Shown here: in pieces, positions 1 through 62,358 of the stretch | Position numbering within the stretch: the stretch's first letter is position 1 | How the letters are laid out: each line of letters starts with the position of its first letter | DNA from: Thiotrichaceae bacterium | Lineage (GTDB): Bacteria; Pseudomonadota; Gammaproteobacteria; Eutrophobiales; Eutrophobiaceae | Direction of reading: 5' to 3' | DNA length: 62,358 bases | NCBI GenBank assembly: GCA_012960105.1 | Contig: DUBV01000089.1 | Location: 1-62,358 of the forward strand | Notes under the pieces: generated by a model | The model's database searches: none | Told to the model about the DNA's origin: nothing | The model's input: the letters and a program-made list of their open reading frames with translations, nothing else | Position numbers and translations under genes: made by a program

Positions 1-13
1 TCTTTGAATTATA

Positions 14-90
14 TGGTGGGCCCGGAGTGACTCGAACACTCGACCTGCCGATTATGAGTCGGATGCTCTAACCAACTGAGCTACGGGCCC
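14..90 (-). tRNA. tRNA with CAT anticodon, probably Ile2 (lysidine type)
   Basis: On the minus strand a 77-nt cloverleaf is visible: a 7-bp acceptor stem starting GGGCCCG, D-loop AGTTGGTTA, anticodon loop CTCATAA on a CCGA/TCGG stem, T-loop TTCGAGT, and an encoded CCA end. A CAT anticodon fits initiator Met, elongator Met or Ile2. It lacks the initiator signature. A tRNA-Ile2 gene lies close to rpoD in E. coli (ileX), so Ile2 is favoured, but elongator Met is not excluded. Confidence 0.9.
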
Positions 91-125
91 TAAAACAGAT
101 TTTCTTGATGGATTATAATATTAAA

Positions 126-1964
126 TTAAGTATCAAGAAACGTTTTAAGCTCGTCCGAACGGGATGGATGACGAAGTTTACGTAATGCTTTAGCTTCAAT
201 CTGACGAATACGTTCACGGGTCACATCAAATTGTTTACCCACTTCTTCAAGTGTATGGTCAGTATTCATATCAATACCAAAACGCATTCTCAGTACCTTG
301 GCTTCACGCGGAGTGAGGTCTTCTAAAGCATCGCGTGTTGTGCGACGTAAACCTTCAAAACCAGCTGAGTCACCCGGTGCTTGTATATTTGCATCTTCAA
401 TAAAGTCACCTAAATGTGAATCTTCATCATCACCAATTGGTGTTTCCATTGAAATAGGTTCTTTTGCAATTTTCAGAACTTTACGAACTTTTTCTTCAGG
501 CATTTCCATACGTTCTGCCAACTCTTCCGGCGTAGGTTCGCGCCCCATTTCCTGAAGTACTTGTCTGGAAATACGGTTCAGCTTATTAATCGTTTCGATC
601 ATATGAACTGGAATACGAATAGTTCTAGCCTGATCAGCAATCGAACGGGTAATAGCCTGACGTATCCACCATGTTGCATAAGTAGAAAATTTATAACCAC
701 GACGATATTCAAACTTATCAACCGCTTTCATTAAACCGATATTGCCTTCCTGTATAAGATCAAGGAAAAGCAAACCACGATTAGTGTATTTTTTCGCAAT
801 AGAGATAACCAGTCTTAGGTTAGCTTCAACCATTTCTTTTTTAGCTCGACGAGCTTTTGCTTCGCCGATAGAAATAGTGCGGTTAATTTCTTTCATTTCC
901 GAAATATCTAACAATGCATCTTCAAAAATGATCGCCAATTTTCCTTGAACCTTAAGAATTTCTTCTTCCTGTTCTTTTAGTTTTTCAGCATAAGCAGGTT
1001 TCTTTTTGATAACTCCTTTCAACCATTTGAAGTTAATTTCATTACTCGGAAAATCAGTAATGAATTCCTTACGTGGCATTCTTGCTTCTTTTACGCAAAG
1101 TTCCATAACGCGTCGTTCGGTAAAACGAATACGGTCAATTAAATCGTGCAGGTTATCCGTTAACAAAAGAATAAATTTTGGTGCAAATTTAATCTCAAGA
1201 AACCAATCTGCTAATTCTTTCTCATGAACCTTGGTTTTATTGTCATCTTTACCATAACGTTTTACTGCTTTGACATATTTAATATGAAGTTTTTCAAGCT
1301 TGGTAATGTGCTCTTTAAAATCAGCAGCAACTAGAGGAACTACTTCTTCTTCCTCTTCGTCGTCATCGGACTTTTCAACTTGAGTCGGATTGATAACTTG
1401 TATGCCTTCGTCTGGATAATATGAGGTATCGTTAAAACCAACTAAAGCATCCGTTAATTTCATTTCCTGAGCTACAATCATCGTATAGGCTTTTAGTACG
1501 GTATCGATCGTACATGGATAACTAGATAGCGCGCTTAGTACCTGGCCGATGCCTTCTTCAATACGTTTAGCAATTTTGATTTCGCCTTCACGCGTTAAAA
1601 GATCGACTGTACCCATTTCACGCATATACATTCTGACAGGATCAGTTGTACGACCAAATTCATTTTCCAGACTGGCTAATGCTGCGGCTGCTTCTGCGGC
1701 TGCGTCCTCATCAGGTGCATTGGTGTTATCTGTTATTTGTCCGTCCAGATCCGGTGGAGATTCATATACAGTAATCCCCATGTCATTAATCATGTTGACT
1801 ATGTCTTCAATCTGTTCCGGCTCTACAATATCATTAGGAAGATGATCATTAACTTCACCATAAGTCAGGAAGCCTTGTTCCTTCCCTTTAGCAATAAGCA
1901 CTTTAAGTAGTGACTTATCTTCCTCTTTGACGGGTTGTTGTTCTTGTTGTTCTGCTTGTTCCAT
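126..1964 (-). CDS. rpoD: RNA polymerase primary sigma factor RpoD (sigma-70)
   Basis: Housekeeping sigma factor that directs RNA polymerase to -10/-35 promoters. The 612-residue product matches the usual size. It starts with a region 1.1 segment, has an acidic spacer (DDDEEEEE) in the non-conserved region, a region 2 with [17 protein letters not shown] that melts and binds the -10 element, and a C-terminal region 4 helix-turn-helix ending [18 protein letters not shown]. It is the last protein gene of the rpsU-yqeY-dnaG-rpoD cluster, all on the minus strand, and is followed by a tRNA. The 131-bp gap before it could hold an internal promoter; I see no clear one. Confidence 0.98.
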
Positions 1965-2095
1965 AGAATGTGGCTCGAAAATTGCTATAAATTTATATAA
2001 ATATTTGTGGTTTAATAACTGGTAACTGCTTGATTAATATGCAGACATTTCTCTGGGCTAAAACGATCAATAATAACACACAGACGGTGAATTCG

Positions 2096-3907
2096 CTAGG
2101 TCTCAGTGCTATCGTTCTCTGAATTTTCGCGGTTATTTCCTAAAGAACGTAATTCGTTTTTCATTTTGTCGGTTAATTCTTCTGTACTGCTTAAATTTCC
2201 GAACGCATGTAGTTTCGACTGATTTGTCTTTTCCTTTAGTTTTTCTAGAGAACTAAGGAAACTTTCACGTAAATTTTCATCAGAAAAATTATCATCAGCC
2301 GCATATTGTGATTCTGATGGTGCAAGCTCAATTAAACGCTGCCTAATTTTTTCTCTATCACGGTAGTTTTCAGTGATTCCAGCGATCGTTGTATTTGGGT
2401 TACTTTGAATGTATTTGACTATTTCGACTAGAAACTCAATGCCATTAATCTTTATTTCTGCAAGCTTGCTCTCCAGTGAATCATCAAGAGCTAATTCAGG
2501 TTTTCTGAGTAATAGTTTGATCGATTCTGTTAATAAACTTTGTTGCCCAGTATTTCTTATCGCTTGTTTATTTACGTTGCGTAAAGGTGAATTTACCGTA
2601 CCCGTTTTTCTATATTCTTCTAATTGCTGATTCAACTCATCGCCAGGAATTCTAGTAATGCCAGTCAACTTCCTTAATAATATTGATGTTAGAGCTGGAG
2701 CAGATGAGAGTTTGCCAATAAATGGCAAGGTAACTTTTGCCATAGATGCCTGATCTTCAGGTGATGTTAAATCCATTCCTTCACTAAGATAATTAAATAG
2801 ATACTCAGATAAAGGTAATTGTAAGTTGGTATCGAGAAAAGCATCTTTGCCTTTATTGCGTACAAAGGTATCGGGATCTTCCCCTTCAGGCAAAAACATA
2901 AAGTAGACTTGTTTATCGTCTTTCAATAAAGGAAGCGAGTTTTCCAGTCCTCTCCAAGCTGCTTTTTTACCTGCTTCATCACCATCGAAACAAAACACGA
3001 CTTTGTTGGTGATACGAAACATTTTTTCTAGGTGTTCAGGAGTAGCTGCAGTCCCTAAGCTGGCAACCGCATTTCGTATACCAAACTGAGCTAAGGCAAT
3101 GACATCCATATAACCTTCAACAACGAATAAATTCCCGATATCTTTTAATGCTTTTCTGGCCTGATATAAGCCGTACAGTTCACGGCCTTTATGAAAGATA
3201 GGTGTTTCAGGAGAGTTAAGATATTTCGGTTTGCTATCATCCAGAACTCTTCCGCCCATACCAATTGCTCTACCACGTTGGTCACGAATAGGAAATGTCA
3301 GTCGATTTCTGAAGCGGTCATAGTAACCGCCATTATCATTTTCAATAACGGCACCAATTTTAAGCAGTCGTTTTGATGCATTATCAGAACCGCCAAGTTC
3401 GCCCATCAAACTATCCCAGCCCGGTGGCGCAAAGCCTAATTCAAATTCCGCGGCAATTTCGCCACTAATCCCACGTCCTTTCAAGTAGCTAATAACGCTA
3501 TCTGCTTGAGAATGTTTTCGTAATTGCTTGGCATAAAATGACGTGGCCATTTCCATGAGTTCATATAACTCACTGGATTGATTATTCGATTGCGAAAAGA
3601 CTGCGGCTTCGCGAGGTATTTCCATGCCAGCACGAGAAGCAAGATCTTCAATGGCCTCAACAAAATCCATATGCAAGTATTCCATCAGGAAGCTAATGGC
3701 TGAGCCATTGGCACCGCAACCAAAGCAATGGTAGAACTGTTTTTGTTGGCTTACGGTAAAGGAAGGTGTTTTTTCTTCATGGAAAGGACAGCAGGCTTGA
3801 TGATTTTTTCCGCCCTTTTTTAGCGGAACATAAGCATCGACGATATCGACGACATCGGTTCGTGAGAGTAATTCATCGATAAAGTGTTGTGGGATTCGGC
3901 CAGCCAT
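2096..3907 (-). CDS. dnaG: DNA primase DnaG
   Basis: Makes the RNA primers for replication. The 603-residue protein has an N-terminal CHC2 zinc finger (Cys40, His43, Cys61, Cys64), the catalytic TOPRIM domain with VVEGYMDVIAL and CFDGDEAGKKA, and a C-terminal region that in this family contacts DnaB helicase. It sits between yqeY and rpoD in the macromolecular-synthesis operon, 90 bp after yqeY. No unusual substitutions were noticed in the metal-binding motifs. Confidence 0.97.
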   Translation of the reverse strand: MAGRIPQHFIDELLSRTDVVDIVDAYVPLKKGGKNHQACCPFHEEKTPSFTVSQQKQFYHCFGCGANGSAISFLMEYLHMDFVEAIEDLASRAGMEIPREAAVFSQSNNQSSELYELMEMATSFYAKQLRKHSQADSVISYLKGRGISGEIAAEFELGFAPPGWDSLMGELGGSDNASKRLLKIGAVIENDNGGYYDRFRNRLTFPIRDQRGRAIGMGGRVLDDSKPKYLNSPETPIFHKGRELYGLYQARKALKDIGNLFVVEGYMDVIALAQFGIRNAVASLGTAATPEHLEKMFRITNKVVFCFDGDEAGKKAAWRGLENSLPLLKDDKQVYFMFLPEGEDPDTFVRNKGKDAFLDTNLQLPLSEYLFNYLSEGMDLTSPEDQASMAKVTLPFIGKLSSAPALTSILLRKLTGITRIPGDELNQQLEEYRKTGTVNSPLRNVNKQAIRNTGQQSLLTESIKLLLRKPELALDDSLESKLAEIKINGIEFLVEIVKYIQSNPNTTIAGITENYRDREKIRQRLIELAPSESQYAADDNFSDENLRESFLSSLEKLKEKTNQSKLHAFGNLSSTEELTDKMKNELRSLGNNRENSENDSTET

Positions 3908-3997
3908 ACGGAAATAATATCAGATTAGAGGTAGAAAATAGCGATAGATAAACGCTAATAAAACAGGTAATTCGGGATACAACTGAGAGGGGTATTT

Positions 3998-4444
3998 CTA
4001 GTTAAGCTGTACCTTGATTAAACCGCTGACTTTTCCCATATCAGCGCGGCCTTGAAGTTCACCTTTCAGGATGCCCATGACTTTACCCATATCTTTAATC
4101 GATTCAGCGCCAGTTTTAGAAATTGCATTATCGATTAGGCTCTTTATTTCATCATCGGATAATTGAGCCGGTAAATAAGTGGTAATGATATCGAGTTCGT
4201 ATTCTTCTATTTCTACCAGATCATCACGCTTGGCGTCTTTAAATTGCGATATGGAATCGCGATGCTGTTTCGCCATCTTATCGAGAATGACGACCATGTG
4301 CTCATCAGTGAGCTCAATACGATCATCGATTTCTTTTTGTTTAAATGCAGCCTGTATCATACGCAGAGCAGCTAGGAGTTTTTTCTCCTTAGCGCGCATA
4401 GCCGCCTTTACATCATCGCTTAATTTATTTTTGATATCAGCCAT
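3998..4444 (-). CDS. yqeY: GatB/YqeY domain protein
   Basis: A 148-residue soluble protein of the YqeY family, which resembles the C-terminal tRNA-binding domain of GatB, the amidotransferase subunit. Diagnostic sequence includes AMRAKEKKLLAALRMI near the start and IKDMGKVMG near the end. Its exact job is not settled in the family. It lies between rpsU and dnaG, as in many gammaproteobacteria, 29 bp after rpsU, so it is almost certainly cotranscribed with it. Confidence 0.93.
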   Translation of the reverse strand: MADIKNKLSDDVKAAMRAKEKKLLAALRMIQAAFKQKEIDDRIELTDEHMVVILDKMAKQHRDSISQFKDAKRDDLVEIEEYELDIITTYLPAQLSDDEIKSLIDNAISKTGAESIKDMGKVMGILKGELQGRADMGKVSGLIKVQLN

Positions 4445-4473
4445 GGCTGATTAATAAGAAATCGAAGCGGGAC

Positions 4474-4689
4474 TTAGAATGGGCGGATACGGTGCAAAAC
4501 GTTTCTAGATGCTTGCTTTTGTGAACGTTTGACTGCTGCTGCTGCTTTACGTTTACGTACTTGAGTTGGTTTTTCATAGAACTCACGACGATGAACGTCA
4601 GCTAGCGTGCCTGCTTTTTCACATGAACGCTTAAAGCGGCGCATTGCAATATCAAACGGTTCGTTGTCTCTTACCTTAACTGAGGGCAT
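4474..4689 (-). CDS. rpsU: 30S ribosomal protein bS21
   Basis: A 71-residue basic ribosomal protein. It begins [20 protein letters not shown] and ends in an Arg/Lys-rich tail, as in all gammaproteobacterial S21. It is the first gene of the rpsU-yqeY-dnaG-rpoD cluster. The 113-bp gap to the divergent tsaD should carry promoters for both directions. Confidence 0.98.
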
Positions 4690-4802
4690 AGTGCTTATAT
4701 TCCTTAACTTCTTTACTTGGATTTTAAAAAGGCGAGTATTTTAGTGAGAATGGGTGAAATTGCAACGCAAATAACAAGAATATCAGGAAAACATTGAGAT
4801 AA

Positions 4803-5816
4803 ATGCAGGTATTAGGAATAGAAAGTTCGTGTGACGAGACCGGAATAGCCATATATGACTCTGAAGAAGGCTTACTAGCCCATAATCTCCACAGTCAGAT
4901 TGATTTACATAAAGAATACGGTGGTGTTGTGCCAGAACTCGCTTCTCGTGATCATGTTCGACGATTATTGCCGTTAATTAAAAAAACACTGAATGAAGCA
5001 CAGTCTGATCTCAAATCACTGGATGCGATTGCCTATACAGCGGGTCCCGGTCTAATGGGCGCATTGTTAGTGGGTACGGCAATGGGTCGAAGTCTGGCTT
5101 ATTCATTATCGATACCGGCAATTGGTGTGCATCATATGGAAGCGCATTTATTAGCGCCGATGCTGGAAGAGGATGTTCCTGAGTATCCTTTTTTGGCCTT
5201 ATTGGTCTCCGGCGGGCATACGCAAATCGTCCATGTTACCAAACCTGGCGATTACAAAATTCTTGGCGAATCAGTGGATGATGCTGCCGGCGAAGCCTTT
5301 GATAAAACAGCAAAATTATTGGGTTTATCCTATCCCGGTGGTCCAGCATTGTCTGCATTAGCGGAGAAGGGAGATAGTAAGCGCTTTCTTTTTCCTCGGC
5401 CGATGACTAATCGTCCCGGTCTTGATTTCAGTTTTAGTGGATTAAAAACCTTTGCTTTAAATACTGTGAATTCGGAATCGGACGATGAACAAACGCGAGC
5501 TGATATTGCACGTGCCTTTGTCGATGCCGTGGTCGATACCTTTATTATCAAATGTCGTAGAGCTATCAAGGAAACAGAGTTGAAGGAATTAGTCGTCGCT
5601 GGTGGTGTTAGTGCAAATAAGCAATTGCGAGAAGGTTTGAATGGCTTGATGGGTGAGGTTAATGGAAAAGTCTATTTCCCAAGAGCTGAATTTTGTACCG
5701 ATAATGGTGCGATGATCGCTTACGCGGGTTATTTGAGGTTGAAAGCAGGAGAGACACAATCATTAAACTTTCAGGCAAAACCACGATGGCCGTTGGATGA
5801 GTTAGCGCCGAGCTAA
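4803..5816 (+). CDS. tsaD: tRNA N6-threonylcarbamoyladenosine (t6A) transferase TsaD
   Basis: Catalytic subunit that transfers threonylcarbamoyl to A37 of ANN-decoding tRNAs, acting with TsaB and TsaE. The 337-residue ASKHA-fold protein shows [15 protein letters not shown] at the N-terminus, the metal-binding HMEAH (His111, His115), LVSGGHTQ, and a late [10 protein letters not shown]. It is divergent from rpsU, the classical arrangement, and convergent with plsY. Confidence 0.97.
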
Positions 5817-5827
5817 ATTGTTTAGCT
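5811..5827. terminator. Small hairpin between convergent tsaD and plsY
   Basis: A perfect 7-bp stem AGCTAAA/TTTAGCT with a 3-nt loop covers the two convergent stop codons and is followed by a short T-rich tract. It may act as a weak bidirectional terminator. The stem is AT-rich and short, so this is tentative. Confidence 0.35.
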
Positions 5828-6485
5828 ATTTTCCTAGTTGTTTTTCCTGGTCATTGTCATTTTCTTGGGCTTTTTTCTTACTAAGCTTGCCTTCTGTCCC
5901 TGCTATTAAATTATTGATATTCGAGCGATGTCGCCAGAATAGAAAAATAACCATAACAATATGACAAATCAGAAAGCTCGTATTTTGCAAAACAAGCCAG
6001 GAATATACAGGCGTGAGTGCTGCGGCAATCAGTGCGGAAAGAGAAGAATAACGGAAGAGCAACGCACTTATTGACCAAGTGGCAATATAAGCTAAGCCTA
6101 GTATCCACTGTGTTGCGAATAGCACACCGATTAAAGTGGCAACGCCTTTTCCACCTTTGAATTTAAAAAAGACAGGAAATAAGTGTCCAAGAAAAGCAGC
6201 GAGGCCGCATATAGCGATGATTAATTCACAGTTACAAATTGCTTTGGCAAGTAGTACAGGTATCACGCCTTTTAAAACATCGCCGGCAAGTGTCAAGATT
6301 GCTGCTTTATTGCCATGTAGACGTAACACATTGGTTGCTCCGGGATTGCCTGAACCTTCAACACGTGGATCTGATAGGCCGAATAATCGACAGATCAGAA
6401 TAGCAGAGGCGATCGAGCCGAGTAGATAAGCTGTCACAACTAGACCAGAGGCAATTGCTATATTTGTAATGTTGATTATTTCCAT
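5826..6485 (-). CDS. plsY: Glycerol-3-phosphate acyltransferase PlsY
   Basis: Integral membrane enzyme that acylates glycerol-3-phosphate from acyl-phosphate in the first step of phospholipid synthesis. The 219-residue protein has the PlsY signatures GSGNPGATNVLR and GGKGVATL, with about five hydrophobic segments. The C-terminus is a charged tail (KLSKKKAQENDNDQEKQ) slightly longer than usual. It is convergent with tsaD and divergent from folB. Confidence 0.95.
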   Translation of the reverse strand: MEIINITNIAIASGLVVTAYLLGSIASAILICRLFGLSDPRVEGSGNPGATNVLRLHGNKAAILTLAGDVLKGVIPVLLAKAICNCELIIAICGLAAFLGHLFPVFFKFKGGKGVATLIGVLFATQWILGLAYIATWSISALLFRYSSLSALIAAALTPVYSWLVLQNTSFLICHIVMVIFLFWRHRSNINNLIAGTEGKLSKKKAQENDNDQEKQLGK

Positions 6486-6602
6486 ATTTTCTGTATCGGT
6501 TAGATAAGTACAAACGATATTACATTAAATTCTTGCTAAGTGGTTTCGTTTCAAAAAGGTATACTGAGCAGAATAACAAAGACTACTAAAAGTAAGGTGC
6601 TT

Positions 6603-6959
6603 ATGGATATTATTTATCTCAGAGATCTCCGAATCGATACAATTATTGGTATATACGATTGGGAACGACGTATGAAACAAACCATTATTCTTGATTTGGA
6701 AATGGGCACGGATATACGCAAGGCGGCGAATAGTGACAACATTGAAGATACGTTGAATTATAAAGCCGTTGCAAAGCGTTTGATGAGTTATGTCGGTGAA
6801 AGTGAATTTGAATTGGTCGAAACACTGGCTGAGAAAATAGCTGAAATTATTATGGAAGAATTTAAAGTACCTTGGTTACGTTTATCATTAAACAAAAAAG
6901 GTGCTGTACGAGGAGTTAGGGATGTCGGCGTTATCATTGAACGCAGTAATAAGGAATAA
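6603..6959 (+). CDS. folB: Dihydroneopterin aldolase FolB
   Basis: Folate pathway enzyme converting dihydroneopterin to 6-hydroxymethyl-dihydropterin and glycolaldehyde. I use the ATG at 6603 because AAGG lies just upstream and the product then starts MDIIYLRDLRIDTIIGIYDWE, the conserved FolB start, giving 118 residues. The ORF is open further upstream, but that part is not FolB-like. It is followed 9 bp later by folK, the next enzyme in the pathway. Confidence 0.95.
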   Translation: MDIIYLRDLRIDTIIGIYDWERRMKQTIILDLEMGTDIRKAANSDNIEDTLNYKAVAKRLMSYVGESEFELVETLAEKIAEIIMEEFKVPWLRLSLNKKGAVRGVRDVGVIIERSNKE

Positions 6960-6968
6960 TCTCTCATA

Positions 6969-7457
6969 ATGACGATGGTTTATCTTGGTCTCGGTAGCAA
7001 TATCGATCGAGAGGAAAGTATTCGCGGAGGATTAACGGCACTGAAATCACAGTATGGTGAACTTCAGGTATCCCCTGTTTATGAAAGCAAAGCATTTGGT
7101 TTTGAAGGCGATGATTTTTTTAATTTAGTGGTTGGTTTTGAATCAGAACTAGATATTGATGTCATTGAAACACAGCTGAAAGAGATCGAGTTTCAATCAG
7201 GCAGAAAGCGTAACGATAATAGCTTTTGCCCTCGAACATTAGATATAGATTTATTGTTATACGGCGACTTGATTTGTGACAAGCATGAACTTCCCCGAAT
7301 TGATATTAGTGAGTATGCATTTGTTTTAAAACCGCTTTGTGATATTGCTCCAGAATTAGTTCATCCTATTGAAAATAAAACGATGAGTGAATTATGGAAT
7401 AATTTTGATGCTTCTGAACAAGCAATAAATCAAATAGACCAATCCTTACATGATTAA
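6969..7457 (+). CDS. folK: 2-amino-4-hydroxy-6-hydroxymethyldihydropteridine pyrophosphokinase FolK
   Basis: Transfers pyrophosphate from ATP to 6-hydroxymethyl-dihydropterin, the step after FolB. The 162-residue sequence contains the start GLGSNIDREESIR and the signature CPRTLDIDLLLYGD. It is tightly coupled to folB and overlaps the following SGNH hydrolase gene by 8 bp, so the three genes look like one transcription unit. Confidence 0.95.
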   Translation: MTMVYLGLGSNIDREESIRGGLTALKSQYGELQVSPVYESKAFGFEGDDFFNLVVGFESELDIDVIETQLKEIEFQSGRKRNDNSFCPRTLDIDLLLYGDLICDKHELPRIDISEYAFVLKPLCDIAPELVHPIENKTMSELWNNFDASEQAINQIDQSLHD

Positions 7458-8058
7458 TATTATTTGTTTTGGTGATTCAATTACCGAGGGCGCAGAGTTT
7501 CCTGTTAATGCTCGCTGGCCTAGTTTATTGCAAAAGAAACTGGATGCTGCCAAGCCGGATGTGTTTGAAGTACATAACCGTGGTGTTGGTGGTCATACTA
7601 GTGCGCAAGGCTTCGACCGCTTTTGGTCGGATGTATTGCCTTTATTGCCCGGTGTATTATTGATTCAGTTTGGTTTTAATGATGGCAACGTTAAAGATTT
7701 TTCAATCGTCCCTCGCGTGGGTCTGGCTGAGTTTGAAAAAAATCTGAAAGAGTTTCACCGTATTGCAAAAGACAATGATAGTGTTCCGGTATTTATTATA
7801 AATCACATTATTGGTGAGCTAGCTGCCAAGCAGGGCAATGGCAAAACCTATAATGAAAATATTGCGCCCTATAACAATGCTGTTCGTATGATTGTAAATG
7901 ATTTAAAAGCCGATTTTATTGATGTTTCGTTGCAGATGTCGTTGCAGGATATTGATACGAATGATTTTGTGTCAAGAGATAAAATTCACTTGTCACTAGA
8001 AGCGAATCATATTTACGCTGATATTATTTTTTCTGGATTGAATCAAATCACATTATAA
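7450..8058 (+). CDS. SGNH/GDSL-family hydrolase
   Basis: A 202-residue protein with the four SGNH blocks: FGDSITEG (catalytic Ser), NRGVGGHTSAQ (Gly), FGFNDGN (Asn) and DKIHLS (Asp/His pair). It lacks a signal peptide and is probably a cytoplasmic esterase or lipase-like enzyme; the substrate cannot be told from sequence. It overlaps folK by 8 bp. It is distinct from the exported TesA-like protein at 26754. Confidence 0.85.
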   Translation: MINIICFGDSITEGAEFPVNARWPSLLQKKLDAAKPDVFEVHNRGVGGHTSAQGFDRFWSDVLPLLPGVLLIQFGFNDGNVKDFSIVPRVGLAEFEKNLKEFHRIAKDNDSVPVFIINHIIGELAAKQGNGKTYNENIAPYNNAVRMIVNDLKADFIDVSLQMSLQDIDTNDFVSRDKIHLSLEANHIYADIIFSGLNQITL

Positions 8059-8129
8059 GCACATTCATAGATGGAAATTATTTCTGAGACTGTGATAATA
8101 GTAACTACACTCATTGGAGCCCTGACAGA

Positions 8130-8543
8130 ATGAATTTCAACATCATTTCGAAAGTATTTTTGTTTGTATTAATAAGTTCATTAACTGGATGTAATGCCTA
8201 TCAGACTAAGAAGAGAATGGGTAGCCTGGAAACGACGCTTACCAGTTATAATGTTGCGTTACGATGGGCGGAACATAAAACACTATATAGTTATTATGTG
8301 TCACCAAATGGCACACAGCCTCCGGCGGATTTAGATGCGCTTGAGGAAGTTAGTGTGACGGGAATTAAAGAAGTTGATAAAATAATTAATGAAGAACAGA
8401 CGCATGCAAATATTAAACTCGTCGTTAAATATTATCTAAAGTCAGAAGGTAGTATTAAAACATTAAAATTGGATCAGGAATGGTGGTATAACGAACCAAA
8501 TAAGCAGTGGTTTATAGATGGGGAGTTTCCTGTATTTAAATAA
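8130..8543 (+). CDS. Small lipoprotein of unknown function
   Basis: A 137-residue protein preceded by a good GGAGC ribosome site. The first 21 residues form a lipoprotein signal peptide with lipobox LTGC, so the mature protein would be lipid-anchored at Cys21. The remainder is soluble, with a W-rich C-terminus (EWWYNEPNKQWF). I do not recognise the family. Confidence 0.75.
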   Translation: MNFNIISKVFLFVLISSLTGCNAYQTKKRMGSLETTLTSYNVALRWAEHKTLYSYYVSPNGTQPPADLDALEEVSVTGIKEVDKIINEEQTHANIKLVVKYYLKSEGSIKTLKLDQEWWYNEPNKQWFIDGEFPVFK

Positions 8544-8570
8544 AAGTACTTCTGAATTGTCCTTTTTCGC

Positions 8571-8767
8571 GATTAATATGCCGCTCCTTATAAATTGATT
8601 CTGGTAAGCCGTGTCAGCTCCCGTACTCGAATCCTCATGTATTAATCACACTCCTGTTCTCAGCTTTAGCTTCCTGCGTCGCCCTACCTCCTGCATCCAT
8701 GCAGTCGTGCGCGCGGTGCTTCCTTACTTCCACAAAAAATTCTATTTTCATAAGCACCTTTAAATTT
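8571..8767. repeat. GC-richer spacer with a dispersed repeat fragment
   Basis: This intergenic stretch is richer in GC than its surroundings. At 8688-8709 it carries a 22-nt block with inner palindrome TGCAT/ATGCA that recurs with one mismatch at 44706-44727. No coding potential was seen. It resembles a decayed copy of a composite palindromic repeat. Confidence 0.5.
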
Positions 8768-9508
8768 TTATGAGTACAGTGTTCGGCCGCCATCGATATT
8801 AAGTATTTGGCCCGTTATATAGTCGGCATCGTTAATAAAAAATAAAACGGCTTTGCTTATATCTTCCATGTTGCCAGTCTTTTTCAAGGCGGTGTGATTT
8901 AGTATTTCTTTTTTTGTTTCATTATCCATTGCCTCAGGCCATGTTATGGCTCCCGGTGATATTGCATTGACGCGTATATCAGGAGCCAGTTCTTTTGCTA
9001 GAGACTGAGTTAGCATGACTAGTCCTGCTTTTGAGACACTATAAATAGAGTGATCTGCTAAAGGTTTATTTGCGTGAATATCAGTAATGTTAATAATGCA
9101 GCCTTTATTCTTTCGTAATGATTCTGTTGCAAGCTGAGAAAGAAAAAGAGGAGCTTTAAGATTGATATTGATCAACTCATTCCATTGTTCATCATTTAAA
9201 TTATCAAGTGGTGTCGGGTAGAAAGCAGATGCATTATTGATTAGCGCATCTATGTATCCCTTAAATTCGACAGCAGTATCAATCAAGCCAACATAATCTT
9301 TCTTTTGTTGTAAATCCGCTTGTACAGTCATGGCCGAATCAGTTCGGATGTCGTTTAATTTTCTAGCCAATTCATCTGCTGCATTTTCAGATGTATGGTA
9401 ATGAATAATAATATCCATGCCGGCATTGTGTAGATGTTCAGCTATTGCCGCTCCAATGCGTTTTCCTGCGCCTGTTATTAAAGCGGTTTTATTGGTTACA
9501 TAATTCAT
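8768..9508 (-). CDS. Short-chain dehydrogenase, pteridine reductase (FolM-like)
   Basis: A 246-residue classical SDR. It has the TGAGKRIG cofactor loop (the Arg after Lys is typical of pteridine reductases and favours NADPH), NNASAFYPTPL, the active-site YSVSKAG and a C-terminal NIDGGRTLYS. Family members reduce dihydrobiopterin or dihydrofolate-type pterins. The start at 9508 is chosen because the cofactor motif follows directly; upstream residues to 9565 look non-conserved. It is divergent from the methyltransferase gene at 9575, close to folBK. Confidence 0.85.
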   Translation of the reverse strand: MNYVTNKTALITGAGKRIGAAIAEHLHNAGMDIIIHYHTSENAADELARKLNDIRTDSAMTVQADLQQKKDYVGLIDTAVEFKGYIDALINNASAFYPTPLDNLNDEQWNELININLKAPLFLSQLATESLRKNKGCIINITDIHANKPLADHSIYSVSKAGLVMLTQSLAKELAPDIRVNAISPGAITWPEAMDNETKKEILNHTALKKTGNMEDISKAVLFFINDADYITGQILNIDGGRTLYS

Positions 9509-9574
9509 TCCAATATTTATTCCCGTTAAATGTTGTTTTGAATGGGTCGTAAAACAGAATAACATGCACGTATC

Positions 9575-10765
9575 ATGACACCATCAAATATTAATCCCTC
9601 ATTGCCTATGCCGGAACAGGATGGACTATTACAAAGTGAAAAACTGGTATCACATATCAAAGGTTTAATAGACGAGCAGGGTGGAATGATAGGCTTTGAC
9701 CAATATATGACGACTGCTTTATATGAACCGGGTTTAGGTTATTATAGTGCTGGCAGTCGTAAATTCGGTGCAGAAGGTGATTTTGTTACCGCACCTGAGA
9801 TTTCTCCACTATTTTCACAATGTTTGGCATATCAATGTGCTCAGGTTTTAAATGATATTGGTTCAGGGGATATTCTGGAATTGGGTGCGGGTACGGGAGC
9901 TATGGTTCGAGATTTATTGTTGGAACTGGAAAAACTGGATCTACTGCCAGAGTCCTATTTCATACTTGAAGTCAGTGCTGATCTAAAACAACGACAACAA
10001 GAATTATTAAATAAAACTATACCGCACCTCATTGAACGAATTGTTTGGTTGGATTCGTTGCCGGAAGAAAAATTTAGCGGTTTAATTTTGGCTAATGAAA
10101 TACTAGATGCTTTGGCAGTGAGACGTTTTAAAAAAACAGTCAGGTCATTTAAAGAATTAAAAGTCGCTTTAAGTAATGATGAGTTTGTTTGGGTTGAGGA
10201 TGATGCCGATGTAGAGCTGGAAAAAGCATTGGAGCAACTTGAACAACAAATGCCGGAGTCTTTTCCCGAAGGATATATTTCTGAAATCAACACAGATATT
10301 AGAAAATGGTTTAGCGGTTTAGACGCTGTGTTGCAAAATGGAGTTATGCTCTTTATTGATTATGGTTATAGTGTATCTGAGTATTATCATTCCGATAGAA
10401 CAGATGGTACGTTATTATGTCATTATCGACATCGGGTACATGCTGATCCGTTCTTTTACCCTGGCCTGCAAGATATTACGACATCGGTAAACTTTACCGC
10501 GATAGCAGAATCTGCCGATGCTTTAGGTTTGCATGTTAGTGGTTATACCAATCAAACGTATTTTCTTTTTGGTTGTGGTCTGGAAAAAATACTCGCAGAT
10601 ATGGGCTCGTTCGATATAAAATCACAAACAGAAATAGCACAACAGATACGAAAATTAACCATGCCAGAAGAAATGGGTGAACGTTTTAAAGTGATAGCGC
10701 TGACAAAAAATTATGATCAAAGCTTGATTGGATTTTCTATTATGGATCAACGAGTTCAACTGTAA
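9575..10765 (+). CDS. MidA/NDUFAF7-family SAM-dependent methyltransferase
   Basis: A 396-residue class I methyltransferase of the COG1565 family. Its eukaryotic relative NDUFAF7 methylates an arginine of a complex I subunit. Visible features are IGFDQYMTTALYEPGLGYY, FVTAPEISPLFSQ, the SAM loop ELGAGTGAM and ANEILDALAVRRF. The bacterial substrate is not established. It overlaps the following lipoprotein gene by one base (TAATG), suggesting translational coupling. Confidence 0.9.
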   Translation: MTPSNINPSLPMPEQDGLLQSEKLVSHIKGLIDEQGGMIGFDQYMTTALYEPGLGYYSAGSRKFGAEGDFVTAPEISPLFSQCLAYQCAQVLNDIGSGDILELGAGTGAMVRDLLLELEKLDLLPESYFILEVSADLKQRQQELLNKTIPHLIERIVWLDSLPEEKFSGLILANEILDALAVRRFKKTVRSFKELKVALSNDEFVWVEDDADVELEKALEQLEQQMPESFPEGYISEINTDIRKWFSGLDAVLQNGVMLFIDYGYSVSEYYHSDRTDGTLLCHYRHRVHADPFFYPGLQDITTSVNFTAIAESADALGLHVSGYTNQTYFLFGCGLEKILADMGSFDIKSQTEIAQQIRKLTMPEEMGERFKVIALTKNYDQSLIGFSIMDQRVQL

Positions 10766-11478
10766 TGACTGTTATGAAACAGATAATAATTTTATGTGCT
10801 TTGTTAATGCAATGTGCGTGTAATGATAAAATTGTTCGAGAAAATAAACCCGCTGACGAAGGCACGGGTGTTTCACAATTAGGAAAGTCGGATATTGATA
10901 ATGTATTGGATATCCATATCCAACAGTCGCAAGATTTATTACGCGAATTAATGTTAAAACTCTACAAACGTAATCCACGTGAATTAAAAAAATCCGATCT
11001 TAAATTACCCGAAGAACATTTAGTCAGGTTGTTTGATCTGGAACATACTTGGGACTTTCCTGAATTAGAAGGAAAGTATGATATTGAATTAATCAGTTTA
11101 ACATTTAAAAAAGATTTTCAGGGCGATCGTGTCTTTGCCTTTGTTGCAGGTCTCATGTCAATGATTATGAAGTCTTATAATTATCAGTCTGAATTTTATA
11201 TGTTTGATACCGTTGATGCGCAAAAATTATATAACTGTGCCAGGAATATAGAAATTGCTGTCTGGAAATTAAGTCATAATCTGGATGAAAATGGCGAACC
11301 ATTTTTGTATAGCAATGCCTTGTCAGACACCGAAGTCGTCAATATAAGCTTCGAGCGCCTATTTGGTAAACTGATTGGTACACAAGACAATATTACGGCG
11401 ATTATGGCAGGAAAAAATAATCGTACCGTAAAAACGGTGATTCAGAAATTAGCAACCGCTGTCTTTTTTCCTATCTAA
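10765..11478 (+). CDS. Putative lipoprotein, unknown function
   Basis: A 237-residue protein with a short signal peptide and probable lipobox MQCAC. The start may be the ATG at 10765, overlapping the previous stop, or the ATG three codons later. The mature part is mostly helical-looking, including a conserved-looking GDRVFAFVAGLMSMI segment. It lies between the MidA-like gene and uppP in the same direction. I cannot assign a family name. Confidence 0.75.
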   Translation: MTVMKQIIILCALLMQCACNDKIVRENKPADEGTGVSQLGKSDIDNVLDIHIQQSQDLLRELMLKLYKRNPRELKKSDLKLPEEHLVRLFDLEHTWDFPELEGKYDIELISLTFKKDFQGDRVFAFVAGLMSMIMKSYNYQSEFYMFDTVDAQKLYNCARNIEIAVWKLSHNLDENGEPFLYSNALSDTEVVNISFERLFGKLIGTQDNITAIMAGKNNRTVKTVIQKLATAVFFPI

Positions 11479-11515
11479 TTATTTAGATTTAATTATCAAT
11501 TTTTAGGAACACACC

Positions 11516-12328
11516 TTGGATTTTATACAACTTATTATTCTGTCTCTGATACAAGGTCTCACTGAATTTTTACCAGTATCAAGTTCTGCTCATTTAATTC
11601 TTTTGCCACTATTAACGGAATGGCAGGATCAAGGGTTAGCTATCGATGTTGCTGCGCATTTAGGTAGTTTATTTGCGGTGGTTGTTTATTTTAGAAAAGA
11701 CATCTCACGTATTTTGTTTGCCGGTATAAACTCAATTTCAAAAAAAGATGTGAGTGAACCAGATAGTAAATTATTTTGGTATATCGCGATTGCTAGTTTA
11801 CCAGTCTTAATTTCTGGTTTTTTATTACGGGATATTGTCTCAATATATTTGCGCGAACCGTTAATTATTGCTGCCACTTCTATTGGTTTCGGTTTGTTAC
11901 TCTGGTATGCGGATACAAGTGGAAAACGACTTCGACAAATAAACTCAATTAACATGCGCGATGCAATTATTATTGGTTGCGCACAAGCTTTGGCATTAGT
12001 TCCCGGTACTTCACGTTCAGGAATTACTATGACTGCTGCATTAATGCTGGGCATGGATAGGCAAAGTGCCGCACGATTTTCTTTCTTATTAGCCGTACCT
12101 ATTATATTAGCTGCTGGTGGTTATGAATTATTAAAATTAATTCAAATGGAAATTGAAGTTGGTGGAACAATCAATATAAATGACTTTATTGTTACCGCGT
12201 TGCTTTCAGCTATCAGTGCATTACTTTCTATCCATTTCTTTTTAAAATTTCTGGATAAAATTGGCATGTTGCCATTTGTTATCTATCGAGTGTTGTTGGG
12301 CTTAGTGTTGGTTGGGCTCTTTGTTTGA
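11516..12328 (+). CDS. uppP: Undecaprenyl-diphosphatase UppP (BacA)
   Basis: Membrane phosphatase that recycles the lipid carrier for peptidoglycan synthesis and gives bacitracin tolerance. The 270-residue protein has the two family motifs, LTEFLPVSSSAHL near the N-terminus and PGTSRSG in the middle, with about eight hydrophobic segments. The start codon is TTG at 11516, preceded by AGGA at a good distance; no ATG is available before the first conserved residues. Confidence 0.96.
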   Translation: MDFIQLIILSLIQGLTEFLPVSSSAHLILLPLLTEWQDQGLAIDVAAHLGSLFAVVVYFRKDISRILFAGINSISKKDVSEPDSKLFWYIAIASLPVLISGFLLRDIVSIYLREPLIIAATSIGFGLLLWYADTSGKRLRQINSINMRDAIIIGCAQALALVPGTSRSGITMTAALMLGMDRQSAARFSFLLAVPIILAAGGYELLKLIQMEIEVGGTININDFIVTALLSAISALLSIHFFLKFLDKIGMLPFVIYRVLLGLVLVGLFV

Positions 12329-12411
12329 TTACGTTTGAGAGCTAAATTCCTTAAACTTATTTCCACTTATGCCGATAATGCGGATAGTGAATGAATTTAA
12401 AGGAAAATATT

Positions 12412-12750
12412 ATGCCTAGGCCAAAAGTGTTAGATGATGGAATGTTTGAATTGCTTCGCATGGGTGAAATTAAGAAGTTCAATGAAAAGCGTGATGTTTC
12501 AGTAGAATATGACCTCAGTGGCACGGATTTGAGTCGTATCGATCTACGCGGATTGGTTACGGACAATATTAATTTTGAAAATGCTTATTTTCGAATGACA
12601 GATTTGCGTGGTATTGATTTTCGGGGTTCAAAGATGGAAGGCGCAAGTTTCGCCGGAGCGAATATTTCAGGTTGTTACTTTCCAAAAGAATTACGTTCTG
12701 ACGAAATTTTATTTTCGCTTGAGCACGGTACTCGAGTCAGGTATAGCTAA
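12412..12750 (+). CDS. Small pentapeptide-repeat protein
   Basis: I place the start at 12412 because AAAGGA precedes this ATG; an ATG 7 codons earlier lacks a site. The 112-residue product contains pentapeptide repeats of the A(D/N)LXX type from about residue 38 on (DLSGT, DLSRI, DLRGL, DLRGI, DFRGS, KMEGA, SFAGA). These form a right-handed square beta helix. The N-terminus MPRPKVLDDGMFELLRMGE is a separate conserved-looking cap. No function can be assigned. It is convergent with cca. Confidence 0.8.
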   Translation: MPRPKVLDDGMFELLRMGEIKKFNEKRDVSVEYDLSGTDLSRIDLRGLVTDNINFENAYFRMTDLRGIDFRGSKMEGASFAGANISGCYFPKELRSDEILFSLEHGTRVRYS

Positions 12751-12761
12751 CAGGTGTTATT

Positions 12762-13979
12762 TTAGGAGTGCCCTGCGCTCATCTGTTTAATGTTTTCTAT
12801 ACGTTGGCTTTTAATTTCTTCCCCTAACGCTTTACCTTCAAAACCTTGCTCTTGCAGTGATTTGCTATCAACTTCATTGGCGGCATTTAAAGCAGCCATA
12901 AAATATTCTTCCTGAGGATAATCTCTATCTTCAAAAGTGGCGCGTCCGCGTGCATCGGCTTTACAAGAGATAAGGAACTGTTGAAAACGATCCGGCCGTC
13001 TGAAAGCATCAAGTTTTTCCAGTTTCTTTAATACTGTTTTAGGTTTCATTTCCTGAATGCGATGACAATCAAGATGAAACTTTGACACGCTGATGGCGAG
13101 TTCGCGGTATTTATTTGGAATACGATAACGTTTACAGAGTTTATCTATTATTTTTGCGCCACGTGCTTCATGACCATGATGATGCGGCAGTTCATTTTCT
13201 GGCGTTGTTGCTTTCCCCAAATCATGAACTAGTGTTGCAAAACGTACCATAGTGTCATCAGACAAGCGTACAGACTGGTTTAAACTCATGATGGTGTGCA
13301 AACCAGTATCGACTTCAGGGTGATACTCTTTGGGTTGTGGCACACCAAATAATGCTTCAATTTCAGGAAAGAGTTTCTCCAGTGCATTGCATGAACGTAA
13401 TACCAGAATAAAACGAGCTGGATATTTGCCCGATAACGCTTTTTCTAGTTCTGTCCAGACGCGTTCAGGAACTAAAGCATCGAGCTCATCCGTTGCAGAA
13501 ATATCTTTTAATAGTCGCGTAGTCTCCGGCGCAATTTTAAAACCAAGGCTTGCGGCAAAACGAGCAATACGCAAAACGCGCAATGGGTCTTCGACAAAAG
13601 CATCTGAAACATGACGTAATATGCCTTGTTTAATATCCTTCACGCCGCCAAAAGGGTCGATAAGATTGCCTTCGTTATCTTCAGCGATAGCATTAACCGT
13701 TAAGTCTCTACGTAGCAGATCATCTTCAAGCGTGATGTCTGGTGAAGTATGAAAGGTAAAGCCTTTATAGCCTTTACCTGATTTACGCTCAGTACGTGCT
13801 AGCGCGTATTCTTCTTTGGTTTCCGGGTGTAAGAAAACCGGGAAGTCTTTTCCGACGGCTTTAAAGCCTTTATCTAACATTTCTTTTGGTGTTGTACCGA
13901 CGACGACCCAATCCCGATCTTTGACCGGAATATCGAGTAATTTGTCTCGAACAGCGCCACCAACTAGATATGTTTGCAT
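12762..13979 (-). CDS. cca: Multifunctional CCA-adding tRNA nucleotidyltransferase
   Basis: Adds or repairs the 3' CCA end of tRNAs. The 405-residue protein has the class II nucleotidyltransferase head ([22 protein letters not shown]), the conserved [11 protein letters not shown], and a C-terminal HD domain ([10 protein letters not shown]), the gammaproteobacterial multifunctional layout with phosphohydrolase activity. It is downstream of slt on the same strand, 66 bp away. Confidence 0.96.
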
Positions 13980-14000
13980 ATGATTTATTTTTTAAATACG

Positions 14001-14024
14001 AGGGACAGACTTAAGTTTGTCCCT
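14001..14024. repeat. REP-like palindrome between slt and cca
   Basis: A near-perfect palindrome with outer arms AGGGACA/TGTCCCT and inner ACTTAAGT lies in the 66-bp gap. It may work as an intrinsic terminator for slt, though the T-run is not directly adjacent. Similar gggacag-centred palindromes are known as REP-type dispersed units in some gammaproteobacteria; I see only one copy here. Confidence 0.5.
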
Positions 14025-14045
14025 AATTAATTTTATACTTAAGTA

Positions 14046-16136
14046 TTAATTAATATGTCGATTATCCGATATTTTAATTGCGGTGCAACTTAGATTAGCA
14101 ATCTTCTGGTTTTTTTTAGAAGTGACCAATGGCATACGATCTTTTATAGGTTTGATTTTTCCGCCTAAACGCCAGTCGTATATATTGGCAAAATAGAGTA
14201 CGCGACGAACATATTTTCGAGTTTCATTAAAAGGAATTTGTTCGATCCATACATCAGGTTCTACACAACCTTGTTTAGGTAGCCATTTGTTAACGCGATG
14301 TGGTCCGGCATTATAAGAGGCCGTCGCTAAAACTATATTGCCTTTAAATTTATCCAGCATTTGCTTCATGTAAGCGGTGCCTATAGGGATATTGGTTTTC
14401 GCTTGCGTGAGTTTATATGTTTTAAAACTTTTTAGGCCGATACGTTTTGCTGTTGCCGCACCTGTTTTAGGCATGACTTGCATTAAGCCTAATGCTCCTG
14501 CAGGTGATTTCACATCTTCAATAAAAGCACTTTCTGCGCGAGCCAGACCATATATCCAACTGCGATCGATCTTTCGTTTTTTCGCATATTTGTCGAAGAG
14601 TTCGTCAAAAAGAATAGGGAAGCGTAAAACTAAATTATCATAGGCTTTGGCCTTGTTCATGGTAAAGATAGCTCTGTCATGCCAACCCCATTGCGAAACT
14701 AATGCAGCGGCCATTTGCATCTGGTAGGTCGTCATTTTACTCAAGGCGTGATACCACTCGCGTCTTGCCGGATAGCCCGTATTAAGTTTATAAAATTCAT
14801 AAGCGCGTTTGATTGCGGGTAATGATTCTATGCGTGCAAATTCTTCTTTGTTTTCCGGTAAGGGATAATGATTCATGTGGTAAGAAACATTAACTTTATC
14901 AGCGGCAAGAAAACCGTAGTAATCACGTTCTTTAGCTAGCTCAGTGAATATTTCATTCGCTTTTTCTATTTCACCTGTTTCTTCCAGAGCACGCGCATGC
15001 CAATAACGCCAGCGCAATTCGATCTCAATGACAGGCGCGTCACCTGTTGTCCATTTTTTTAATAAAGGCCAGTCTTCATTGGCTAATGCTGTACGCAAGC
15101 GGTAATGAAATACCTGATCATCAACATGATAATTATCGATTTGATCAAGTAACTTTGCCGCTAGCTTGCTCTTATTCTTTGAAGCCCGAATAGCAAGTGT
15201 GCGTTCTATTTCCGCAATTTCGCCAGAGGTAAATGCATAATTATCTTTTAATGCATCGAGCCGTTTAACTGCTTTAGCCACATCCTGCCTAGCCAGACGT
15301 AAAATACCATGTACTAAAATTTCTCTGGTAATGACGCTATCTTCAAGTTTTGGCTTATTCGTGTGCTTATAAGGATTGTGATGAATTGCGATCCATTTCT
15401 TCGCAAGCTTTTTGTGTTCATCATCAAGACGTCGGGATAAATAACTTACCAGACTCAGTTGATTATTCTGCATGGATAAACGTACGCGTTCCCAGACCAA
15501 TTCATTGGTCATCAGGTCACTTTTGTATAAACGTTCAAATGCTGTATCACATTGTGACGGCAAGGACTTTCCTGTGAGCCAGATGCTGCGAGTGTCCTCC
15601 AGAAAAAACACGTCGTTGTTGGTTTTCATTCTGGCTTGTAATTGATAACACTGCATTTTGACATTGGATTGCGGCAGGTAATTATCAAGAAAGGTTTGCC
15701 AGTGACCGCGCTTGATTAAAAGCTTTAACCAGGATGTGCGTAAATAATTCGCTACGGGTAAATCGCTGTAGCGTTTGAGGAAATCTATAATTTCCGCATC
15801 ATCAATTTTCCATAGGCGTTTCAGAATGTAGTTGTAACGCAAGTAAGGGTAGAGCGGATAGTCCTTCAGTGTATTGGCAATTTTGCCGAAGGTTTTATAT
15901 TGCTTGGTTTCCAATGCTTTTTTAGCAGCAAGATAATCTTTGCGTTGCAATTCTATCGATTTCGCAAAAACAGGTGCAGTAGCCGCCAAGGAAATAATAA
16001 ATATTAAAAGCAGTAGCAAAGCCTGCTGTCGCTTGTTTGCTATATGGAAAAATGCGCTGGATATTCTAGAATCGGCCACTGTGTATTTATCAATATGAAG
16101 TTGTGGGATTGTCCTTATTTGGCTGTCATTTCGCAA
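14046..16136 (-). CDS. slt: Soluble lytic murein transglycosylase Slt
   Basis: Periplasmic enzyme cleaving peptidoglycan glycan strands with formation of 1,6-anhydro ends. The 696-residue protein has a hydrophobic export segment (LLLLLIFIISLAATAPVFA, residues about 39-58), a long helical superhelix domain, and a C-terminal SLT domain with the catalytic Glu in RAESAFIEDVKSPAGALGLMQ. The start is a TTG with GGAG nine bases upstream; this leaves an unusually long, about 37-residue, N-terminal stretch before the signal core, so an internal start (for example GTG at residue 20) is possible. Confidence 0.92.
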   Translation of the reverse strand: MRNDSQIRTIPQLHIDKYTVADSRISSAFFHIANKRQQALLLLLIFIISLAATAPVFAKSIELQRKDYLAAKKALETKQYKTFGKIANTLKDYPLYPYLRYNYILKRLWKIDDAEIIDFLKRYSDLPVANYLRTSWLKLLIKRGHWQTFLDNYLPQSNVKMQCYQLQARMKTNNDVFFLEDTRSIWLTGKSLPSQCDTAFERLYKSDLMTNELVWERVRLSMQNNQLSLVSYLSRRLDDEHKKLAKKWIAIHHNPYKHTNKPKLEDSVITREILVHGILRLARQDVAKAVKRLDALKDNYAFTSGEIAEIERTLAIRASKNKSKLAAKLLDQIDNYHVDDQVFHYRLRTALANEDWPLLKKWTTGDAPVIEIELRWRYWHARALEETGEIEKANEIFTELAKERDYYGFLAADKVNVSYHMNHYPLPENKEEFARIESLPAIKRAYEFYKLNTGYPARREWYHALSKMTTYQMQMAAALVSQWGWHDRAIFTMNKAKAYDNLVLRFPILFDELFDKYAKKRKIDRSWIYGLARAESAFIEDVKSPAGALGLMQVMPKTGAATAKRIGLKSFKTYKLTQAKTNIPIGTAYMKQMLDKFKGNIVLATASYNAGPHRVNKWLPKQGCVEPDVWIEQIPFNETRKYVRRVLYFANIYDWRLGGKIKPIKDRMPLVTSKKNQKIANLSCTAIKISDNRHIN

Positions 16137-16222
16137 CAGTTATTTCTCCAAAAGGTGACAGCCTTAATAGAGATAATCAGGAGATACATTGACAAGCAAT
16201 TAATCATTGTCGACGATGTGCC

Positions 16223-17032
16223 ATGTTTGCTGAATTAACACTACAAATCATCATTATTTATGCCGTCATCGGTGTTTTTGCCGGATTAATCGGCGGTATG
16301 CTGGGATTGGGCGGTGGTATTATTATTGTCCCCATCTTGCATTACTTATTTATCCAACAAGGATTTCCGCCTGCTATCATCATGCATCTAGCGGTGACGA
16401 CCTCATTAGCCACCATTATTGTAACCTCTGTTTCAGCGACTTATGCACATCATCAAAAAGCGGCGGTGTTATGGCCGGTGGTAAAGCGGATTGCGCCGGG
16501 GATATTGGTTGGCGCGAGTCTCGGTGCCGTATTGGCAGATTCACTTTCTAGTAATACTTTACGCATCGTATTTGGTGTTTTTGAGATCTTAGTCGCGATA
16601 CAAATAGGTCTGGAACTTAAACCTAAGGCGAAAACACAATTACCGGAAACGACAGGACTGATTGGTTCCGGAGTAGGCATAGGTTTGTTTTCAACATTAT
16701 TAGGTATAGGTGGTGGAACGCTGACCGTGCCATTTTTGTTGTGGTGTAATGTCAATATACGTAATGCTGTGGCGGTATCTTCTGCATGTGGTTTTCCAAT
16801 TGCGGTTACTGGCACGACAGCATTAATTATGACAGGTTGGAATAATACCTCTGTTCCGATAAATTCATTGAGTTATCTATACTGGCCAGCAGCATTGAGC
16901 ATTATTGCGATGACCGTTTTCTTTGCACCTATGGGTGCTCGTCTGGCACATTATCTTCCTGTCGCAACATTAAAACGAATATTTGCCGTGCTACTAATGA
17001 TTGTTGGGTTACGCATGTTGATTCAATATTAA
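16223..17032 (+). CDS. TauE/SafE-family membrane permease
   Basis: A 269-residue membrane protein of the sulfite exporter TauE/SafE family (DUF81). It has the duplicated family motif: GLIGGMLGLGGGIIIVPIL in the N-terminal half and LLGIGGGTLTVPFL in the C-terminal half, with about eight transmembrane segments. Members export sulfite, sulfoacetate or related anions; the substrate here is unknown. It ends 2 bp before the CULT-domain gene in the same direction. Confidence 0.9.
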   Translation: MFAELTLQIIIIYAVIGVFAGLIGGMLGLGGGIIIVPILHYLFIQQGFPPAIIMHLAVTTSLATIIVTSVSATYAHHQKAAVLWPVVKRIAPGILVGASLGAVLADSLSSNTLRIVFGVFEILVAIQIGLELKPKAKTQLPETTGLIGSGVGIGLFSTLLGIGGGTLTVPFLLWCNVNIRNAVAVSSACGFPIAVTGTTALIMTGWNNTSVPINSLSYLYWPAALSIIAMTVFFAPMGARLAHYLPVATLKRIFAVLLMIVGLRMLIQY

Positions 17033-17034
17033 TC

Positions 17035-17439
17035 ATGCAATTAGTCAATAAAAGGTATCGATTAAAAAAAAACGAGTTCGATACAGAAACATCCTTGCAA
17101 AATGAAAATGTGTTAGAAGCAGCAGCCGAAGAAAATAAAAAATTATTTTGTAAGAATTGTAAAAATCACATTACCAATATTGATGCAGCTATTTCAATTG
17201 ATGGCGCGCATACACATACATTCAAAAATCCAGCAGACTACGAGTACACAATTAGCTGTTATCAAACTGCCGTGGGATGTTTAGTATCGGGAGAGCCAAC
17301 TAATGAATACACTTGGTTTAAACATTATCAATGGCAGTTAGCTTTTTGCAATGCTTGTGGCGATCAACTTGGTTGGTTGTTTAGTAATGAACAGCAGTTT
17401 TATGCGCTAATAGTCGATCGGCTAATTGATCAATATTAA
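17035..17439 (+). CDS. CULT-domain protein (bacterial cereblon-like)
   Basis: A 134-residue protein whose C-terminal 100 residues match the CULT fold, the thalidomide-binding domain of eukaryotic cereblon that also occurs as small stand-alone bacterial proteins. Evidence: a zinc site of Cys39/Cys42 (CKNC) and Cys105/Cys108 (CNAC); the three tryptophans of the aromatic cage, Trp94 (TWFKHY), Trp100 (YQW) and Trp114 (LGWLF); and the linking HTFKNPADYEYTISCYQTAVG. Cereblon binds C-terminal cyclic imides on proteins; the bacterial role is not known. It follows the TauE-like permease by 2 bp and is probably cotranscribed. Confidence 0.85.
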   Translation: MQLVNKRYRLKKNEFDTETSLQNENVLEAAAEENKKLFCKNCKNHITNIDAAISIDGAHTHTFKNPADYEYTISCYQTAVGCLVSGEPTNEYTWFKHYQWQLAFCNACGDQLGWLFSNEQQFYALIVDRLIDQY

Positions 17440-17443
17440 AAGT

Positions 17444-17875
17444 TTAATTTAATTCTGGCTTGTATAAGTAACCCAGAAAAAAAGAAACGCCAATAAAAAT
17501 CAAGGCAAACTTTAAATCACCAGCAATAATATAAAGTACAAAGCCAAACATGCCGGGCGAGTTACAAAGCGACATGCCAATAAGGAGAAATATAAAGTAG
17601 CGCTTTAATTTTTCAGGTGTGTTTTCTATACCTGTTTGAATATTTTCTCTGATTATAAGTTGTTCGCGTTTAAAGAAACTGTGAATAGTAAAAGGTGCCG
17701 TTGCGCTAATGATGCAAATTACAATAAAGATATTTTTCAAGTCCGGCATGATCGGTTCAAGTTGTACAAAATGGTTCAAGACATAAATGATCGGAATAAG
17801 CATTAATGTACTGGCCTGCATAGCATGCCAGAGTATTTTTATAGTAGTGTCGTCAAAAGGTTTTGCTTCGTTCAT
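17444..17875 (-). CDS. Small membrane protein of unknown function
   Basis: A 143-residue protein with four predicted hydrophobic segments (around residues 18-34, 47-66, 91-111 and 117-137) separated by a charged central loop. No motif that I recognise. It is convergent with the CULT-domain gene and divergent from yjbQ. Confidence 0.7.
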   Translation of the reverse strand: MNEAKPFDDTTIKILWHAMQASTLMLIPIIYVLNHFVQLEPIMPDLKNIFIVICIISATAPFTIHSFFKREQLIIRENIQTGIENTPEKLKRYFIFLLIGMSLCNSPGMFGFVLYIIAGDLKFALIFIGVSFFLGYLYKPELN

Positions 17876-17927
17876 AATGGAAAATAGTTTAGCGGACTAA
17901 TCCTAATAGTAAACGGGCGGAAACCAT

Positions 17928-18347
17928 ATGACAATGATACAACACACATTCGGTCTTAATACATCGCCACGTAAAGCACATGAGATAACCAGAGATGTAC
18001 AAGAACTTGTTGCTGAAAGTGAAATAGACAAAGGCCTCTGTCATTTATTTATACAGCATACCAGCGCCTCATTAATGCTCTGTGAAAATGCCGATCCCGA
18101 TGTGCGCATTGATCTGGAAACCTTTATGCAAAGTATAGCTCCCGATGGCGACCCTATGTTCTGTCACACAACAGAAGGAGCGGATGATATGCCGGCACAT
18201 ATACGAACGTTGATCACTAATATCAGCTTAACTATCCCTATAACATCATCTCGTTGCCAACTCGGTACATGGCAGGGAATATATCTATGGGAACATAGAA
18301 CCTTCTCTCATAGTCGAAAAATTATAGTAACTCTCCAAGGAGAATAA
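17928..18347 (+). CDS. yjbQ: YjbQ-family protein (UPF0047), secondary thiamine-phosphate synthase-like
   Basis: A 139-residue protein of the YjbQ family, reported to have weak thiamine-phosphate synthase activity. Conserved parts: HLFIQHTSASLMLCENADPDV, HTTEGADDMPAHIR, LGTWQGIYLWEHR. The His/Glu residues are those that bind metal in family structures. Its last codons (CAAGGAGAATAA) supply the ribosome site for the DUF427 gene that follows, so the two appear translationally linked. Confidence 0.92.
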   Translation: MTMIQHTFGLNTSPRKAHEITRDVQELVAESEIDKGLCHLFIQHTSASLMLCENADPDVRIDLETFMQSIAPDGDPMFCHTTEGADDMPAHIRTLITNISLTIPITSSRCQLGTWQGIYLWEHRTFSHSRKIIVTLQGE

Positions 18348-18349
18348 TC

Positions 18350-18634
18350 ATACCTAAAGCAATCTGGAATAATGCAGTGCTAGCAGAAAGTGAAACTTAT
18401 GAAACAGTAGAAGGTAATATCTACTTTCCTATCGATTCAATTAATTTACAATACTTTAAAGAAACTGAAACGCACACGACTTGCGGTTGGAAAGGTTTAG
18501 CTAGCTATTACACGGTTGTTGTTGATGGCAAAGAAAATGTAGATGCAGCCTGGTATTACCTTAAACCGGAATCAAAAGCGGAGAATATAAAAAATCATGT
18601 GGCATTTTGGAATGATGTTGAAGTAATAAAGTAA
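18350..18634 (+). CDS. DUF427 protein with apparent ATA start codon
   Basis: DUF427 proteins usually begin with a (P)KAIWNG-like strand. Here that strand is present (PKAIWNNAVLAESE) but it is preceded by ATA at 18350, not by ATG, GTG or TTG. AAGGAG at 18337-18342 lies exactly 7 bases before the ATA, the ideal spacing. The first ordinary start, GTG at 18377, would delete the conserved first strand and has no ribosome site. From ATA the product is 94 residues and contains TETHTTCGWKG and VDAAWYY, both typical. A real AUA start, a recent ATG to ATA mutation, or a sequence error all fit. Confidence 0.75.
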   Translation: MPKAIWNNAVLAESETYETVEGNIYFPIDSINLQYFKETETHTTCGWKGLASYYTVVVDGKENVDAAWYYLKPESKAENIKNHVAFWNDVEVIK

Positions 18635-18702
18635 TGTCAGGAATTAGTATTAGATGGATATTTTCTATTAAAAATAGCTTTGATCGTAATTATTCGTTTT
18701 TT

Positions 18703-18852
18703 TTAAAAATCAAACAATAACATAGCTTGTAAAGATTGTTCAGTAACGCCTTTTATTCCAAACTTGTTATGCCAGTACCAATACTCAATGCCCGCGTAAA
18801 ACTTATTTTTTTGACCTAGCAAATGACCTACATCCAGTAATTGATTAATCAT
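18703..18852 (-). pseudogene. C-terminal fragment of an outer-membrane beta-barrel protein
   Basis: Minus-strand frame from 18852 down to the stop at 18703 encodes 49 residues with the alternating aromatic pattern of terminal beta-strands (KFYAGIEYWYWHNKFG, then QAMLLFDF) and ends in Phe, the BAM recognition signature. It resembles the end of Tsx/OmpK-type nucleoside channels, but I could not compare. The rest of the gene is absent: hemH lies directly upstream. It looks like a deletion remnant, though a short expressed peptide cannot be excluded. Confidence 0.5.
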
Positions 18853-18859
18853 CTTTTTG

Positions 18860-19885
18860 CTATTTCCCCCACCCCTGACAATGCTTTATAACAATATTAC
18901 TTAATATCTCTAAGTGTTCATCACTGTCATTGAGTGCAGGAATATAAGAAAATTCTTTGCCGCCGGCATCCAGAAAAAATCCTCGGTTTTGCATATTAAT
19001 TTCTTCTAATGTTTCTAAACAGTCTGCTGAGAATCCGGGGCAGACTACGTTGACACTTTTTATGCCGTCCTTCGCCAATGAAATTAGAGTTTTATCGGTA
19101 TAAGGCTTTAACCACTCTCTTGGGCCAAAGCGAGATTGGAAAGTAATTATCCATTCCTCTTTTTTCAGGTTCATTTTTTCAGCTATCAAATTTGCTGTTG
19201 CATGGCATTCATCGAAATAAGGATCACCTGCATCGACATAATCTTTGGGTAAGCCGTGAAAAGAGAATAATAATTTTTCTGCTTTTGAATTGTTTTGCCA
19301 ATATTGTTCGATACTGTTTGCTACCGCTGCAATGTAACCCTCATCATTATAATAGTTATTGAGCATTCTTATTTCTGGAATCGAGCGCCACGTTTTTAAA
19401 ACATCGGCAATGGCATCGAATGTTGATGCAGTTGTTGCTGCTGAATATTGTGGATAGAGCGGTAATATAAAAATTTGTTTTGCATTTGCTGCTCGTAATA
19501 TTTCTAGAGCAGATTCAATAGATGGATTGCCATAACGCATAGCCAATTCAACTTTGATGTCACCAGAGAATTGTGTGTCTAATAAGTTCTGAATGCCTTT
19601 AGCTTGTTTTCTAGAAATACTGAGTAAAGGTGAGCCTTCTTCTGTCCATACTTTTTTATAAAGCTCGGCAGAACGTTTCGGGCGCGTTCTTAGGATTACT
19701 CCATGAAGTGCAAACCACCATAGAAATCTAGGAACTTCGATGACACGAGGATCAGAAAGAAATTCTGCTAGATAAGTTCGTAATGCCGTAGGTGTTGGCG
19801 CGTCAGGCGTTCCCAGATTAGTGAGCAAGATACCCGTGCAGGATGGACTGTCAGGTTTATATTCTGGATTGCCTTTATACTTCAT
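18860..19885 (-). CDS. hemH: Ferrochelatase HemH
   Basis: Inserts ferrous iron into protoporphyrin IX in the last step of heme synthesis. The 341-residue protein has GILLTNLGTPDAPTP, the catalytic His in LLFSFHGLPKDYVDAGDPY, QSRFGPREWLKPYT and the second half CPGFSADCLETLEEI. Size and motifs are normal. The other heme gene in the window, hemB, is far away at 51.3 kb. Confidence 0.97.
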   Translation of the reverse strand: MKYKGNPEYKPDSPSCTGILLTNLGTPDAPTPTALRTYLAEFLSDPRVIEVPRFLWWFALHGVILRTRPKRSAELYKKVWTEEGSPLLSISRKQAKGIQNLLDTQFSGDIKVELAMRYGNPSIESALEILRAANAKQIFILPLYPQYSAATTASTFDAIADVLKTWRSIPEIRMLNNYYNDEGYIAAVANSIEQYWQNNSKAEKLLFSFHGLPKDYVDAGDPYFDECHATANLIAEKMNLKKEEWIITFQSRFGPREWLKPYTDKTLISLAKDGIKSVNVVCPGFSADCLETLEEINMQNRGFFLDAGGKEFSYIPALNDSDEHLEILSNIVIKHCQGWGK

Positions 19886-19997
19886 TGCAGCTAAACGTCC
19901 CTTTCATCAGTTTATGAATGCTTGCTCATTGTACAACAAGGCGGCGCAATGATGTAATGGGCAGATATCATTAATAATTCAATATCAGGAGTAGCGT

Positions 19998-20360
19998 GTG
20001 TTTGTAAAAAATATTAGTGAATGTGCCGAGTTCACGGCGAATGATGGTTGTCGAATTAAAGAATGGTTGCATCCTAAGAATGATGCTGTCGATTTACCGT
20101 ATTCTGTTGCTATGGCAACCGTTGATGTAGGTGAACAAAGTTATAAACATAAACTGGAACAAGCCGAAGTCTACCTAATCACATCAGGGCACGGCCGCAT
20201 GCACATTGATGATGAAGAGCAGGATGTGAAATCGGGAGATGCTATTTACATTAAACCTGAACGCATACAATGGATAGAGAACAATGGACAAGAGTCTTTA
20301 TGTTTTATTGCGCTTGTTAATCCACCGTGGAGTGAAGAAGGTGATTTACGGGTAAGCTAA
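19998..20360 (+). CDS. Small cupin-domain protein
   Basis: A 120-residue single-domain cupin starting at GTG 19998, with AGGAG upstream. Cupin motif 1 is partly recognisable around HKLEQAEVYLITSGHGRMHID and motif 2 around KSGDAIYIKPERIQWIENNG. The usual metal His/Glu set is incomplete but His and Glu are present in motif 1. Substrate unknown. Confidence 0.8.
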   Translation: MFVKNISECAEFTANDGCRIKEWLHPKNDAVDLPYSVAMATVDVGEQSYKHKLEQAEVYLITSGHGRMHIDDEEQDVKSGDAIYIKPERIQWIENNGQESLCFIALVNPPWSEEGDLRVS

Positions 20361-20381
20361 TACATATAATCAGAGGTAGAG

Positions 20382-21152
20382 CTATTGTAAGTACCTAACA
20401 CCTATACGATAGGACTTCATCGTTATGTTTTGATAATAGCTGGCATGTAATATCGTACGATTATCTAGAATAGAAATTTCACCTGTGCCATTAGGTTCGT
20501 TCCACGGGTTTTCAAGCACGATATCGTTGATTAATGATCTCATATCATCTTCTAAATAAAGCTCGGAGTTTTGTATTAAACCATTGCCTTCCACTAGGCC
20601 GTATCTTTTTTCTTGCAGACATTGTAGGTACGCAGTGATATTCGGTACAAAAAGAGTCGATGATGTTCTTGGCTCTACTTGCTCGGTATCAAAAGGGTCT
20701 CTTGAAAATAAGGAATAGGGTGTTGGATTTGATGCATTTCTATCTCGATGAAAGTTTAAATGAGGAAATCTATTTCGATGACCTACATTTCTATGCTCAC
20801 TATCGAGATAAACATTTTTAAAAATTAATGGGCCATACGTGTAGACGATTTCACGTAGGTGATGGTCTAGATTCATTTCATCATCATGCATGCTGGTTTC
20901 AATTGGGTTATCAAATTTACAGATTAGGCCGAAATGTAGATGGTCTATTTTTATATCTGTTGATTCATAGATGTGTTCCAGTGATTCACTGTTTGTGGAG
21001 GAGTAGTGCTGTAAAATATTGTTGACGTAGTTTGGAATGGCAACTCGTAGTGTGTACTGGTTACCATTTATATTACCTTCAATCACTTCATGGGGATGAT
21101 GCATCAGGGAAGCGATGTCCTGAGTATTAAATATGATTTTATGTGGGGGCAT
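20382..21152 (-). CDS. Divergent TauD-like Fe(II)/2-oxoglutarate dioxygenase candidate
   Basis: A 256-residue protein with a plausible 2-His-1-carboxylate iron site: His135-Arg-Asp137 (NFHRDR) and distal His236 in ILDNRTILHAS, a sequence very like the DNRxxLHxR block of TauD-type enzymes; Arg249 or Arg253 near the end could bind 2-oxoglutarate. The N-terminal part is not recognisable and the HxD-to-His spacing (about 99 residues) is short. This is a motif-based assignment with moderate certainty. It lies at the edge of a block of poorly conserved minus-strand genes. Confidence 0.55.
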   Translation of the reverse strand: MPPHKIIFNTQDIASLMHHPHEVIEGNINGNQYTLRVAIPNYVNNILQHYSSTNSESLEHIYESTDIKIDHLHFGLICKFDNPIETSMHDDEMNLDHHLREIVYTYGPLIFKNVYLDSEHRNVGHRNRFPHLNFHRDRNASNPTPYSLFSRDPFDTEQVEPRTSSTLFVPNITAYLQCLQEKRYGLVEGNGLIQNSELYLEDDMRSLINDIVLENPWNEPNGTGEISILDNRTILHASYYQNITMKSYRIGVRYLQ

Positions 21153-21230
21153 TTAGTTAAATGAACATATTTAAATGGGTCTAGTCTTTACCTTCTCATC
21201 ATCATAATTATGCTCATTCATTTTCTGTAA

Positions 21231-21863
21231 TTATTTTTCAGCTAATTTAAACACTTTTTCACGTAGCGAATATGATATGACATGTAGATCATTTTGTAGC
21301 TGGCGTAATATTTTACTGGTTATTTTTACTTCTTCAGATATTTCCGGTTTTATAGAAAATGTTGTTGCGTGACTCGCTGTGTGCTGACAGAGCATTACTG
21401 TCCATAAACAACTGGTTTCCTTTATGAAACAAAGATCGTGTAAATATTCAGAAATTAATTCCGGGTAGACGGTCGAATCCGAATAAAACCAAACCTGAGG
21501 TGGTCTTAGAAGTTCGTTGTCATTTTTTAAGTGACCTTCACATGACCAACAGGGTTCGGCGACTCGTAATACTGACATCGCGTAAACCAGAGGAACGACA
21601 TTTGATTCAATTGGATAAAGATCAGGATCTGAAGAAAGCATTCGAGGCGCATATTTACAATCAACCGAGCAACCACAGGTGCAGTGACTAGAATGTTTAT
21701 CGCATTTACATAATGTATGGCAATCAGGACAAGGGCGTCTTTGCTTGTCGTCATCCTGAGAAAGCAAGTCGAGTAGATCGTTACGACGGCGTTCACTTGC
21801 CTTTTTTTGGGTAGAAGATGTTCTTATTTTCATGGTTGCTAACTTCGCTAACTGTATGTTCAT
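21231..21863 (-). CDS. Cys-rich protein of unknown function
   Basis: A 210-residue protein, or 200 residues if the ATG at 21833 (MKIRTSSTQKK) is used; neither start has a strong ribosome site. Residues about 45-70 hold a dense cysteine cluster (CPDCHTLCKCDKHSSHCTCG, then C) and two further pairs appear later (CWSC). This suggests one or more zinc or iron-sulfur sites. The basic N-terminus could contact nucleic acid. No family recognised. Confidence 0.65.
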   Translation of the reverse strand: MNIQLAKLATMKIRTSSTQKKASERRRNDLLDLLSQDDDKQRRPCPDCHTLCKCDKHSSHCTCGCSVDCKYAPRMLSSDPDLYPIESNVVPLVYAMSVLRVAEPCWSCEGHLKNDNELLRPPQVWFYSDSTVYPELISEYLHDLCFIKETSCLWTVMLCQHTASHATTFSIKPEISEEVKITSKILRQLQNDLHVISYSLREKVFKLAEK

Positions 21864-21961
21864 TACAGTTATCGGTACTTATGACGGAAACTTTAATATG
21901 AAGAGATTATTTCGATAAGCAAAAATATTGATAAAAAATCAATATTATACGTTAATTTGAT

Positions 21962-22249
21962 TCAGACTAAAGAGTCAGCAATAGTGAAGAGTATGAATAT
22001 AGCAACAAGAATGACGGGAGCTATATAAGCTATTAATAAGTTTTGACCAAACAATACCAACGTTTTTGTTTCAACCTTAGTTTTTGTTCTGATGGCATTG
22101 TATACTGTTGTCGCTGGTAAAATTGGAATGGAAAATATAAAGACACCTAAGCCTACCCATGAGCCATTGCCGGTATTCATTTTTATAATGATAGTGACAG
22201 TGAGTATTTGCAGTAGTGGTGGAATTACGGCGCAATAAAGGTATCTCAT
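21962..22249 (-). CDS. Very small membrane protein, unknown
   Basis: A 95-residue protein with three hydrophobic segments (residues about 5-23, 32-50 and 68-92) and a short polar loop with KTKVETKT. No motif recognised. It lies 15 bp after the 22265 gene on the same strand, so the two may be cotranscribed. Confidence 0.55.
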   Translation of the reverse strand: MRYLYCAVIPPLLQILTVTIIIKMNTGNGSWVGLGVFIFSIPILPATTVYNAIRTKTKVETKTLVLFGQNLLIAYIAPVILVAIFILFTIADSLV

Positions 22250-22264
22250 TATGATCTATCTATC

Positions 22265-22567
22265 TCAGGAATATTTAGAAGATTGTTTCTTACGTAATAA
22301 AGCGCGGTATTCGTTATATATTTTTTTACATCTATCACCTAACTCAGACTTCTCTTCAACATTATCAACATAAAATCGAACCAGTGAACGCATTGACCCT
22401 TCAACGCGGGTGTATTCCAGGTTGCCGTCGGCAGTAATTTTAGTTATTTTTTTTAAATAACGAATGAGAAACCATTCTGTTGTATATGATTCAATATCTT
22501 CTTTTTGAATTTCTTTCATATGCTCTAAGACATATTGACGAAAATCACCAAAGTATATTTTTCTCAT
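22265..22567 (-). CDS. Small charged protein, unknown
   Basis: A 100-residue soluble, highly charged protein with alternating basic and acidic helices and no Cys pair. It lies 7 bp downstream of htpX on the same strand, which suggests readthrough transcription. I do not recognise the family. Confidence 0.6.
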   Translation of the reverse strand: MRKIYFGDFRQYVLEHMKEIQKEDIESYTTEWFLIRYLKKITKITADGNLEYTRVEGSMRSLVRFYVDNVEEKSELGDRCKKIYNEYRALLRKKQSSKYS

Positions 22568-22574
22568 TTAAAGA

Positions 22575-23489
22575 TTACAGGTGGTTCTTTTTCACGACAT
22601 TATTGTCTTGGCTACTTTCTAAAGCAGCGATGCGCTCTCCTAATGGCGGGTGACTCATGAACAAACGCTTGAAACCAGTTGGACTCCCTCCGGAAATTCC
22701 AAATGCAGCCATTTCATCTGGTAAGGGTTGTGGGTCACTGCCTTGTTGCAAGCGACGTAAGGCCGCAATCATTTTTTCGCGGCCGGCTAAATAAGCGCCA
22801 CCCTCATCTGCTTTGAATTCTCGTCGACGAGAAAACCACATGACTATGGTGCTTGCCAATACGGATAAAATCATTTGAACGAAAATAATACCAATCCAAT
22901 AACCGGGGCCATGTCCGCGTTGAATTTTGAAAACGACGCGATCAATTAAATGACCAATAATACGTGAGAAGAACATAACAAAGGTATTAACCACACCTTG
23001 TACAAGAGTCAGTGTTACCATGTCACCGTTAGCAACATGACTAATCTCATGTGCTAATACTGCTTCGACTTCATCCTGTGTCATGTTTGTTAATAGACCC
23101 GTGCTAACAGCAACGAGTGCGGAATTCTTATTCATGCCGGTGGCAAAGGCATTTGGTTGTGGCGAGTTGAATATTCCTACTTCCGGCATTCCAATATTGG
23201 CTTCTCTTGCTTGCATTTCGACCGTTGATAACAGCCATTGCTCTTGTTGTGTTTTTGGTATTTCTATTAACTGTACGCCCATGGAGCGTTTTGCCATCCA
23301 TTTAGATATCGCCAGTGAGATTAATGAACCACCCATACCAAAAACACCGCAGAAAATTAATAATGTGGTGAGATTTAGGCCGCCTCCTTGTTGTTCTATC
23401 ATGGTATCTATACCGAGCAAACGCATACTGATACTCAAGACAAGCATGATTGCCAGATTGGTGCCGAAGAAAAGTAGCATTCGTAACAT
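22575..23489 (-). CDS. htpX: Membrane zinc metalloprotease HtpX
   Basis: Inner-membrane protease that degrades misfolded membrane proteins. The 304-residue protein has two N-terminal membrane segments, the zinc motif HEISH in VLAHEISHVANGDM, two central hydrophobic segments, a downstream Glu in FKADEGGAYLAG, and a C-terminal FMSHPPLGERIAAL. The layout matches E. coli HtpX with a slightly longer tail. Confidence 0.96.
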   Translation of the reverse strand: MLRMLLFFGTNLAIMLVLSISMRLLGIDTMIEQQGGGLNLTTLLIFCGVFGMGGSLISLAISKWMAKRSMGVQLIEIPKTQQEQWLLSTVEMQAREANIGMPEVGIFNSPQPNAFATGMNKNSALVAVSTGLLTNMTQDEVEAVLAHEISHVANGDMVTLTLVQGVVNTFVMFFSRIIGHLIDRVVFKIQRGHGPGYWIGIIFVQMILSVLASTIVMWFSRRREFKADEGGAYLAGREKMIAALRRLQQGSDPQPLPDEMAAFGISGGSPTGFKRLFMSHPPLGERIAALESSQDNNVVKKNHL

Positions 23490-23559
23490 GTTATTTAAAC
23501 CTCATAAAATTTGCGTAATAGTTCTAAGGTAGATTGTAGCGAATAATTATTTTCAAAGG

Positions 23560-26067
23560 TTAAATTTTTCTCAATACTATCATCGGTGGCGTGCGCAATA
23601 CTTTTCGCGTTCCTGATAAGCCTGTGATCACAATAATTAGACAACATGCCACAGGAGCAATGATCCAGATTAATGGATTGATAGCGATATCAATCTTAAA
23701 GACAAATTCTGCAAGTACGAGTTCAATGATTGACGCTGCAACAGCAGATAATATTCCGGTAATTAATCCGAGAAATAAAAATTCGGCAACCAAGCCAGAA
23801 ATGATTTGTTTCCGACTTGCTCCTAATGCACTCATTAATGCCGCCTCATTGGTGCGTTCATCGTGAGTACTTTGTAAAGCTGCAAATAAAACGATTAGTC
23901 CGGTTAATAAAGTAAAGCCAAAGACGAATTCAACCGCACGTATCACTTGTTGCATAATAGTTCTGATTTGATTCAGGATGGCATCCAGATCAATTATTGT
24001 GATACTCGGGAATTGCTTAACCAGATCGATCAGTATTTGACGATCAGAGTCTGGAAGATAAAAGCTACTAATAAAGGTACTGGGGTAAGGGATTAGTGCT
24101 TCAGGATTAGACACTACAAAAAAATTGACGTTGAATGAATCCCACTCGACCCAACGGAAATTAGTCACATTGCCATGAACTTCTTGTCCTGCGATTGAAT
24201 AGGTTAATTCATCTCCAATATTTATTCCCAGAGTTTCAGCAATGCCTTCTTCTACTGAAAAGTAATTATTGTTGCTATTGGACTGCTTACTATCTTCTGT
24301 CCACCATGAACCTGAAGTTAGTTTATTATCTTCCTGCATTATTTCAGCGTAAGAAAGATTGAACTCACGGGATGCCAGTCTTTTTGCACGGGGATTACTA
24401 TAGTTATCAATATTAACCGCTTCGTCATTAATCTTTATTAAACGACCCCGAATCATTGGATAGAGCGGTATATTTTCATTTAATGAATTTGCTAATAGTG
24501 TTCTGATATCATTGACTTGGTTCGGCTGAATGTTCACCAGAAAATAATTTGGTGCATTATCAGGTAAACGACTCTTCCAGTTTTCGAGTAAGTCAGTACG
24601 TATCAACGTTAGTAATATCATTACAGTAATGCCGATACCTATACCAATGATTTGTACCGTGCTCTGATTTGAACGACGCGTGACATTGGCTAAACCATAA
24701 CGCGCTGACATCTTTAGTTTGGGTTGTAAACGCTTGAGTAAACGCAGCATAAGCTTTGCCGTCATTGCTAAGACACAGGCGGTAATGCATAAACCGAGTA
24801 ATGTATTCATTGTCATCTTGATGCTGCCTGATTGCCAGGGGCTTAAAAATATTAATGCCAGTACCGCTATTATATAAATTACATAATTATTAAGAGGCAA
24901 AGGTGTTATGTCGCGTCGTAACACACGTAGCGGAGAGACTGTTCTTAAACGTATGAGTTGCGGCAAGGCAAAAGCCATGACTGTTATCAAGCCGGCGAGT
25001 ATTCCGGATAACAATGGAAATAATGAAGGCGCGGGTAAACTGGTTTGAGTCATGCCGATTAATAATCTATTTAATCCTTCCTGAGCAATGTAGCCAAAGG
25101 CGCAACCGATCAAACTACATAGCAGGCCAAGTATGAGTAATTGATATAAATAAATTTTCGTGATTTGTTTTTGTTGCAAACCGAGGCAACGCATGATTGC
25201 GCAGTTGTCGTAATGTCGTGTTGCATAGCGTTGTGCAGACATTGCTATCGCGAGCCCGGCTAAAGCAATACTGACTAATGCTGCCAATCCTAAAAATTGT
25301 TCAGCGCGTTCTATTGCCGATTTAAGTTCCGGTCGTGCATCTTTAATACTTTGGATACTTAAATTCTTATTATCACCCTGATTTTTCTCAATTTCTTCAC
25401 GGTATTGTGTTATCGCTTCAGCATTTCCGCCGAGCAATAATCGGTATTGAATGCGACTCCCCGGTAAGATTAAACCGGTAGCATCGAGATCATTTCTATT
25501 CATTAATAAACGAGGTGCAATATTAAACAGGTCGCCGCCACGATCAGGTTCGTAGGTTAATACTTTTGAAACGATGAGCTTACTTGCACCAAGGTTAATA
25601 AAATCACCCAACTCAATTTGCAATACTTGCAGTAAGCGACTGTCTACCCATACCGTTCCTGATTCAGGAATAGAGTTTATAATTCGTTCTTTGCCAAACA
25701 AACTATCGCTAATCTTTAGATGACCACGAATAGGGTAATTTGAATCTACGGCTTTGACTTCGGTAAGTTCAAGCTTGTCATCTTTGAGAACTACACTACG
25801 GAAACTTTCATTAAGTGAAAATATTAGTTTTGCGTCAGTAGCTTGCTTGATGACATCCGGGTTTATTTTTTGTGAAGATATTAATACTAGATCAGCCGCA
25901 AGCAATTCAGTTGCTTGTTGTTCAGTCGCCCTTTGTACACGATCAGTAAAAAAATTGACGGATGTTAAACAGGCAACGGCAATAATTATCGATATGCCAA
26001 TGAGTCTTAACTCGCCGGAAGTCCAATCTCGTTTTAATGACATTAATGCAAATTTGAATGTATTCAC
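23560..26067 (-). CDS. ybbP: ABC transporter permease, YbbP/FtsX type
   Basis: An 835-residue membrane protein of the MacB/FtsX permease family. It has an N-terminal membrane segment, a large periplasmic domain, three to four helices around residues 260-390, a second periplasmic part, and a C-terminal FtsX repeat (ERTNEAALMSALGASRKQI). In E. coli YbbA-YbbP lies beside tesA, exactly as here. The substrate is not established; a role with lipids or exported lysophospholipase has been suggested from linkage. It starts 2 bp after ybbA. Confidence 0.92.
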   Translation of the reverse strand: MNTFKFALMSLKRDWTSGELRLIGISIIIAVACLTSVNFFTDRVQRATEQQATELLAADLVLISSQKINPDVIKQATDAKLIFSLNESFRSVVLKDDKLELTEVKAVDSNYPIRGHLKISDSLFGKERIINSIPESGTVWVDSRLLQVLQIELGDFINLGASKLIVSKVLTYEPDRGGDLFNIAPRLLMNRNDLDATGLILPGSRIQYRLLLGGNAEAITQYREEIEKNQGDNKNLSIQSIKDARPELKSAIERAEQFLGLAALVSIALAGLAIAMSAQRYATRHYDNCAIMRCLGLQQKQITKIYLYQLLILGLLCSLIGCAFGYIAQEGLNRLLIGMTQTSLPAPSLFPLLSGILAGLITVMAFALPQLIRLRTVSPLRVLRRDITPLPLNNYVIYIIAVLALIFLSPWQSGSIKMTMNTLLGLCITACVLAMTAKLMLRLLKRLQPKLKMSARYGLANVTRRSNQSTVQIIGIGIGITVMILLTLIRTDLLENWKSRLPDNAPNYFLVNIQPNQVNDIRTLLANSLNENIPLYPMIRGRLIKINDEAVNIDNYSNPRAKRLASREFNLSYAEIMQEDNKLTSGSWWTEDSKQSNSNNNYFSVEEGIAETLGINIGDELTYSIAGQEVHGNVTNFRWVEWDSFNVNFFVVSNPEALIPYPSTFISSFYLPDSDRQILIDLVKQFPSITIIDLDAILNQIRTIMQQVIRAVEFVFGFTLLTGLIVLFAALQSTHDERTNEAALMSALGASRKQIISGLVAEFLFLGLITGILSAVAASIIELVLAEFVFKIDIAINPLIWIIAPVACCLIIVITGLSGTRKVLRTPPMIVLRKI

Positions 26068-26069
26068 AA

Positions 26070-26747
26070 TTATGCTTCCGTGAGTTGTCCACCAGCGATA
26101 ATTACTTTTCGGTCACAACGATCCGCAATTTCATTATCATGTGTCACTACGACTAGCGTCGCTCCATTTTCTTTATTCATTTTGAATAATAAATCGATAA
26201 TATGTTTTGCTGTTTTTTGATCTAGATTCCCAGTTGGTTCATCGGCGAATAGAATTTTCGGATCACCAGAAAATGCACGAGCAATAGCGACACGTTGTTG
26301 TTCGCCACCAGAGAGTTGGTTGGGGTAATGATGTATGCGTTCAGCTAAACCGACTTCTTCCAGTTTTTGTTGTGCCAGTTGTTCTGCGTGGTCAATATCA
26401 GCTAATTCAAGTGGTAAAGATGTATTTTCCAGTGCAGTGAGACTAGGTAGTAAATGGAATGATTGAAATACAAACCCAATAGATTGAGCTCGAATTCGAG
26501 CTCTGCCATCTTCATCTAGTTGTGATAAATCTGTTCCATCAAGTGTGACCTTTCCCGACGTTGCAGTATCCAGTCCGGCGAGTAAACCGAGCAAGGTCGA
26601 TTTGCCCGAGCCCGAGACACCAATAACGGCTAAACTTTCTCCCTGTTTAATAGACAAATTAATATCTTTAAGAATGGTAAGCTGTCCTTCTGGACTAATG
26701 ACTTGTTTTCCCAGTGCTGCCGCTTGCACAATAATATTTTGAGACAT
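26070..26747 (-). CDS. ybbA: ABC transporter ATP-binding protein YbbA
   Basis: A 225-residue ATPase of the LolD/MacB group. Walker [10 protein letters not shown], signature [14 protein letters not shown], Walker [13 protein letters not shown] and the His switch VVTHD are intact. It is the partner of the adjacent permease. It is divergent from tesA with a 6-bp gap between start codons, so the promoters overlap the coding ends. Confidence 0.95.
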
Positions 26748-26753
26748 AGATAT

Positions 26754-27377
26754 ATGATTTACCGATTATTATTTTTAATTACTTTGTTGTGTTCTATTGT
26801 TACCAACGCGCAGGCTAAAACCTTGCTTGTTCTAGGTGATAGTATAAGCGCAGCTTATGGTATTCCAGTAGAAAAAGGTTGGGTGAGTTTACTGGAACAA
26901 CGACTAATCGAACAAAATTACAGTTACAAAGTAGTGAATGCCAGTGTCACTGGTGAGACAAGCCTAGGTGGGAAAAATCGAATAGCTGCTTTATTAGAAA
27001 TACATCAGCCTGAGCTTGTTATTATTGAGCTCGGTGTTAATGATGGTCTGCGCGGTTTTAATCTTAAGGAAACACAAAGCAATCTTGTAGAAATAGTTCA
27101 GTTAATAAAGCAGGCCAAGAGTGATGTATTGCTGGTGCCTATGTTATTACCACCAAATTATGGTGTTGCCTATAATCAGCGTTTTGCAGCAATTTATGAC
27201 CGAATTTCAACTATGATGGATGTGACAAAATCACAATTTATTTTGCAAAATGTTTATGTACATCCAGAGTTAATTCAGGAAGATCGATTACATCCGGTAT
27301 CTGCAGCACAAGGAATAATGTTGGATAATGTTTGGACAGGTTTAAAAACAATAATTAAGAAAGAAAATAATAACTAA
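26754..27377 (+). CDS. tesA: Acyl-CoA thioesterase I / lysophospholipase L1 TesA
   Basis: Periplasmic SGNH hydrolase. I start at ATG 26754 because the product then begins with a clean signal peptide (IYRLLFLITLLCSIVTNAQA). The 207-residue protein has VLGDSISAAYG, NASVTGETSLGG, ELGVNDGLRG and the C-terminal DRLHP pair. Gene order with ybbA divergent supports the name. It overlaps the NUDIX gene by one base. Confidence 0.94.
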   Translation: MIYRLLFLITLLCSIVTNAQAKTLLVLGDSISAAYGIPVEKGWVSLLEQRLIEQNYSYKVVNASVTGETSLGGKNRIAALLEIHQPELVIIELGVNDGLRGFNLKETQSNLVEIVQLIKQAKSDVLLVPMLLPPNYGVAYNQRFAAIYDRISTMMDVTKSQFILQNVYVHPELIQEDRLHPVSAAQGIMLDNVWTGLKTIIKKENNN

Positions 27378-27943
27378 TGAAATATTGTTGCTATTGCAGT
27401 GCTGAGTTAATTTCCGCTATACCTGATGATGATAATCGTCATCGATATATTTGTCCTGGTTGTGACGAAATTCATTATCAAAACCCAAAAATCGTCGCAG
27501 GTTGTATTCCTGTCTGGGAAGATCAAATTTTATTATGTAAACGCGCTATCGATCCGAGATTGGGTTATTGGACTTTACCTGCTGGCTTTATGGAGTTAGA
27601 AGAAACAACGGTAGAGGCGGGAATACGTGAAACATTGGAAGAAGCTAATGCTCGTGTAGACGTAGATGATCTTTTTGCTGTCTTCAGTCTGCCGCAAGTA
27701 GGACAGGTTTATATGATGTTTCGTGCGCGGCTAGTCGATCTGGACTTTTCGGCCGGTGTTGAAAGTCTTGAAGTAAAGTTATTTAAAGAAGAAGACATTC
27801 CCTGGGATGAACTGGCTTTCACAACAATACGCGCAACATTGCAGTGTTACTTTGAAGATAGACGACAGGGAAAGTTTTCATTACATACTGGTGATGTAAT
27901 AAAAAAAGAAAACGGTTATGACTTCACCGCAACTCTAGTTTAA
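27377..27943 (+). CDS. NUDIX hydrolase with N-terminal zinc ribbon
   Basis: A 188-residue protein. Residues 4-31 form a ribbon with CYC and CPGC, followed by the NUDIX domain with the box GFMELEETTVEAGIRETLEEAN. The Gly usually near the end of the box is Asn here, while the catalytic REtxEE glutamates are kept. Such proteins hydrolyse ADP-ribose, NADH or nucleotide sugars; the substrate is unknown. It is coupled to tesA. Confidence 0.88.
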   Translation: MKYCCYCSAELISAIPDDDNRHRYICPGCDEIHYQNPKIVAGCIPVWEDQILLCKRAIDPRLGYWTLPAGFMELEETTVEAGIRETLEEANARVDVDDLFAVFSLPQVGQVYMMFRARLVDLDFSAGVESLEVKLFKEEDIPWDELAFTTIRATLQCYFEDRRQGKFSLHTGDVIKKENGYDFTATLV

Positions 27944-28018
27944 GAGATGCGGTATGATTTAATTCAATAACTTAAAAGAGACAGAAAAGTTTACGACAAG
28001 CTTGATACTTCAACCGTT

Positions 28019-28225
28019 CTAAACTTCAACCCATTGACCAGTACTGCATTCGTAAGTTTTACCATCTGAAGAAACACGATCACCCGAAGCAAATTCTTCG
28101 TCATTCCAAAAGCAGGCAATTTCTTTTTCAGTCGTTATGACAGTGGCACCATCTTCAATGGGGCCTGTTCTTCTAGATGTCTTTTTTGCTGGGTCTGCTG
28201 CGTCAACTACTTTTATGTCCGACAT
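28019..28225 (-). CDS. Small protein, possibly DUF1496-like
   Basis: A 68-residue protein with a strong AAAGGAG ribosome site. The C-terminal half (ACFWNDEEFASGDRVSSDG, then CSTGQWVEV) looks like the compact two-Cys unit of DUF1496 proteins. The N-terminal half is polar. It has no signal peptide. The assignment is tentative; it is isolated between the NUDIX gene and cysN. Confidence 0.65.
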   Translation of the reverse strand: MSDIKVVDAADPAKKTSRRTGPIEDGATVITTEKEIACFWNDEEFASGDRVSSDGKTYECSTGQWVEV

Positions 28226-28328
28226 GACTGTCTTCTCCTTTATTTATGCGTCCTATATTACTGGTAGAAACTGAATTCTTCCAGTAAACATCTAAAAGCA
28301 TGGTGCTAGATCACATTTATCGTTGATA

Positions 28329-29975
28329 TTATCGTAGTTGGGCTGTGCTACTAATAGTGTTGAGAATGTCATGAGTGCTGTCTTCATCACAATTAAAAGC
28401 AGCACTATTTTCAATGTAGTCATGTTCAACCTTGTCGACACTGCATAAGCAGATAAAACCAGCATTATTTAGAATCGTGCTTATTTCCCTGATATTTCCT
28501 GTAATTTCTTTTTGGTCGAGAATAGTACAGGCATGTCCCATATCAAAGAGTAAACGTTCAAGTTCGTGAGCTGTTTGTAAATTATTTTTACCGGTTAACC
28601 ATGCAGTAAACGGTTGTTGGCCATAACGAGCAACACGTTCATCTTGACTAACTTCTTGTAGTTCATCACTTCCCACTTCGCCAATAATCATACCGGCGGC
28701 GACGGTCACATTGCTTAAACGATCAATGATGATGAATGAACCAGAACCTTTACATAGATTATATGAGTCAAAAGGAACCGAGGCTGTAAGTGTGACATCA
28801 CAGTGACCAATTTCATTTAAATTAAGTTCTTCTGCGTCAGATTCTTCAAGTGTATTGACGTCAATCAGGTGGTTTATTTTTGATATAGAACCGTTAACTG
28901 ATTTTGTACCAAGCTTGATGTAATACTGCTTGCCTATGGTCATGGCGTGCTCAGTCATCCAGACAATTTTGGCGTTGAATTTATTGCTGACTAGAGGAAG
29001 ATCATTATTATGAGTGATCATATCCCCGCGGCTAACATCAATTTCATCTTGTAACGTCAGCGTGATTGCCATTGGAGGGAAAGCTTCTTCTATTTCACCT
29101 TCATAGGTCACAATGGATGCTATCGTGCTGGTTTTACCTGATGGAAGCACTGTGATCTTGTCACCTTTTTTTACTACCCCTGATGCAATCGTTCCACAGT
29201 AGCCACGAAAGTCGAGGTTAGGTCTATTGACGTATTGCACAGGAAAACGAAAGTTATCGAAATTTTGGTCAGAGTTAATTTCTACCGATTCCAATATTTC
29301 CATCAGAGTCTGGCCATCATACCAAGGCATATTTTCACTTAAGTTAACGACGTTATCACCGTTGAGTGCTGAGAGTGGAATAAAACGGATATCGTTCTTT
29401 GCCAGCTTCGCAGTGAACTCGAGATAGTCTTCTTTAATTTTATTGTAGATAGCTTCATCGTGGCCAACTAAATCCATCTTATTTACAGCTACAACAAGGT
29501 GTTTAATGCCAAGTAAGGAAGCAATAATGCTATGGCGACGAGTTTGTACTTGCACACCGTAACGCGCATCAATAAGGATAATAGCCAAGTCACAATTTGA
29601 CGCACCGGTTGCCATGTTACGTGTGTACTGCTCATGTCCTGGTGTGTCCGCAATAATGAATTTGCGTTTTGCAGTCGAGAAATAACGATAAGCAACATCA
29701 ATAGTAATACCTTGCTCGCGTTCTGCTTGTAAGCCATCTACCAGTAAAGCCAAATCCACAGTATCGCCGGTAGTTCCAGATTTAACGCTGTCTTCAGTAA
29801 TCATTGCTAGCTGATCTTCATAGATCATTTTTGAATCGTATAATAAACGTCCAATTAACGTGCTTTTGCCGTCATCAACACTGCCGCAAGTCAATAAACG
29901 CAGTAGTTGCTTCTTTTCATGCATTTCAAGATATGCATCGATGTCGGTGCTTATTAGATCTGATTGATGTGACAT
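28329..29975 (-). CDS. cysN: Sulfate adenylyltransferase subunit 1 CysN with a degenerate APS-kinase-like tail
   Basis: GTPase subunit of ATP sulfurylase. The GTPase motifs are intact: [31 protein letters not shown] and NKMD. At 548 residues it is longer than E. coli CysN (475). From about residue 453 the tail reads [10 protein letters not shown]...[14 protein letters not shown]...[19 protein letters not shown]...STHDIL, which follows the order of a CysC APS kinase (WFTGLSGSGKS, LLDGDNVR, NIRRVGEVAKLMVDAGL) but lacks the P-loop Gly-Lys-Ser/Thr and the DGD(N)VR motif, and is shortened to about 96 residues. The tail should be catalytically dead. It is cotranscribed with cysD one base upstream. 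Confidence 0.93.
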
Positions 29976-29976
29976 C

Positions 29977-30885
29977 TTAGAAATATCCCTCGCGTTTCTT
30001 TTCTTCCATCGAACCAGCTTGGTCGCTGTCTATCACACGACCTTGACGTTCGGATGTTTTCGTCAGTAACATTTCCTGAATAATTTCCGGTAAGGTTGTG
30101 GCCGTCGATTCAACAGCACCCGTTAATGGATAACAACCTAGAGTACGAAAACGTACCATTTTGTTTTCAATTGTTTCCCCAGATTCTAATTTCATACGAT
30201 CATCATCAACCATAATGTCGACACCATCGCGATGGATAATTGGACGCTCTTTAGCAAAGTACAAGGGCACAATGGGTATTTGTTCTAGATGGATATATTG
30301 CCAGATATCGAGTTCAGTCCAGTTGGAAATAGGGAAGACACGAATGCTTTCGCCCTTATCAACTTTACCGTTATAAATATTCCATAGTTCAGGACGTTGG
30401 TTCTTTGGATCCCAGCGATGATTTTTATCGCGGAAAGAATAAATACGTTCCTTAGCGCGTGATTTTTCTTCATCACGACGCGCACCACCAAAGGCAGCAT
30501 CAAATTTATATTTGTTTAAAGCTTGTTTCAGACCTTCAGTTTTCATGACATCGGTATGTTTCTTACTACCATGGGTAAAAGGACCGACACCCGCATCAAC
30601 ACCGTCTTGATTGATATATACCAATAAATCCATACCCAGTTTCTTCGCCATCTGATCACGGAACGTAATCATTTCTTTAAATTTCCAGGTGGTGTCCACG
30701 TGTAATAGTGGAAACGGCGGTATTCCCGGAGCAAAGGCTTTCAAAGCCAGTTGCAGCATCACAGCAGAATCCTTGCCGATGGAATACATCATCACCGGTT
30801 TTTCGAATTCAGCGACCACTTCACGGATGATATGGATACTTTCAGCTTCGAGCTGTTTCAGGTGCGTCAGGTTGTAATCAGTCAT
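29977..30885 (-). CDS. cysD: Sulfate adenylyltransferase subunit 2 CysD
   Basis: Catalytic subunit of ATP sulfurylase, forming APS from sulfate and ATP. The 302-residue protein has the PP-loop [14 protein letters not shown] and [20 protein letters not shown] plus the C-terminal [10 protein letters not shown] typical of the family. It starts the cysDN pair. No cysC, cysH or cysG is linked in this window. Confidence 0.97.
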
Positions 30886-31097
30886 GAGCTACAGTCGTTA
30901 ATTTAAATGAAGAGCGCGGGGGTAACGGTTCTCGTTAATTCCGGAGCTTTAAAAAGCGGGGCATTATAGCAGAAGACCTGCGCGGGGCTAGCGTCTCGAC
31001 GATAATACTGGAGTTATTCAGGTTTTTGTTATGCTAATTTCATCGTTAGGACAGCTTATACTAAATACTTGGAAATTAACCGTCAGTTATCATTCCG

Positions 31098-31824
31098 TCA
31101 GTTTTTTTGATTCTTGATGTAATCTAATTCTTGTTTCGCCTTTTCTAGCTGTTGTGTTCGAGTTCTGTTTAGTTTTTCGAGAATATTAATTCGATCCTGA
31201 TCATTTTCGTAGTTATCGATTAAGACTTTATTATCAAATTTCGTTAGTAATAATTGAGTCGTCATTTTGTGAGTATGGTAATGCACTGTAAATATGAAGA
31301 AGGCAAATATGCTTGTGATTAGACTAAGACTGTTTAGTTGTACATTATTTTGCAAAGCTAGAAAAAGAATCAAAGGCAAGATAGTCGGCAGACTAAGTGC
31401 GTAGTAAACACGCTTGAATACAGAGTAAATACCAATCGAACCGGAAATAACAACGAGCATGAACATGGTGATTAAGCCGAGTTCGACCAGGCTATTGTTT
31501 GTCGGTAATAAGTACGCGGTAGATCCCCAAATGACGCCTGAAAATACAGTGCCGATGGAATAAATATTGAGCCAGTATAGATATTCTTCAGGTCTTTTTT
31601 CAGAGTGATGATATTGCAATACGATATAATAACGGCCGGCTGTTATAACGACTAATGAAATAAACCATGTAATTAATGTAATTACGTTTGTTTCATTCCA
31701 CAAGCTGACTAATAGACCGAATGCACCACACAGCATAACGACGACTGGAATAGATGCATTGCTGTATAACGCGTTAACTCTCAGAGTTTGTAATATTAAA
31801 AATATCTTCCTTGTTTTCAGACAT
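31098..31824 (-). pseudogene. Multi-pass membrane protein with probable N-terminal frameshift
   Basis: From 31824 an ATG with a strong AAGGGGGAG site opens MSENKEDIFNITNSES and hits TAA at 31774. In the neighbouring frame a product of about 225 residues continues downstream (RVNALYSNASIPVV, then about six hydrophobic segments, then a C-terminal coiled coil). A one-base change between 31774 and 31824 would join the two into one protein. The only in-frame ATG upstream in the long frame begins an unlikely basic leader, and the next internal ATG would cut the first membrane helix. The membrane part resembles the sensory heads of diguanylate cyclases, but no GGDEF follows. Frameshift, sequence error or non-standard start are all possible. 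Confidence 0.55.
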
Positions 31825-32022
31825 GTTCGCTCCCCCTTCCTGCGACCAAGTACAAATATACAATGGATTCTGTGATGAACAATGATAATGGCAATATTGA
31901 CACCACACATTTAAATATGTGCTAATTGTTTTAACACATTGAATATAAAGAAATAAAATCACTCTTCTTGTGATTAGGAATAAAATGTTCCGATTTAGAC
32001 TGTGTAATATCTGTCGCCAAAT

Positions 32023-32038
32023 AGTGACGTACATCACA
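32023..32038. promoter_or_regulatory. CRP/FNR-like palindrome
   Basis: AGTGA-N6-TCACA matches the CRP half-site pattern (TGTGA-N6-TCACA) at 9 of 10 positions. It lies about 200 bp upstream of the minus-strand start at 31824 and about 195 bp upstream of groES, so the target is unclear. It could be a chance match. Confidence 0.3.
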
Positions 32039-32122
32039 CTTTTGATCAATGAAATTATTCGACCGTTTTAAATTTGTACAAATTTCTAGCGATTAAGCGA
32101 TTGCTTTTCGTTATGCCAATAG

Positions 32123-32150
32123 TTGACAGATAGAAAATATAGACTATATT
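32123..32150 (+). promoter_or_regulatory. Sigma-70 promoter of groESL
   Basis: A consensus -35 TTGACA at 32123-32128 and -10 TATATT at 32145-32150 are spaced by 16 bases. The expected start site falls inside the CIRCE element, so HrcA binding should block initiation. No clear sigma-32 promoter was seen. Confidence 0.75.
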
Positions 32151-32176
32151 TAGCACTCACTATATGGGAGTGCTAA
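32150..32176 (+). promoter_or_regulatory. CIRCE operator (HrcA site)
   Basis: A perfect inverted repeat TTAGCACTC-N9-GAGTGCTAA, identical to the classical CIRCE consensus. It overlaps the groESL transcription start. It predicts an HrcA repressor elsewhere in the genome, with groESL derepressed on heat shock when GroEL is titrated. Confidence 0.95.
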
Positions 32177-32233
32177 CAATTTTGTTGGTGCTATATAAAT
32201 CAATAGGTTAGGAATTTAAGGAGGTCAGTATCA

Positions 32234-32521
32234 ATGAATATCCGACCATTACATGATCGTGTGATTGTGAAACGCGTGGAAGAAGACAAAATGTCACCAG
32301 GCGGAATCGTAATCCCTGATTCAGCAACAGAAAAACCAATCGAAGGCGAAATCATTGCTGTAGGCAATGGCAAATTACTGGATAACGGTGAATTGCGTGC
32401 TTTAGATCTTAAGAAAGGTGACAAAGTGTTATTTGGCAAGTACTCCGGTACTGAAGTCAAAGTCGGCGGTGAAGATCTTCTCGTTCTACGTGAAGACGAC
32501 ATCATGGGCGTCATCGAGTAA
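32234..32521 (+). CDS. groES: Co-chaperonin GroES
   Basis: The 95-residue lid of the GroEL folding chamber. It begins [17 protein letters not shown], with the mobile loop around [12 protein letters not shown]. It has an excellent ribosome site (AAGGAGGT) and precedes groEL by 36 bp. Confidence 0.98.
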
Positions 32522-32545
32522 ATACTAGTTATTAGTCAGATTTAG

Positions 32546-34219
<1,674 letters not shown>

Positions 34220-34290
34220 TTCCGACTACACCGTAGTCCAAATAAGTCTTATGTGTTTTAGTAGTTAAGGGCTTATTTAAAGTGTTATAA

Positions 34291-34324
34291 AAAACCGACC
34301 TGCTTACAGTAGGTCGGTTTTTTT
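34291..34324 (+). terminator. Rho-independent terminator of groESL
   Basis: A hairpin with stem ACCGACCT/AGGTCGGT, loop of about 9 bases and a following run of seven T residues, 70 bp after the groEL stop. Confidence 0.9.
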
Positions 34325-34378
34325 ATATGTGATAATAATTAATACTGTTTAGTAGTAGTTCTACGTCAATTTCTTAAA

Positions 34379-35425
34379 CTAAAACAGATCAATATCACTT
34401 TCTCTCAGTTCTTCTTTCAGTAAGTCCGCCTTGATCAATTCATGATAATTGCATACTTGATTGCGACCATGTTCTTTTGCATAGTAAAGTGCCTTGTCTG
34501 CATGTTCAAGCACTGTTGTTGGGTGCTCATGTGCATGAATTTTACCTATGCCTATACTAACCGTCACCTGTCCAACTTGTGGAAAGACAAATGACTCGAC
34601 ATTTTTTCGAAAGCGTTCATAAATTTTAAAGGCATCTGCCTCGGTAGCATTTGGTGTCACGGCAACAAATTCTTCACCACCATAGCGAAATAAAAAATCA
34701 TTAGCTCTGAATGTTTTTTCCATAATATTTGAGAATAACAGCAGAACTTCATCACCATAAATATGACCAAATTTATCATTAATGATTTTGAAGTGATCTA
34801 TATCTAATATACTAATCCAGTGATATGTATTATTTTTTTTAGTATAACGTTTATCCTCTATGGAGGGGTCGACATTTTTTTCTGGTGTAAATTCTGAAAA
34901 AAGTTTAGATATCTGGGCATCAAAAGTTTTACGATTAAGAAGACCCGTAAGGGTATCATGTTCATTGTCAGTCAGAATGGACAGAAAATTATTATAAATA
35001 CGTAAAAAACCTCGAATAAGAATCTTCGAGTTTGAATTGCTATGGTGACCATAAATATCCAGAATATTTGTCACTACGCCATTCACTAGTATAGGTACGA
35101 GCATACGTTGCAAACTATTTTGCGTATCAGAAATCACCTCACCATTGTCTAAACACAGAGAGATACAATCATCCCTTTCAACACGAGTATCTCCATATTC
35201 ATGTGGTATTAGATGAAATTTTTCTTGAATAATTTCTTTTGGTATAGATGCTGCCACTTCTACATATTCACTATCTGTAGTACGTGGTATACGAAGAAGA
35301 ATAAGTGCCTCAAACTCAATGAAATCAGATAGTGTTTCGATCAATGATTTTTCCAGAGATCTTCTATCGCGTTCCTCGGTAATACGAATGACGGATTCAA
35401 ATAACTTGTTATCTTCATGCAACAC
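34379..35425 (-). CDS. GGDEF diguanylate cyclase with GAF-like N-terminus
   Basis: A 348-residue protein. The N-terminal 150 residues look like a GAF-type sensor (IEFEALILLRIPR, MLVPILVNGVV). The C-terminal GGDEF domain starts at HDTLTGLLNRKTF, has the active motif GGEEF and an intact RxxD inhibitory site (RAND) five residues before it, so it should make c-di-GMP with product feedback. No membrane segment is seen. It is divergent from the gene at 35734. Confidence 0.93.
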   Translation of the reverse strand: MLHEDNKLFESVIRITEERDRRSLEKSLIETLSDFIEFEALILLRIPRTTDSEYVEVAASIPKEIIQEKFHLIPHEYGDTRVERDDCISLCLDNGEVISDTQNSLQRMLVPILVNGVVTNILDIYGHHSNSNSKILIRGFLRIYNNFLSILTDNEHDTLTGLLNRKTFDAQISKLFSEFTPEKNVDPSIEDKRYTKKNNTYHWISILDIDHFKIINDKFGHIYGDEVLLLFSNIMEKTFRANDFLFRYGGEEFVAVTPNATEADAFKIYERFRKNVESFVFPQVGQVTVSIGIGKIHAHEHPTTVLEHADKALYYAKEHGRNQVCNYHELIKADLLKEELRESDIDLF

Positions 35426-35733
35426 GGATTAATTCACGCTTTATTATTATTAAAGTGGCACTACTAGTGCTAAGTAATTAATGTAGCATATGGGATATCA
35501 TTAAGTTGACATTTCTTACAAGAAATTTAGCAATTCAGATACCAACAGCAGGTGCTTGAAGCACCAACAGTAGGTATTTTAGGTAATCTGGCTTTATTAT
35601 CAGCATTCTTCTGAGAGTGCTAGCTTCCCTTTATATAAAAACATCTGATATGTTCTAAAGCATATTGGATTTGGATCCGATATAAGAAGTAAGAGAGCGG
35701 TTAAATACTTAGTGTGTATTGACAGGAGGTTCT
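35426..35733. other. 308-bp intergenic region with small direct repeats
   Basis: No gene seen. At 35541-35553 and 35563-35575 there is a 13-bp direct repeat (one mismatch) separated by a GGTGC/GCACC hairpin. The region must hold the promoters of the divergent genes at 35425 and 35734; no strong consensus boxes are evident. Confidence 0.4.
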
Positions 35734-36360
35734 ATGTCTTACTTAGAAGATGATTGCGGTTTAATAACTAATCTTAATATCAATGAATACTTTAACGATG
35801 CTATTCATGATGCTATTTCCCACCAACGTGTTGGTCTGAATGATGAGACCGTTGTTTATATCGTTAATCTGCTTACGTATTATGCACTTTCTGAAAATAT
35901 TTTTGAAAATGATATAGAAGGAACTTCATCGAAACCATTGGCATTCATTTATAAGGATGCTGTCGAAGCTCAATCCCTAGAAGAACGAAACACGCATTTA
36001 AGAAGACTGGGTGATGTTGCGCTTTTCACTTCCGGTTTTTTTTCAGGAAGCCTTGAACGTACCGCAGTTGGTGTTGATTACTTTATTTCTATGGGTGGTA
36101 ATGCTTACAGTTCACTTGCGGATAGGGCGCCACGGACCATACCTGATAAAAGTTTAAACGAAGTTTTTACTGATCTTGCCGAACATTTTATTAGCTATGT
36201 TGATGTGTTGACTGAAGTCAGTGAGAGCAGTGAATTAAATGATGATCGTGATGTGTTAAGTTTGTATGAATCATGGTTAAGTACGGGTAGTGATTATGCA
36301 AGGCAACGTTTACAGGAGCAGGGAGTACTGACTTTCCCGTCTAGTCATAACGAACACTGA
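35734..36360 (+). CDS. Unknown protein, family A (paralogue of 60397)
   Basis: A 208-residue soluble protein. I choose ATG 35734 because a near-perfect AGGAGGT precedes it. A central block, LRRLGDVALFTSGFF through VDYFISMGGNAYSSL, is clearly homologous to the block LQRLGDQCLMLCGFY...MDEFISMGRDAYRKL of the 60397 gene; flanking helices also align. The pattern suggests an all-helical domain. I know no function for this family. It runs head to tail with the 36362 gene with a 1-bp gap. Confidence 0.75.
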   Translation: MSYLEDDCGLITNLNINEYFNDAIHDAISHQRVGLNDETVVYIVNLLTYYALSENIFENDIEGTSSKPLAFIYKDAVEAQSLEERNTHLRRLGDVALFTSGFFSGSLERTAVGVDYFISMGGNAYSSLADRAPRTIPDKSLNEVFTDLAEHFISYVDVLTEVSESSELNDDRDVLSLYESWLSTGSDYARQRLQEQGVLTFPSSHNEH

Positions 36361-36361
36361 A

Positions 36362-37015
36362 ATGTCTCTGGAATATTTTCAGGAGCAACTGCAAACGATC
36401 TATGAAATTGATGTAGATCACTCGGTACTTGACTTTTTAATTTCAGATAACAAACTTGCGGATAGTTTATCTGCGTCGAATAATACGCGTAATAATGATG
36501 AACGTTTATTGATTGTCGAATACGAAGATGAACTCGATTTGTCATTATATATTTCTGCGGATGTATTGGAGCACCTCAAAGGTAGCCACCCTGTTAATTT
36601 AATCAAACAGGGAAAATATTCTGAATTCTGTTTAATGCTGGAAGGCGTCAGTCATTTTTTATATGTCGTCTGGAATGCAGGGCATCACCGTCAGGTGACG
36701 TTACTGGAAATGGAGTTACAAGCAGAGATAGATAAGTTTATCTTGCTACAGTCTTTAATCGATAAACAATCAGACAATAACGCGGTAAATGATTTAAGAG
36801 TTTGGTTATTTGAAAGACATACTTTTGATAACGCCCTAAGTCCAGATGAGTTAGAACGTTATCAGCAAGCTAATTATTTTGCGGGTAAGTACTGTATGAG
36901 CCTGCAACAAAATTATAAATTGTCGACTTTGAATAAAGACTTACTTAATGAACTTCGTAGGCTATATCGTATGAGCCAGCAGCAGAAAATGCGTTATATA
37001 AATAATCTGCATTAA
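36362..37015 (+). CDS. Unknown protein coupled to family A gene
   Basis: A 217-residue soluble acidic protein with no recognised motif. It follows the 35734 gene by 1 bp, so the two are almost certainly one operon. The mid part (HFLYVVWNAGHHRQVTLLEME, with QAEIDKFILL after it) looks like a compact alpha/beta-to-helix transition. The C-terminus forms the left arm of a hairpin shared with the end of rho. Confidence 0.7.
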   Translation: MSLEYFQEQLQTIYEIDVDHSVLDFLISDNKLADSLSASNNTRNNDERLLIVEYEDELDLSLYISADVLEHLKGSHPVNLIKQGKYSEFCLMLEGVSHFLYVVWNAGHHRQVTLLEMELQAEIDKFILLQSLIDKQSDNNAVNDLRVWLFERHTFDNALSPDELERYQQANYFAGKYCMSLQQNYKLSTLNKDLLNELRRLYRMSQQQKMRYINNLH

Positions 37016-37041
37016 TGAAAAGATATGACTATCTTTTCATT
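37014..37041. terminator. Bidirectional hairpin overlapping the end of rho
   Basis: A perfect 12-bp inverted repeat AATGAAAAGATA/TATCTTTTCATT with a 4-base loop spans the convergent stops. The right arm encodes the last residues of Rho. It probably ends transcription in both directions, although the stem is AT-rich. Confidence 0.6.
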
Positions 37042-38285
37042 GCATCGAAGAATTCAGCATTATTCTTTGTTGCTTTTAATCGTTCAAGCAAGAATTCCAT
37101 GCCAGCAAGCTCTTCCATAGGATGGAGTATTTTGCGTAGTATCCAGATTTTTTGCAGGTCCGATTCGCTGGTTAATAATTCTTCTCGACGCGTACCTGAA
37201 CGATTGATATTGATAGCAGGATAAACACGTTTTTCTGCAATGTTACGATCCAGATGTAATTCCATGTTACCCGTACCTTTAAACTCTTCGTAGATGACGT
37301 CATCCATTCTAGAGCCGGTTTCGACTAATGCTGTCGCAATAATCGTTAAACTGCCGCCTTCTTCAATATTTCGAGCCGCACCAAAGAAACGTTTTGGTCG
37401 TTGTAATGCATTTGCATCAACACCACCGGTAAGTACTTTGCCTGATGATGGAACGACGGTGTTATAAGCACGAGCTAAGCGCGTAATTGAATCAAGCAGG
37501 ATAACCACGTCTTTTTTATGTTCGGTTAAACGTTTCGCACGTTCGATTACCATTTCAGCAACTTGTACGTGACGGCTAGCCGGTTCGTCAAAAGTACTGG
37601 AGATTACTTCACCGCGTACCGAGCGTTCCATTTCTGTTACTTCTTCTGGACGTTCATCAATTAATAATACGATGAGGTGAACTTCAGGATGGTTGTGTGC
37701 AATTGATTGCGCGATACTTTGCAGAATCATTGTTTTACCGGCTTTCGGAGGCGAAACAATCAAGCCACGTTGGCCTTTACCAATTGGAGACGCTAGATCA
37801 ATGGTTCTAGGCGTTAAATCTTCTGTACTGCCATTTCCTAATTCAAGTGTTAGACGCTCATTGGCAAATAACGGTGTCAGATTTTCAAATAAAATCTTAC
37901 CTTTGGCTTTCTCCAATGGCTCAAAATTGATTTCATTAATTTTGAGTAGCGCAAAATAACGTTCGCCATCTTTTGGCGGTCTGATTTTGCCTGAAATATT
38001 ATCGCCAGTACGTAGGTTAAAGCGTCTTATCTGACTAGGTGATACATAAATATCATCGGGGCCAGCAAGGTATGAACTACCCGCAGAACGTAAGAAACCA
38101 AAGCCATCTTGCAGAATCTCCAATACTCCGTCGCCATGAATATCTTCGCCTTTTTTAGCCTGGGCTTTTAATATTTCAAATATGACGTCTTGTTTTCGGG
38201 AGCGGGCCAGATTGTTAAGGCCAAGTTCGGAAGAAAGTGTTACAAGTTCTGATGCTGGTTTTTGTTTGAGTTCTGTTAGGTTCAT
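37029..38285 (-). CDS. rho: Transcription termination factor Rho
   Basis: Hexameric RNA helicase that ends transcription. The 418-residue protein has the N-terminal RNA-binding domain (GFGFLRS), Walker [10 protein letters not shown], Walker [17 protein letters not shown] and the Q/R loops. It lies downstream of trxA with a 199-bp leader, the same order as in E. coli. Confidence 0.98.
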
Positions 38286-38484
38286 AGGCTTAGAATATTA
38301 TTAGATTGGATTTTTTGTTTGCAAACGGGATCGTTTGCGAAATAGAAAACGGGTTTTAGTTTTATTTTTTAAAGGGATTGAGTTTTTGGTCGAAACAACA
38401 CTTTATTTCTTAATAAAAGTAGCACGCGTTTTCGCATTCGTCCAGCTTTATTTATTAATTATAAATAAATGAATGGTAATCGAT
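38286..38484 (-). other. rho leader region
   Basis: A 199-bp spacer between trxA and rho. In E. coli this leader is where Rho autoregulates. Here it is AT-rich with no clear hairpin or ORF; I see no specific regulatory motif. Confidence 0.4.
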
Positions 38485-38811
38485 TTAGATGTTGGTATCG
38501 ATAAAGGCTTCTAACTGAGATTTGGATGCCGCGCCAACTTTTGTTGCAACCACGTCACCATCTTTGAAGATAATAAGTGTGGGTATGCCTCTAACACCAT
38601 AAGTTTGAGGCGTAGATTGATTGTCATCAATATTAATTTTAGCAACCGTCAATTGATCCTTATATTGCGTTGCCAGATCTTCAAGAATAGGTCCAATCAT
38701 CTTACAGGGACCGCACCATTCTGCCCAAAAATCGAGTATTACGGGTAATCCTGATTTTAAAACTTCATCTTCAAAGCTTGAATCTGTAACATGCAATATA
38801 TTGTCGCTCAT
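38485..38811 (-). CDS. trxA: Thioredoxin 1
   Basis: A 108-residue thioredoxin with the active site WCGPCK and cis-Pro in [10 protein letters not shown]. It is the main disulfide reductase cofactor of the cytoplasm. It is divergent from rhlB and upstream of rho, the conserved gammaproteobacterial order. Confidence 0.98.
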
Positions 38812-38925
38812 TTATTTCCTAATCCTTAATAGTATTTGAGGGTGCAATTTCAACTAAATTACAGACTAATTGCAAGCTTGATATTTAAACATTATGAAAT
38901 TTCCGAGCTAATAGAAGGTTAATAA

Positions 38926-40203
38926 ATGACATCAGAAACGACAAACACGCCTGAATTCAAGCAGTTCGCATTGGATGAGCGCTTACTTACTGCCCTGGAC
39001 GAAATAGGTTTTAAAAATTGCACACCGATTCAGGCAGAGTGTTTGCCATTGATTCTGGAGGGGCATGACATTGCTGGTCAGGCGCAAACAGGTACTGGTA
39101 AGACCGCGGCATTTCTACTTTCAACATTTAATCTTCTCCTTTCCAGGCCAGCAGCAAACAAAAATAGCAATTTACGTGCATTAATTATTGCGCCTACTCG
39201 TGAGCTTGCTATTCAGATTCATAGTGATGCAGAAAAATTTAATAAACATTGTGGTTTAAAGTTGGGCCTCGTTTATGGCGGAGTCGATTATGAAAAACAA
39301 CGCAAATCATTAGAAAACGGTATCGACATACTTATTGGTACGCCGGGTCGTTTGATCGATTATTCGAAGCAGAAAGTGTTTAGTTTTAAAGATGTCGAGA
39401 TTGTGGTGCTTGATGAAGCTGATCGTATGTTCGACCTTGGTTTTATTAGCGATATCCGGTTTATGTTACGACGTATGCCGAAGCCAGATAAGCGACTAAA
39501 TATGCTGTTTTCAGCAACTTTATCGCACCGAGTGATGGAATTGGCCTACGAACATATGAATAGCCCAACACAGGTGAAGATTAATCCGGAACAAGTCACG
39601 GCAGATAATGTGACGCAGGTACTTTACCACGTTGCCAATGATGAAAAAATTCCGCTATTGATTGGTCTATTACAACATATGGACCCACATCGAACGATAG
39701 TATTTGTGAATACCAAGCGGGTGGCAGAAAAGGTTTGGTCATTTTTAGAAGGTAACGGCATACATTCGGCGATATTATCTGGTGATGTACCGCAAAAGAA
39801 ACGTCAACGATTATTTGCCGAGTTTTCTAACGGTGAATTATCTGCCTTAGTGGCGACTGATCTTGCTGCGCGAGGATTACATATTCCCGATGTCAGTCAT
39901 GTGTTTAATTATGATTTGCCGCAGAATTGTGAAGATTATGTGCACCGTATTGGCAGAACTGCGCGTGCTGGTGCCAGCGGCGATGCGATTAGTTTTGGAT
40001 GTGAAGGCTATATTTATTCATTGATGGATATTGAAGCGTATGTAGGCTATTCAATCCCAACGGCTAAAATAACCGATGATTTATTAGCGACGCCAAAGCC
40101 GCCTGTAAAAAGAAAACACCATGCGCAATCGCAGCCATACAGGAAAAAAACAGGTGGAAGACCACCGCGTCGTTCGGGTAATCCTAATAGACAAAAAACT
40201 TAA
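38926..40203 (+). CDS. rhlB: DEAD-box RNA helicase RhlB
   Basis: A 425-residue helicase. Motifs: AQTGTGKTA (I), PTRELA (Ia), [10 protein letters not shown] (II), FSATL (III), [11 protein letters not shown] (V) and [10 protein letters not shown] (VI), then a basic Arg/Lys/Pro-rich tail that may bind RNA. RhlB is a component of the RNase E degradosome in relatives. Position next to trxA-rho supports the name. Confidence 0.93.
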
Positions 40204-40207
40204 TTTA

Positions 40208-40873
40208 TTAGGCTAATAATTTCTTAATCCATACTGCAATTGCCTCGATCTCTTCAAGGCAGACTGAGTGCTGCATAGCATATTCAAGCCATTCTACCGT
40301 ATAACCATGCTCTTGCAGCATTTGGCAAGATGATCGGCCTTGATCGACGGAAATAATCGGATCAGCAATGCCGTGAGCCATCATGATGGGAATATATTTG
40401 TGCTTAGAAGCTTCAGTTTTGAGTTGATTTGGCAAGGGTAAGTAAGTTGATAATGCTAGTAATCCTGCTAAAGCTTGTGGATAGCGCAAACCGGTATGCA
40501 GAGCAATAGCACCACCCTGTGAAAATCCGGCGAGTGTTATTTTATTTGCGCTGATGCCCGCTGCAATTTCTGCATCAATATATTGCGTGATTAATTCGTG
40601 AGATTCGGTAATTGCTACGACGTCTTCTATTTCACGAAGGTTAGCTGATTTAACGTCATACCAGGCGCGCATTGCCATACCGTTGTTAATCGTGACTGGT
40701 CGTATAGGCGCGTTGGGGAATATAAATTTAATACCTAGATCATTAGATAATTTCATTTCTGGGACGATGGATTCAAAATCATGGCCATCCGCGCCGAGTC
40801 CATGTAACCAGATGACACTGGCTTTATGTTCGCCATTAGCTTCAATAATGACGGCATCTTGTTTAAATGACAT
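40208..40873 (-). CDS. Alpha/beta-hydrolase, carboxylesterase/phospholipase family
   Basis: A 221-residue hydrolase of the EstB/acyl-protein thioesterase-like group. The nucleophile elbow is GFSQGG, Asp is in GIADPIISV and His in YAMQHSVCLEE. The N-terminal WLHGLGADGHDFE is typical. It is probably cytoplasmic. It is convergent with rhlB. Confidence 0.9.
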   Translation of the reverse strand: MSFKQDAVIIEANGEHKASVIWLHGLGADGHDFESIVPEMKLSNDLGIKFIFPNAPIRPVTINNGMAMRAWYDVKSANLREIEDVVAITESHELITQYIDAEIAAGISANKITLAGFSQGGAIALHTGLRYPQALAGLLALSTYLPLPNQLKTEASKHKYIPIMMAHGIADPIISVDQGRSSCQMLQEHGYTVEWLEYAMQHSVCLEEIEAIAVWIKKLLA

Positions 40874-40975
40874 ATTTGTTCCTGTTTATATAAATCGACC
40901 TTAATTATTTTTAAGCAACCGATAATTTGTTATGCTGTTCGCTCACAAATGCAGGTATCAGCAGAGGACACCGAA

Positions 40976-41119
40976 ATGAGCAGATTTAACAATTTATTTA
41001 AAGCGGGAATAATACTCATGGTTTTATCCGGTGTCTCTGCATGTGGCCAAAAAGGTGATCTTTATTTACCTAAGGAATATGTGAGTATTTCTTCAGTCGA
41101 TTTTTCCAATACTGTCTAA
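40976..41119 (+). CDS. lptM: LPS-assembly small lipoprotein LptM (YifL)
   Basis: A 47-residue lipoprotein. After a short signal peptide the lipobox ends VSACG and the mature part starts CGQKGDLYLP, the LptM signature. LptM helps LptD oxidation and folding in E. coli. It precedes lysA by 5 bp, matching the usual lptM-lysA order. Confidence 0.92.
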   Translation: MSRFNNLFKAGIILMVLSGVSACGQKGDLYLPKEYVSISSVDFSNTV

Positions 41120-41124
41120 TTTCT

Positions 41125-42375
41125 ATGTCCCAGTTTAATTATCAGAACGGTATGTTGCATACCGAGGGTGTTTCTTTGGTCGAAATCGCCAAGCAATACG
41201 GTACTCCTTGTTATGTTTATTCTCGCAAAGAAATCGAATCTAGTTGGTCAGCATTTGATTCTGCCTTAGTTGATCACTTGCATTTAGTTTGCTATGCAGT
41301 GAAAGCTAATTCAAATATCGCCGTGTTAAATTTATTAGCAAGATTAGGTTCAGGATTCGATATCGTCTCAATAGGTGAATTACAACGTGTTATTAAAGCC
41401 GGCGGCAATCCATCTAATGTGGTGTTTTCCGGTGTCGGTAAAAAAGTCGATGAAATGCAGTTTGCACTCGAACAAAAAATTAAATGTTTCAATGTTGAGT
41501 CAGCTAATGAATTAATTAGATTGAATGCAGTAGCTGTAAGCATGAATGTGTCTGCGCCAGTTTCATTACGTGTGAATCCAGATGTCGATGCGAAAACGCA
41601 TCCTTATATTTCAACTGGATTAAAAGATAATAAATTTGGGATTGCTTTCGAGTCAGCGAAAGAAGTTTATTTACAAGCCGCGGCAATGGACAACATCAAT
41701 GTTGTTGGTATCGATTGTCATATTGGGTCACAAATAATAGAACTAAGCCCATTCAAAGATGCCTTGCTAAGAGTATTAGCTTTGATTGATGAACTCAAAG
41801 AATCAGGTATTGAACTGAAGCATCTCGATATTGGTGGCGGCTTAGGAATTACCTATAATGATGAAACACCTCCAACACCCGCGGAATACGTAAAAATAAT
41901 TACCGAGACCATACAAGATCATGATCTGGAAATTATTATGGAACCGGGAAGAAGTATTGTTGGTAATGCCGGAGTGTTAATTACCGAAGTTCAATATTTA
42001 AAAGCAACACCAGTTCATAACTTCGCCATTGTTGATGCAGCGATGAACGATCTCATCCGTCCCGCACTTTATAGCGGCTGGCATGATATTAAACGAGTCG
42101 AAGAAGCATCGAACGCTGAAGAAGTTAACTACGATGTTGTCGGCCCTATTTGTGAAACCGGAGACTTTCTTGGTAAAGATCGTTTGTTACGATTAGAACA
42201 TGGTGATTTACTAGCGGTATGTTCTGCAGGTGCTTATGGTTTCACTATGGCATCAAATTATAATTCTCGACCACGAGTGGCGGAGATTATGGTTGATGGT
42301 GATGAGGTTCATGAAATTCGGAAACGAGAGACGGTTGATGAGTTAATGAATGGTGAAAGTTTGCTTCCTAAATAG
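41125..42375 (+). CDS. lysA: Diaminopimelate decarboxylase LysA
   Basis: PLP enzyme making lysine from meso-diaminopimelate. The 416-residue protein has the PLP lysine in CYAVKANSN, the phosphate loop GGGLGITY, EPGRSIVGNAG, and the second-subunit Cys in GPICETGDFLG. dapF, its usual downstream partner, is not here; a palindromic repeat region follows instead. Confidence 0.97.
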   Translation: MSQFNYQNGMLHTEGVSLVEIAKQYGTPCYVYSRKEIESSWSAFDSALVDHLHLVCYAVKANSNIAVLNLLARLGSGFDIVSIGELQRVIKAGGNPSNVVFSGVGKKVDEMQFALEQKIKCFNVESANELIRLNAVAVSMNVSAPVSLRVNPDVDAKTHPYISTGLKDNKFGIAFESAKEVYLQAAAMDNINVVGIDCHIGSQIIELSPFKDALLRVLALIDELKESGIELKHLDIGGGLGITYNDETPPTPAEYVKIITETIQDHDLEIIMEPGRSIVGNAGVLITEVQYLKATPVHNFAIVDAAMNDLIRPALYSGWHDIKRVEEASNAEEVNYDVVGPICETGDFLGKDRLLRLEHGDLLAVCSAGAYGFTMASNYNSRPRVAEIMVDGDEVHEIRKRETVDELMNGESLLPK

Positions 42376-42409
42376 CTTTTTAGAGTTTAATTCTTTTTAA
42401 CTTTGTTTT

Positions 42410-42640
42410 TCGCCCAATGGCGAGGAACTTCTTTTTAAAAAGAAGTACCCAAGAAAACCTTTCCCTGTTGCTTTGGCCTAACGGCTTCCCGAGTTATGCA
42501 ATATCGATAACGCGTCGTGCATAGGGTCGTCCCTGACCCAATGCACTAAAACGGACGTCCTGTCCGTTTTCCCCTATCAATATTACATAACTCGGCAAAG
42601 CAACACGGGGATATAAGTCATTGCTGGATATTGAGGAAAC
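42410..42640. repeat. Nested palindromic repeat element after lysA
   Basis: Several palindromes are stacked here: CTTCTTTTTAAAAAGAAG (42428-42445, perfect 18 bp); an outer inverted repeat of about 30 bp (42463-42504 with a 13-base insert, versus 42579-42610; shared core CCGAGTTATG); inside it GCATAGGGTC/GACCCAATGC (42519-42544) and AAAACGGAC/GTCCGTTTT (42548-42570). No coding potential. It has the look of a dispersed structured repeat and could also stop lysA transcription. Confidence 0.75.
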
Positions 42641-42700
42641 AAGTCGATAAAGTTAGTCTGTAGTTCGATTAAAACAAAATTAATAATTTATTAATTATAG

Positions 42701-43369
42701 ATGATTGAATCTAAGCTTCAGAAGAAACTATATTTAACATTAATAGGGATAGGGATTTTTCCATTCATGATTAATGGATATGTAAATTCCATTATTTACC
42801 AGAATCATTATTTGTATTGGTGTTTTGAAATTGTTACCTGGGTTATCTTGCCAATAATTATATTTTTTATTGCAATGAAATTTGGGAATCTTAGTTTTTC
42901 TGAAATAGGAATACATACGCGAATATGTGGAAAGAGAAATTTACCTTTACTAATGTTTATCTGCGTGATTTTTTGCCCTTTTGATTATTGGTTATATCGA
43001 GAGTTAATTTATTTTTTCCAATCTATCTATCCTTCAGAATCGCTTTTTGCATATCAATCAGTTACACCTAATGAAGGATTTTCACGAGTTATCGTAGCTA
43101 TATATTTTGGGTTAAGCGCAGGAATCGTTGAAGAATTATATTTTCGTGGGTTCATGTTTCGAATATGCCAATTATTTATTAATACAATTCCCATTTATCT
43201 GATTTTATCTCCGGTATTATTTTCTTTAATTCACTGGGAGAGTGGAGTTGCTAATATGCTAAGCACCTATATTTTTGGATTTATAGGAGCATTAATTTTT
43301 CTTTGGTTTAAAAATTTGTGGCCATTAATAATTGGGCATATATATACAGACTATGTTTGGTTTAGTTAA
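42701..43369 (+). CDS. CPBP-family intramembrane metalloprotease
   Basis: A 222-residue, very AT-rich membrane protein with six or seven hydrophobic segments. It has the CPBP/Abi motif 1 EELYFRGFMFR, motif 2 His in LFSLIHWESG, and the late His in GHIYTDYVW. These enzymes are Rce1-like glutamate proteases, some tied to bacteriocin immunity. It is flanked on both sides by repeat material, which suggests insertion as a unit. Confidence 0.88.
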   Translation: MIESKLQKKLYLTLIGIGIFPFMINGYVNSIIYQNHYLYWCFEIVTWVILPIIIFFIAMKFGNLSFSEIGIHTRICGKRNLPLLMFICVIFCPFDYWLYRELIYFFQSIYPSESLFAYQSVTPNEGFSRVIVAIYFGLSAGIVEELYFRGFMFRICQLFINTIPIYLILSPVLFSLIHWESGVANMLSTYIFGFIGALIFLWFKNLWPLIIGHIYTDYVWFS

Positions 43370-43377
43370 AGTTATTG

Positions 43378-43490
43378 AGACTTTTCCTTGGCCACGCAAA
43401 AAAAGTGGCACGCTATGAAGTGCAGGACGTACAAATGTCGCAAGTGCGTGGATGTACAGGAGCGACCAAGCGGAAACAAATTTAAATTCA
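43378..43490. repeat. Repeat remnant after the CPBP gene
   Basis: The spacer holds a GCCAC/GTGGC hairpin around an A-rich loop (near 43392-43412) and GTAC-containing inverted pieces (near 43427-43462). Its GC content is higher than in the gene before it. The style is like the composite repeat at 44700-44810. Confidence 0.5.
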
Positions 43491-43503
43491 ATATAAAAAT
43501 AAT

Positions 43504-43974
43504 ATGATTAACATAATTAAAAATAAAATATTCATAGGAATTATTTCCTTAATTACGGTCTCTGCTCTTGGTGGATTTATCTTATCTCAAAAAGTCAGTG
43601 CAGAACCGCAGATGACGGTTTATAAGTCACCAACGTGTGGTTGTTGTACCAAGTGGATTAAGCACATGGAGGATAATGGTTTTCATATTAACGCTGTCGA
43701 TGTTCTTGAAATGAATATTATTAAAGAAAAGTATGGCATTAATCGTAAGTTAGCTAGTTGTCATACGGCTGTGGTAGATGGCTATGTGATTGAAGGTCAC
43801 GTGCCTGCTGTCGATGTGAAACGTTTATTGTCTGAGAAACTTGATGTGCTTGGTTTATCCGTGCCGGGGATGCCCATGGGGTCGCCTGGTATGGAAATGG
43901 GAGATCGGGTAGATCGTTATTCTGTGATTGCCATAAGTAAAGACGGTGGTGCTGAAGTTTTTAATCAATATTAA
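43504..43974 (+). CDS. DUF411 copper-associated protein
   Basis: A 156-residue protein with an N-terminal signal or anchor segment (IISLITVSALGGFIL), then the DUF411 domain: YKSPTCGCCTKW with a Cys triple, LASCHTAVVDGYVIEGHVPA, and a Met-rich tail (GMPMGSPGMEM). Such proteins are periplasmic and linked to copper handling. No copper operon surrounds it here. It is followed by a methyltransferase gene. Confidence 0.9.
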   Translation: MINIIKNKIFIGIISLITVSALGGFILSQKVSAEPQMTVYKSPTCGCCTKWIKHMEDNGFHINAVDVLEMNIIKEKYGINRKLASCHTAVVDGYVIEGHVPAVDVKRLLSEKLDVLGLSVPGMPMGSPGMEMGDRVDRYSVIAISKDGGAEVFNQY

Positions 43975-43981
43975 ATCTAAT

Positions 43982-44638
43982 ATGCAACGAGTCCCTGAAC
44001 CGGAATTAATGAGCGATGAAGAGCAAGCGATTGCTTATGCGAATGCTGATTTTGAGGAACCGCATAATCATTTTATTGAATTGTTAAAAGAGTCCGTGGG
44101 TGATGTTATTCCTGAATCAGGAATTGCAGTTGATCTGGGTTGTGGTGCAGCGGATATCAGTATTCGTTTTGCTCGAGCGTTTCCGAATTATCGGGTTGAT
44201 GGTATTGATGCTTCTGCGGCAATGTTGGCTGAAGGCAGAAAGGCGTTGAGTGGTGTTAATCTGGAACAACGCATTAGTTTGAATCAAGCTTACTTACAAG
44301 AATCGACATTGGCGCATAAAGACTATTCCATCATTATTTGTAATGCGATGTTGCATCACTTGCATGATCCTTTTGTGTTGTGGAATTTAATTAAAACGGC
44401 AAAGAATAATCCTGCGGTTTTTATTATGGATTTAATGCGACCTGAATCTGATGAACAGGTTTATAAGTTAGTCGAAGAATACGCTAGTAATGAACCTTTG
44501 ATATTAAAGAAAGATTTTAGGAATTCTTTGAAAGCGGCGTTTACGCCTGATGAAGTTGTTTCTCAATTAAAGACTGCTGGGCTTGAAGAGTTTAATGTTT
44601 CGGTTGTCTCTGATCGGCATTTTGTAGTTAGTCATTAA
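43982..44638 (+). CDS. Class I SAM-dependent methyltransferase
   Basis: I use ATG 43982 (MQRVPEPELMSDEEQA, 218 residues); an in-frame ATG at 43946 would overlap the DUF411 gene by 29 bp. SAM-binding loop is VDLGCGAADISIRFA, acidic residue in VDGIDASAAML, and the post-II strand has IIICNAMLHHLHDP. The substrate is unknown. It follows the DUF411 gene by 7 bp. Confidence 0.85.
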   Translation: MQRVPEPELMSDEEQAIAYANADFEEPHNHFIELLKESVGDVIPESGIAVDLGCGAADISIRFARAFPNYRVDGIDASAAMLAEGRKALSGVNLEQRISLNQAYLQESTLAHKDYSIIICNAMLHHLHDPFVLWNLIKTAKNNPAVFIMDLMRPESDEQVYKLVEEYASNEPLILKKDFRNSLKAAFTPDEVVSQLKTAGLEEFNVSVVSDRHFVVSH

Positions 44639-44697
44639 TAAGCATTGTGCAGACATTAAAGACGTCGCTTCGTACTCCTCGACTCGGTCTCCTGATT

Positions 44698-44810
44698 CGT
44701 TCTAACTCCTGCGTCCATGCAGTCGTGTCCTCTCGCGACATGACCGCCATGGATGGCGGAAATATCGAAAATGCAGGAGCAATTTTCGATGACCGTACAT
44801 CCTGTACGTA
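44698..44810. repeat. Composite palindromic repeat upstream of the glnA terminator
   Basis: Consecutive palindromes: TGCGTCCATGCA (near 44710-44721), CCGCCAT/ATGGCGG (44744-44759), ATCGAAAAT/ATTTTCGAT with a 9-base loop (44764-44790) and GTACA/TGTAC (44795-44807). The 22-nt block at 44706-44727 recurs at 8688-8709. It is GC-richer than its flanks and non-coding. Confidence 0.7.
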
Positions 44811-44843
44811 AAAACCGGAGGTAGATTGCTCTAACTCCGGTTC
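44808..44843 (-). terminator. Terminator of the type II glutamine synthetase gene
   Basis: On the minus strand a stem AACCGGAG/CTCCGGTT with a loop of about 14 bases is followed by a T-run, 27 bp after the glnA stop. Confidence 0.7.
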
Positions 44844-44869
44844 TTAGACTAACTTTGCTAAATCTTTAC

Positions 44870-45877
44870 TTAGCCAGCTTCTTTCGTTGTTTTAACGATT
44901 ACTGCTGCCACTTTGTAAGGATCAGCATTTGAAGAAGGACGACGATCTTCCAAACGTCCTTTCCAACCATCATCTACTGTAACGACTGGGATACGAATTG
45001 ACGCGCCTCGATCAGCTACACCATAACTGAACTCGTCTATCGCTTGTGTTTCGTGTAAACCAGTTAGGCGTTGATCATTGTCTGCACCATAAACATCGAT
45101 ATGGCGTTTGATATTCTTACCAAATTGCTCACAGATTTTGGTGAAAATCTCTTCTTTACCTAAATCGCGCATTGCGCCATTTGAAAAGTTAGCGTGCATA
45201 CCAGAACCATTCCAGTCGGTATCGCCAAGAGGCTTAGGATGCCATTCAATGGCTAAACCATATTTTTCAGCGGTACGTTCAAGGATGTATCTTGCTAACC
45301 AGGTTTCATCACCAGCACGTTTAGCGCTTTTTGCGAAGCACTGAAATTCCCATTGACCGGCAGCAACTTCGCCGTTGATACCTTCAACGTTAAGACCCGC
45401 TTCAAGACAGATATCGAGATGATCTTCAACCACTTCACGACCGTAAGAATTATTTGCACCGACTGAACAATAGTAGGGGCCTTGTGGACGTGGAAAGCCT
45501 TTGTGTGGAAAGCCTGGTGGTAAATCAGTTTCTGGATCCCATAGAAAATATTCTTGTTCAAAACCAAACCAGAAATCTTCGTCGTCGTCGTCGATAGTGG
45601 CACGACCGTTAGATTCGTGTGCGGTTCCATCGGCATTCAAGACTTCGGTCATTACCAAATAACCATTTCTGCGATCTGGATCTGGAATGACAGCAACGGG
45701 TTTCAGTAGACAATCTGAAGCGTTGCCCTCAGCTTGCTCGGTAGAGCTTCCATCGAAGTTCCACATCGGACAATCTTCTAGTTTCCCACTAAAATCAGAT
45801 CTTACTAGCGTCTTACTGCGAAGACTTTGTGTTGGCTTGTATCCGTCTAGCCATATATATTCCAACTTACTTTTCAT
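44870..45877 (-). CDS. Glutamine synthetase type II (GSII)
   Basis: ATP-dependent ammonia assimilation enzyme. At 335 residues it is much shorter than the about 470-residue GSI of most gammaproteobacteria and matches the eukaryote-like GSII class: YIWLDGYKPTQSLRSKT, MWNFDGSSTEQAEG, GPYYCSVGANNSYGREVVE, INGEVAAGQWEFQ and GSGMHANFS. GSII lacks the adenylylated Tyr of GSI, so GlnE control should not apply. It has a GGGAGAGG ribosome site. It stands at the glnA position of a gln locus, with glnL-glnG 3 kb downstream on the other strand. Confidence 0.95.
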   Translation of the reverse strand: MKSKLEYIWLDGYKPTQSLRSKTLVRSDFSGKLEDCPMWNFDGSSTEQAEGNASDCLLKPVAVIPDPDRRNGYLVMTEVLNADGTAHESNGRATIDDDDEDFWFGFEQEYFLWDPETDLPPGFPHKGFPRPQGPYYCSVGANNSYGREVVEDHLDICLEAGLNVEGINGEVAAGQWEFQCFAKSAKRAGDETWLARYILERTAEKYGLAIEWHPKPLGDTDWNGSGMHANFSNGAMRDLGKEEIFTKICEQFGKNIKRHIDVYGADNDQRLTGLHETQAIDEFSYGVADRGASIRIPVVTVDDGWKGRLEDRRPSSNADPYKVAAVIVKTTKEAG

Positions 45878-46203
45878 GATTTTACCTCTCCCACCTATAA
45901 TATTTTAATGTGAAACTACAGGACTACCCTATTCGTAGAGACCAGAAATTGCAATATGTATTCCAATTTCTTGGAAGTCATTAAATATCTATTTTTCAAA
46001 ATATTTAGAAGCAGTCTGTGAGCCGTTTTTGTCTAGAAGAAAAGCTCTTAGAGGGATCTATGAGAAATTTATTCGAACTATTGAGTCGCTGTATATAGTT
46101 AAGGTCAGAATTTAAATGCCTAACGAGGCACTAATATAGTGCAAGGCATGCAGTAATGTATATATAATGGCACTTTGTTGGTGCAAGCAGAGCCTTGTTC
46201 ATT
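45878..46203. other. 326-bp spacer between glutamine synthetase and kinase
   Basis: No gene of convincing length. It should contain the glutamine synthetase promoter on the minus strand. I looked for a sigma-54 element (TGGCAC-N5-TTGC) and found only an imperfect one near 46170. No other structured element seen. Confidence 0.35.
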
Positions 46204-47160
46204 CTAACTCCAATCTTCTTCTAAGAGACGAATTAGCTCTCCGCAGCTTTGTATTCTTTGATCTGCCTCTTTGGCAATACATTGCATGATTGTATTTTCT
46301 AGTAAATTCGGAATGCGTATGCTAGTCAGAGTAGATGGGTTTGCTGGTATTTCATGTAGTGTTTCCTGAATAATTTCATCAACCGTTTCTTTTATTGATG
46401 GAGGGCGACCGGCCAATATTTCGTACAATATGACGCCTAAACTGTAGATGTCAGTTCTATAGTCGATATTGGGATCCTTTTGAATTTGCTCAGGCGACAT
46501 ATAGGTAATCGTGCCTTGTAGCTTTTCTGTATCAGTAATTGTTGAGGCTTTCTTATTTGATTTCGTCTTCGTTACCTCTGAGGGTACTTGCACGCTAGTG
46601 CCATCTGGGTTCCAGACTTTTGCCAAACCCCAATCTAGTAGTAGTACCTCACCGTAGGGGCCGACCAAAATATTTTCTGGTTTAATATCACGGTGGATGA
46701 CACGATGACTATGTGCGTACTCCAATGCATGTGCGATTTTAATCATTACGTTAATTAATTGTTTGAGATCATACCGCTCTCTATAATCCAGCACTTCTCG
46801 GAATGTGTAACCATGTACGAGTTTCATGGTGAAGAAGTAGTGTCCTTTAGCTTCTCGTCCAAGTTCATATACCGGTACAATATTGGGATGCTGTAGCAAG
46901 GCACTAACACGTGCTTCTCGCAGGAAGCGTTTTTGTTCTATGGGGACATCTGCAAATTCAGGACGAAGTTTTTTGTAACAAATCGTTCGTGATAGATGTA
47001 GATCCTTGCAAGATTGGATGATCGCCTTACCACCCACAGCAACGGTTTTGAAATAGGCATAACGCGTATTTTGATTAATCTTGAGAGGTAGTTCCTTATC
47101 TGTATTTTCCAGATAAATCATGGCGTATTCATCACTTGCGGGTTCTGTGAAAGTCGTCAT
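46204..47160 (-). CDS. Ser/Thr protein kinase (Hanks type)
   Basis: A 318-residue kinase domain with no membrane segment. It has a Gly loop (AVGGKAIIQ), the ATP-binding Lys in ICYKKLRPE, catalytic HRDIKPENIL, a DWG in place of DFG (LLDWGLAKVW, a common bacterial variant), TYMSPEQI in the P+1 loop and DIYSLGVILYEILAGRPP. It should be active. The substrate is unknown; it sits between the glutamine synthetase and the DUF4124-glnLG genes, so a nitrogen-related role is possible but unproven. Confidence 0.92.
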   Translation of the reverse strand: MTTFTEPASDEYAMIYLENTDKELPLKINQNTRYAYFKTVAVGGKAIIQSCKDLHLSRTICYKKLRPEFADVPIEQKRFLREARVSALLQHPNIVPVYELGREAKGHYFFTMKLVHGYTFREVLDYRERYDLKQLINVMIKIAHALEYAHSHRVIHRDIKPENILVGPYGEVLLLDWGLAKVWNPDGTSVQVPSEVTKTKSNKKASTITDTEKLQGTITYMSPEQIQKDPNIDYRTDIYSLGVILYEILAGRPPSIKETVDEIIQETLHEIPANPSTLTSIRIPNLLENTIMQCIAKEADQRIQSCGELIRLLEEDWS

Positions 47161-47243
47161 GTATTAGCGTCCGTGTGTACCATATTTTATGAATCGGCAT
47201 GTGTATTTAATACTGAACCTATACTCTAATAATAGATTGCATT

Positions 47244-47417
47244 CCCATGATACTTGGAAATGCTTATTCATAGCACGCCCGTTTTCATCCATGGCAGCGT
47301 CGCCTAAAGCGCCTACCGTTGGAGCTCCTCTTTGCAGGGGGCGGCCAAGCGCATCGTCGCGCCTTGCCCTGAATAAAAACAGACACACTCTGAACACGCA
47401 TTTCCAAGCATCATGGG
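47244..47417. mobile_element. MITE-like element with about 33-bp terminal inverted repeats
   Basis: A 174-bp GC-rich block in an AT-rich spacer. Its ends are inverted repeats: CCCATGATACTTGGAAATGC at 47244-47263 and its complement with one mismatch at 47398-47417; the match continues inward at about 10 of 13 positions. There is no transposase and no clear target duplication. Short ORFs cross it on both strands but look spurious. This is the form of a non-autonomous transposable element. Confidence 0.65.
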
Positions 47418-47540
47418 TATATACTAAGCGAAAAAGAAGATGGTTTAGAACTTTAATACAATACTCATATCTTACATGGGTGGTGTTCCTAATAATATGA
47501 GCTTATTTCTAGATATTTTGATGGTATATAAATTATAAAT

Positions 47541-48125
47541 ATGAAATTACTATTAGTTTTAAATTTGCTGTTTATCTCTTTCGTCTATGCTGAAACGGCG
47601 TATAAGACATTTGATGCAGAAGGCAATATCATCTTCTCTGACGTGGCTAGTGATGGAGCGGAGATGATTGAACTTCAAGAAGCTCAGACGGTCGATACTC
47701 CTGAAGTAACACGAAGGTATAGACCTACTACGAAGCTAGAACCCAAAAAAAAGGAATACTCCAAGCTTGTTATTCTCAGTCCCGAAAATGACATCACAAT
47801 TCATAATAACGAAGGAAATATCAGTATAGCGGTTGAAATAAAACCACTGCTTTTTGGAGGAGATTCGTTGGTCTTATTTATGGATGGAAAAGAAACTAGT
47901 TCAGGTACCTCTTCACAGTTTTCACTATCAAATGTGGAGCGAGGTACACATACTATTGATGTTGCGGTGAGAAATGAAAAAGGTAAATTTATAAAGCGTT
48001 CTGAAAAACTTGTTTTGCATCTGCGTAAAGCATCTGTTTTATTCAAAAAACCAACAATTGCCGATACAACAACTTCGGAAAAAACGGAGTCGGTGCCAGT
48101 TTCAACCGATACTCCATTGCTATAA
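47541..48125 (+). CDS. Exported DUF4124-domain protein 1
   Basis: A 194-residue protein with a signal peptide (KLLLVLNLLFISFVYA) and an N-terminal DUF4124 unit (AYKTFDAEGNIIFSDVASDGAE), a charged linker, and a C-terminal beta-sandwich-like region with LVLFMDGKETSSGT and ERGTHTIDVAVRNEKGK. DUF4124 proteins often lie just before glnL in gammaproteobacteria, as here. Function unknown. A paralogue follows directly. Confidence 0.82.
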   Translation: MKLLLVLNLLFISFVYAETAYKTFDAEGNIIFSDVASDGAEMIELQEAQTVDTPEVTRRYRPTTKLEPKKKEYSKLVILSPENDITIHNNEGNISIAVEIKPLLFGGDSLVLFMDGKETSSGTSSQFSLSNVERGTHTIDVAVRNEKGKFIKRSEKLVLHLRKASVLFKKPTIADTTTSEKTESVPVSTDTPLL

Positions 48126-48652
48126 TGTTTGAGAAAACTAACTTAATTGGCTATGCTCAATTAATGCGATTAATACTATCTTCAATACTTATTTTATTTG
48201 TTAGTTGTCTAGCTGCTGAAACGGTTTATAAGACGGTGGATGAAGATGGCAATATTATCTTTACGGATAAACCTTCTGAAACAGCTGAAGAAATAAGGAT
48301 TGATGAATTACAAACGATTGATAATCCAAATCCGGCAAAATATAAGGCTAGTCCAAAGCCGAAAAATATTTTCAAATATGAGAGCCTTACTGTAACCAAG
48401 CCGGAAGGCGGCGCTGGTATTAGAAGTAATAGTGGTGATGTGAGTATTGTCGTTTCTCTCGAGCCTGGTCTACGCAGTAGCGATAAAATTATATTGTTGA
48501 TGGATGGTAAGGAAATCGGTTCTGGATACAGTATTTCTCTACAGAACGTTGGTCGAGGAACTCACAGTATCAGTGCCAGCGTTGTTGATGGTAACGGCAA
48601 GACAATGATTTCTACTTCGAGCTCTTTCTCTATACTTCGCGCTAGTAAATAA
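48125..48652 (+). CDS. Exported DUF4124-domain protein 2
   Basis: A 175-residue tandem paralogue of the previous gene: same order of signal peptide (LILSSILILFVSCLAA), DUF4124 unit (VYKTVDEDGNIIFTDKPS) and sandwich region (ILLMDGKEIGSG, GRGTHSISASVVDGNGK). The ATG at 48125 overlaps the previous stop; an ATG at 48164 gives a cleaner signal peptide and may be the real start. A recent-looking duplication, though the sequences have diverged. Confidence 0.8.
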   Translation: MFEKTNLIGYAQLMRLILSSILILFVSCLAAETVYKTVDEDGNIIFTDKPSETAEEIRIDELQTIDNPNPAKYKASPKPKNIFKYESLTVTKPEGGAGIRSNSGDVSIVVSLEPGLRSSDKIILLMDGKEIGSGYSISLQNVGRGTHSISASVVDGNGKTMISTSSSFSILRASK

Positions 48653-48822
48653 GCTCTCCGCAAACTAGGAATAAACTTCATATACCGGCCTTAGCATTTC
48701 TCATGCTGGTCTGCTTCTTGCTTTAATCAGGTAATACTAAATAATTATTTTTTTATTTAGTACTAAGTTATTGTTTTTACTTGAATAATAATTAGCTACA
48801 GATTAATAGCAAGGATGGGTAA

Positions 48823-49929
48823 GTGAAAGACGCACTAAAAAAGTGCAATAATAAACAGATTATGAGTCCATCGTCTGAAACACATGCGCGGATTGTTGAA
48901 AATCTAGCAACCGCTGTTTTGTTATTTGATAAAGATCTTCATTTGATCTCTATTAATAATGCAGGCGAAGGCTTGTTGTCTGTTAGTAGCAAGCGAGTGT
49001 CTGGGATGACGCCCAAGCAAATATGGCCAAATTCATCATTTTTTTATGACGCTATCCAACGTTCCCTATTTTCGGGTGGCACCTGTATAGACCGAGGTGT
49101 GGATCTGTATTTGAATAATGCTCAGAAAATTAAAGTGGATTGCATGATTACGCCAGTTATCGTAAATGAGGTCGCCGAAGAAATTTTGGTGGAATTGGTT
49201 AATGCGGATGCATTTGTTCGTGTTATGCAGGAAACAAATCAGCAAACGGTACAGGAAGCGGCGAAAGAATCGGTGCAGGGCATGGCTCATGAGATTAGAA
49301 ACCCTCTGGGTGGAATTCGTGGAGCAGCCCAATTATTAGAACGAGAGCTTGATAATAAGGAGTTGCTTGAATATACGCAGATCATTATTAATGAAGCCGA
49401 TCGTTTAAGAAATTTTATAGATCGTATGCTGACGACCAGTACGCAACCAGCGAAAGCCGATATGAATATTCATGAAGTTCTTGAATATGTTGTTTCTGTT
49501 GTTCGAGCCGAGAATTCGCGGCCTTTGAATTTTAAAAAAGATTACGATCCAAGTATTCCTGATATCAATGCCGATCGAGAACAGATTATACAAGCGGTAT
49601 TAAACCTGATTCGCAATGCGGTTCAGGCTATTGATGAAGATGGCACGATTACATTAAAGACACGCATTCAACGTCAGGTCACAATTCAGCATCGATTGAA
49701 TCGACATATCATTGAACTCGATATCATTGATGATGGTCCTGGCGTTCCACCTGAAATCGAATCAGGTGCATTTTATCCCTTGGTAACAGGCCGTGCAGAA
49801 GGCACTGGACTGGGTTTATCAATTGCTCAACAACTTATTCAATCTCATGGTGGTTTAATTAATTATGAACGAAAAGGCAGTAACACCTATTTCAGCATTC
49901 TACTCCCAATGGAACAATCCGATGAGTAA
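48823..49929 (+). CDS. glnL: Nitrogen regulation sensor kinase GlnL (NtrB)
   Basis: Cytoplasmic histidine kinase of the nitrogen response. The 368-residue protein starts at GTG with AAGGAT upstream. It has an N-terminal PAS domain (VLLFDKDLHLISINNAGEGL), the HisKA box GMAHEIRNPLGGIRGAAQLLE with the phosphorylated His, and the ATPase N and G boxes (LIRNAVQAID, GTGLGLSIAQQL). It overlaps glnG by 8 bp (ATGAGTAA). Confidence 0.96.
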   Translation: MKDALKKCNNKQIMSPSSETHARIVENLATAVLLFDKDLHLISINNAGEGLLSVSSKRVSGMTPKQIWPNSSFFYDAIQRSLFSGGTCIDRGVDLYLNNAQKIKVDCMITPVIVNEVAEEILVELVNADAFVRVMQETNQQTVQEAAKESVQGMAHEIRNPLGGIRGAAQLLERELDNKELLEYTQIIINEADRLRNFIDRMLTTSTQPAKADMNIHEVLEYVVSVVRAENSRPLNFKKDYDPSIPDINADREQIIQAVLNLIRNAVQAIDEDGTITLKTRIQRQVTIQHRLNRHIIELDIIDDGPGVPPEIESGAFYPLVTGRAEGTGLGLSIAQQLIQSHGGLINYERKGSNTYFSILLPMEQSDE

Positions 49930-51325
49930 GAAACAAAAAGTATGGATCGTTGATGATGATAAATCGATTCGTTGGGTTTTAGAAAAAGCCATACAAAAAA
50001 AAGATGTTGAGATACAAAGTTTTTCGAATCCTGAAGACTTATTAAAGAAACTTCAAAGTGATGAACCTGATGTCATCATTTCCGATGTACGTATGCCTGG
50101 TATGGATGGCATTACCTTACTGGAAAAAATTAAGCAACAAGCTCCGGATATTCCGGTCATCATTATGACAGCCTATTCTGATCTTGATAGAGCCGTATCT
50201 GCATTCCAGGGAGGCGCATTTGAATATTTATCAAAGCCGTTTGATGTTGATGAAGTCGTTAGTCTAGTTAAACGCGCTGTTACACATAAACAAAAACATA
50301 CTACGGTAGCTGTCACTGATACGGTGGAAGAAAGCACTTCTATTATTGGTTCGGCACCTGCGATGCAGGAAGTATTCAAAGCGATTGGTCGACTTTCAAG
50401 TTCTCACTTTACTGTATTAATTACAGGCGAAACGGGTACCGGTAAAGAACTGGTAGCAAGTGCTTTGCATGAACATAGCCCAAGATCAAATCAGCCTTTC
50501 ATTGCTATTAATACGGCGGCAATACCAAAAGATTTACTTGAGTCAGAATTATTTGGTCATGAGAAAGGCGCGTTTACTGGTGCGACAGGAAGACGTATGG
50601 GCCGTTTTGAACAAGCGAATGGCGGCACACTTTTTCTGGATGAAATTGGTGACATGCCAGCGGACTTACAAACACGCTTGTTACGTATTCTTTCTCAAGG
50701 TGAATTTTATCGCGTTGGTGGACATACACCTATCAGTGTTGACGTGCGCGTAATTGCGGCAACCCACCAGGATCTTGAACAACTTGTTAAAGAAGGTAAG
50801 TTTCGTGAAGATTTATTACATCGCTTGAATGTAATAAGAGTGCATGTACCTGCCTTACGAGAAAGAAGAACAGATATTGTTGAGCTGACGAAACATTTTC
50901 TTAAATTAGCTTCTAGTGAATTACATGAAGAAACTAAACAACTCTTGCCAGAGACGGAAGATTATCTTGCGAAATTATCGTGGCACGGAAATGTAAGACA
51001 ATTGGAAAATTTTTGTCGTTGGGTTACTGTTATGGCTTCGGGTAGCGAAATTCATATCGATGATTTACCACCGGAATTAAGACAAGATACCGATGTCATA
51101 GAAATATCCAATGAATGGGAATCCACTTTTCGAAAATGGGTCGAATCTAGTTTATTGAAAGGAGATACTGAGTTGTTACGAAATTCAGTACCACGATTTG
51201 AAACTATTTTAATTGAAGAAGCTTTGAAAAAAACAGGTGGCCGTCGTCAGGATGCGGCAAAACTGTTGGGCTGGGGAAGAAATACCTTAACGCGGAAAAT
51301 AAAACAGCTTGAGTTAGATCTTTAG
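49922..51325 (+). CDS. glnG: Nitrogen response regulator GlnG (NtrC)
   Basis: Sigma-54 enhancer-binding activator. I use the ATG at 49922 (467 residues), which overlaps the glnL stop and gives [23 protein letters not shown]. It has the receiver Asp in [11 protein letters not shown], Walker A GETGTGKE, the sigma-54 contact GAFTGA, and a C-terminal Fis-type helix-turn-helix ([20 protein letters not shown]). It predicts sigma-54 control of nitrogen genes. Confidence 0.97.
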
Positions 51326-51340
51326 TTAAATGATTTTGTG

Positions 51341-52384
<1,044 letters not shown>

Positions 52385-52439
52385 CTATAAGTGTAACTTA
52401 TAGCTAAGTTACCTCAAAATAAATAGATAATAGAGTCGT

Positions 52440-53255
52440 ATGAATCAATTCCAGATATATTTTGTCGAGCATCAAACTGAGCTGCGTATGGTCAGTTTTG
52501 CAGGATTGATTTTAATATTTGCTGGACTAGAAATCATTTGGCCCAGACGAACCGCGGATGAACAATCTAAGTTTAGGCGATTGAATAATCTTACTTTACT
52601 GTTTGTAAATTTTATTGCCGTTCGTTATTTAGTACCGTGGGCGACACTTGATGTTGCTTTAATTGCCGCTGAAAGAGATTTTGGCTTGTTAAATATCATA
52701 TCCGTGCCGATGTTTTTGAGTGTGATATTAACTATCGTTATCTTTGATTTCCTAATATATATACAACATATTATTTTTCATAAATTATCATTCCTCTGGC
52801 GAATTCATCGTGTGCATCATACGGATCTTGAATTTGATGTGACTACGGCTATTCGCTTTCATCCGTTCGAAATTATTTTGTCGATGTTTTATAAGCTAAT
52901 AGCAGTATACTTGATTGGGCCACTGGCATTCGCCATTATTTTATATGAAATTATTTTGAATGCGGCGGCACTATTTGGGCATAGTAATATTATGCTAAGT
53001 ACAAAATTTGATAGTGCTTTAAGAACATTATTTGTCACACCGGATATGCACCGTATACATCATTCTGTTATTCGAAATGAAACGGACAGCAATTATGGCA
53101 ATGTGTTTTCGATTTGGGACAAAGTATTTAATACATACCGAGCTTTACCTGAAGCAGGGTATGATGACATGGTGATCGGGCTCGATAAATTTCGTCAGCC
53201 ATCATCAGGACAAGTATTACAATTATTAAAGAATCCATTTACTACGGGTAGGTAA
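52440..53255 (+). CDS. Fatty acid hydroxylase / sterol desaturase family protein
   Basis: A 271-residue membrane enzyme with four or five hydrophobic segments and the histidine clusters of the FA_hydroxylase superfamily: HIIFHKLSFLWRIHRVHHTD, then FGHSNI and MHRIHHS. These bind a di-iron centre. The lipid substrate is unknown. It lies 2 bp before the ArsM-like gene and is likely cotranscribed with it. Confidence 0.88.
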   Translation: MNQFQIYFVEHQTELRMVSFAGLILIFAGLEIIWPRRTADEQSKFRRLNNLTLLFVNFIAVRYLVPWATLDVALIAAERDFGLLNIISVPMFLSVILTIVIFDFLIYIQHIIFHKLSFLWRIHRVHHTDLEFDVTTAIRFHPFEIILSMFYKLIAVYLIGPLAFAIILYEIILNAAALFGHSNIMLSTKFDSALRTLFVTPDMHRIHHSVIRNETDSNYGNVFSIWDKVFNTYRALPEAGYDDMVIGLDKFRQPSSGQVLQLLKNPFTTGR

Positions 53256-53257
53256 CA

Positions 53258-54376
53258 ATGAGTCAAGAAAATGCGGTATTAGAACGATATTCAGAAGGCG
53301 CTAATGAACGACAAGAAGCTTTGTGTTGTCCAGTAGATTATCAAACGAGTTTATTAAAAATATTACCAGAAGAGATTATTGAAAAAGATTATGGCTGTGG
53401 TGATCCATCGCGTTATGTGCGCGAAGGTGACGTTGTACTCGATCTCGGTAGCGGTAGTGGCAAGATCTGTTATATGGCGGCACAGTTGATCGGTGATAGC
53501 GGCAAGATTATTGGCGTCGATATGAATGATGATATGTTATCTCTGGCACGAAAATATCAAGCAGAAATGGCAGAAAAGATCGGTAGTGATAGCGTGCAAT
53601 TTGTGAAAGGAAAAATTCAGGATTTAGCACTGGATGTCGCAGCAATGGAAGCATGGTTAAAAGCTAACCCGATTACAAATGCCGATGAACTATCTGCACT
53701 AGAAAGCTGGAAGCTAAGACAAACTCATGAAACGCCATTGATTGCAGATAATTCTGTTGATTTGGTTATCTCAAATTGTGTCTTGAATCTAGTTGGTGAT
53801 GCTGAGAAGCAGCAACTTGTTGATGAAATATTTCGTGTAGTAAAACCCGGTGGACGCATTGCGATCTCAGATATTATTAGTGATGAGTTTATACCTGATC
53901 ATCTTAAAGATGATGATGACTTATGGAGTGGTTGTATTTCCGGCGCGTTTCAGGAACAGGAAATGTTACAGATGTTTCAACAAGCTGGCTTTATCGCTGT
54001 CTCTTATGATAAATGGGCAGACGCTGTCTGGCAGGTAGTGGAAAGTATAGAATTTCGTTCGGCAACATTAACTGCGATTAAACGTGAGCAAGTCGAATGT
54101 ATCGACAAGGGGCATGCTGTGATTTATCGTGGGCCATATAGTTTCACTGTCGATGATGAAGGTCATGAATTTCCTCGTGGTGAAAGAATGGCCGTATGTG
54201 AGCGGACGTTTAATGTACTTTGTAATGAGCCATATAAAGATGACTTTATTGGTATCATTCCTGCTGTAGAACCAGAGCCAAAAGCATGGTGTGCACCAAC
54301 AGGAACAAAAAGACCCGCAGCTGAGAGTAAAGGTGGTCTACACTCAATAAGTGCGAGTGACACTGCTTGTTGTTAA
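53258..54376 (+). CDS. ArsM-like SAM-dependent methyltransferase
   Basis: A 372-residue class I methyltransferase. The SAM loop is DLGSGSGKICY. It keeps the cysteines and motifs of arsenite methyltransferases: Cys47 in YGCGDP, SNCVLNLVGD, and GCISGAF, plus Cys23-Cys24 and a terminal Cys-Cys. ArsM methylates As(III). The protein is longer than the usual core, with an extra C-terminal domain containing RGERMAVCERTF. No arsenic regulator or pump is linked here, so the substrate is an inference. Confidence 0.8.
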   Translation: MSQENAVLERYSEGANERQEALCCPVDYQTSLLKILPEEIIEKDYGCGDPSRYVREGDVVLDLGSGSGKICYMAAQLIGDSGKIIGVDMNDDMLSLARKYQAEMAEKIGSDSVQFVKGKIQDLALDVAAMEAWLKANPITNADELSALESWKLRQTHETPLIADNSVDLVISNCVLNLVGDAEKQQLVDEIFRVVKPGGRIAISDIISDEFIPDHLKDDDDLWSGCISGAFQEQEMLQMFQQAGFIAVSYDKWADAVWQVVESIEFRSATLTAIKREQVECIDKGHAVIYRGPYSFTVDDEGHEFPRGERMAVCERTFNVLCNEPYKDDFIGIIPAVEPEPKAWCAPTGTKRPAAESKGGLHSISASDTACC

Positions 54377-54413
54377 ATAATAAATAATAAATGATGTCTA
54401 AGAAGGATCAGTT

Positions 54414-55280
54414 ATGACAGCGACGATAATAGATGGGAAAAAAATATCTGAAATTGTAAGAGAAGAATGGAAACTACGTGCGGATAAACTGAAAGCCAAA
54501 GGAGTACTCCCTGGGCTTGCCGTTATTATTGTCGGTGATAATCCAGCATCTAAACTTTATGTTAATAACAAGATTAAAGCTTGCCATGAAGTAGGTCTAC
54601 ATTCTGAAGTACATGATTTACCAGAAGACACATCAGAAGAAATGTTACTTAAATTAATTGAGGAATTGAATCAGGCAAAACAACTTCATGGAATTTTGGT
54701 GCAATTACCATTACCGAAACATATTGATGAAAGTAAGATTTTAGAAACGATTAAACAGGATAAAGATGTTGATGGATTTCATCTTTATAATGTAGGTGCC
54801 TTGATGACGGGCAACACTGTATTTCCACCTTGCACACCTTTTGGTGTAATACGCATGTTGAGTTATTGCGATATTCTTGTCGCTGGTCAAAATGCAGTTG
54901 TCGTTGGTAGAAGTAATATTGTTGGTAAGCCGATGGCGATGTTGTTATTACAGGAAGATGCAACAGTTACAATTTGTACCTCGAAGACAAAGGATCTTAT
55001 AAGTCATACCAAACAGGCGGATATATTAGTTGTTGCAACTGGCAGACCTGAAATGATTAAGGCTGAACATGTTAAAAAAGGTGCTGTTGTTATTGATGTT
55101 GGAATTAATCGGCGCGATGATGGCGAGTTAGTTGGCGACGTTGATTTTGATGATGTGAAAAAAGTGGCTAGCCATATTACACCAGTCCCTGGTGGAGTAG
55201 GTCCAATGACGATAACGATGTTAGTCGCGAATACGGTTATGGCCGCAGAGAGAGATAGCGGCAATTCACCAACTGACTGA
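54414..55280 (+). CDS. folD: Bifunctional methylenetetrahydrofolate dehydrogenase/cyclohydrolase FolD
   Basis: Interconverts 5,10-methylene- and 10-formyl-tetrahydrofolate using NADP. The 288-residue protein has the catalytic Lys in [20 protein letters not shown], the cofactor motif [11 protein letters not shown] and [11 protein letters not shown]. It follows the ArsM-like gene by 37 bp. It is the third folate gene group in the window. Confidence 0.97.
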
Positions 55281-55307
55281 TATTGATATCCTGATCGTAT
55301 ATCTAAA

Positions 55308-55562
55308 TTATTCAGGCAGGATATTGTATAAGTAAGCAAAGATAGCTCCGCCAATACCTGCATCGACAGAAGCATATAGGCTTCCTACAATGATGCTGCC
55401 TAAACCTTGCGAAGCTTCATAACCCGGGTAAACAGATGCAACGACAGTTAAGAATGCACTGCCATAATCCGGCCAAATCATATTTGCCGTGCCAATAATT
55501 AGTATGGCCATGCCCCAAAGAATACTCCAGCTTAATGCAAATTTTTTGACTGATAATTTCAT
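55308..55562 (-). CDS. Small two-helix membrane protein (DUF5676-like)
   Basis: I use ATG 55562 because GGAG lies 8 bases upstream; this gives an 84-residue product starting MKLSVKKFALSWSILWGMA. It has a membrane helix near the N-terminus and a second near the C-terminus with a Gly-rich bend (GIGGAIFAYLYNI). The pattern resembles DUF5676. It is coupled to the 55576 gene, 13 bp away. Confidence 0.75.
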   Translation of the reverse strand: MKLSVKKFALSWSILWGMAILIIGTANMIWPDYGSAFLTVVASVYPGYEASQGLGSIIVGSLYASVDAGIGGAIFAYLYNILPE

Positions 55563-55575
55563 AATGATTTCTCCA

Positions 55576-55818
55576 TTAAGTAATGATTCGTAATGCGAGA
55601 TAGGGCGCAACATTGAACAGAATAATACTTAATTTATAAAAAGCGATTGCTGAGTAATGTATGGCATCAAACTGTATAGTATTTATATGAAACCATTTTG
55701 TATGTATTCGATATACCCAGTCATGAGCAAAAATCATGAATAACGCCCACCAGGCGAGCAATGCGATATTTAAAATTGCACACCAACCCAAAAATTTCAT
55801 AAGCATTTCTATCGACAT
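55576..55818 (-). CDS. Small membrane protein (DUF6868-like)
   Basis: An 80-residue protein with a hydrophobic N-terminal half (WCAILNIALLAWWALFMIF) and a His/Phe-containing second helix, like DUF6868 proteins. Function unknown. It forms a pair with the following small membrane gene. Confidence 0.75.
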   Translation of the reverse strand: MSIEMLMKFLGWCAILNIALLAWWALFMIFAHDWVYRIHTKWFHINTIQFDAIHYSAIAFYKLSIILFNVAPYLALRIIT

Positions 55819-55921
55819 AAACTGCTTTTTTAACTTAAGTATGTTGTTAGAAGACTATTTCAGTAACTAGATTACGCTTTATTATTGACTCTGATCAACA
55901 AATTAAAATAATTTCAGTAAT

Positions 55922-56647
55922 TTATTTTTGAGTCGTATTTGGATCGGATAATGATTTTGCGGTAGTTTCTATCCATGATTCAACTTCTTTAGTGATTTGT
56001 TTTGCAGTCTTATTATCAGACTCAATCATTGGGCCGATAACAATGCTAATTAACCCCGGTTTTTTAACCATGCTGTTTCGGGGCCATAAGTAACCTGCAT
56101 TATGTGCGACAGGAATAATATTCGCTTTCGACTTTTCTGCCAGCAGACCACCACCGGGTAAATACTTGCCTTTTTTTCCCGGCGCAATTCGAGTTCCTTC
56201 CGGGAAGATAATGACCCATAGATTTTGTTTTAAACGCTCACAACCTTGTTCAACAATTTGTCGAAAAGATTTTATTGCTGAGCCGCGTTCAATAGCGATG
56301 GGTTGCATGGAAGCCAGCCCCCAACCATAAATAGGTATTTTCAATAATTCACGCTTTAGTATCCATACTTGAGGCACAAAGATAAGTTGTAACGCTAATG
56401 TTTCAAAAGCGGATTGATGATTACACATGATAATGCAGGCTTTATCAGGAATGTTATCCTGACCTTCAATTTTGTAATGTACACCACAACAAATATTTAA
56501 CCACCAGAGATTAAAAACCGCCCAGCGTGTTATCAGGTAATAACGTGTTTCGAATTTTAACGGGAAAATGATTACGCCAAGAGGTGCGAAGATGAAGATA
56601 CTAATAATTTGCCCGATGTAAAAAAGCAGGGAACGAAGATAAAGCAT
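55922..56647 (-). CDS. 1-acyl-sn-glycerol-3-phosphate acyltransferase (PlsC family)
   Basis: A 241-residue membrane-associated acyltransferase. The catalytic box is NHQSAFET, an H-x4-E variant of the usual H-x4-D; the second box is IFPEGTR. It makes phosphatidic acid from lysophosphatidic acid. It is the last gene of the conserved glyQ-glyS-gmhB-plsC string and overlaps gmhB by one base. Confidence 0.92.
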   Translation of the reverse strand: MLYLRSLLFYIGQIISIFIFAPLGVIIFPLKFETRYYLITRWAVFNLWWLNICCGVHYKIEGQDNIPDKACIIMCNHQSAFETLALQLIFVPQVWILKRELLKIPIYGWGLASMQPIAIERGSAIKSFRQIVEQGCERLKQNLWVIIFPEGTRIAPGKKGKYLPGGGLLAEKSKANIIPVAHNAGYLWPRNSMVKKPGLISIVIGPMIESDNKTAKQITKEVESWIETTAKSLSDPNTTQK

Positions 56648-57189
56648 TATTTTTTTACAATGACTGTTTCGTCAACAAAAGTAGCGAGGTTGGCATAAAC
56701 GGGCATGCCTGTAGGTACCAGGCCTTGATCAATTTCAGATTGACCTTTGCCCGTGCGAACAAGAACAGGTTTACCACCAGCACTATGTATGGCTTTGATA
56801 TCTGTCATTTTATCACCAACACAATGCACCTTATTCAATGGTATACGTAATCGTTCCGAAATTTCGTTATACATACCAGGTTTAGGTTTACGGCAACTAC
56901 ATTCATTTTTAGGTAAATGCGGGCAAAAGAAAATAGCATCAATAACACCGCCAAACTCGGCAAGTTGCGTTTTCATTTTCATATGAATAGCATTGAGTGT
57001 TTCAATATTGAATAATTTTCTGCCTATACCTGACTGGTTAGTTGCGATTACAATTTGATAACCATTTTGTGAAAGTTTAGTAATCGCTTGCAAGCTTCCG
57101 GGTATAGCATGCCACTCGTCCGGTGACTTGATGTAGTCATCCGAATCCTCATTTATTACACCATCTCGATCGAGAATGATTAGCGCCAT
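56647..57189 (-). CDS. gmhB: D-glycero-beta-D-manno-heptose-1,7-bisphosphate 7-phosphatase GmhB
   Basis: HAD phosphatase of the ADP-heptose pathway for LPS core. The 180-residue protein has the nucleophile motif LDRDGVIN, ATNQSGIGR, a zinc loop with CPHLPKNECSCRKPKPGM and the late VGDKMTDI. It lies 2 bp after glyS. Its presence implies a heptose-containing LPS. Confidence 0.95.
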   Translation of the reverse strand: MALIILDRDGVINEDSDDYIKSPDEWHAIPGSLQAITKLSQNGYQIVIATNQSGIGRKLFNIETLNAIHMKMKTQLAEFGGVIDAIFFCPHLPKNECSCRKPKPGMYNEISERLRIPLNKVHCVGDKMTDIKAIHSAGGKPVLVRTGKGQSEIDQGLVPTGMPVYANLATFVDETVIVKK

Positions 57190-57191
57190 AC

Positions 57192-59273
57192 TTAACCCTG
57201 TAGTTTAGAAATATCTGCTGTTTGTAAAAACAATGCACTCAAATTAGCGAGCAGTGTCAATCGATTATTTTTAGTCGCCGCATCGTCACAGTTAACCATA
57301 ACGTTATCAAAAAAGTTATCAACGCTTTCACGTAGTCCAGCCAATTCAGTTAATGCCGATTTGTAATTGCGGTTTTCCATTAACGGTGTCAGACGTTCTT
57401 GATAATTGTTTAATGCTGTTGCCAATGTGATCTCGGCATCTTCACTAAGTAATTTATTATCTACACTTCCAATTTCAGTAATATTAATATCAGATTTTTT
57501 CAATATATTACTAATACGTTTGTTTGCTGCTGCCAGACTTTCGGCTTCTGATAGCTTTCTAAATTCAGTAACGGCTTTTAGTCGTTGATGGAAGTCCAAA
57601 GGCTTGCTGGTTTTTATTGCTAATACAGATTCAAATGTGTCCGAGCTAACACCTTCATCCAGATAGTAACGACGTAAACGTTCCAGTAAAAATTGATAGA
57701 CATCAGCGATCACATTTTTTGCATCGATAGCATCGGGATAGTTTTCTGCCGCTGTTGCAATCAATTCTTTTAAATCTATATCGAGTTCGCATTCAATAAT
57801 AATGCGTAATAAACCTATGGCAGAACGACGCAAGCCAAATGGATCTTTATCTCCCGTGGGCGCTTTGCCGATAGCAAAGATACCAATCAGGCTATCAATT
57901 TTTTCACTGATAGCAAGACATTGCCCGACTACTGTTTCTGGTAGTTTATCTCCGGCAAAACGTGGCTGATAATATTCTTCCAATGCAGTAGCGACTTCAT
58001 CAATTTCACCATCCGCTGCTGCGTAATAACGTCCCATGGTGCCTTGCAAATCTGGAAATTCAGAAACCATATCCGTCAGTAAATCGCATAGGCATAATTC
58101 AGCAGCACGTCTGGCTGTACTGATTTCGACATTAAGTAATCCGGCTAAGTTCGAAACTGTATTAACTAACCGCGTTGATTTTTCATGTAGCGTGCCTAAT
58201 TGTTTTTGGTAGACAACTTTCTTTAATGCTTCTCTATGATTTGCCAAGCCGTGTTTTAGGTCGCGTTCCCAGAAAAATGCGGCATCACTTAGTCGAGGTT
58301 GTATGACACGTTCATTACCTTGTTTTATTAATTCTGGATTTTTGCTCTCAATATTGGCAACACTGATGAAAGAAGGCAGTAAGTTTCCTTGCTTATCAAC
58401 GAGAGGAAAATATTTTTGATGATCTTGCATTGACGAGACCAGAACTTCTTTCGGTAATTTAAGAAAATCAGAATTAAAATCACCATAAAAACTAACTGGC
58501 CACTCAACCAGTGAAGTGACTTCGTCTAGTAAGTCAGGTTCGATAATGGCATCACCATTTTTATTCTTTGCGATTGCATTAACTTGAGTTTGAATCAATT
58601 CACGGCGTTCGTCGTAGTCTGCTAATACATGCGCCTCTTGTTTTAATGTAACTACATAATCAGCAGGTTCGTTTATTGTTATTGCTTCAGGATGATGGAA
58701 ACGATGACCATAACTATCTTTTCCTGAAGTAACGCCCATAATTTCACAGTCGATTGTGTCGCCACCCAATAAAATGAGCACCCATTTTATTGGACGTACA
58801 AATTCAACATCACTGTCTCCCCAACGCATACGTTTAGCTATTGGTAATTTGCTTAATGCTACCTCAATTATTGAGGGAATTAGTTCAGAGCTTTGTTTTC
58901 CTTTTACGATCGCATTAAAAGCTAACCATTCACCCTTATCTGTTTTTAGTCTTTCCAGTTGATCGACTTCGACACCACAAGATTTGGCAAAGCCTTCAGC
59001 TGCGCGCGTAGCTTTTCCATCAACATCGAATGCTGCGGCTACCGCTGGACCACGACTTTGTTGTTGTTTATCTTCTTGTGTTATTTCAAGGTCATTGACC
59101 AGAACTGAAAGCCGGCGTGGTGTTGCATACCAGTTGGCATCACTAAACTTCAGTTCTTGTTCTTTCAGCGATTTACTGATGGCATCTTTAAAAGCGATCG
59201 CCAGTTTTTTTAAAGACTTAGGTGGTAATTCCTCAGTCCCAATCTCGATTAATAAGTCTTTAGTCTTACTCAT
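57192..59273 (-). CDS. glyS: Glycyl-tRNA synthetase beta subunit
   Basis: The 693-residue beta subunit of the bacterial alpha2beta2 GlyRS, needed for tRNA recognition. It begins LLIEIGTEELPPKSL and contains the family parts RMRWGDSDVEFVRPIKW and QDHQKYFPL. It follows glyQ by 15 bp. Confidence 0.98.
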   Translation of the reverse strand: MSKTKDLLIEIGTEELPPKSLKKLAIAFKDAISKSLKEQELKFSDANWYATPRRLSVLVNDLEITQEDKQQQSRGPAVAAAFDVDGKATRAAEGFAKSCGVEVDQLERLKTDKGEWLAFNAIVKGKQSSELIPSIIEVALSKLPIAKRMRWGDSDVEFVRPIKWVLILLGGDTIDCEIMGVTSGKDSYGHRFHHPEAITINEPADYVVTLKQEAHVLADYDERRELIQTQVNAIAKNKNGDAIIEPDLLDEVTSLVEWPVSFYGDFNSDFLKLPKEVLVSSMQDHQKYFPLVDKQGNLLPSFISVANIESKNPELIKQGNERVIQPRLSDAAFFWERDLKHGLANHREALKKVVYQKQLGTLHEKSTRLVNTVSNLAGLLNVEISTARRAAELCLCDLLTDMVSEFPDLQGTMGRYYAAADGEIDEVATALEEYYQPRFAGDKLPETVVGQCLAISEKIDSLIGIFAIGKAPTGDKDPFGLRRSAIGLLRIIIECELDIDLKELIATAAENYPDAIDAKNVIADVYQFLLERLRRYYLDEGVSSDTFESVLAIKTSKPLDFHQRLKAVTEFRKLSEAESLAAANKRISNILKKSDINITEIGSVDNKLLSEDAEITLATALNNYQERLTPLMENRNYKSALTELAGLRESVDNFFDNVMVNCDDAATKNNRLTLLANLSALFLQTADISKLQG

Positions 59274-59288
59274 TGTTGTCTTCGTTTA

Positions 59289-60209
59289 TTATTTTAATAA
59301 TGGAAAGCCCAGTGTTTCACGGCTTTCAAAATAGGTTTGTGCGACAGCGCGTGAAAGTGTTCTTACACGTAAAATATATCGTTGTCGTTCGGTGACTGAT
59401 ATAGCGCCGCGAGCATCGAGTAAATTAAATGCATGTGATGCTTTCATGGTCATTTCATAAGCGGGTATGGGTAAACCCGCTTCAATTAATTTGTTTGATT
59501 CCTGTTCGCAAGTATCAAACCAGTCAAACATGGATTCTGTATTGGCCAATTCAAAATTATATTTCGACATTTCGACTTCATTTTGATGATAGATATCGCC
59601 GTAAGTTACAACGCGCTCATCATTTTGTGTCCAGACCAGATCAAAAATACTACTACAGTCCTGTAAACACATAGCAATACGTTCCAGACCATAAGTCATT
59701 TCACCGGTTACCGGTTTACAGTCGAGACCACCGATTTGCTGAAAATAAGTGAATTGACTGATTTCCATGCCATCGAGCCAGACTTCCCAGCCTAAGCCCC
59801 AGGCCCCAAGAGTTGGAGATTCCCAGTTATCTTCAACGAAGCGAATATCATGTGATTCAGTATCAACGCCAATTGTTTTTAGAGAATCCAGATACAGTTG
59901 CTGGATATTATCCGGCGAGGGCTTTAGTAAGACCTGAAATTGATAATAATGCTGCAGTCTATTGGGATTTTCACCATATCGGCCATCAGTCGGGCGACGG
60001 CATGGTTGTACATAGGCCGCTCGCCAAGGTTCTGGTCCAATTGCGCGTAAAAATGTCGCTGGGTGGAAGGTTCCTGCGCCCATTTCCATATCATAGGGCT
60101 GAGCAATCGTGCAGCCTTGAGCTGACCAGTATTGCTGTAATTCAAATATCAGTTGCTGGAAACTCAATTTAGATCCAGAAATTTCTTTTTGTTTATTATC
60201 TTGAGACAT
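59289..60209 (-). CDS. glyQ: Glycyl-tRNA synthetase alpha subunit
   Basis: The 306-residue catalytic subunit. It shows [30 protein letters not shown] in order (only split here by family numbering), [18 protein letters not shown] and [13 protein letters not shown], all typical of class IIc alpha chains. It starts the glyQ-glyS-gmhB-plsC unit. Confidence 0.98.
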
Positions 60210-60396
60210 CTAGTTAAACCATTTTAAGAGGGCGAAAGTATACCGTGTGTGGCTATCGATGTGTATGCAGTGATTTATCTGATTTTCAGCGTTATTTATG
60301 TCAAAAAAGACTTTTACAAGATTTACACATAGTTCTCAAGGTCTGATAGCAAAATGCCGATAAACCTATATCTGAAAACATAGGTAAGGCAATATT

Positions 60397-60936
60397 TTGA
60401 AACAAATATCAATCACTGTCACCGAGACCGCACATTGGCATGCCCTGATAGGTAGGGCTGAACATATTTCGCGCCATTTATTGCCGCAAGGGATTGAAGA
60501 TTATCTGGTCAGGTTGTTTTTACGCGTAGAGCAGGAAGAAGCGGTCATCTTTCATGAAAAGCAGAAGGTAGGAGATCTGGCGCCGGAAGATAAGTTACAA
60601 CGTCTTGGCGATCAATGTTTGATGTTATGTGGATTTTATCCTGAAGCGAGCAAGGAATACGGAGTAGCAATGGATGAGTTTATCTCCATGGGTAGAGATG
60701 CCTATAGAAAGCTGACATCCATGGAATACGGTGAGAACGAAATGATCTTTGAATACCTGACAGAAAATTTTGTACAGGTATCTGATTTGCTCTGTTACAT
60801 CAGCAGCTTATCCGATAAATCCATCAAAAGACGTGTTTATGACTCATCAAAAAGTCATGATGAATTTGATATCCCTTATAAACAAGTAGAACAAATTTCA
60901 TTTAGCAGTCCTATATCGCATCGCGTTTTAAATTAA
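60397..60936 (+). CDS. Unknown protein, family A (paralogue of 35734)
   Basis: A 179-residue soluble protein starting at TTG 60397 after GTAAGG. Its core LQRLGDQCLMLCGFY and MDEFISMGRDAYRKL aligns with the 35734 protein, followed by the shared FEYLTENFVQVSDLL helix. This copy is shorter at the N-terminus and has a different C-terminal tail. No function is known to me. It lies upstream of signalling genes (Hpt, response regulator) in the same direction. Confidence 0.75.
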   Translation: MKQISITVTETAHWHALIGRAEHISRHLLPQGIEDYLVRLFLRVEQEEAVIFHEKQKVGDLAPEDKLQRLGDQCLMLCGFYPEASKEYGVAMDEFISMGRDAYRKLTSMEYGENEMIFEYLTENFVQVSDLLCYISSLSDKSIKRRVYDSSKSHDEFDIPYKQVEQISFSSPISHRVLN

Positions 60937-61055
60937 GTAAATAGTGAGCATGGAAGCTTTCTATGGATGATTCTATCCAAATTAATTAGCTAGGAGCCCT
61001 AAGGAAAAGTCACAGTGGATGATTGTAATTACAGATAAATAAAAGAGGTTTATTC

Positions 61056-61436
61056 ATGGCAATTGAAAGTGTTGAAAACGATACTCCACTGGTTGATGAG
61101 GCTGCGCTGGATGAATTACGCTCGATCATGGAGGAAGAATTTGTTGATGTATTGCAGGTATTCCTGGAAGAGTCAGTAAATTTAATGTCAGAAATACATA
61201 CTGGATTCGAGGAAGAGTCAGAAAATTTAACAAGGGCAGTACATACGCTTAAATCTTGTAGTAAAAATGTGGGAGCTATGCGTCTCGGCGGTATAGCAGA
61301 AAAAATGGAAGCGTGCCTTGTTAAAGAAGATATGGCAGCTGCTAAGACGAATCTAGAAGAATTACAGGATGTATTCACTCAATCTCATGTTCTGATAAAA
61401 CAATGTATGCAGAACGATATGCATAAAGTTGCTTAA
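61056..61436 (+). CDS. Hpt-domain phosphotransfer protein
   Basis: A 126-residue stand-alone histidine phosphotransfer protein. The phosphorylated His is in HTLKSCSKNVGAMRLGGIAEKME, on a four-helix bundle. AAAGAGG lies before the ATG. It precedes a response regulator gene by 51 bp and may pass phosphate to its receiver domain. Confidence 0.9.
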   Translation: MAIESVENDTPLVDEAALDELRSIMEEEFVDVLQVFLEESVNLMSEIHTGFEEESENLTRAVHTLKSCSKNVGAMRLGGIAEKMEACLVKEDMAAAKTNLEELQDVFTQSHVLIKQCMQNDMHKVA

Positions 61437-61487
61437 TAAAATATGTTAAAAAAGTTAAGAATTATAATGGCGCAGTGATTGCTAGAA

Positions 61488-62358
61488 ATGGAAAGTAAAA
61501 TTAAAAAAAGGATATTGGTTATTGATGACGATGAAAATATTCGTCAGTTGTTGACGCATATGTTAACAAAACAGGGCTATACGATTATTGAAGCAAGTGA
61601 TGGTCTTGAAGGTATTGAAAAATTAAAATCAGAATTACCTGATATGGTAATGGTCGATGTCAATATGCCTGTTATGGATGGTTTTGAATTCTGCGAAGTA
61701 GTTTCCAGCCTTAGCTTTGAAAAATATATCCCAGTCATGATTATGACTGCGCAAGATGATCAGGAATCAGTTAATAAAGCTTATGATAAAGGCGCGACTG
61801 ATTTTATTACTAAACCTATTAATTTGGCCAAACTAAATCATCGTTTACGGTTTTCACTGCGAGCAAGCGAGACCGCTGAAAAACTGGCAAGCAGAGAAAG
61901 ACAACTACTATCAGCACAGAAAATTGCAAAGTTGGGCGAATGGATTTATGACATCGGTAAAAATGAATTTCAATTTTCTGAGGAAGTAGCAAACATTTTC
62001 GGTATTGATAAAGAATTAAAGATATCGTATGAAAACCTAATGAGGTTTGTTGATGATAATGATGCTGATCGTATTCGTGAAATTATAGGCGGCAAGATTA
62101 CAGACGATGGAGATTATAGCGTTGAATATACAATAAAAACAGATGATGGAGAGTCGAAACGCATTAGACAAATTATTGATGTTAGCATTAATGACCCGGG
62201 GAAAGTGTTTGGTATTTTTCAAGATATTACTGATTTACGAGATGCTGAAAAAAAGGTAAATACTTTATCGTTTTACGATAGTGTTACCGGCTTACCTAAT
62301 CGTCAATTTTTTAAACGATTGCTTAAAAAACAATATCATCTTCTAAAAGTTATGAACG
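61488..62358 (+). CDS. Response regulator-PAS-GGDEF protein (cut by window end)
   Basis: Open to the end of the window; 290 residues are visible. From ATG 61488 (MESKIKKRILVIDDDENIR) there is a receiver domain with phospho-Asp in VDVNMPVMDG and Lys in ITKPI, a coiled segment, a PAS domain with its C-terminal motif (GKVFGIFQDITDLRDAEKK), and the start of a GGDEF domain (FYDSVTGLPNRQFF). An EAL domain may follow. It probably controls c-di-GMP under the adjacent Hpt protein. Confidence 0.9.
   Translation, partial: MESKIKKRILVIDDDENIRQLLTHMLTKQGYTIIEASDGLEGIEKLKSELPDMVMVDVNMPVMDGFEFCEVVSSLSFEKYIPVMIMTAQDDQESVNKAYDKGATDFITKPINLAKLNHRLRFSLRASETAEKLASRERQLLSAQKIAKLGEWIYDIGKNEFQFSEEVANIFGIDKELKISYENLMRFVDDNDADRIREIIGGKITDDGDYSVEYTIKTDDGESKRIRQIIDVSINDPGKVFGIFQDITDLRDAEKKVNTLSFYDSVTGLPNRQFFKRLLKKQYHLLKVMN

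What the first reader, a model, noticed from the sequence alone, without database searches (positions are those of the whole stretch)
17035..17439. Stand-alone bacterial CULT (cereblon-type) protein linked to a TauE-family permease
The sequence shows the CULT zinc pairs (Cys39/42, Cys105/108) and all three cage tryptophans (94, 100, 114). Cereblon uses this pocket to bind C-terminal cyclic imides on proteins and thalidomide-type drugs. The physiological ligand in bacteria is not known. Here the gene starts 2 bp after a TauE/SafE-like permease, which gives a possible functional partner. The N-terminal 35 residues form a polar extension.
Basis: partly seen in the sequence, partly recalled or inferred. 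Interest (0 to 1): 0.7.

Follow-up and report, generated by a model that had tools for sequence, protein, structure and literature searches.

The report
Bacterial cereblon-like imide-binding protein
[quoted passage not shown] it is a good new member of a known family, but the transport gene beside it looks like an inherited neighbour rather than a proven partner.

Summary
Window 17035-17439 (+) encodes a 134-aa stand-alone CULT protein with C39/C42, C105/C108 and cage W94/W100/W114. phmmer finds Magnetospirillum MsCI4 (E 6e-20) and human cereblon (E 1e-9). The AlphaFold core superposes on MsCI4-thalidomide at 1.0 A over 102 residues, Z 19.6. TauE (PF01925) ends 2 bp upstream.

TauE as partner is only weakly supported. 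Adjacency recurs in 21 of 75 non-redundant loci and in 5 of 19 gammaproteobacterial families with CULT. But among 34 family genomes the genes do not co-occur significantly (19/4/7/4, p=0.39), and in all 7 genomes with TauE and no CULT match, TauE still sits beside the same lytic transglycosylase. Of 48 loci without that transglycosylase, one has TauE.

The "polar extension" is a variable linker preceded by a conserved N-terminal motif, roughly [YL]-x-[FL]-[DKR], unplaced in both models.

Verdict: new member of a known kind. Ligand and role remain open; my preferred reading is a cytosolic reader of cyclic imides.

The parts
17035..17439 (+). CULT (cereblon-type) protein, 134 aa, stop codon included
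   Evidence: ORF; phmmer; model and fold match; one match in the genome
17044..17067 (+). conserved N-terminal motif, residues 4-11 (V4, Y8, L10, K11)
   Evidence: V4 and Y8 invariant in the 8 closest sequences, residues 8-18 identity 0.51 against 0.27 in the linker; motif score 398.7 against 257.2 +/- 6.5 in 25 shuffles
17089..17136 (+). variable, low-confidence linker, residues 19-34
   Evidence: mean pair identity 0.27; pLDDT under 50 for residues 16-28 and 16-31
17149..17160 (+). first zinc CxxC pair, C39 and C42
   Evidence: 93 of 94 CULT cores
17314..17316 (+). cage Trp94 (MsCI4 W79, human W380)
   Evidence: 93 of 94 cores; residue equivalence MsCI4/human from PMC8900816 (passages)
17332..17334 (+). 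cage Trp100 (MsCI4 W85, human W386)
   Evidence: 94 of 94 cores
17347..17358 (+). second zinc CxxC pair, C105 and C108
   Evidence: 94 of 94 cores
17374..17376 (+). cage Trp114 (MsCI4 W99, human W400)
   Evidence: 94 of 94 cores
17380..17382 (+). Phe116 at the cage base (Tyr101 in MsCI4; human number F402 recalled); human-like state
   Evidence: F in 62 and Y in 32 of 94 cores; the Phe->Tyr difference between human and MsCI4 is in PMC8900816 (passages)
16223..17032 (+). TauE/SafE-family permease, inherited neighbour, possibly co-transcribed (inference from spacing)
   Evidence: PF01925 E 8.5e-54; adjacency; separability
14046..16136 (-). soluble lytic transglycosylase that anchors the conserved locus
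   Evidence: PF01464 and PF14718; found in 27 of 75 non-redundant CULT loci

Best explanation
[quoted passage not shown] Inferred from the solved homologue: a structural zinc pins two beta sheets, and the cage W94/W100/W114 over F116 holds a five- or six-membered ring with an imide edge, whose NH and distal carbonyl bond the backbone of Y92 and W94. Inferred with less support: the cellular ligand is a cyclic imide, most likely the aspartimide or glutarimide that forms at the C-terminus of damaged proteins. The protein would then act as a reader of damaged ends, with its mobile N-terminal arm, which carries a conserved Y-x-F-[DK]-like motif, either closing over the bound end or docking a partner. 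Shown here by sequence and prediction: fold, cage, zinc ligands, motif and linker, phylogenetic spread, and that TauE is separable. Not shown: any ligand, any partner, cytosolic location (no signal sequence seen by inspection).
For: Homology to MsCI4 and human cereblon. Fold match Z 19.6 at 1.0 A over 102 residues. Cage and zinc residues near-invariant in 94 cores. N-terminal motif conserved above the linker and low-confidence in both models. CULT matches lie in records titled Gammaproteobacteria, Rhodospirillales, Desulfovibrionales and other former Deltaproteobacteria, Acidobacteria, Spirochaetes and Planctomycetota (nearly all MAGs). PMC8900816 (passages) gives the glutarimide contacts in MsCI4. 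PMC13001092 (passages) says C-terminal aspartimides bind cereblon. PMC4449219 (passages) says a third of the MsCI4 domain folds only on ligand binding and that a short N-terminal extension of the human protein folds along the site.
Against: No ligand test of this protein. It carries two rare changes near the cage: D68 for G in the NPxG tip (5 of 94) and H97 for G between two cage Trp (1 of 94). PCMT, an enzyme family linked to imide formation, matches in 51 of 53 genomes and in all 14 controls, so it says nothing specific. CULT has no match in 23 of 53 family genomes (several are incomplete) and in 340 of 369 class genomes, so a universal damage-repair role is unlikely. MsCI4 also binds uracil and uridine (PMC4287342, passages), so a free metabolite remains possible.
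Confidence: 0.5

Rival explanations
1. It is a sensor or carrier of a small free metabolite such as uridine, uracil-like ureides or hydantoins, not of protein ends.
For: MsCI4 binds uracil and uridine (PMC4287342, passages) and PDB holds its deoxyuridine complex 4v31. YfbR-like 5'-deoxynucleotidase genes lie near CULT in 4 loci that group with marine Gammaproteobacteria.
Against: No nucleotide-metabolism gene was seen among the neighbours scanned at this locus. The YfbR neighbours are on the opposite strand and come from one close group.
Confidence: 0.25
2. CULT and TauE are one functional unit: TauE moves a small anion or imide-like compound and CULT binds it in the cytosol.
For: 2 bp gap, same strand. 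Adjacent in 21 of 75 loci, each time same strand and directly upstream (20 by clustering, L048 by the tblastn result for its duplicate L027; a profile search also gives 21, window counted). TauE upstream in 7 of 29 class genomes with CULT, from 5 of 19 families. In most of the 11 TauE regions fetched from other families (L103, L104, L138-L146) TauE is not beside the transglycosylase (only L145 is), so the three-gene order is not a general feature of the class.
Against: Presence is not significantly correlated: 19 both, 4 CULT only, 7 TauE only, 4 neither, Fisher p 0.39; p 0.21 if G032, whose contig ends 180 bp after TauE, is left out. TauE stays beside the transglycosylase in all 7 TauE-only genomes. 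TauE adjoins the transglycosylase (L145) or its usual neighbour c5 (L146) without CULT in other families. One of 48 loci without the transglycosylase has TauE.
Confidence: 0.12
3. The gene is decaying: cage-loop changes (H97, D68) and repeated loss in the family mean relaxed selection and little function.
For: No CULT match in 23 of 53 family genomes. H97 unique and D68 rare. The f97 copy (G148) lacks the second CxxC pair in the open frame shown (L149).
Against: Full-length frame with all zinc and cage residues. 60% identity to its same-genus homologue L002, which has an intact cage. N-terminal motif kept while the linker drifts.
Confidence: 0.08

Closest known systems
MsCI4 (MGR_0879), Magnetospirillum gryphiswaldense CULT protein
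   Same: single domain, two CxxC pairs, three cage Trp, fold within 1.0 A over 102 residues
   Different: 34-36% identical in the aligned region; F116 instead of Tyr101; D68 and H97 near the cage; a motif-bearing N-terminal arm, which did not score above shuffles in seven short-tailed Rhodospirillales-type copies (L067, L070, L078, L082, L084, L089, L090). MsCI4's own N-terminus was not scored
Human cereblon thalidomide-binding domain
   Same: fold (Z up to 17.8), zinc ligands, cage, Phe at the cage base (PMC8900816 passages)
   Different: no LON domain and no known ubiquitin-ligase partner; 134 aa in all; about 28% identical in the aligned region
Yippee/Mis18 family (PF03226)
   Same: related zinc beta-tent fold (PMC4287342, passages)
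   Different: scores 24.1 bits, under the curated cut-off of 26.6; CULT relatives score far better

Membership tests
CULT domain (stand-alone bacterial group) | two CxxC zinc pairs | tested here: met
   C39/C42/C105/C108 aligned with the family; zinc itself not tested
CULT domain (stand-alone bacterial group) | three invariant cage tryptophans | tested here: met
   W94, W100, W114
CULT domain (stand-alone bacterial group) | beta-tent fold superposable on MsCI4 and cereblon | tested here: met
   Z 19.6, rmsd 1.0 A over 102 residues to 5amh; Foldseek E 7.2e-11; predicted model, not a solved structure
CULT domain (stand-alone bacterial group) | conserved NPxG hairpin tip (highly conserved, not stated as defining) | tested here: inconclusive
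   N65 and P66 present, the Gly is D68; 5 of 94 CULT cores, this one included, have the Asp
CULT domain (stand-alone bacterial group) | protein consists of the CULT domain only | tested here: met
   134 aa, no other Pfam family over its cut-off
CULT domain (stand-alone bacterial group) | binds glutarimide, cyclic imides or uridine | not testable with these tools
   needs a binding assay
Cereblon proper (E3 substrate receptor) | LON domain N-terminal to CULT | tested here: not met
   only about 35 residues precede the domain; no LON match listed at E up to 1
Yippee-Mis18 (PF03226) | curated Pfam cut-off of 26.6 bits | tested here: not met
   24.1 bits, E 4.2e-5
TauE/SafE (upstream gene) | PF01925 over its cut-off across the protein | tested here: met
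   183.2 bits against 32.6, residues 14-265 of 269

The most novel reading that the evidence does not exclude
Stand-alone bacterial CULT proteins of this lineage are two-part damage adaptors. The Trp cage reads C-terminal cyclic imides on damaged proteins, and the conserved N-terminal Y-x-F-[DK]-like arm, tethered by a variable linker, hands the cargo to a bacterial protease or repair enzyme or folds over the bound end. This would be a bacterial counterpart of cereblon's degron reading without ubiquitin, laid out like the known tail-docking protease adaptors ClpS and SspB (recalled).
Probability: 0.12. Interest if true: 0.85.

Novelty: new member of a known kind. Interest (0 to 1): 0.4.

Why it matters
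None of the passages I read names an established natural ligand of bacterial CULT proteins, although MsCI4 is used as a soaking system for cereblon drugs (PMC8900816, passages). This lineage adds two things: a test of the obvious neighbour (TauE is separable from CULT), and a conserved N-terminal motif that can be used as bait for a partner. If the motif leads to a protease or repair enzyme, cereblon's cyclic-imide reading would have a bacterial, ubiquitin-free parallel.

Tried and rejected
TauE as obligate partner: rejected as unproven. PCMT as a specific correlate: match in 51 of 53 genomes and all 14 controls, so uninformative. Mobile-element origin: no confirmed relative in viral contigs by short back-translated patterns, which find close relatives only, nor in plasmids or phages by tblastn at E 1e-5. 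Neighbour survey outside the family: 91 of 171 candidate neighbours from 46 loci were scanned against Pfam (80 were not); the commonest of 126 families were YfbR-like/HD (4 members), GatB (3) and Rdx (3), each taxon-limited. N-terminal motif docking on the own domain: residues 1-30 stayed low-confidence in both models. Motif outside the lineage: over 28 of 46 other N-termini (those with an ATG start and at least 15 residues) the summed score is above all 200 shuffles, but only 5 of 28 reach p 0.05 singly; in 18 class N-termini the sum is about 2.5 sd above the shuffle mean but under the best of 500 shuffles, 4 of 18 at p 0.05. So I claim the motif only for this lineage. The linker alone also beat its shuffles (235.7 against a maximum of 217.0), which shows that relatedness inflates these scores. 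The CULT tree (94 rows, 105 columns) is poorly resolved: TauE adjacency needs 5 changes, and one origin is not ruled out. Direct Trp-pocket geometry was not measured, as I had no model coordinates. In the neighbour and motif lists, L022 (f12, TauE but no transglycosylase) and L052 (f1, transglycosylase not found on the contig) were put with the family set by hand; one search gives the TauE count without that choice.

Full report
What is there. The ORF at 17035..17439 (+) encodes 134 aa and starts 2 bp after a 269-aa ORF at 16223..17032. That upstream protein is TauE/SafE family (PF01925, E 8.5e-54). The 134-aa protein matches MsCI4 of Magnetospirillum (4v32, E 6.1e-20) and human cereblon (9dom, E 1.3e-9) by phmmer; Pfam sees only a sub-cut-off Yippee-Mis18 match, 24.1 bits against 26.6. 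It has one match in its own genome, 2.54 Mb and 98.5% complete.

Fold and pocket. With a 38-row alignment AlphaFold gives a confident core, block means 95-98 for residues 41-130, and low confidence (block means 47-60) for residues 1-30. VIA-align places the model on MsCI4 with thalidomide (5amh) at Z 19.6, 1.0 A over 102 residues, and on human cereblon at Z up to 17.8. In 94 distinct bacterial CULT cores, W94, W100 and W114 occur in 93, 94 and 94; the four Cys in 93, 93, 94 and 94; the cage base (116) is Phe in 62 and Tyr in 32. PMC8900816 (passages) gives the MsCI4-human cage equivalences, the backbone contacts to glutarimide, and the note that the extra bond from Tyr at the base raises affinity without altering binding modes. 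Two changes are unusual here: D68 in the NPxG tip (5 of 94) and H97 between two cage Trp (1 of 94). I could not measure the pocket in model coordinates; cage formation is inferred from the superposition and alignment.

The N-terminus. Among the 8 closest sequences (7 of the genus plus L033 of a neighbouring genus), V4 and Y8 are invariant; residues 8-18 have mean pair identity 0.51, the linker 19-34 0.27, and the domain 0.64. A seven-residue motif search over 28 N-termini, 27 from the family (f1) and one (L022) from family f12, gives 398.7 against 257.2 +/- 6.5 in 25 shuffles, maximum 273.9; the linker alone gives 235.7 against a shuffle maximum of 217.0, so shared descent accounts for part of the excess. 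Outside the lineage the motif is patchy: 5 of 28 and 4 of 18 N-termini reach p 0.05 singly. A second model, from a 26-row alignment rich in motif-bearing relatives, still leaves residues 1-30 at low confidence. A mobile arm with a conserved tip is what the sequence shows; its job is inference.

The neighbourhood. The order transglycosylase (divergent), TauE, CULT, then UPF0047 and DUF427 recurs across the family. In 75 non-redundant CULT loci, TauE is directly upstream on the same strand in 20 by ORF clustering, plus L048 by the tblastn result for its duplicate L027, so 21; a six-frame search with a TauE profile finds the same number, 20 of 74 plus the window. Of the 48 loci without the transglycosylase cluster, one, L022 of family f12, has TauE. 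In a class sample, 29 of 369 genomes have a CULT match, and TauE lies upstream in 7 of the 29, from 5 of 19 families. In one of those 7 (G148, L149) a 74-aa ORF lies between and the CULT frame is incomplete.

Is TauE a partner? Thirty of 53 family genomes have a CULT match (counted). Of the 34 family genomes scored for both genes (TauE at E 1e-40): 19 have both, 4 CULT only, 7 TauE only, 4 neither; Fisher p 0.39, with no correction for relatedness. One TauE-only genome, G032, has its contig end 180 bp after TauE, so its CULT could be missing from the assembly; without it p is 0.21. The odds ratios are 2.7 and 3.2, so a modest tendency is not excluded. In all 7 TauE-only genomes TauE is still next to the transglycosylase. 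Of 11 TauE regions fetched from other families, L145 has TauE beside the transglycosylase and L146 beside its usual neighbour c5 (its genome keeps CULT elsewhere); L141 and L104 hold a piece of the same neighbourhood; in the rest TauE lies elsewhere or was not called. So the locus looks inherited, with the genes lost one by one; co-transcription is plausible from the spacing, functional coupling is not shown. The CULT tree is too poorly resolved (49 of 91 inner branches open) to count origins.

What it probably does. From literature passages: MsCI4 and cereblon bind glutarimides through this cage; MsCI4 also binds uracil and uridine (PMC4287342); C-terminal aspartimides on proteins bind cereblon (PMC13001092); a third of MsCI4 folds only with ligand, and an N-terminal extension of human cereblon folds along the site (PMC4449219). 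I commit to a cytosolic cyclic-imide reader with a mobile arm. The protein has no evident signal sequence by inspection. The patchy distribution argues against an essential repair role.

Novelty. Stand-alone bacterial CULT proteins were described in 2015, with delta-, alpha- and gammaproteobacterial members and one spirochaete (PMC4287342, passages). A search of the held library for 'CULT domain' with 'TauE' found no paper, and the words 'operon' and 'permease' do not occur in the main text of PMC4287342; most subscription papers are not held, so this is not proof of absence from print. The new points are the lineage, its separable TauE neighbour and the N-terminal motif. This is a new member of a known kind; interest 0.4.

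Noticed in passing
window 18377-18634: A DUF427 gene (PF04248) lies 0.9 kb downstream of CULT and recurs in 13 of 75 CULT loci; PMC4287342 (passages) lists DUF427 among beta-tent-fold domains, so two beta-tent genes share this locus.
   Followed up: partly
window 17444-17875 (-): A 143-aa ORF with no Pfam family over its cut-off faces CULT tail to tail and is conserved at 47-54% identity in five relatives (L002, L003, L004, L006, L007) and in L093, where CULT is missing.
   Followed up: partly
L060 around 4774-5722: A Desulfovibrio contig (UBA12339) carries two adjacent CULT ORFs on one strand.
   Followed up: no
L076: A contig filed as Fluviicola (Bacteroidota) holds a CULT gene and neighbours that group with marine Gammaproteobacteria: probably a binning error.
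   Followed up: no
L067, L069, L073, L074, L084: In five Rhodospirillales-type loci one ORF cluster lies upstream of CULT; GatB matches three scanned neighbours, most likely its members. A second cluster there looks like GatA (my recall, not scanned). In L073, L078 and L085 one cluster follows CULT directly, most likely the three Rdx matches. Meaning unknown.
   Followed up: partly
L149 (G148:C34): A CULT-like gene near TauE in another family whose open frame lacks the second CxxC pair; possibly decaying.
   Followed up: no
window 14046-16136 (-): The transglycosylase also scores on Pfam Cucumovirus coat protein (27 bits, cut-off 22.6), almost surely a chance match.
   Followed up: no
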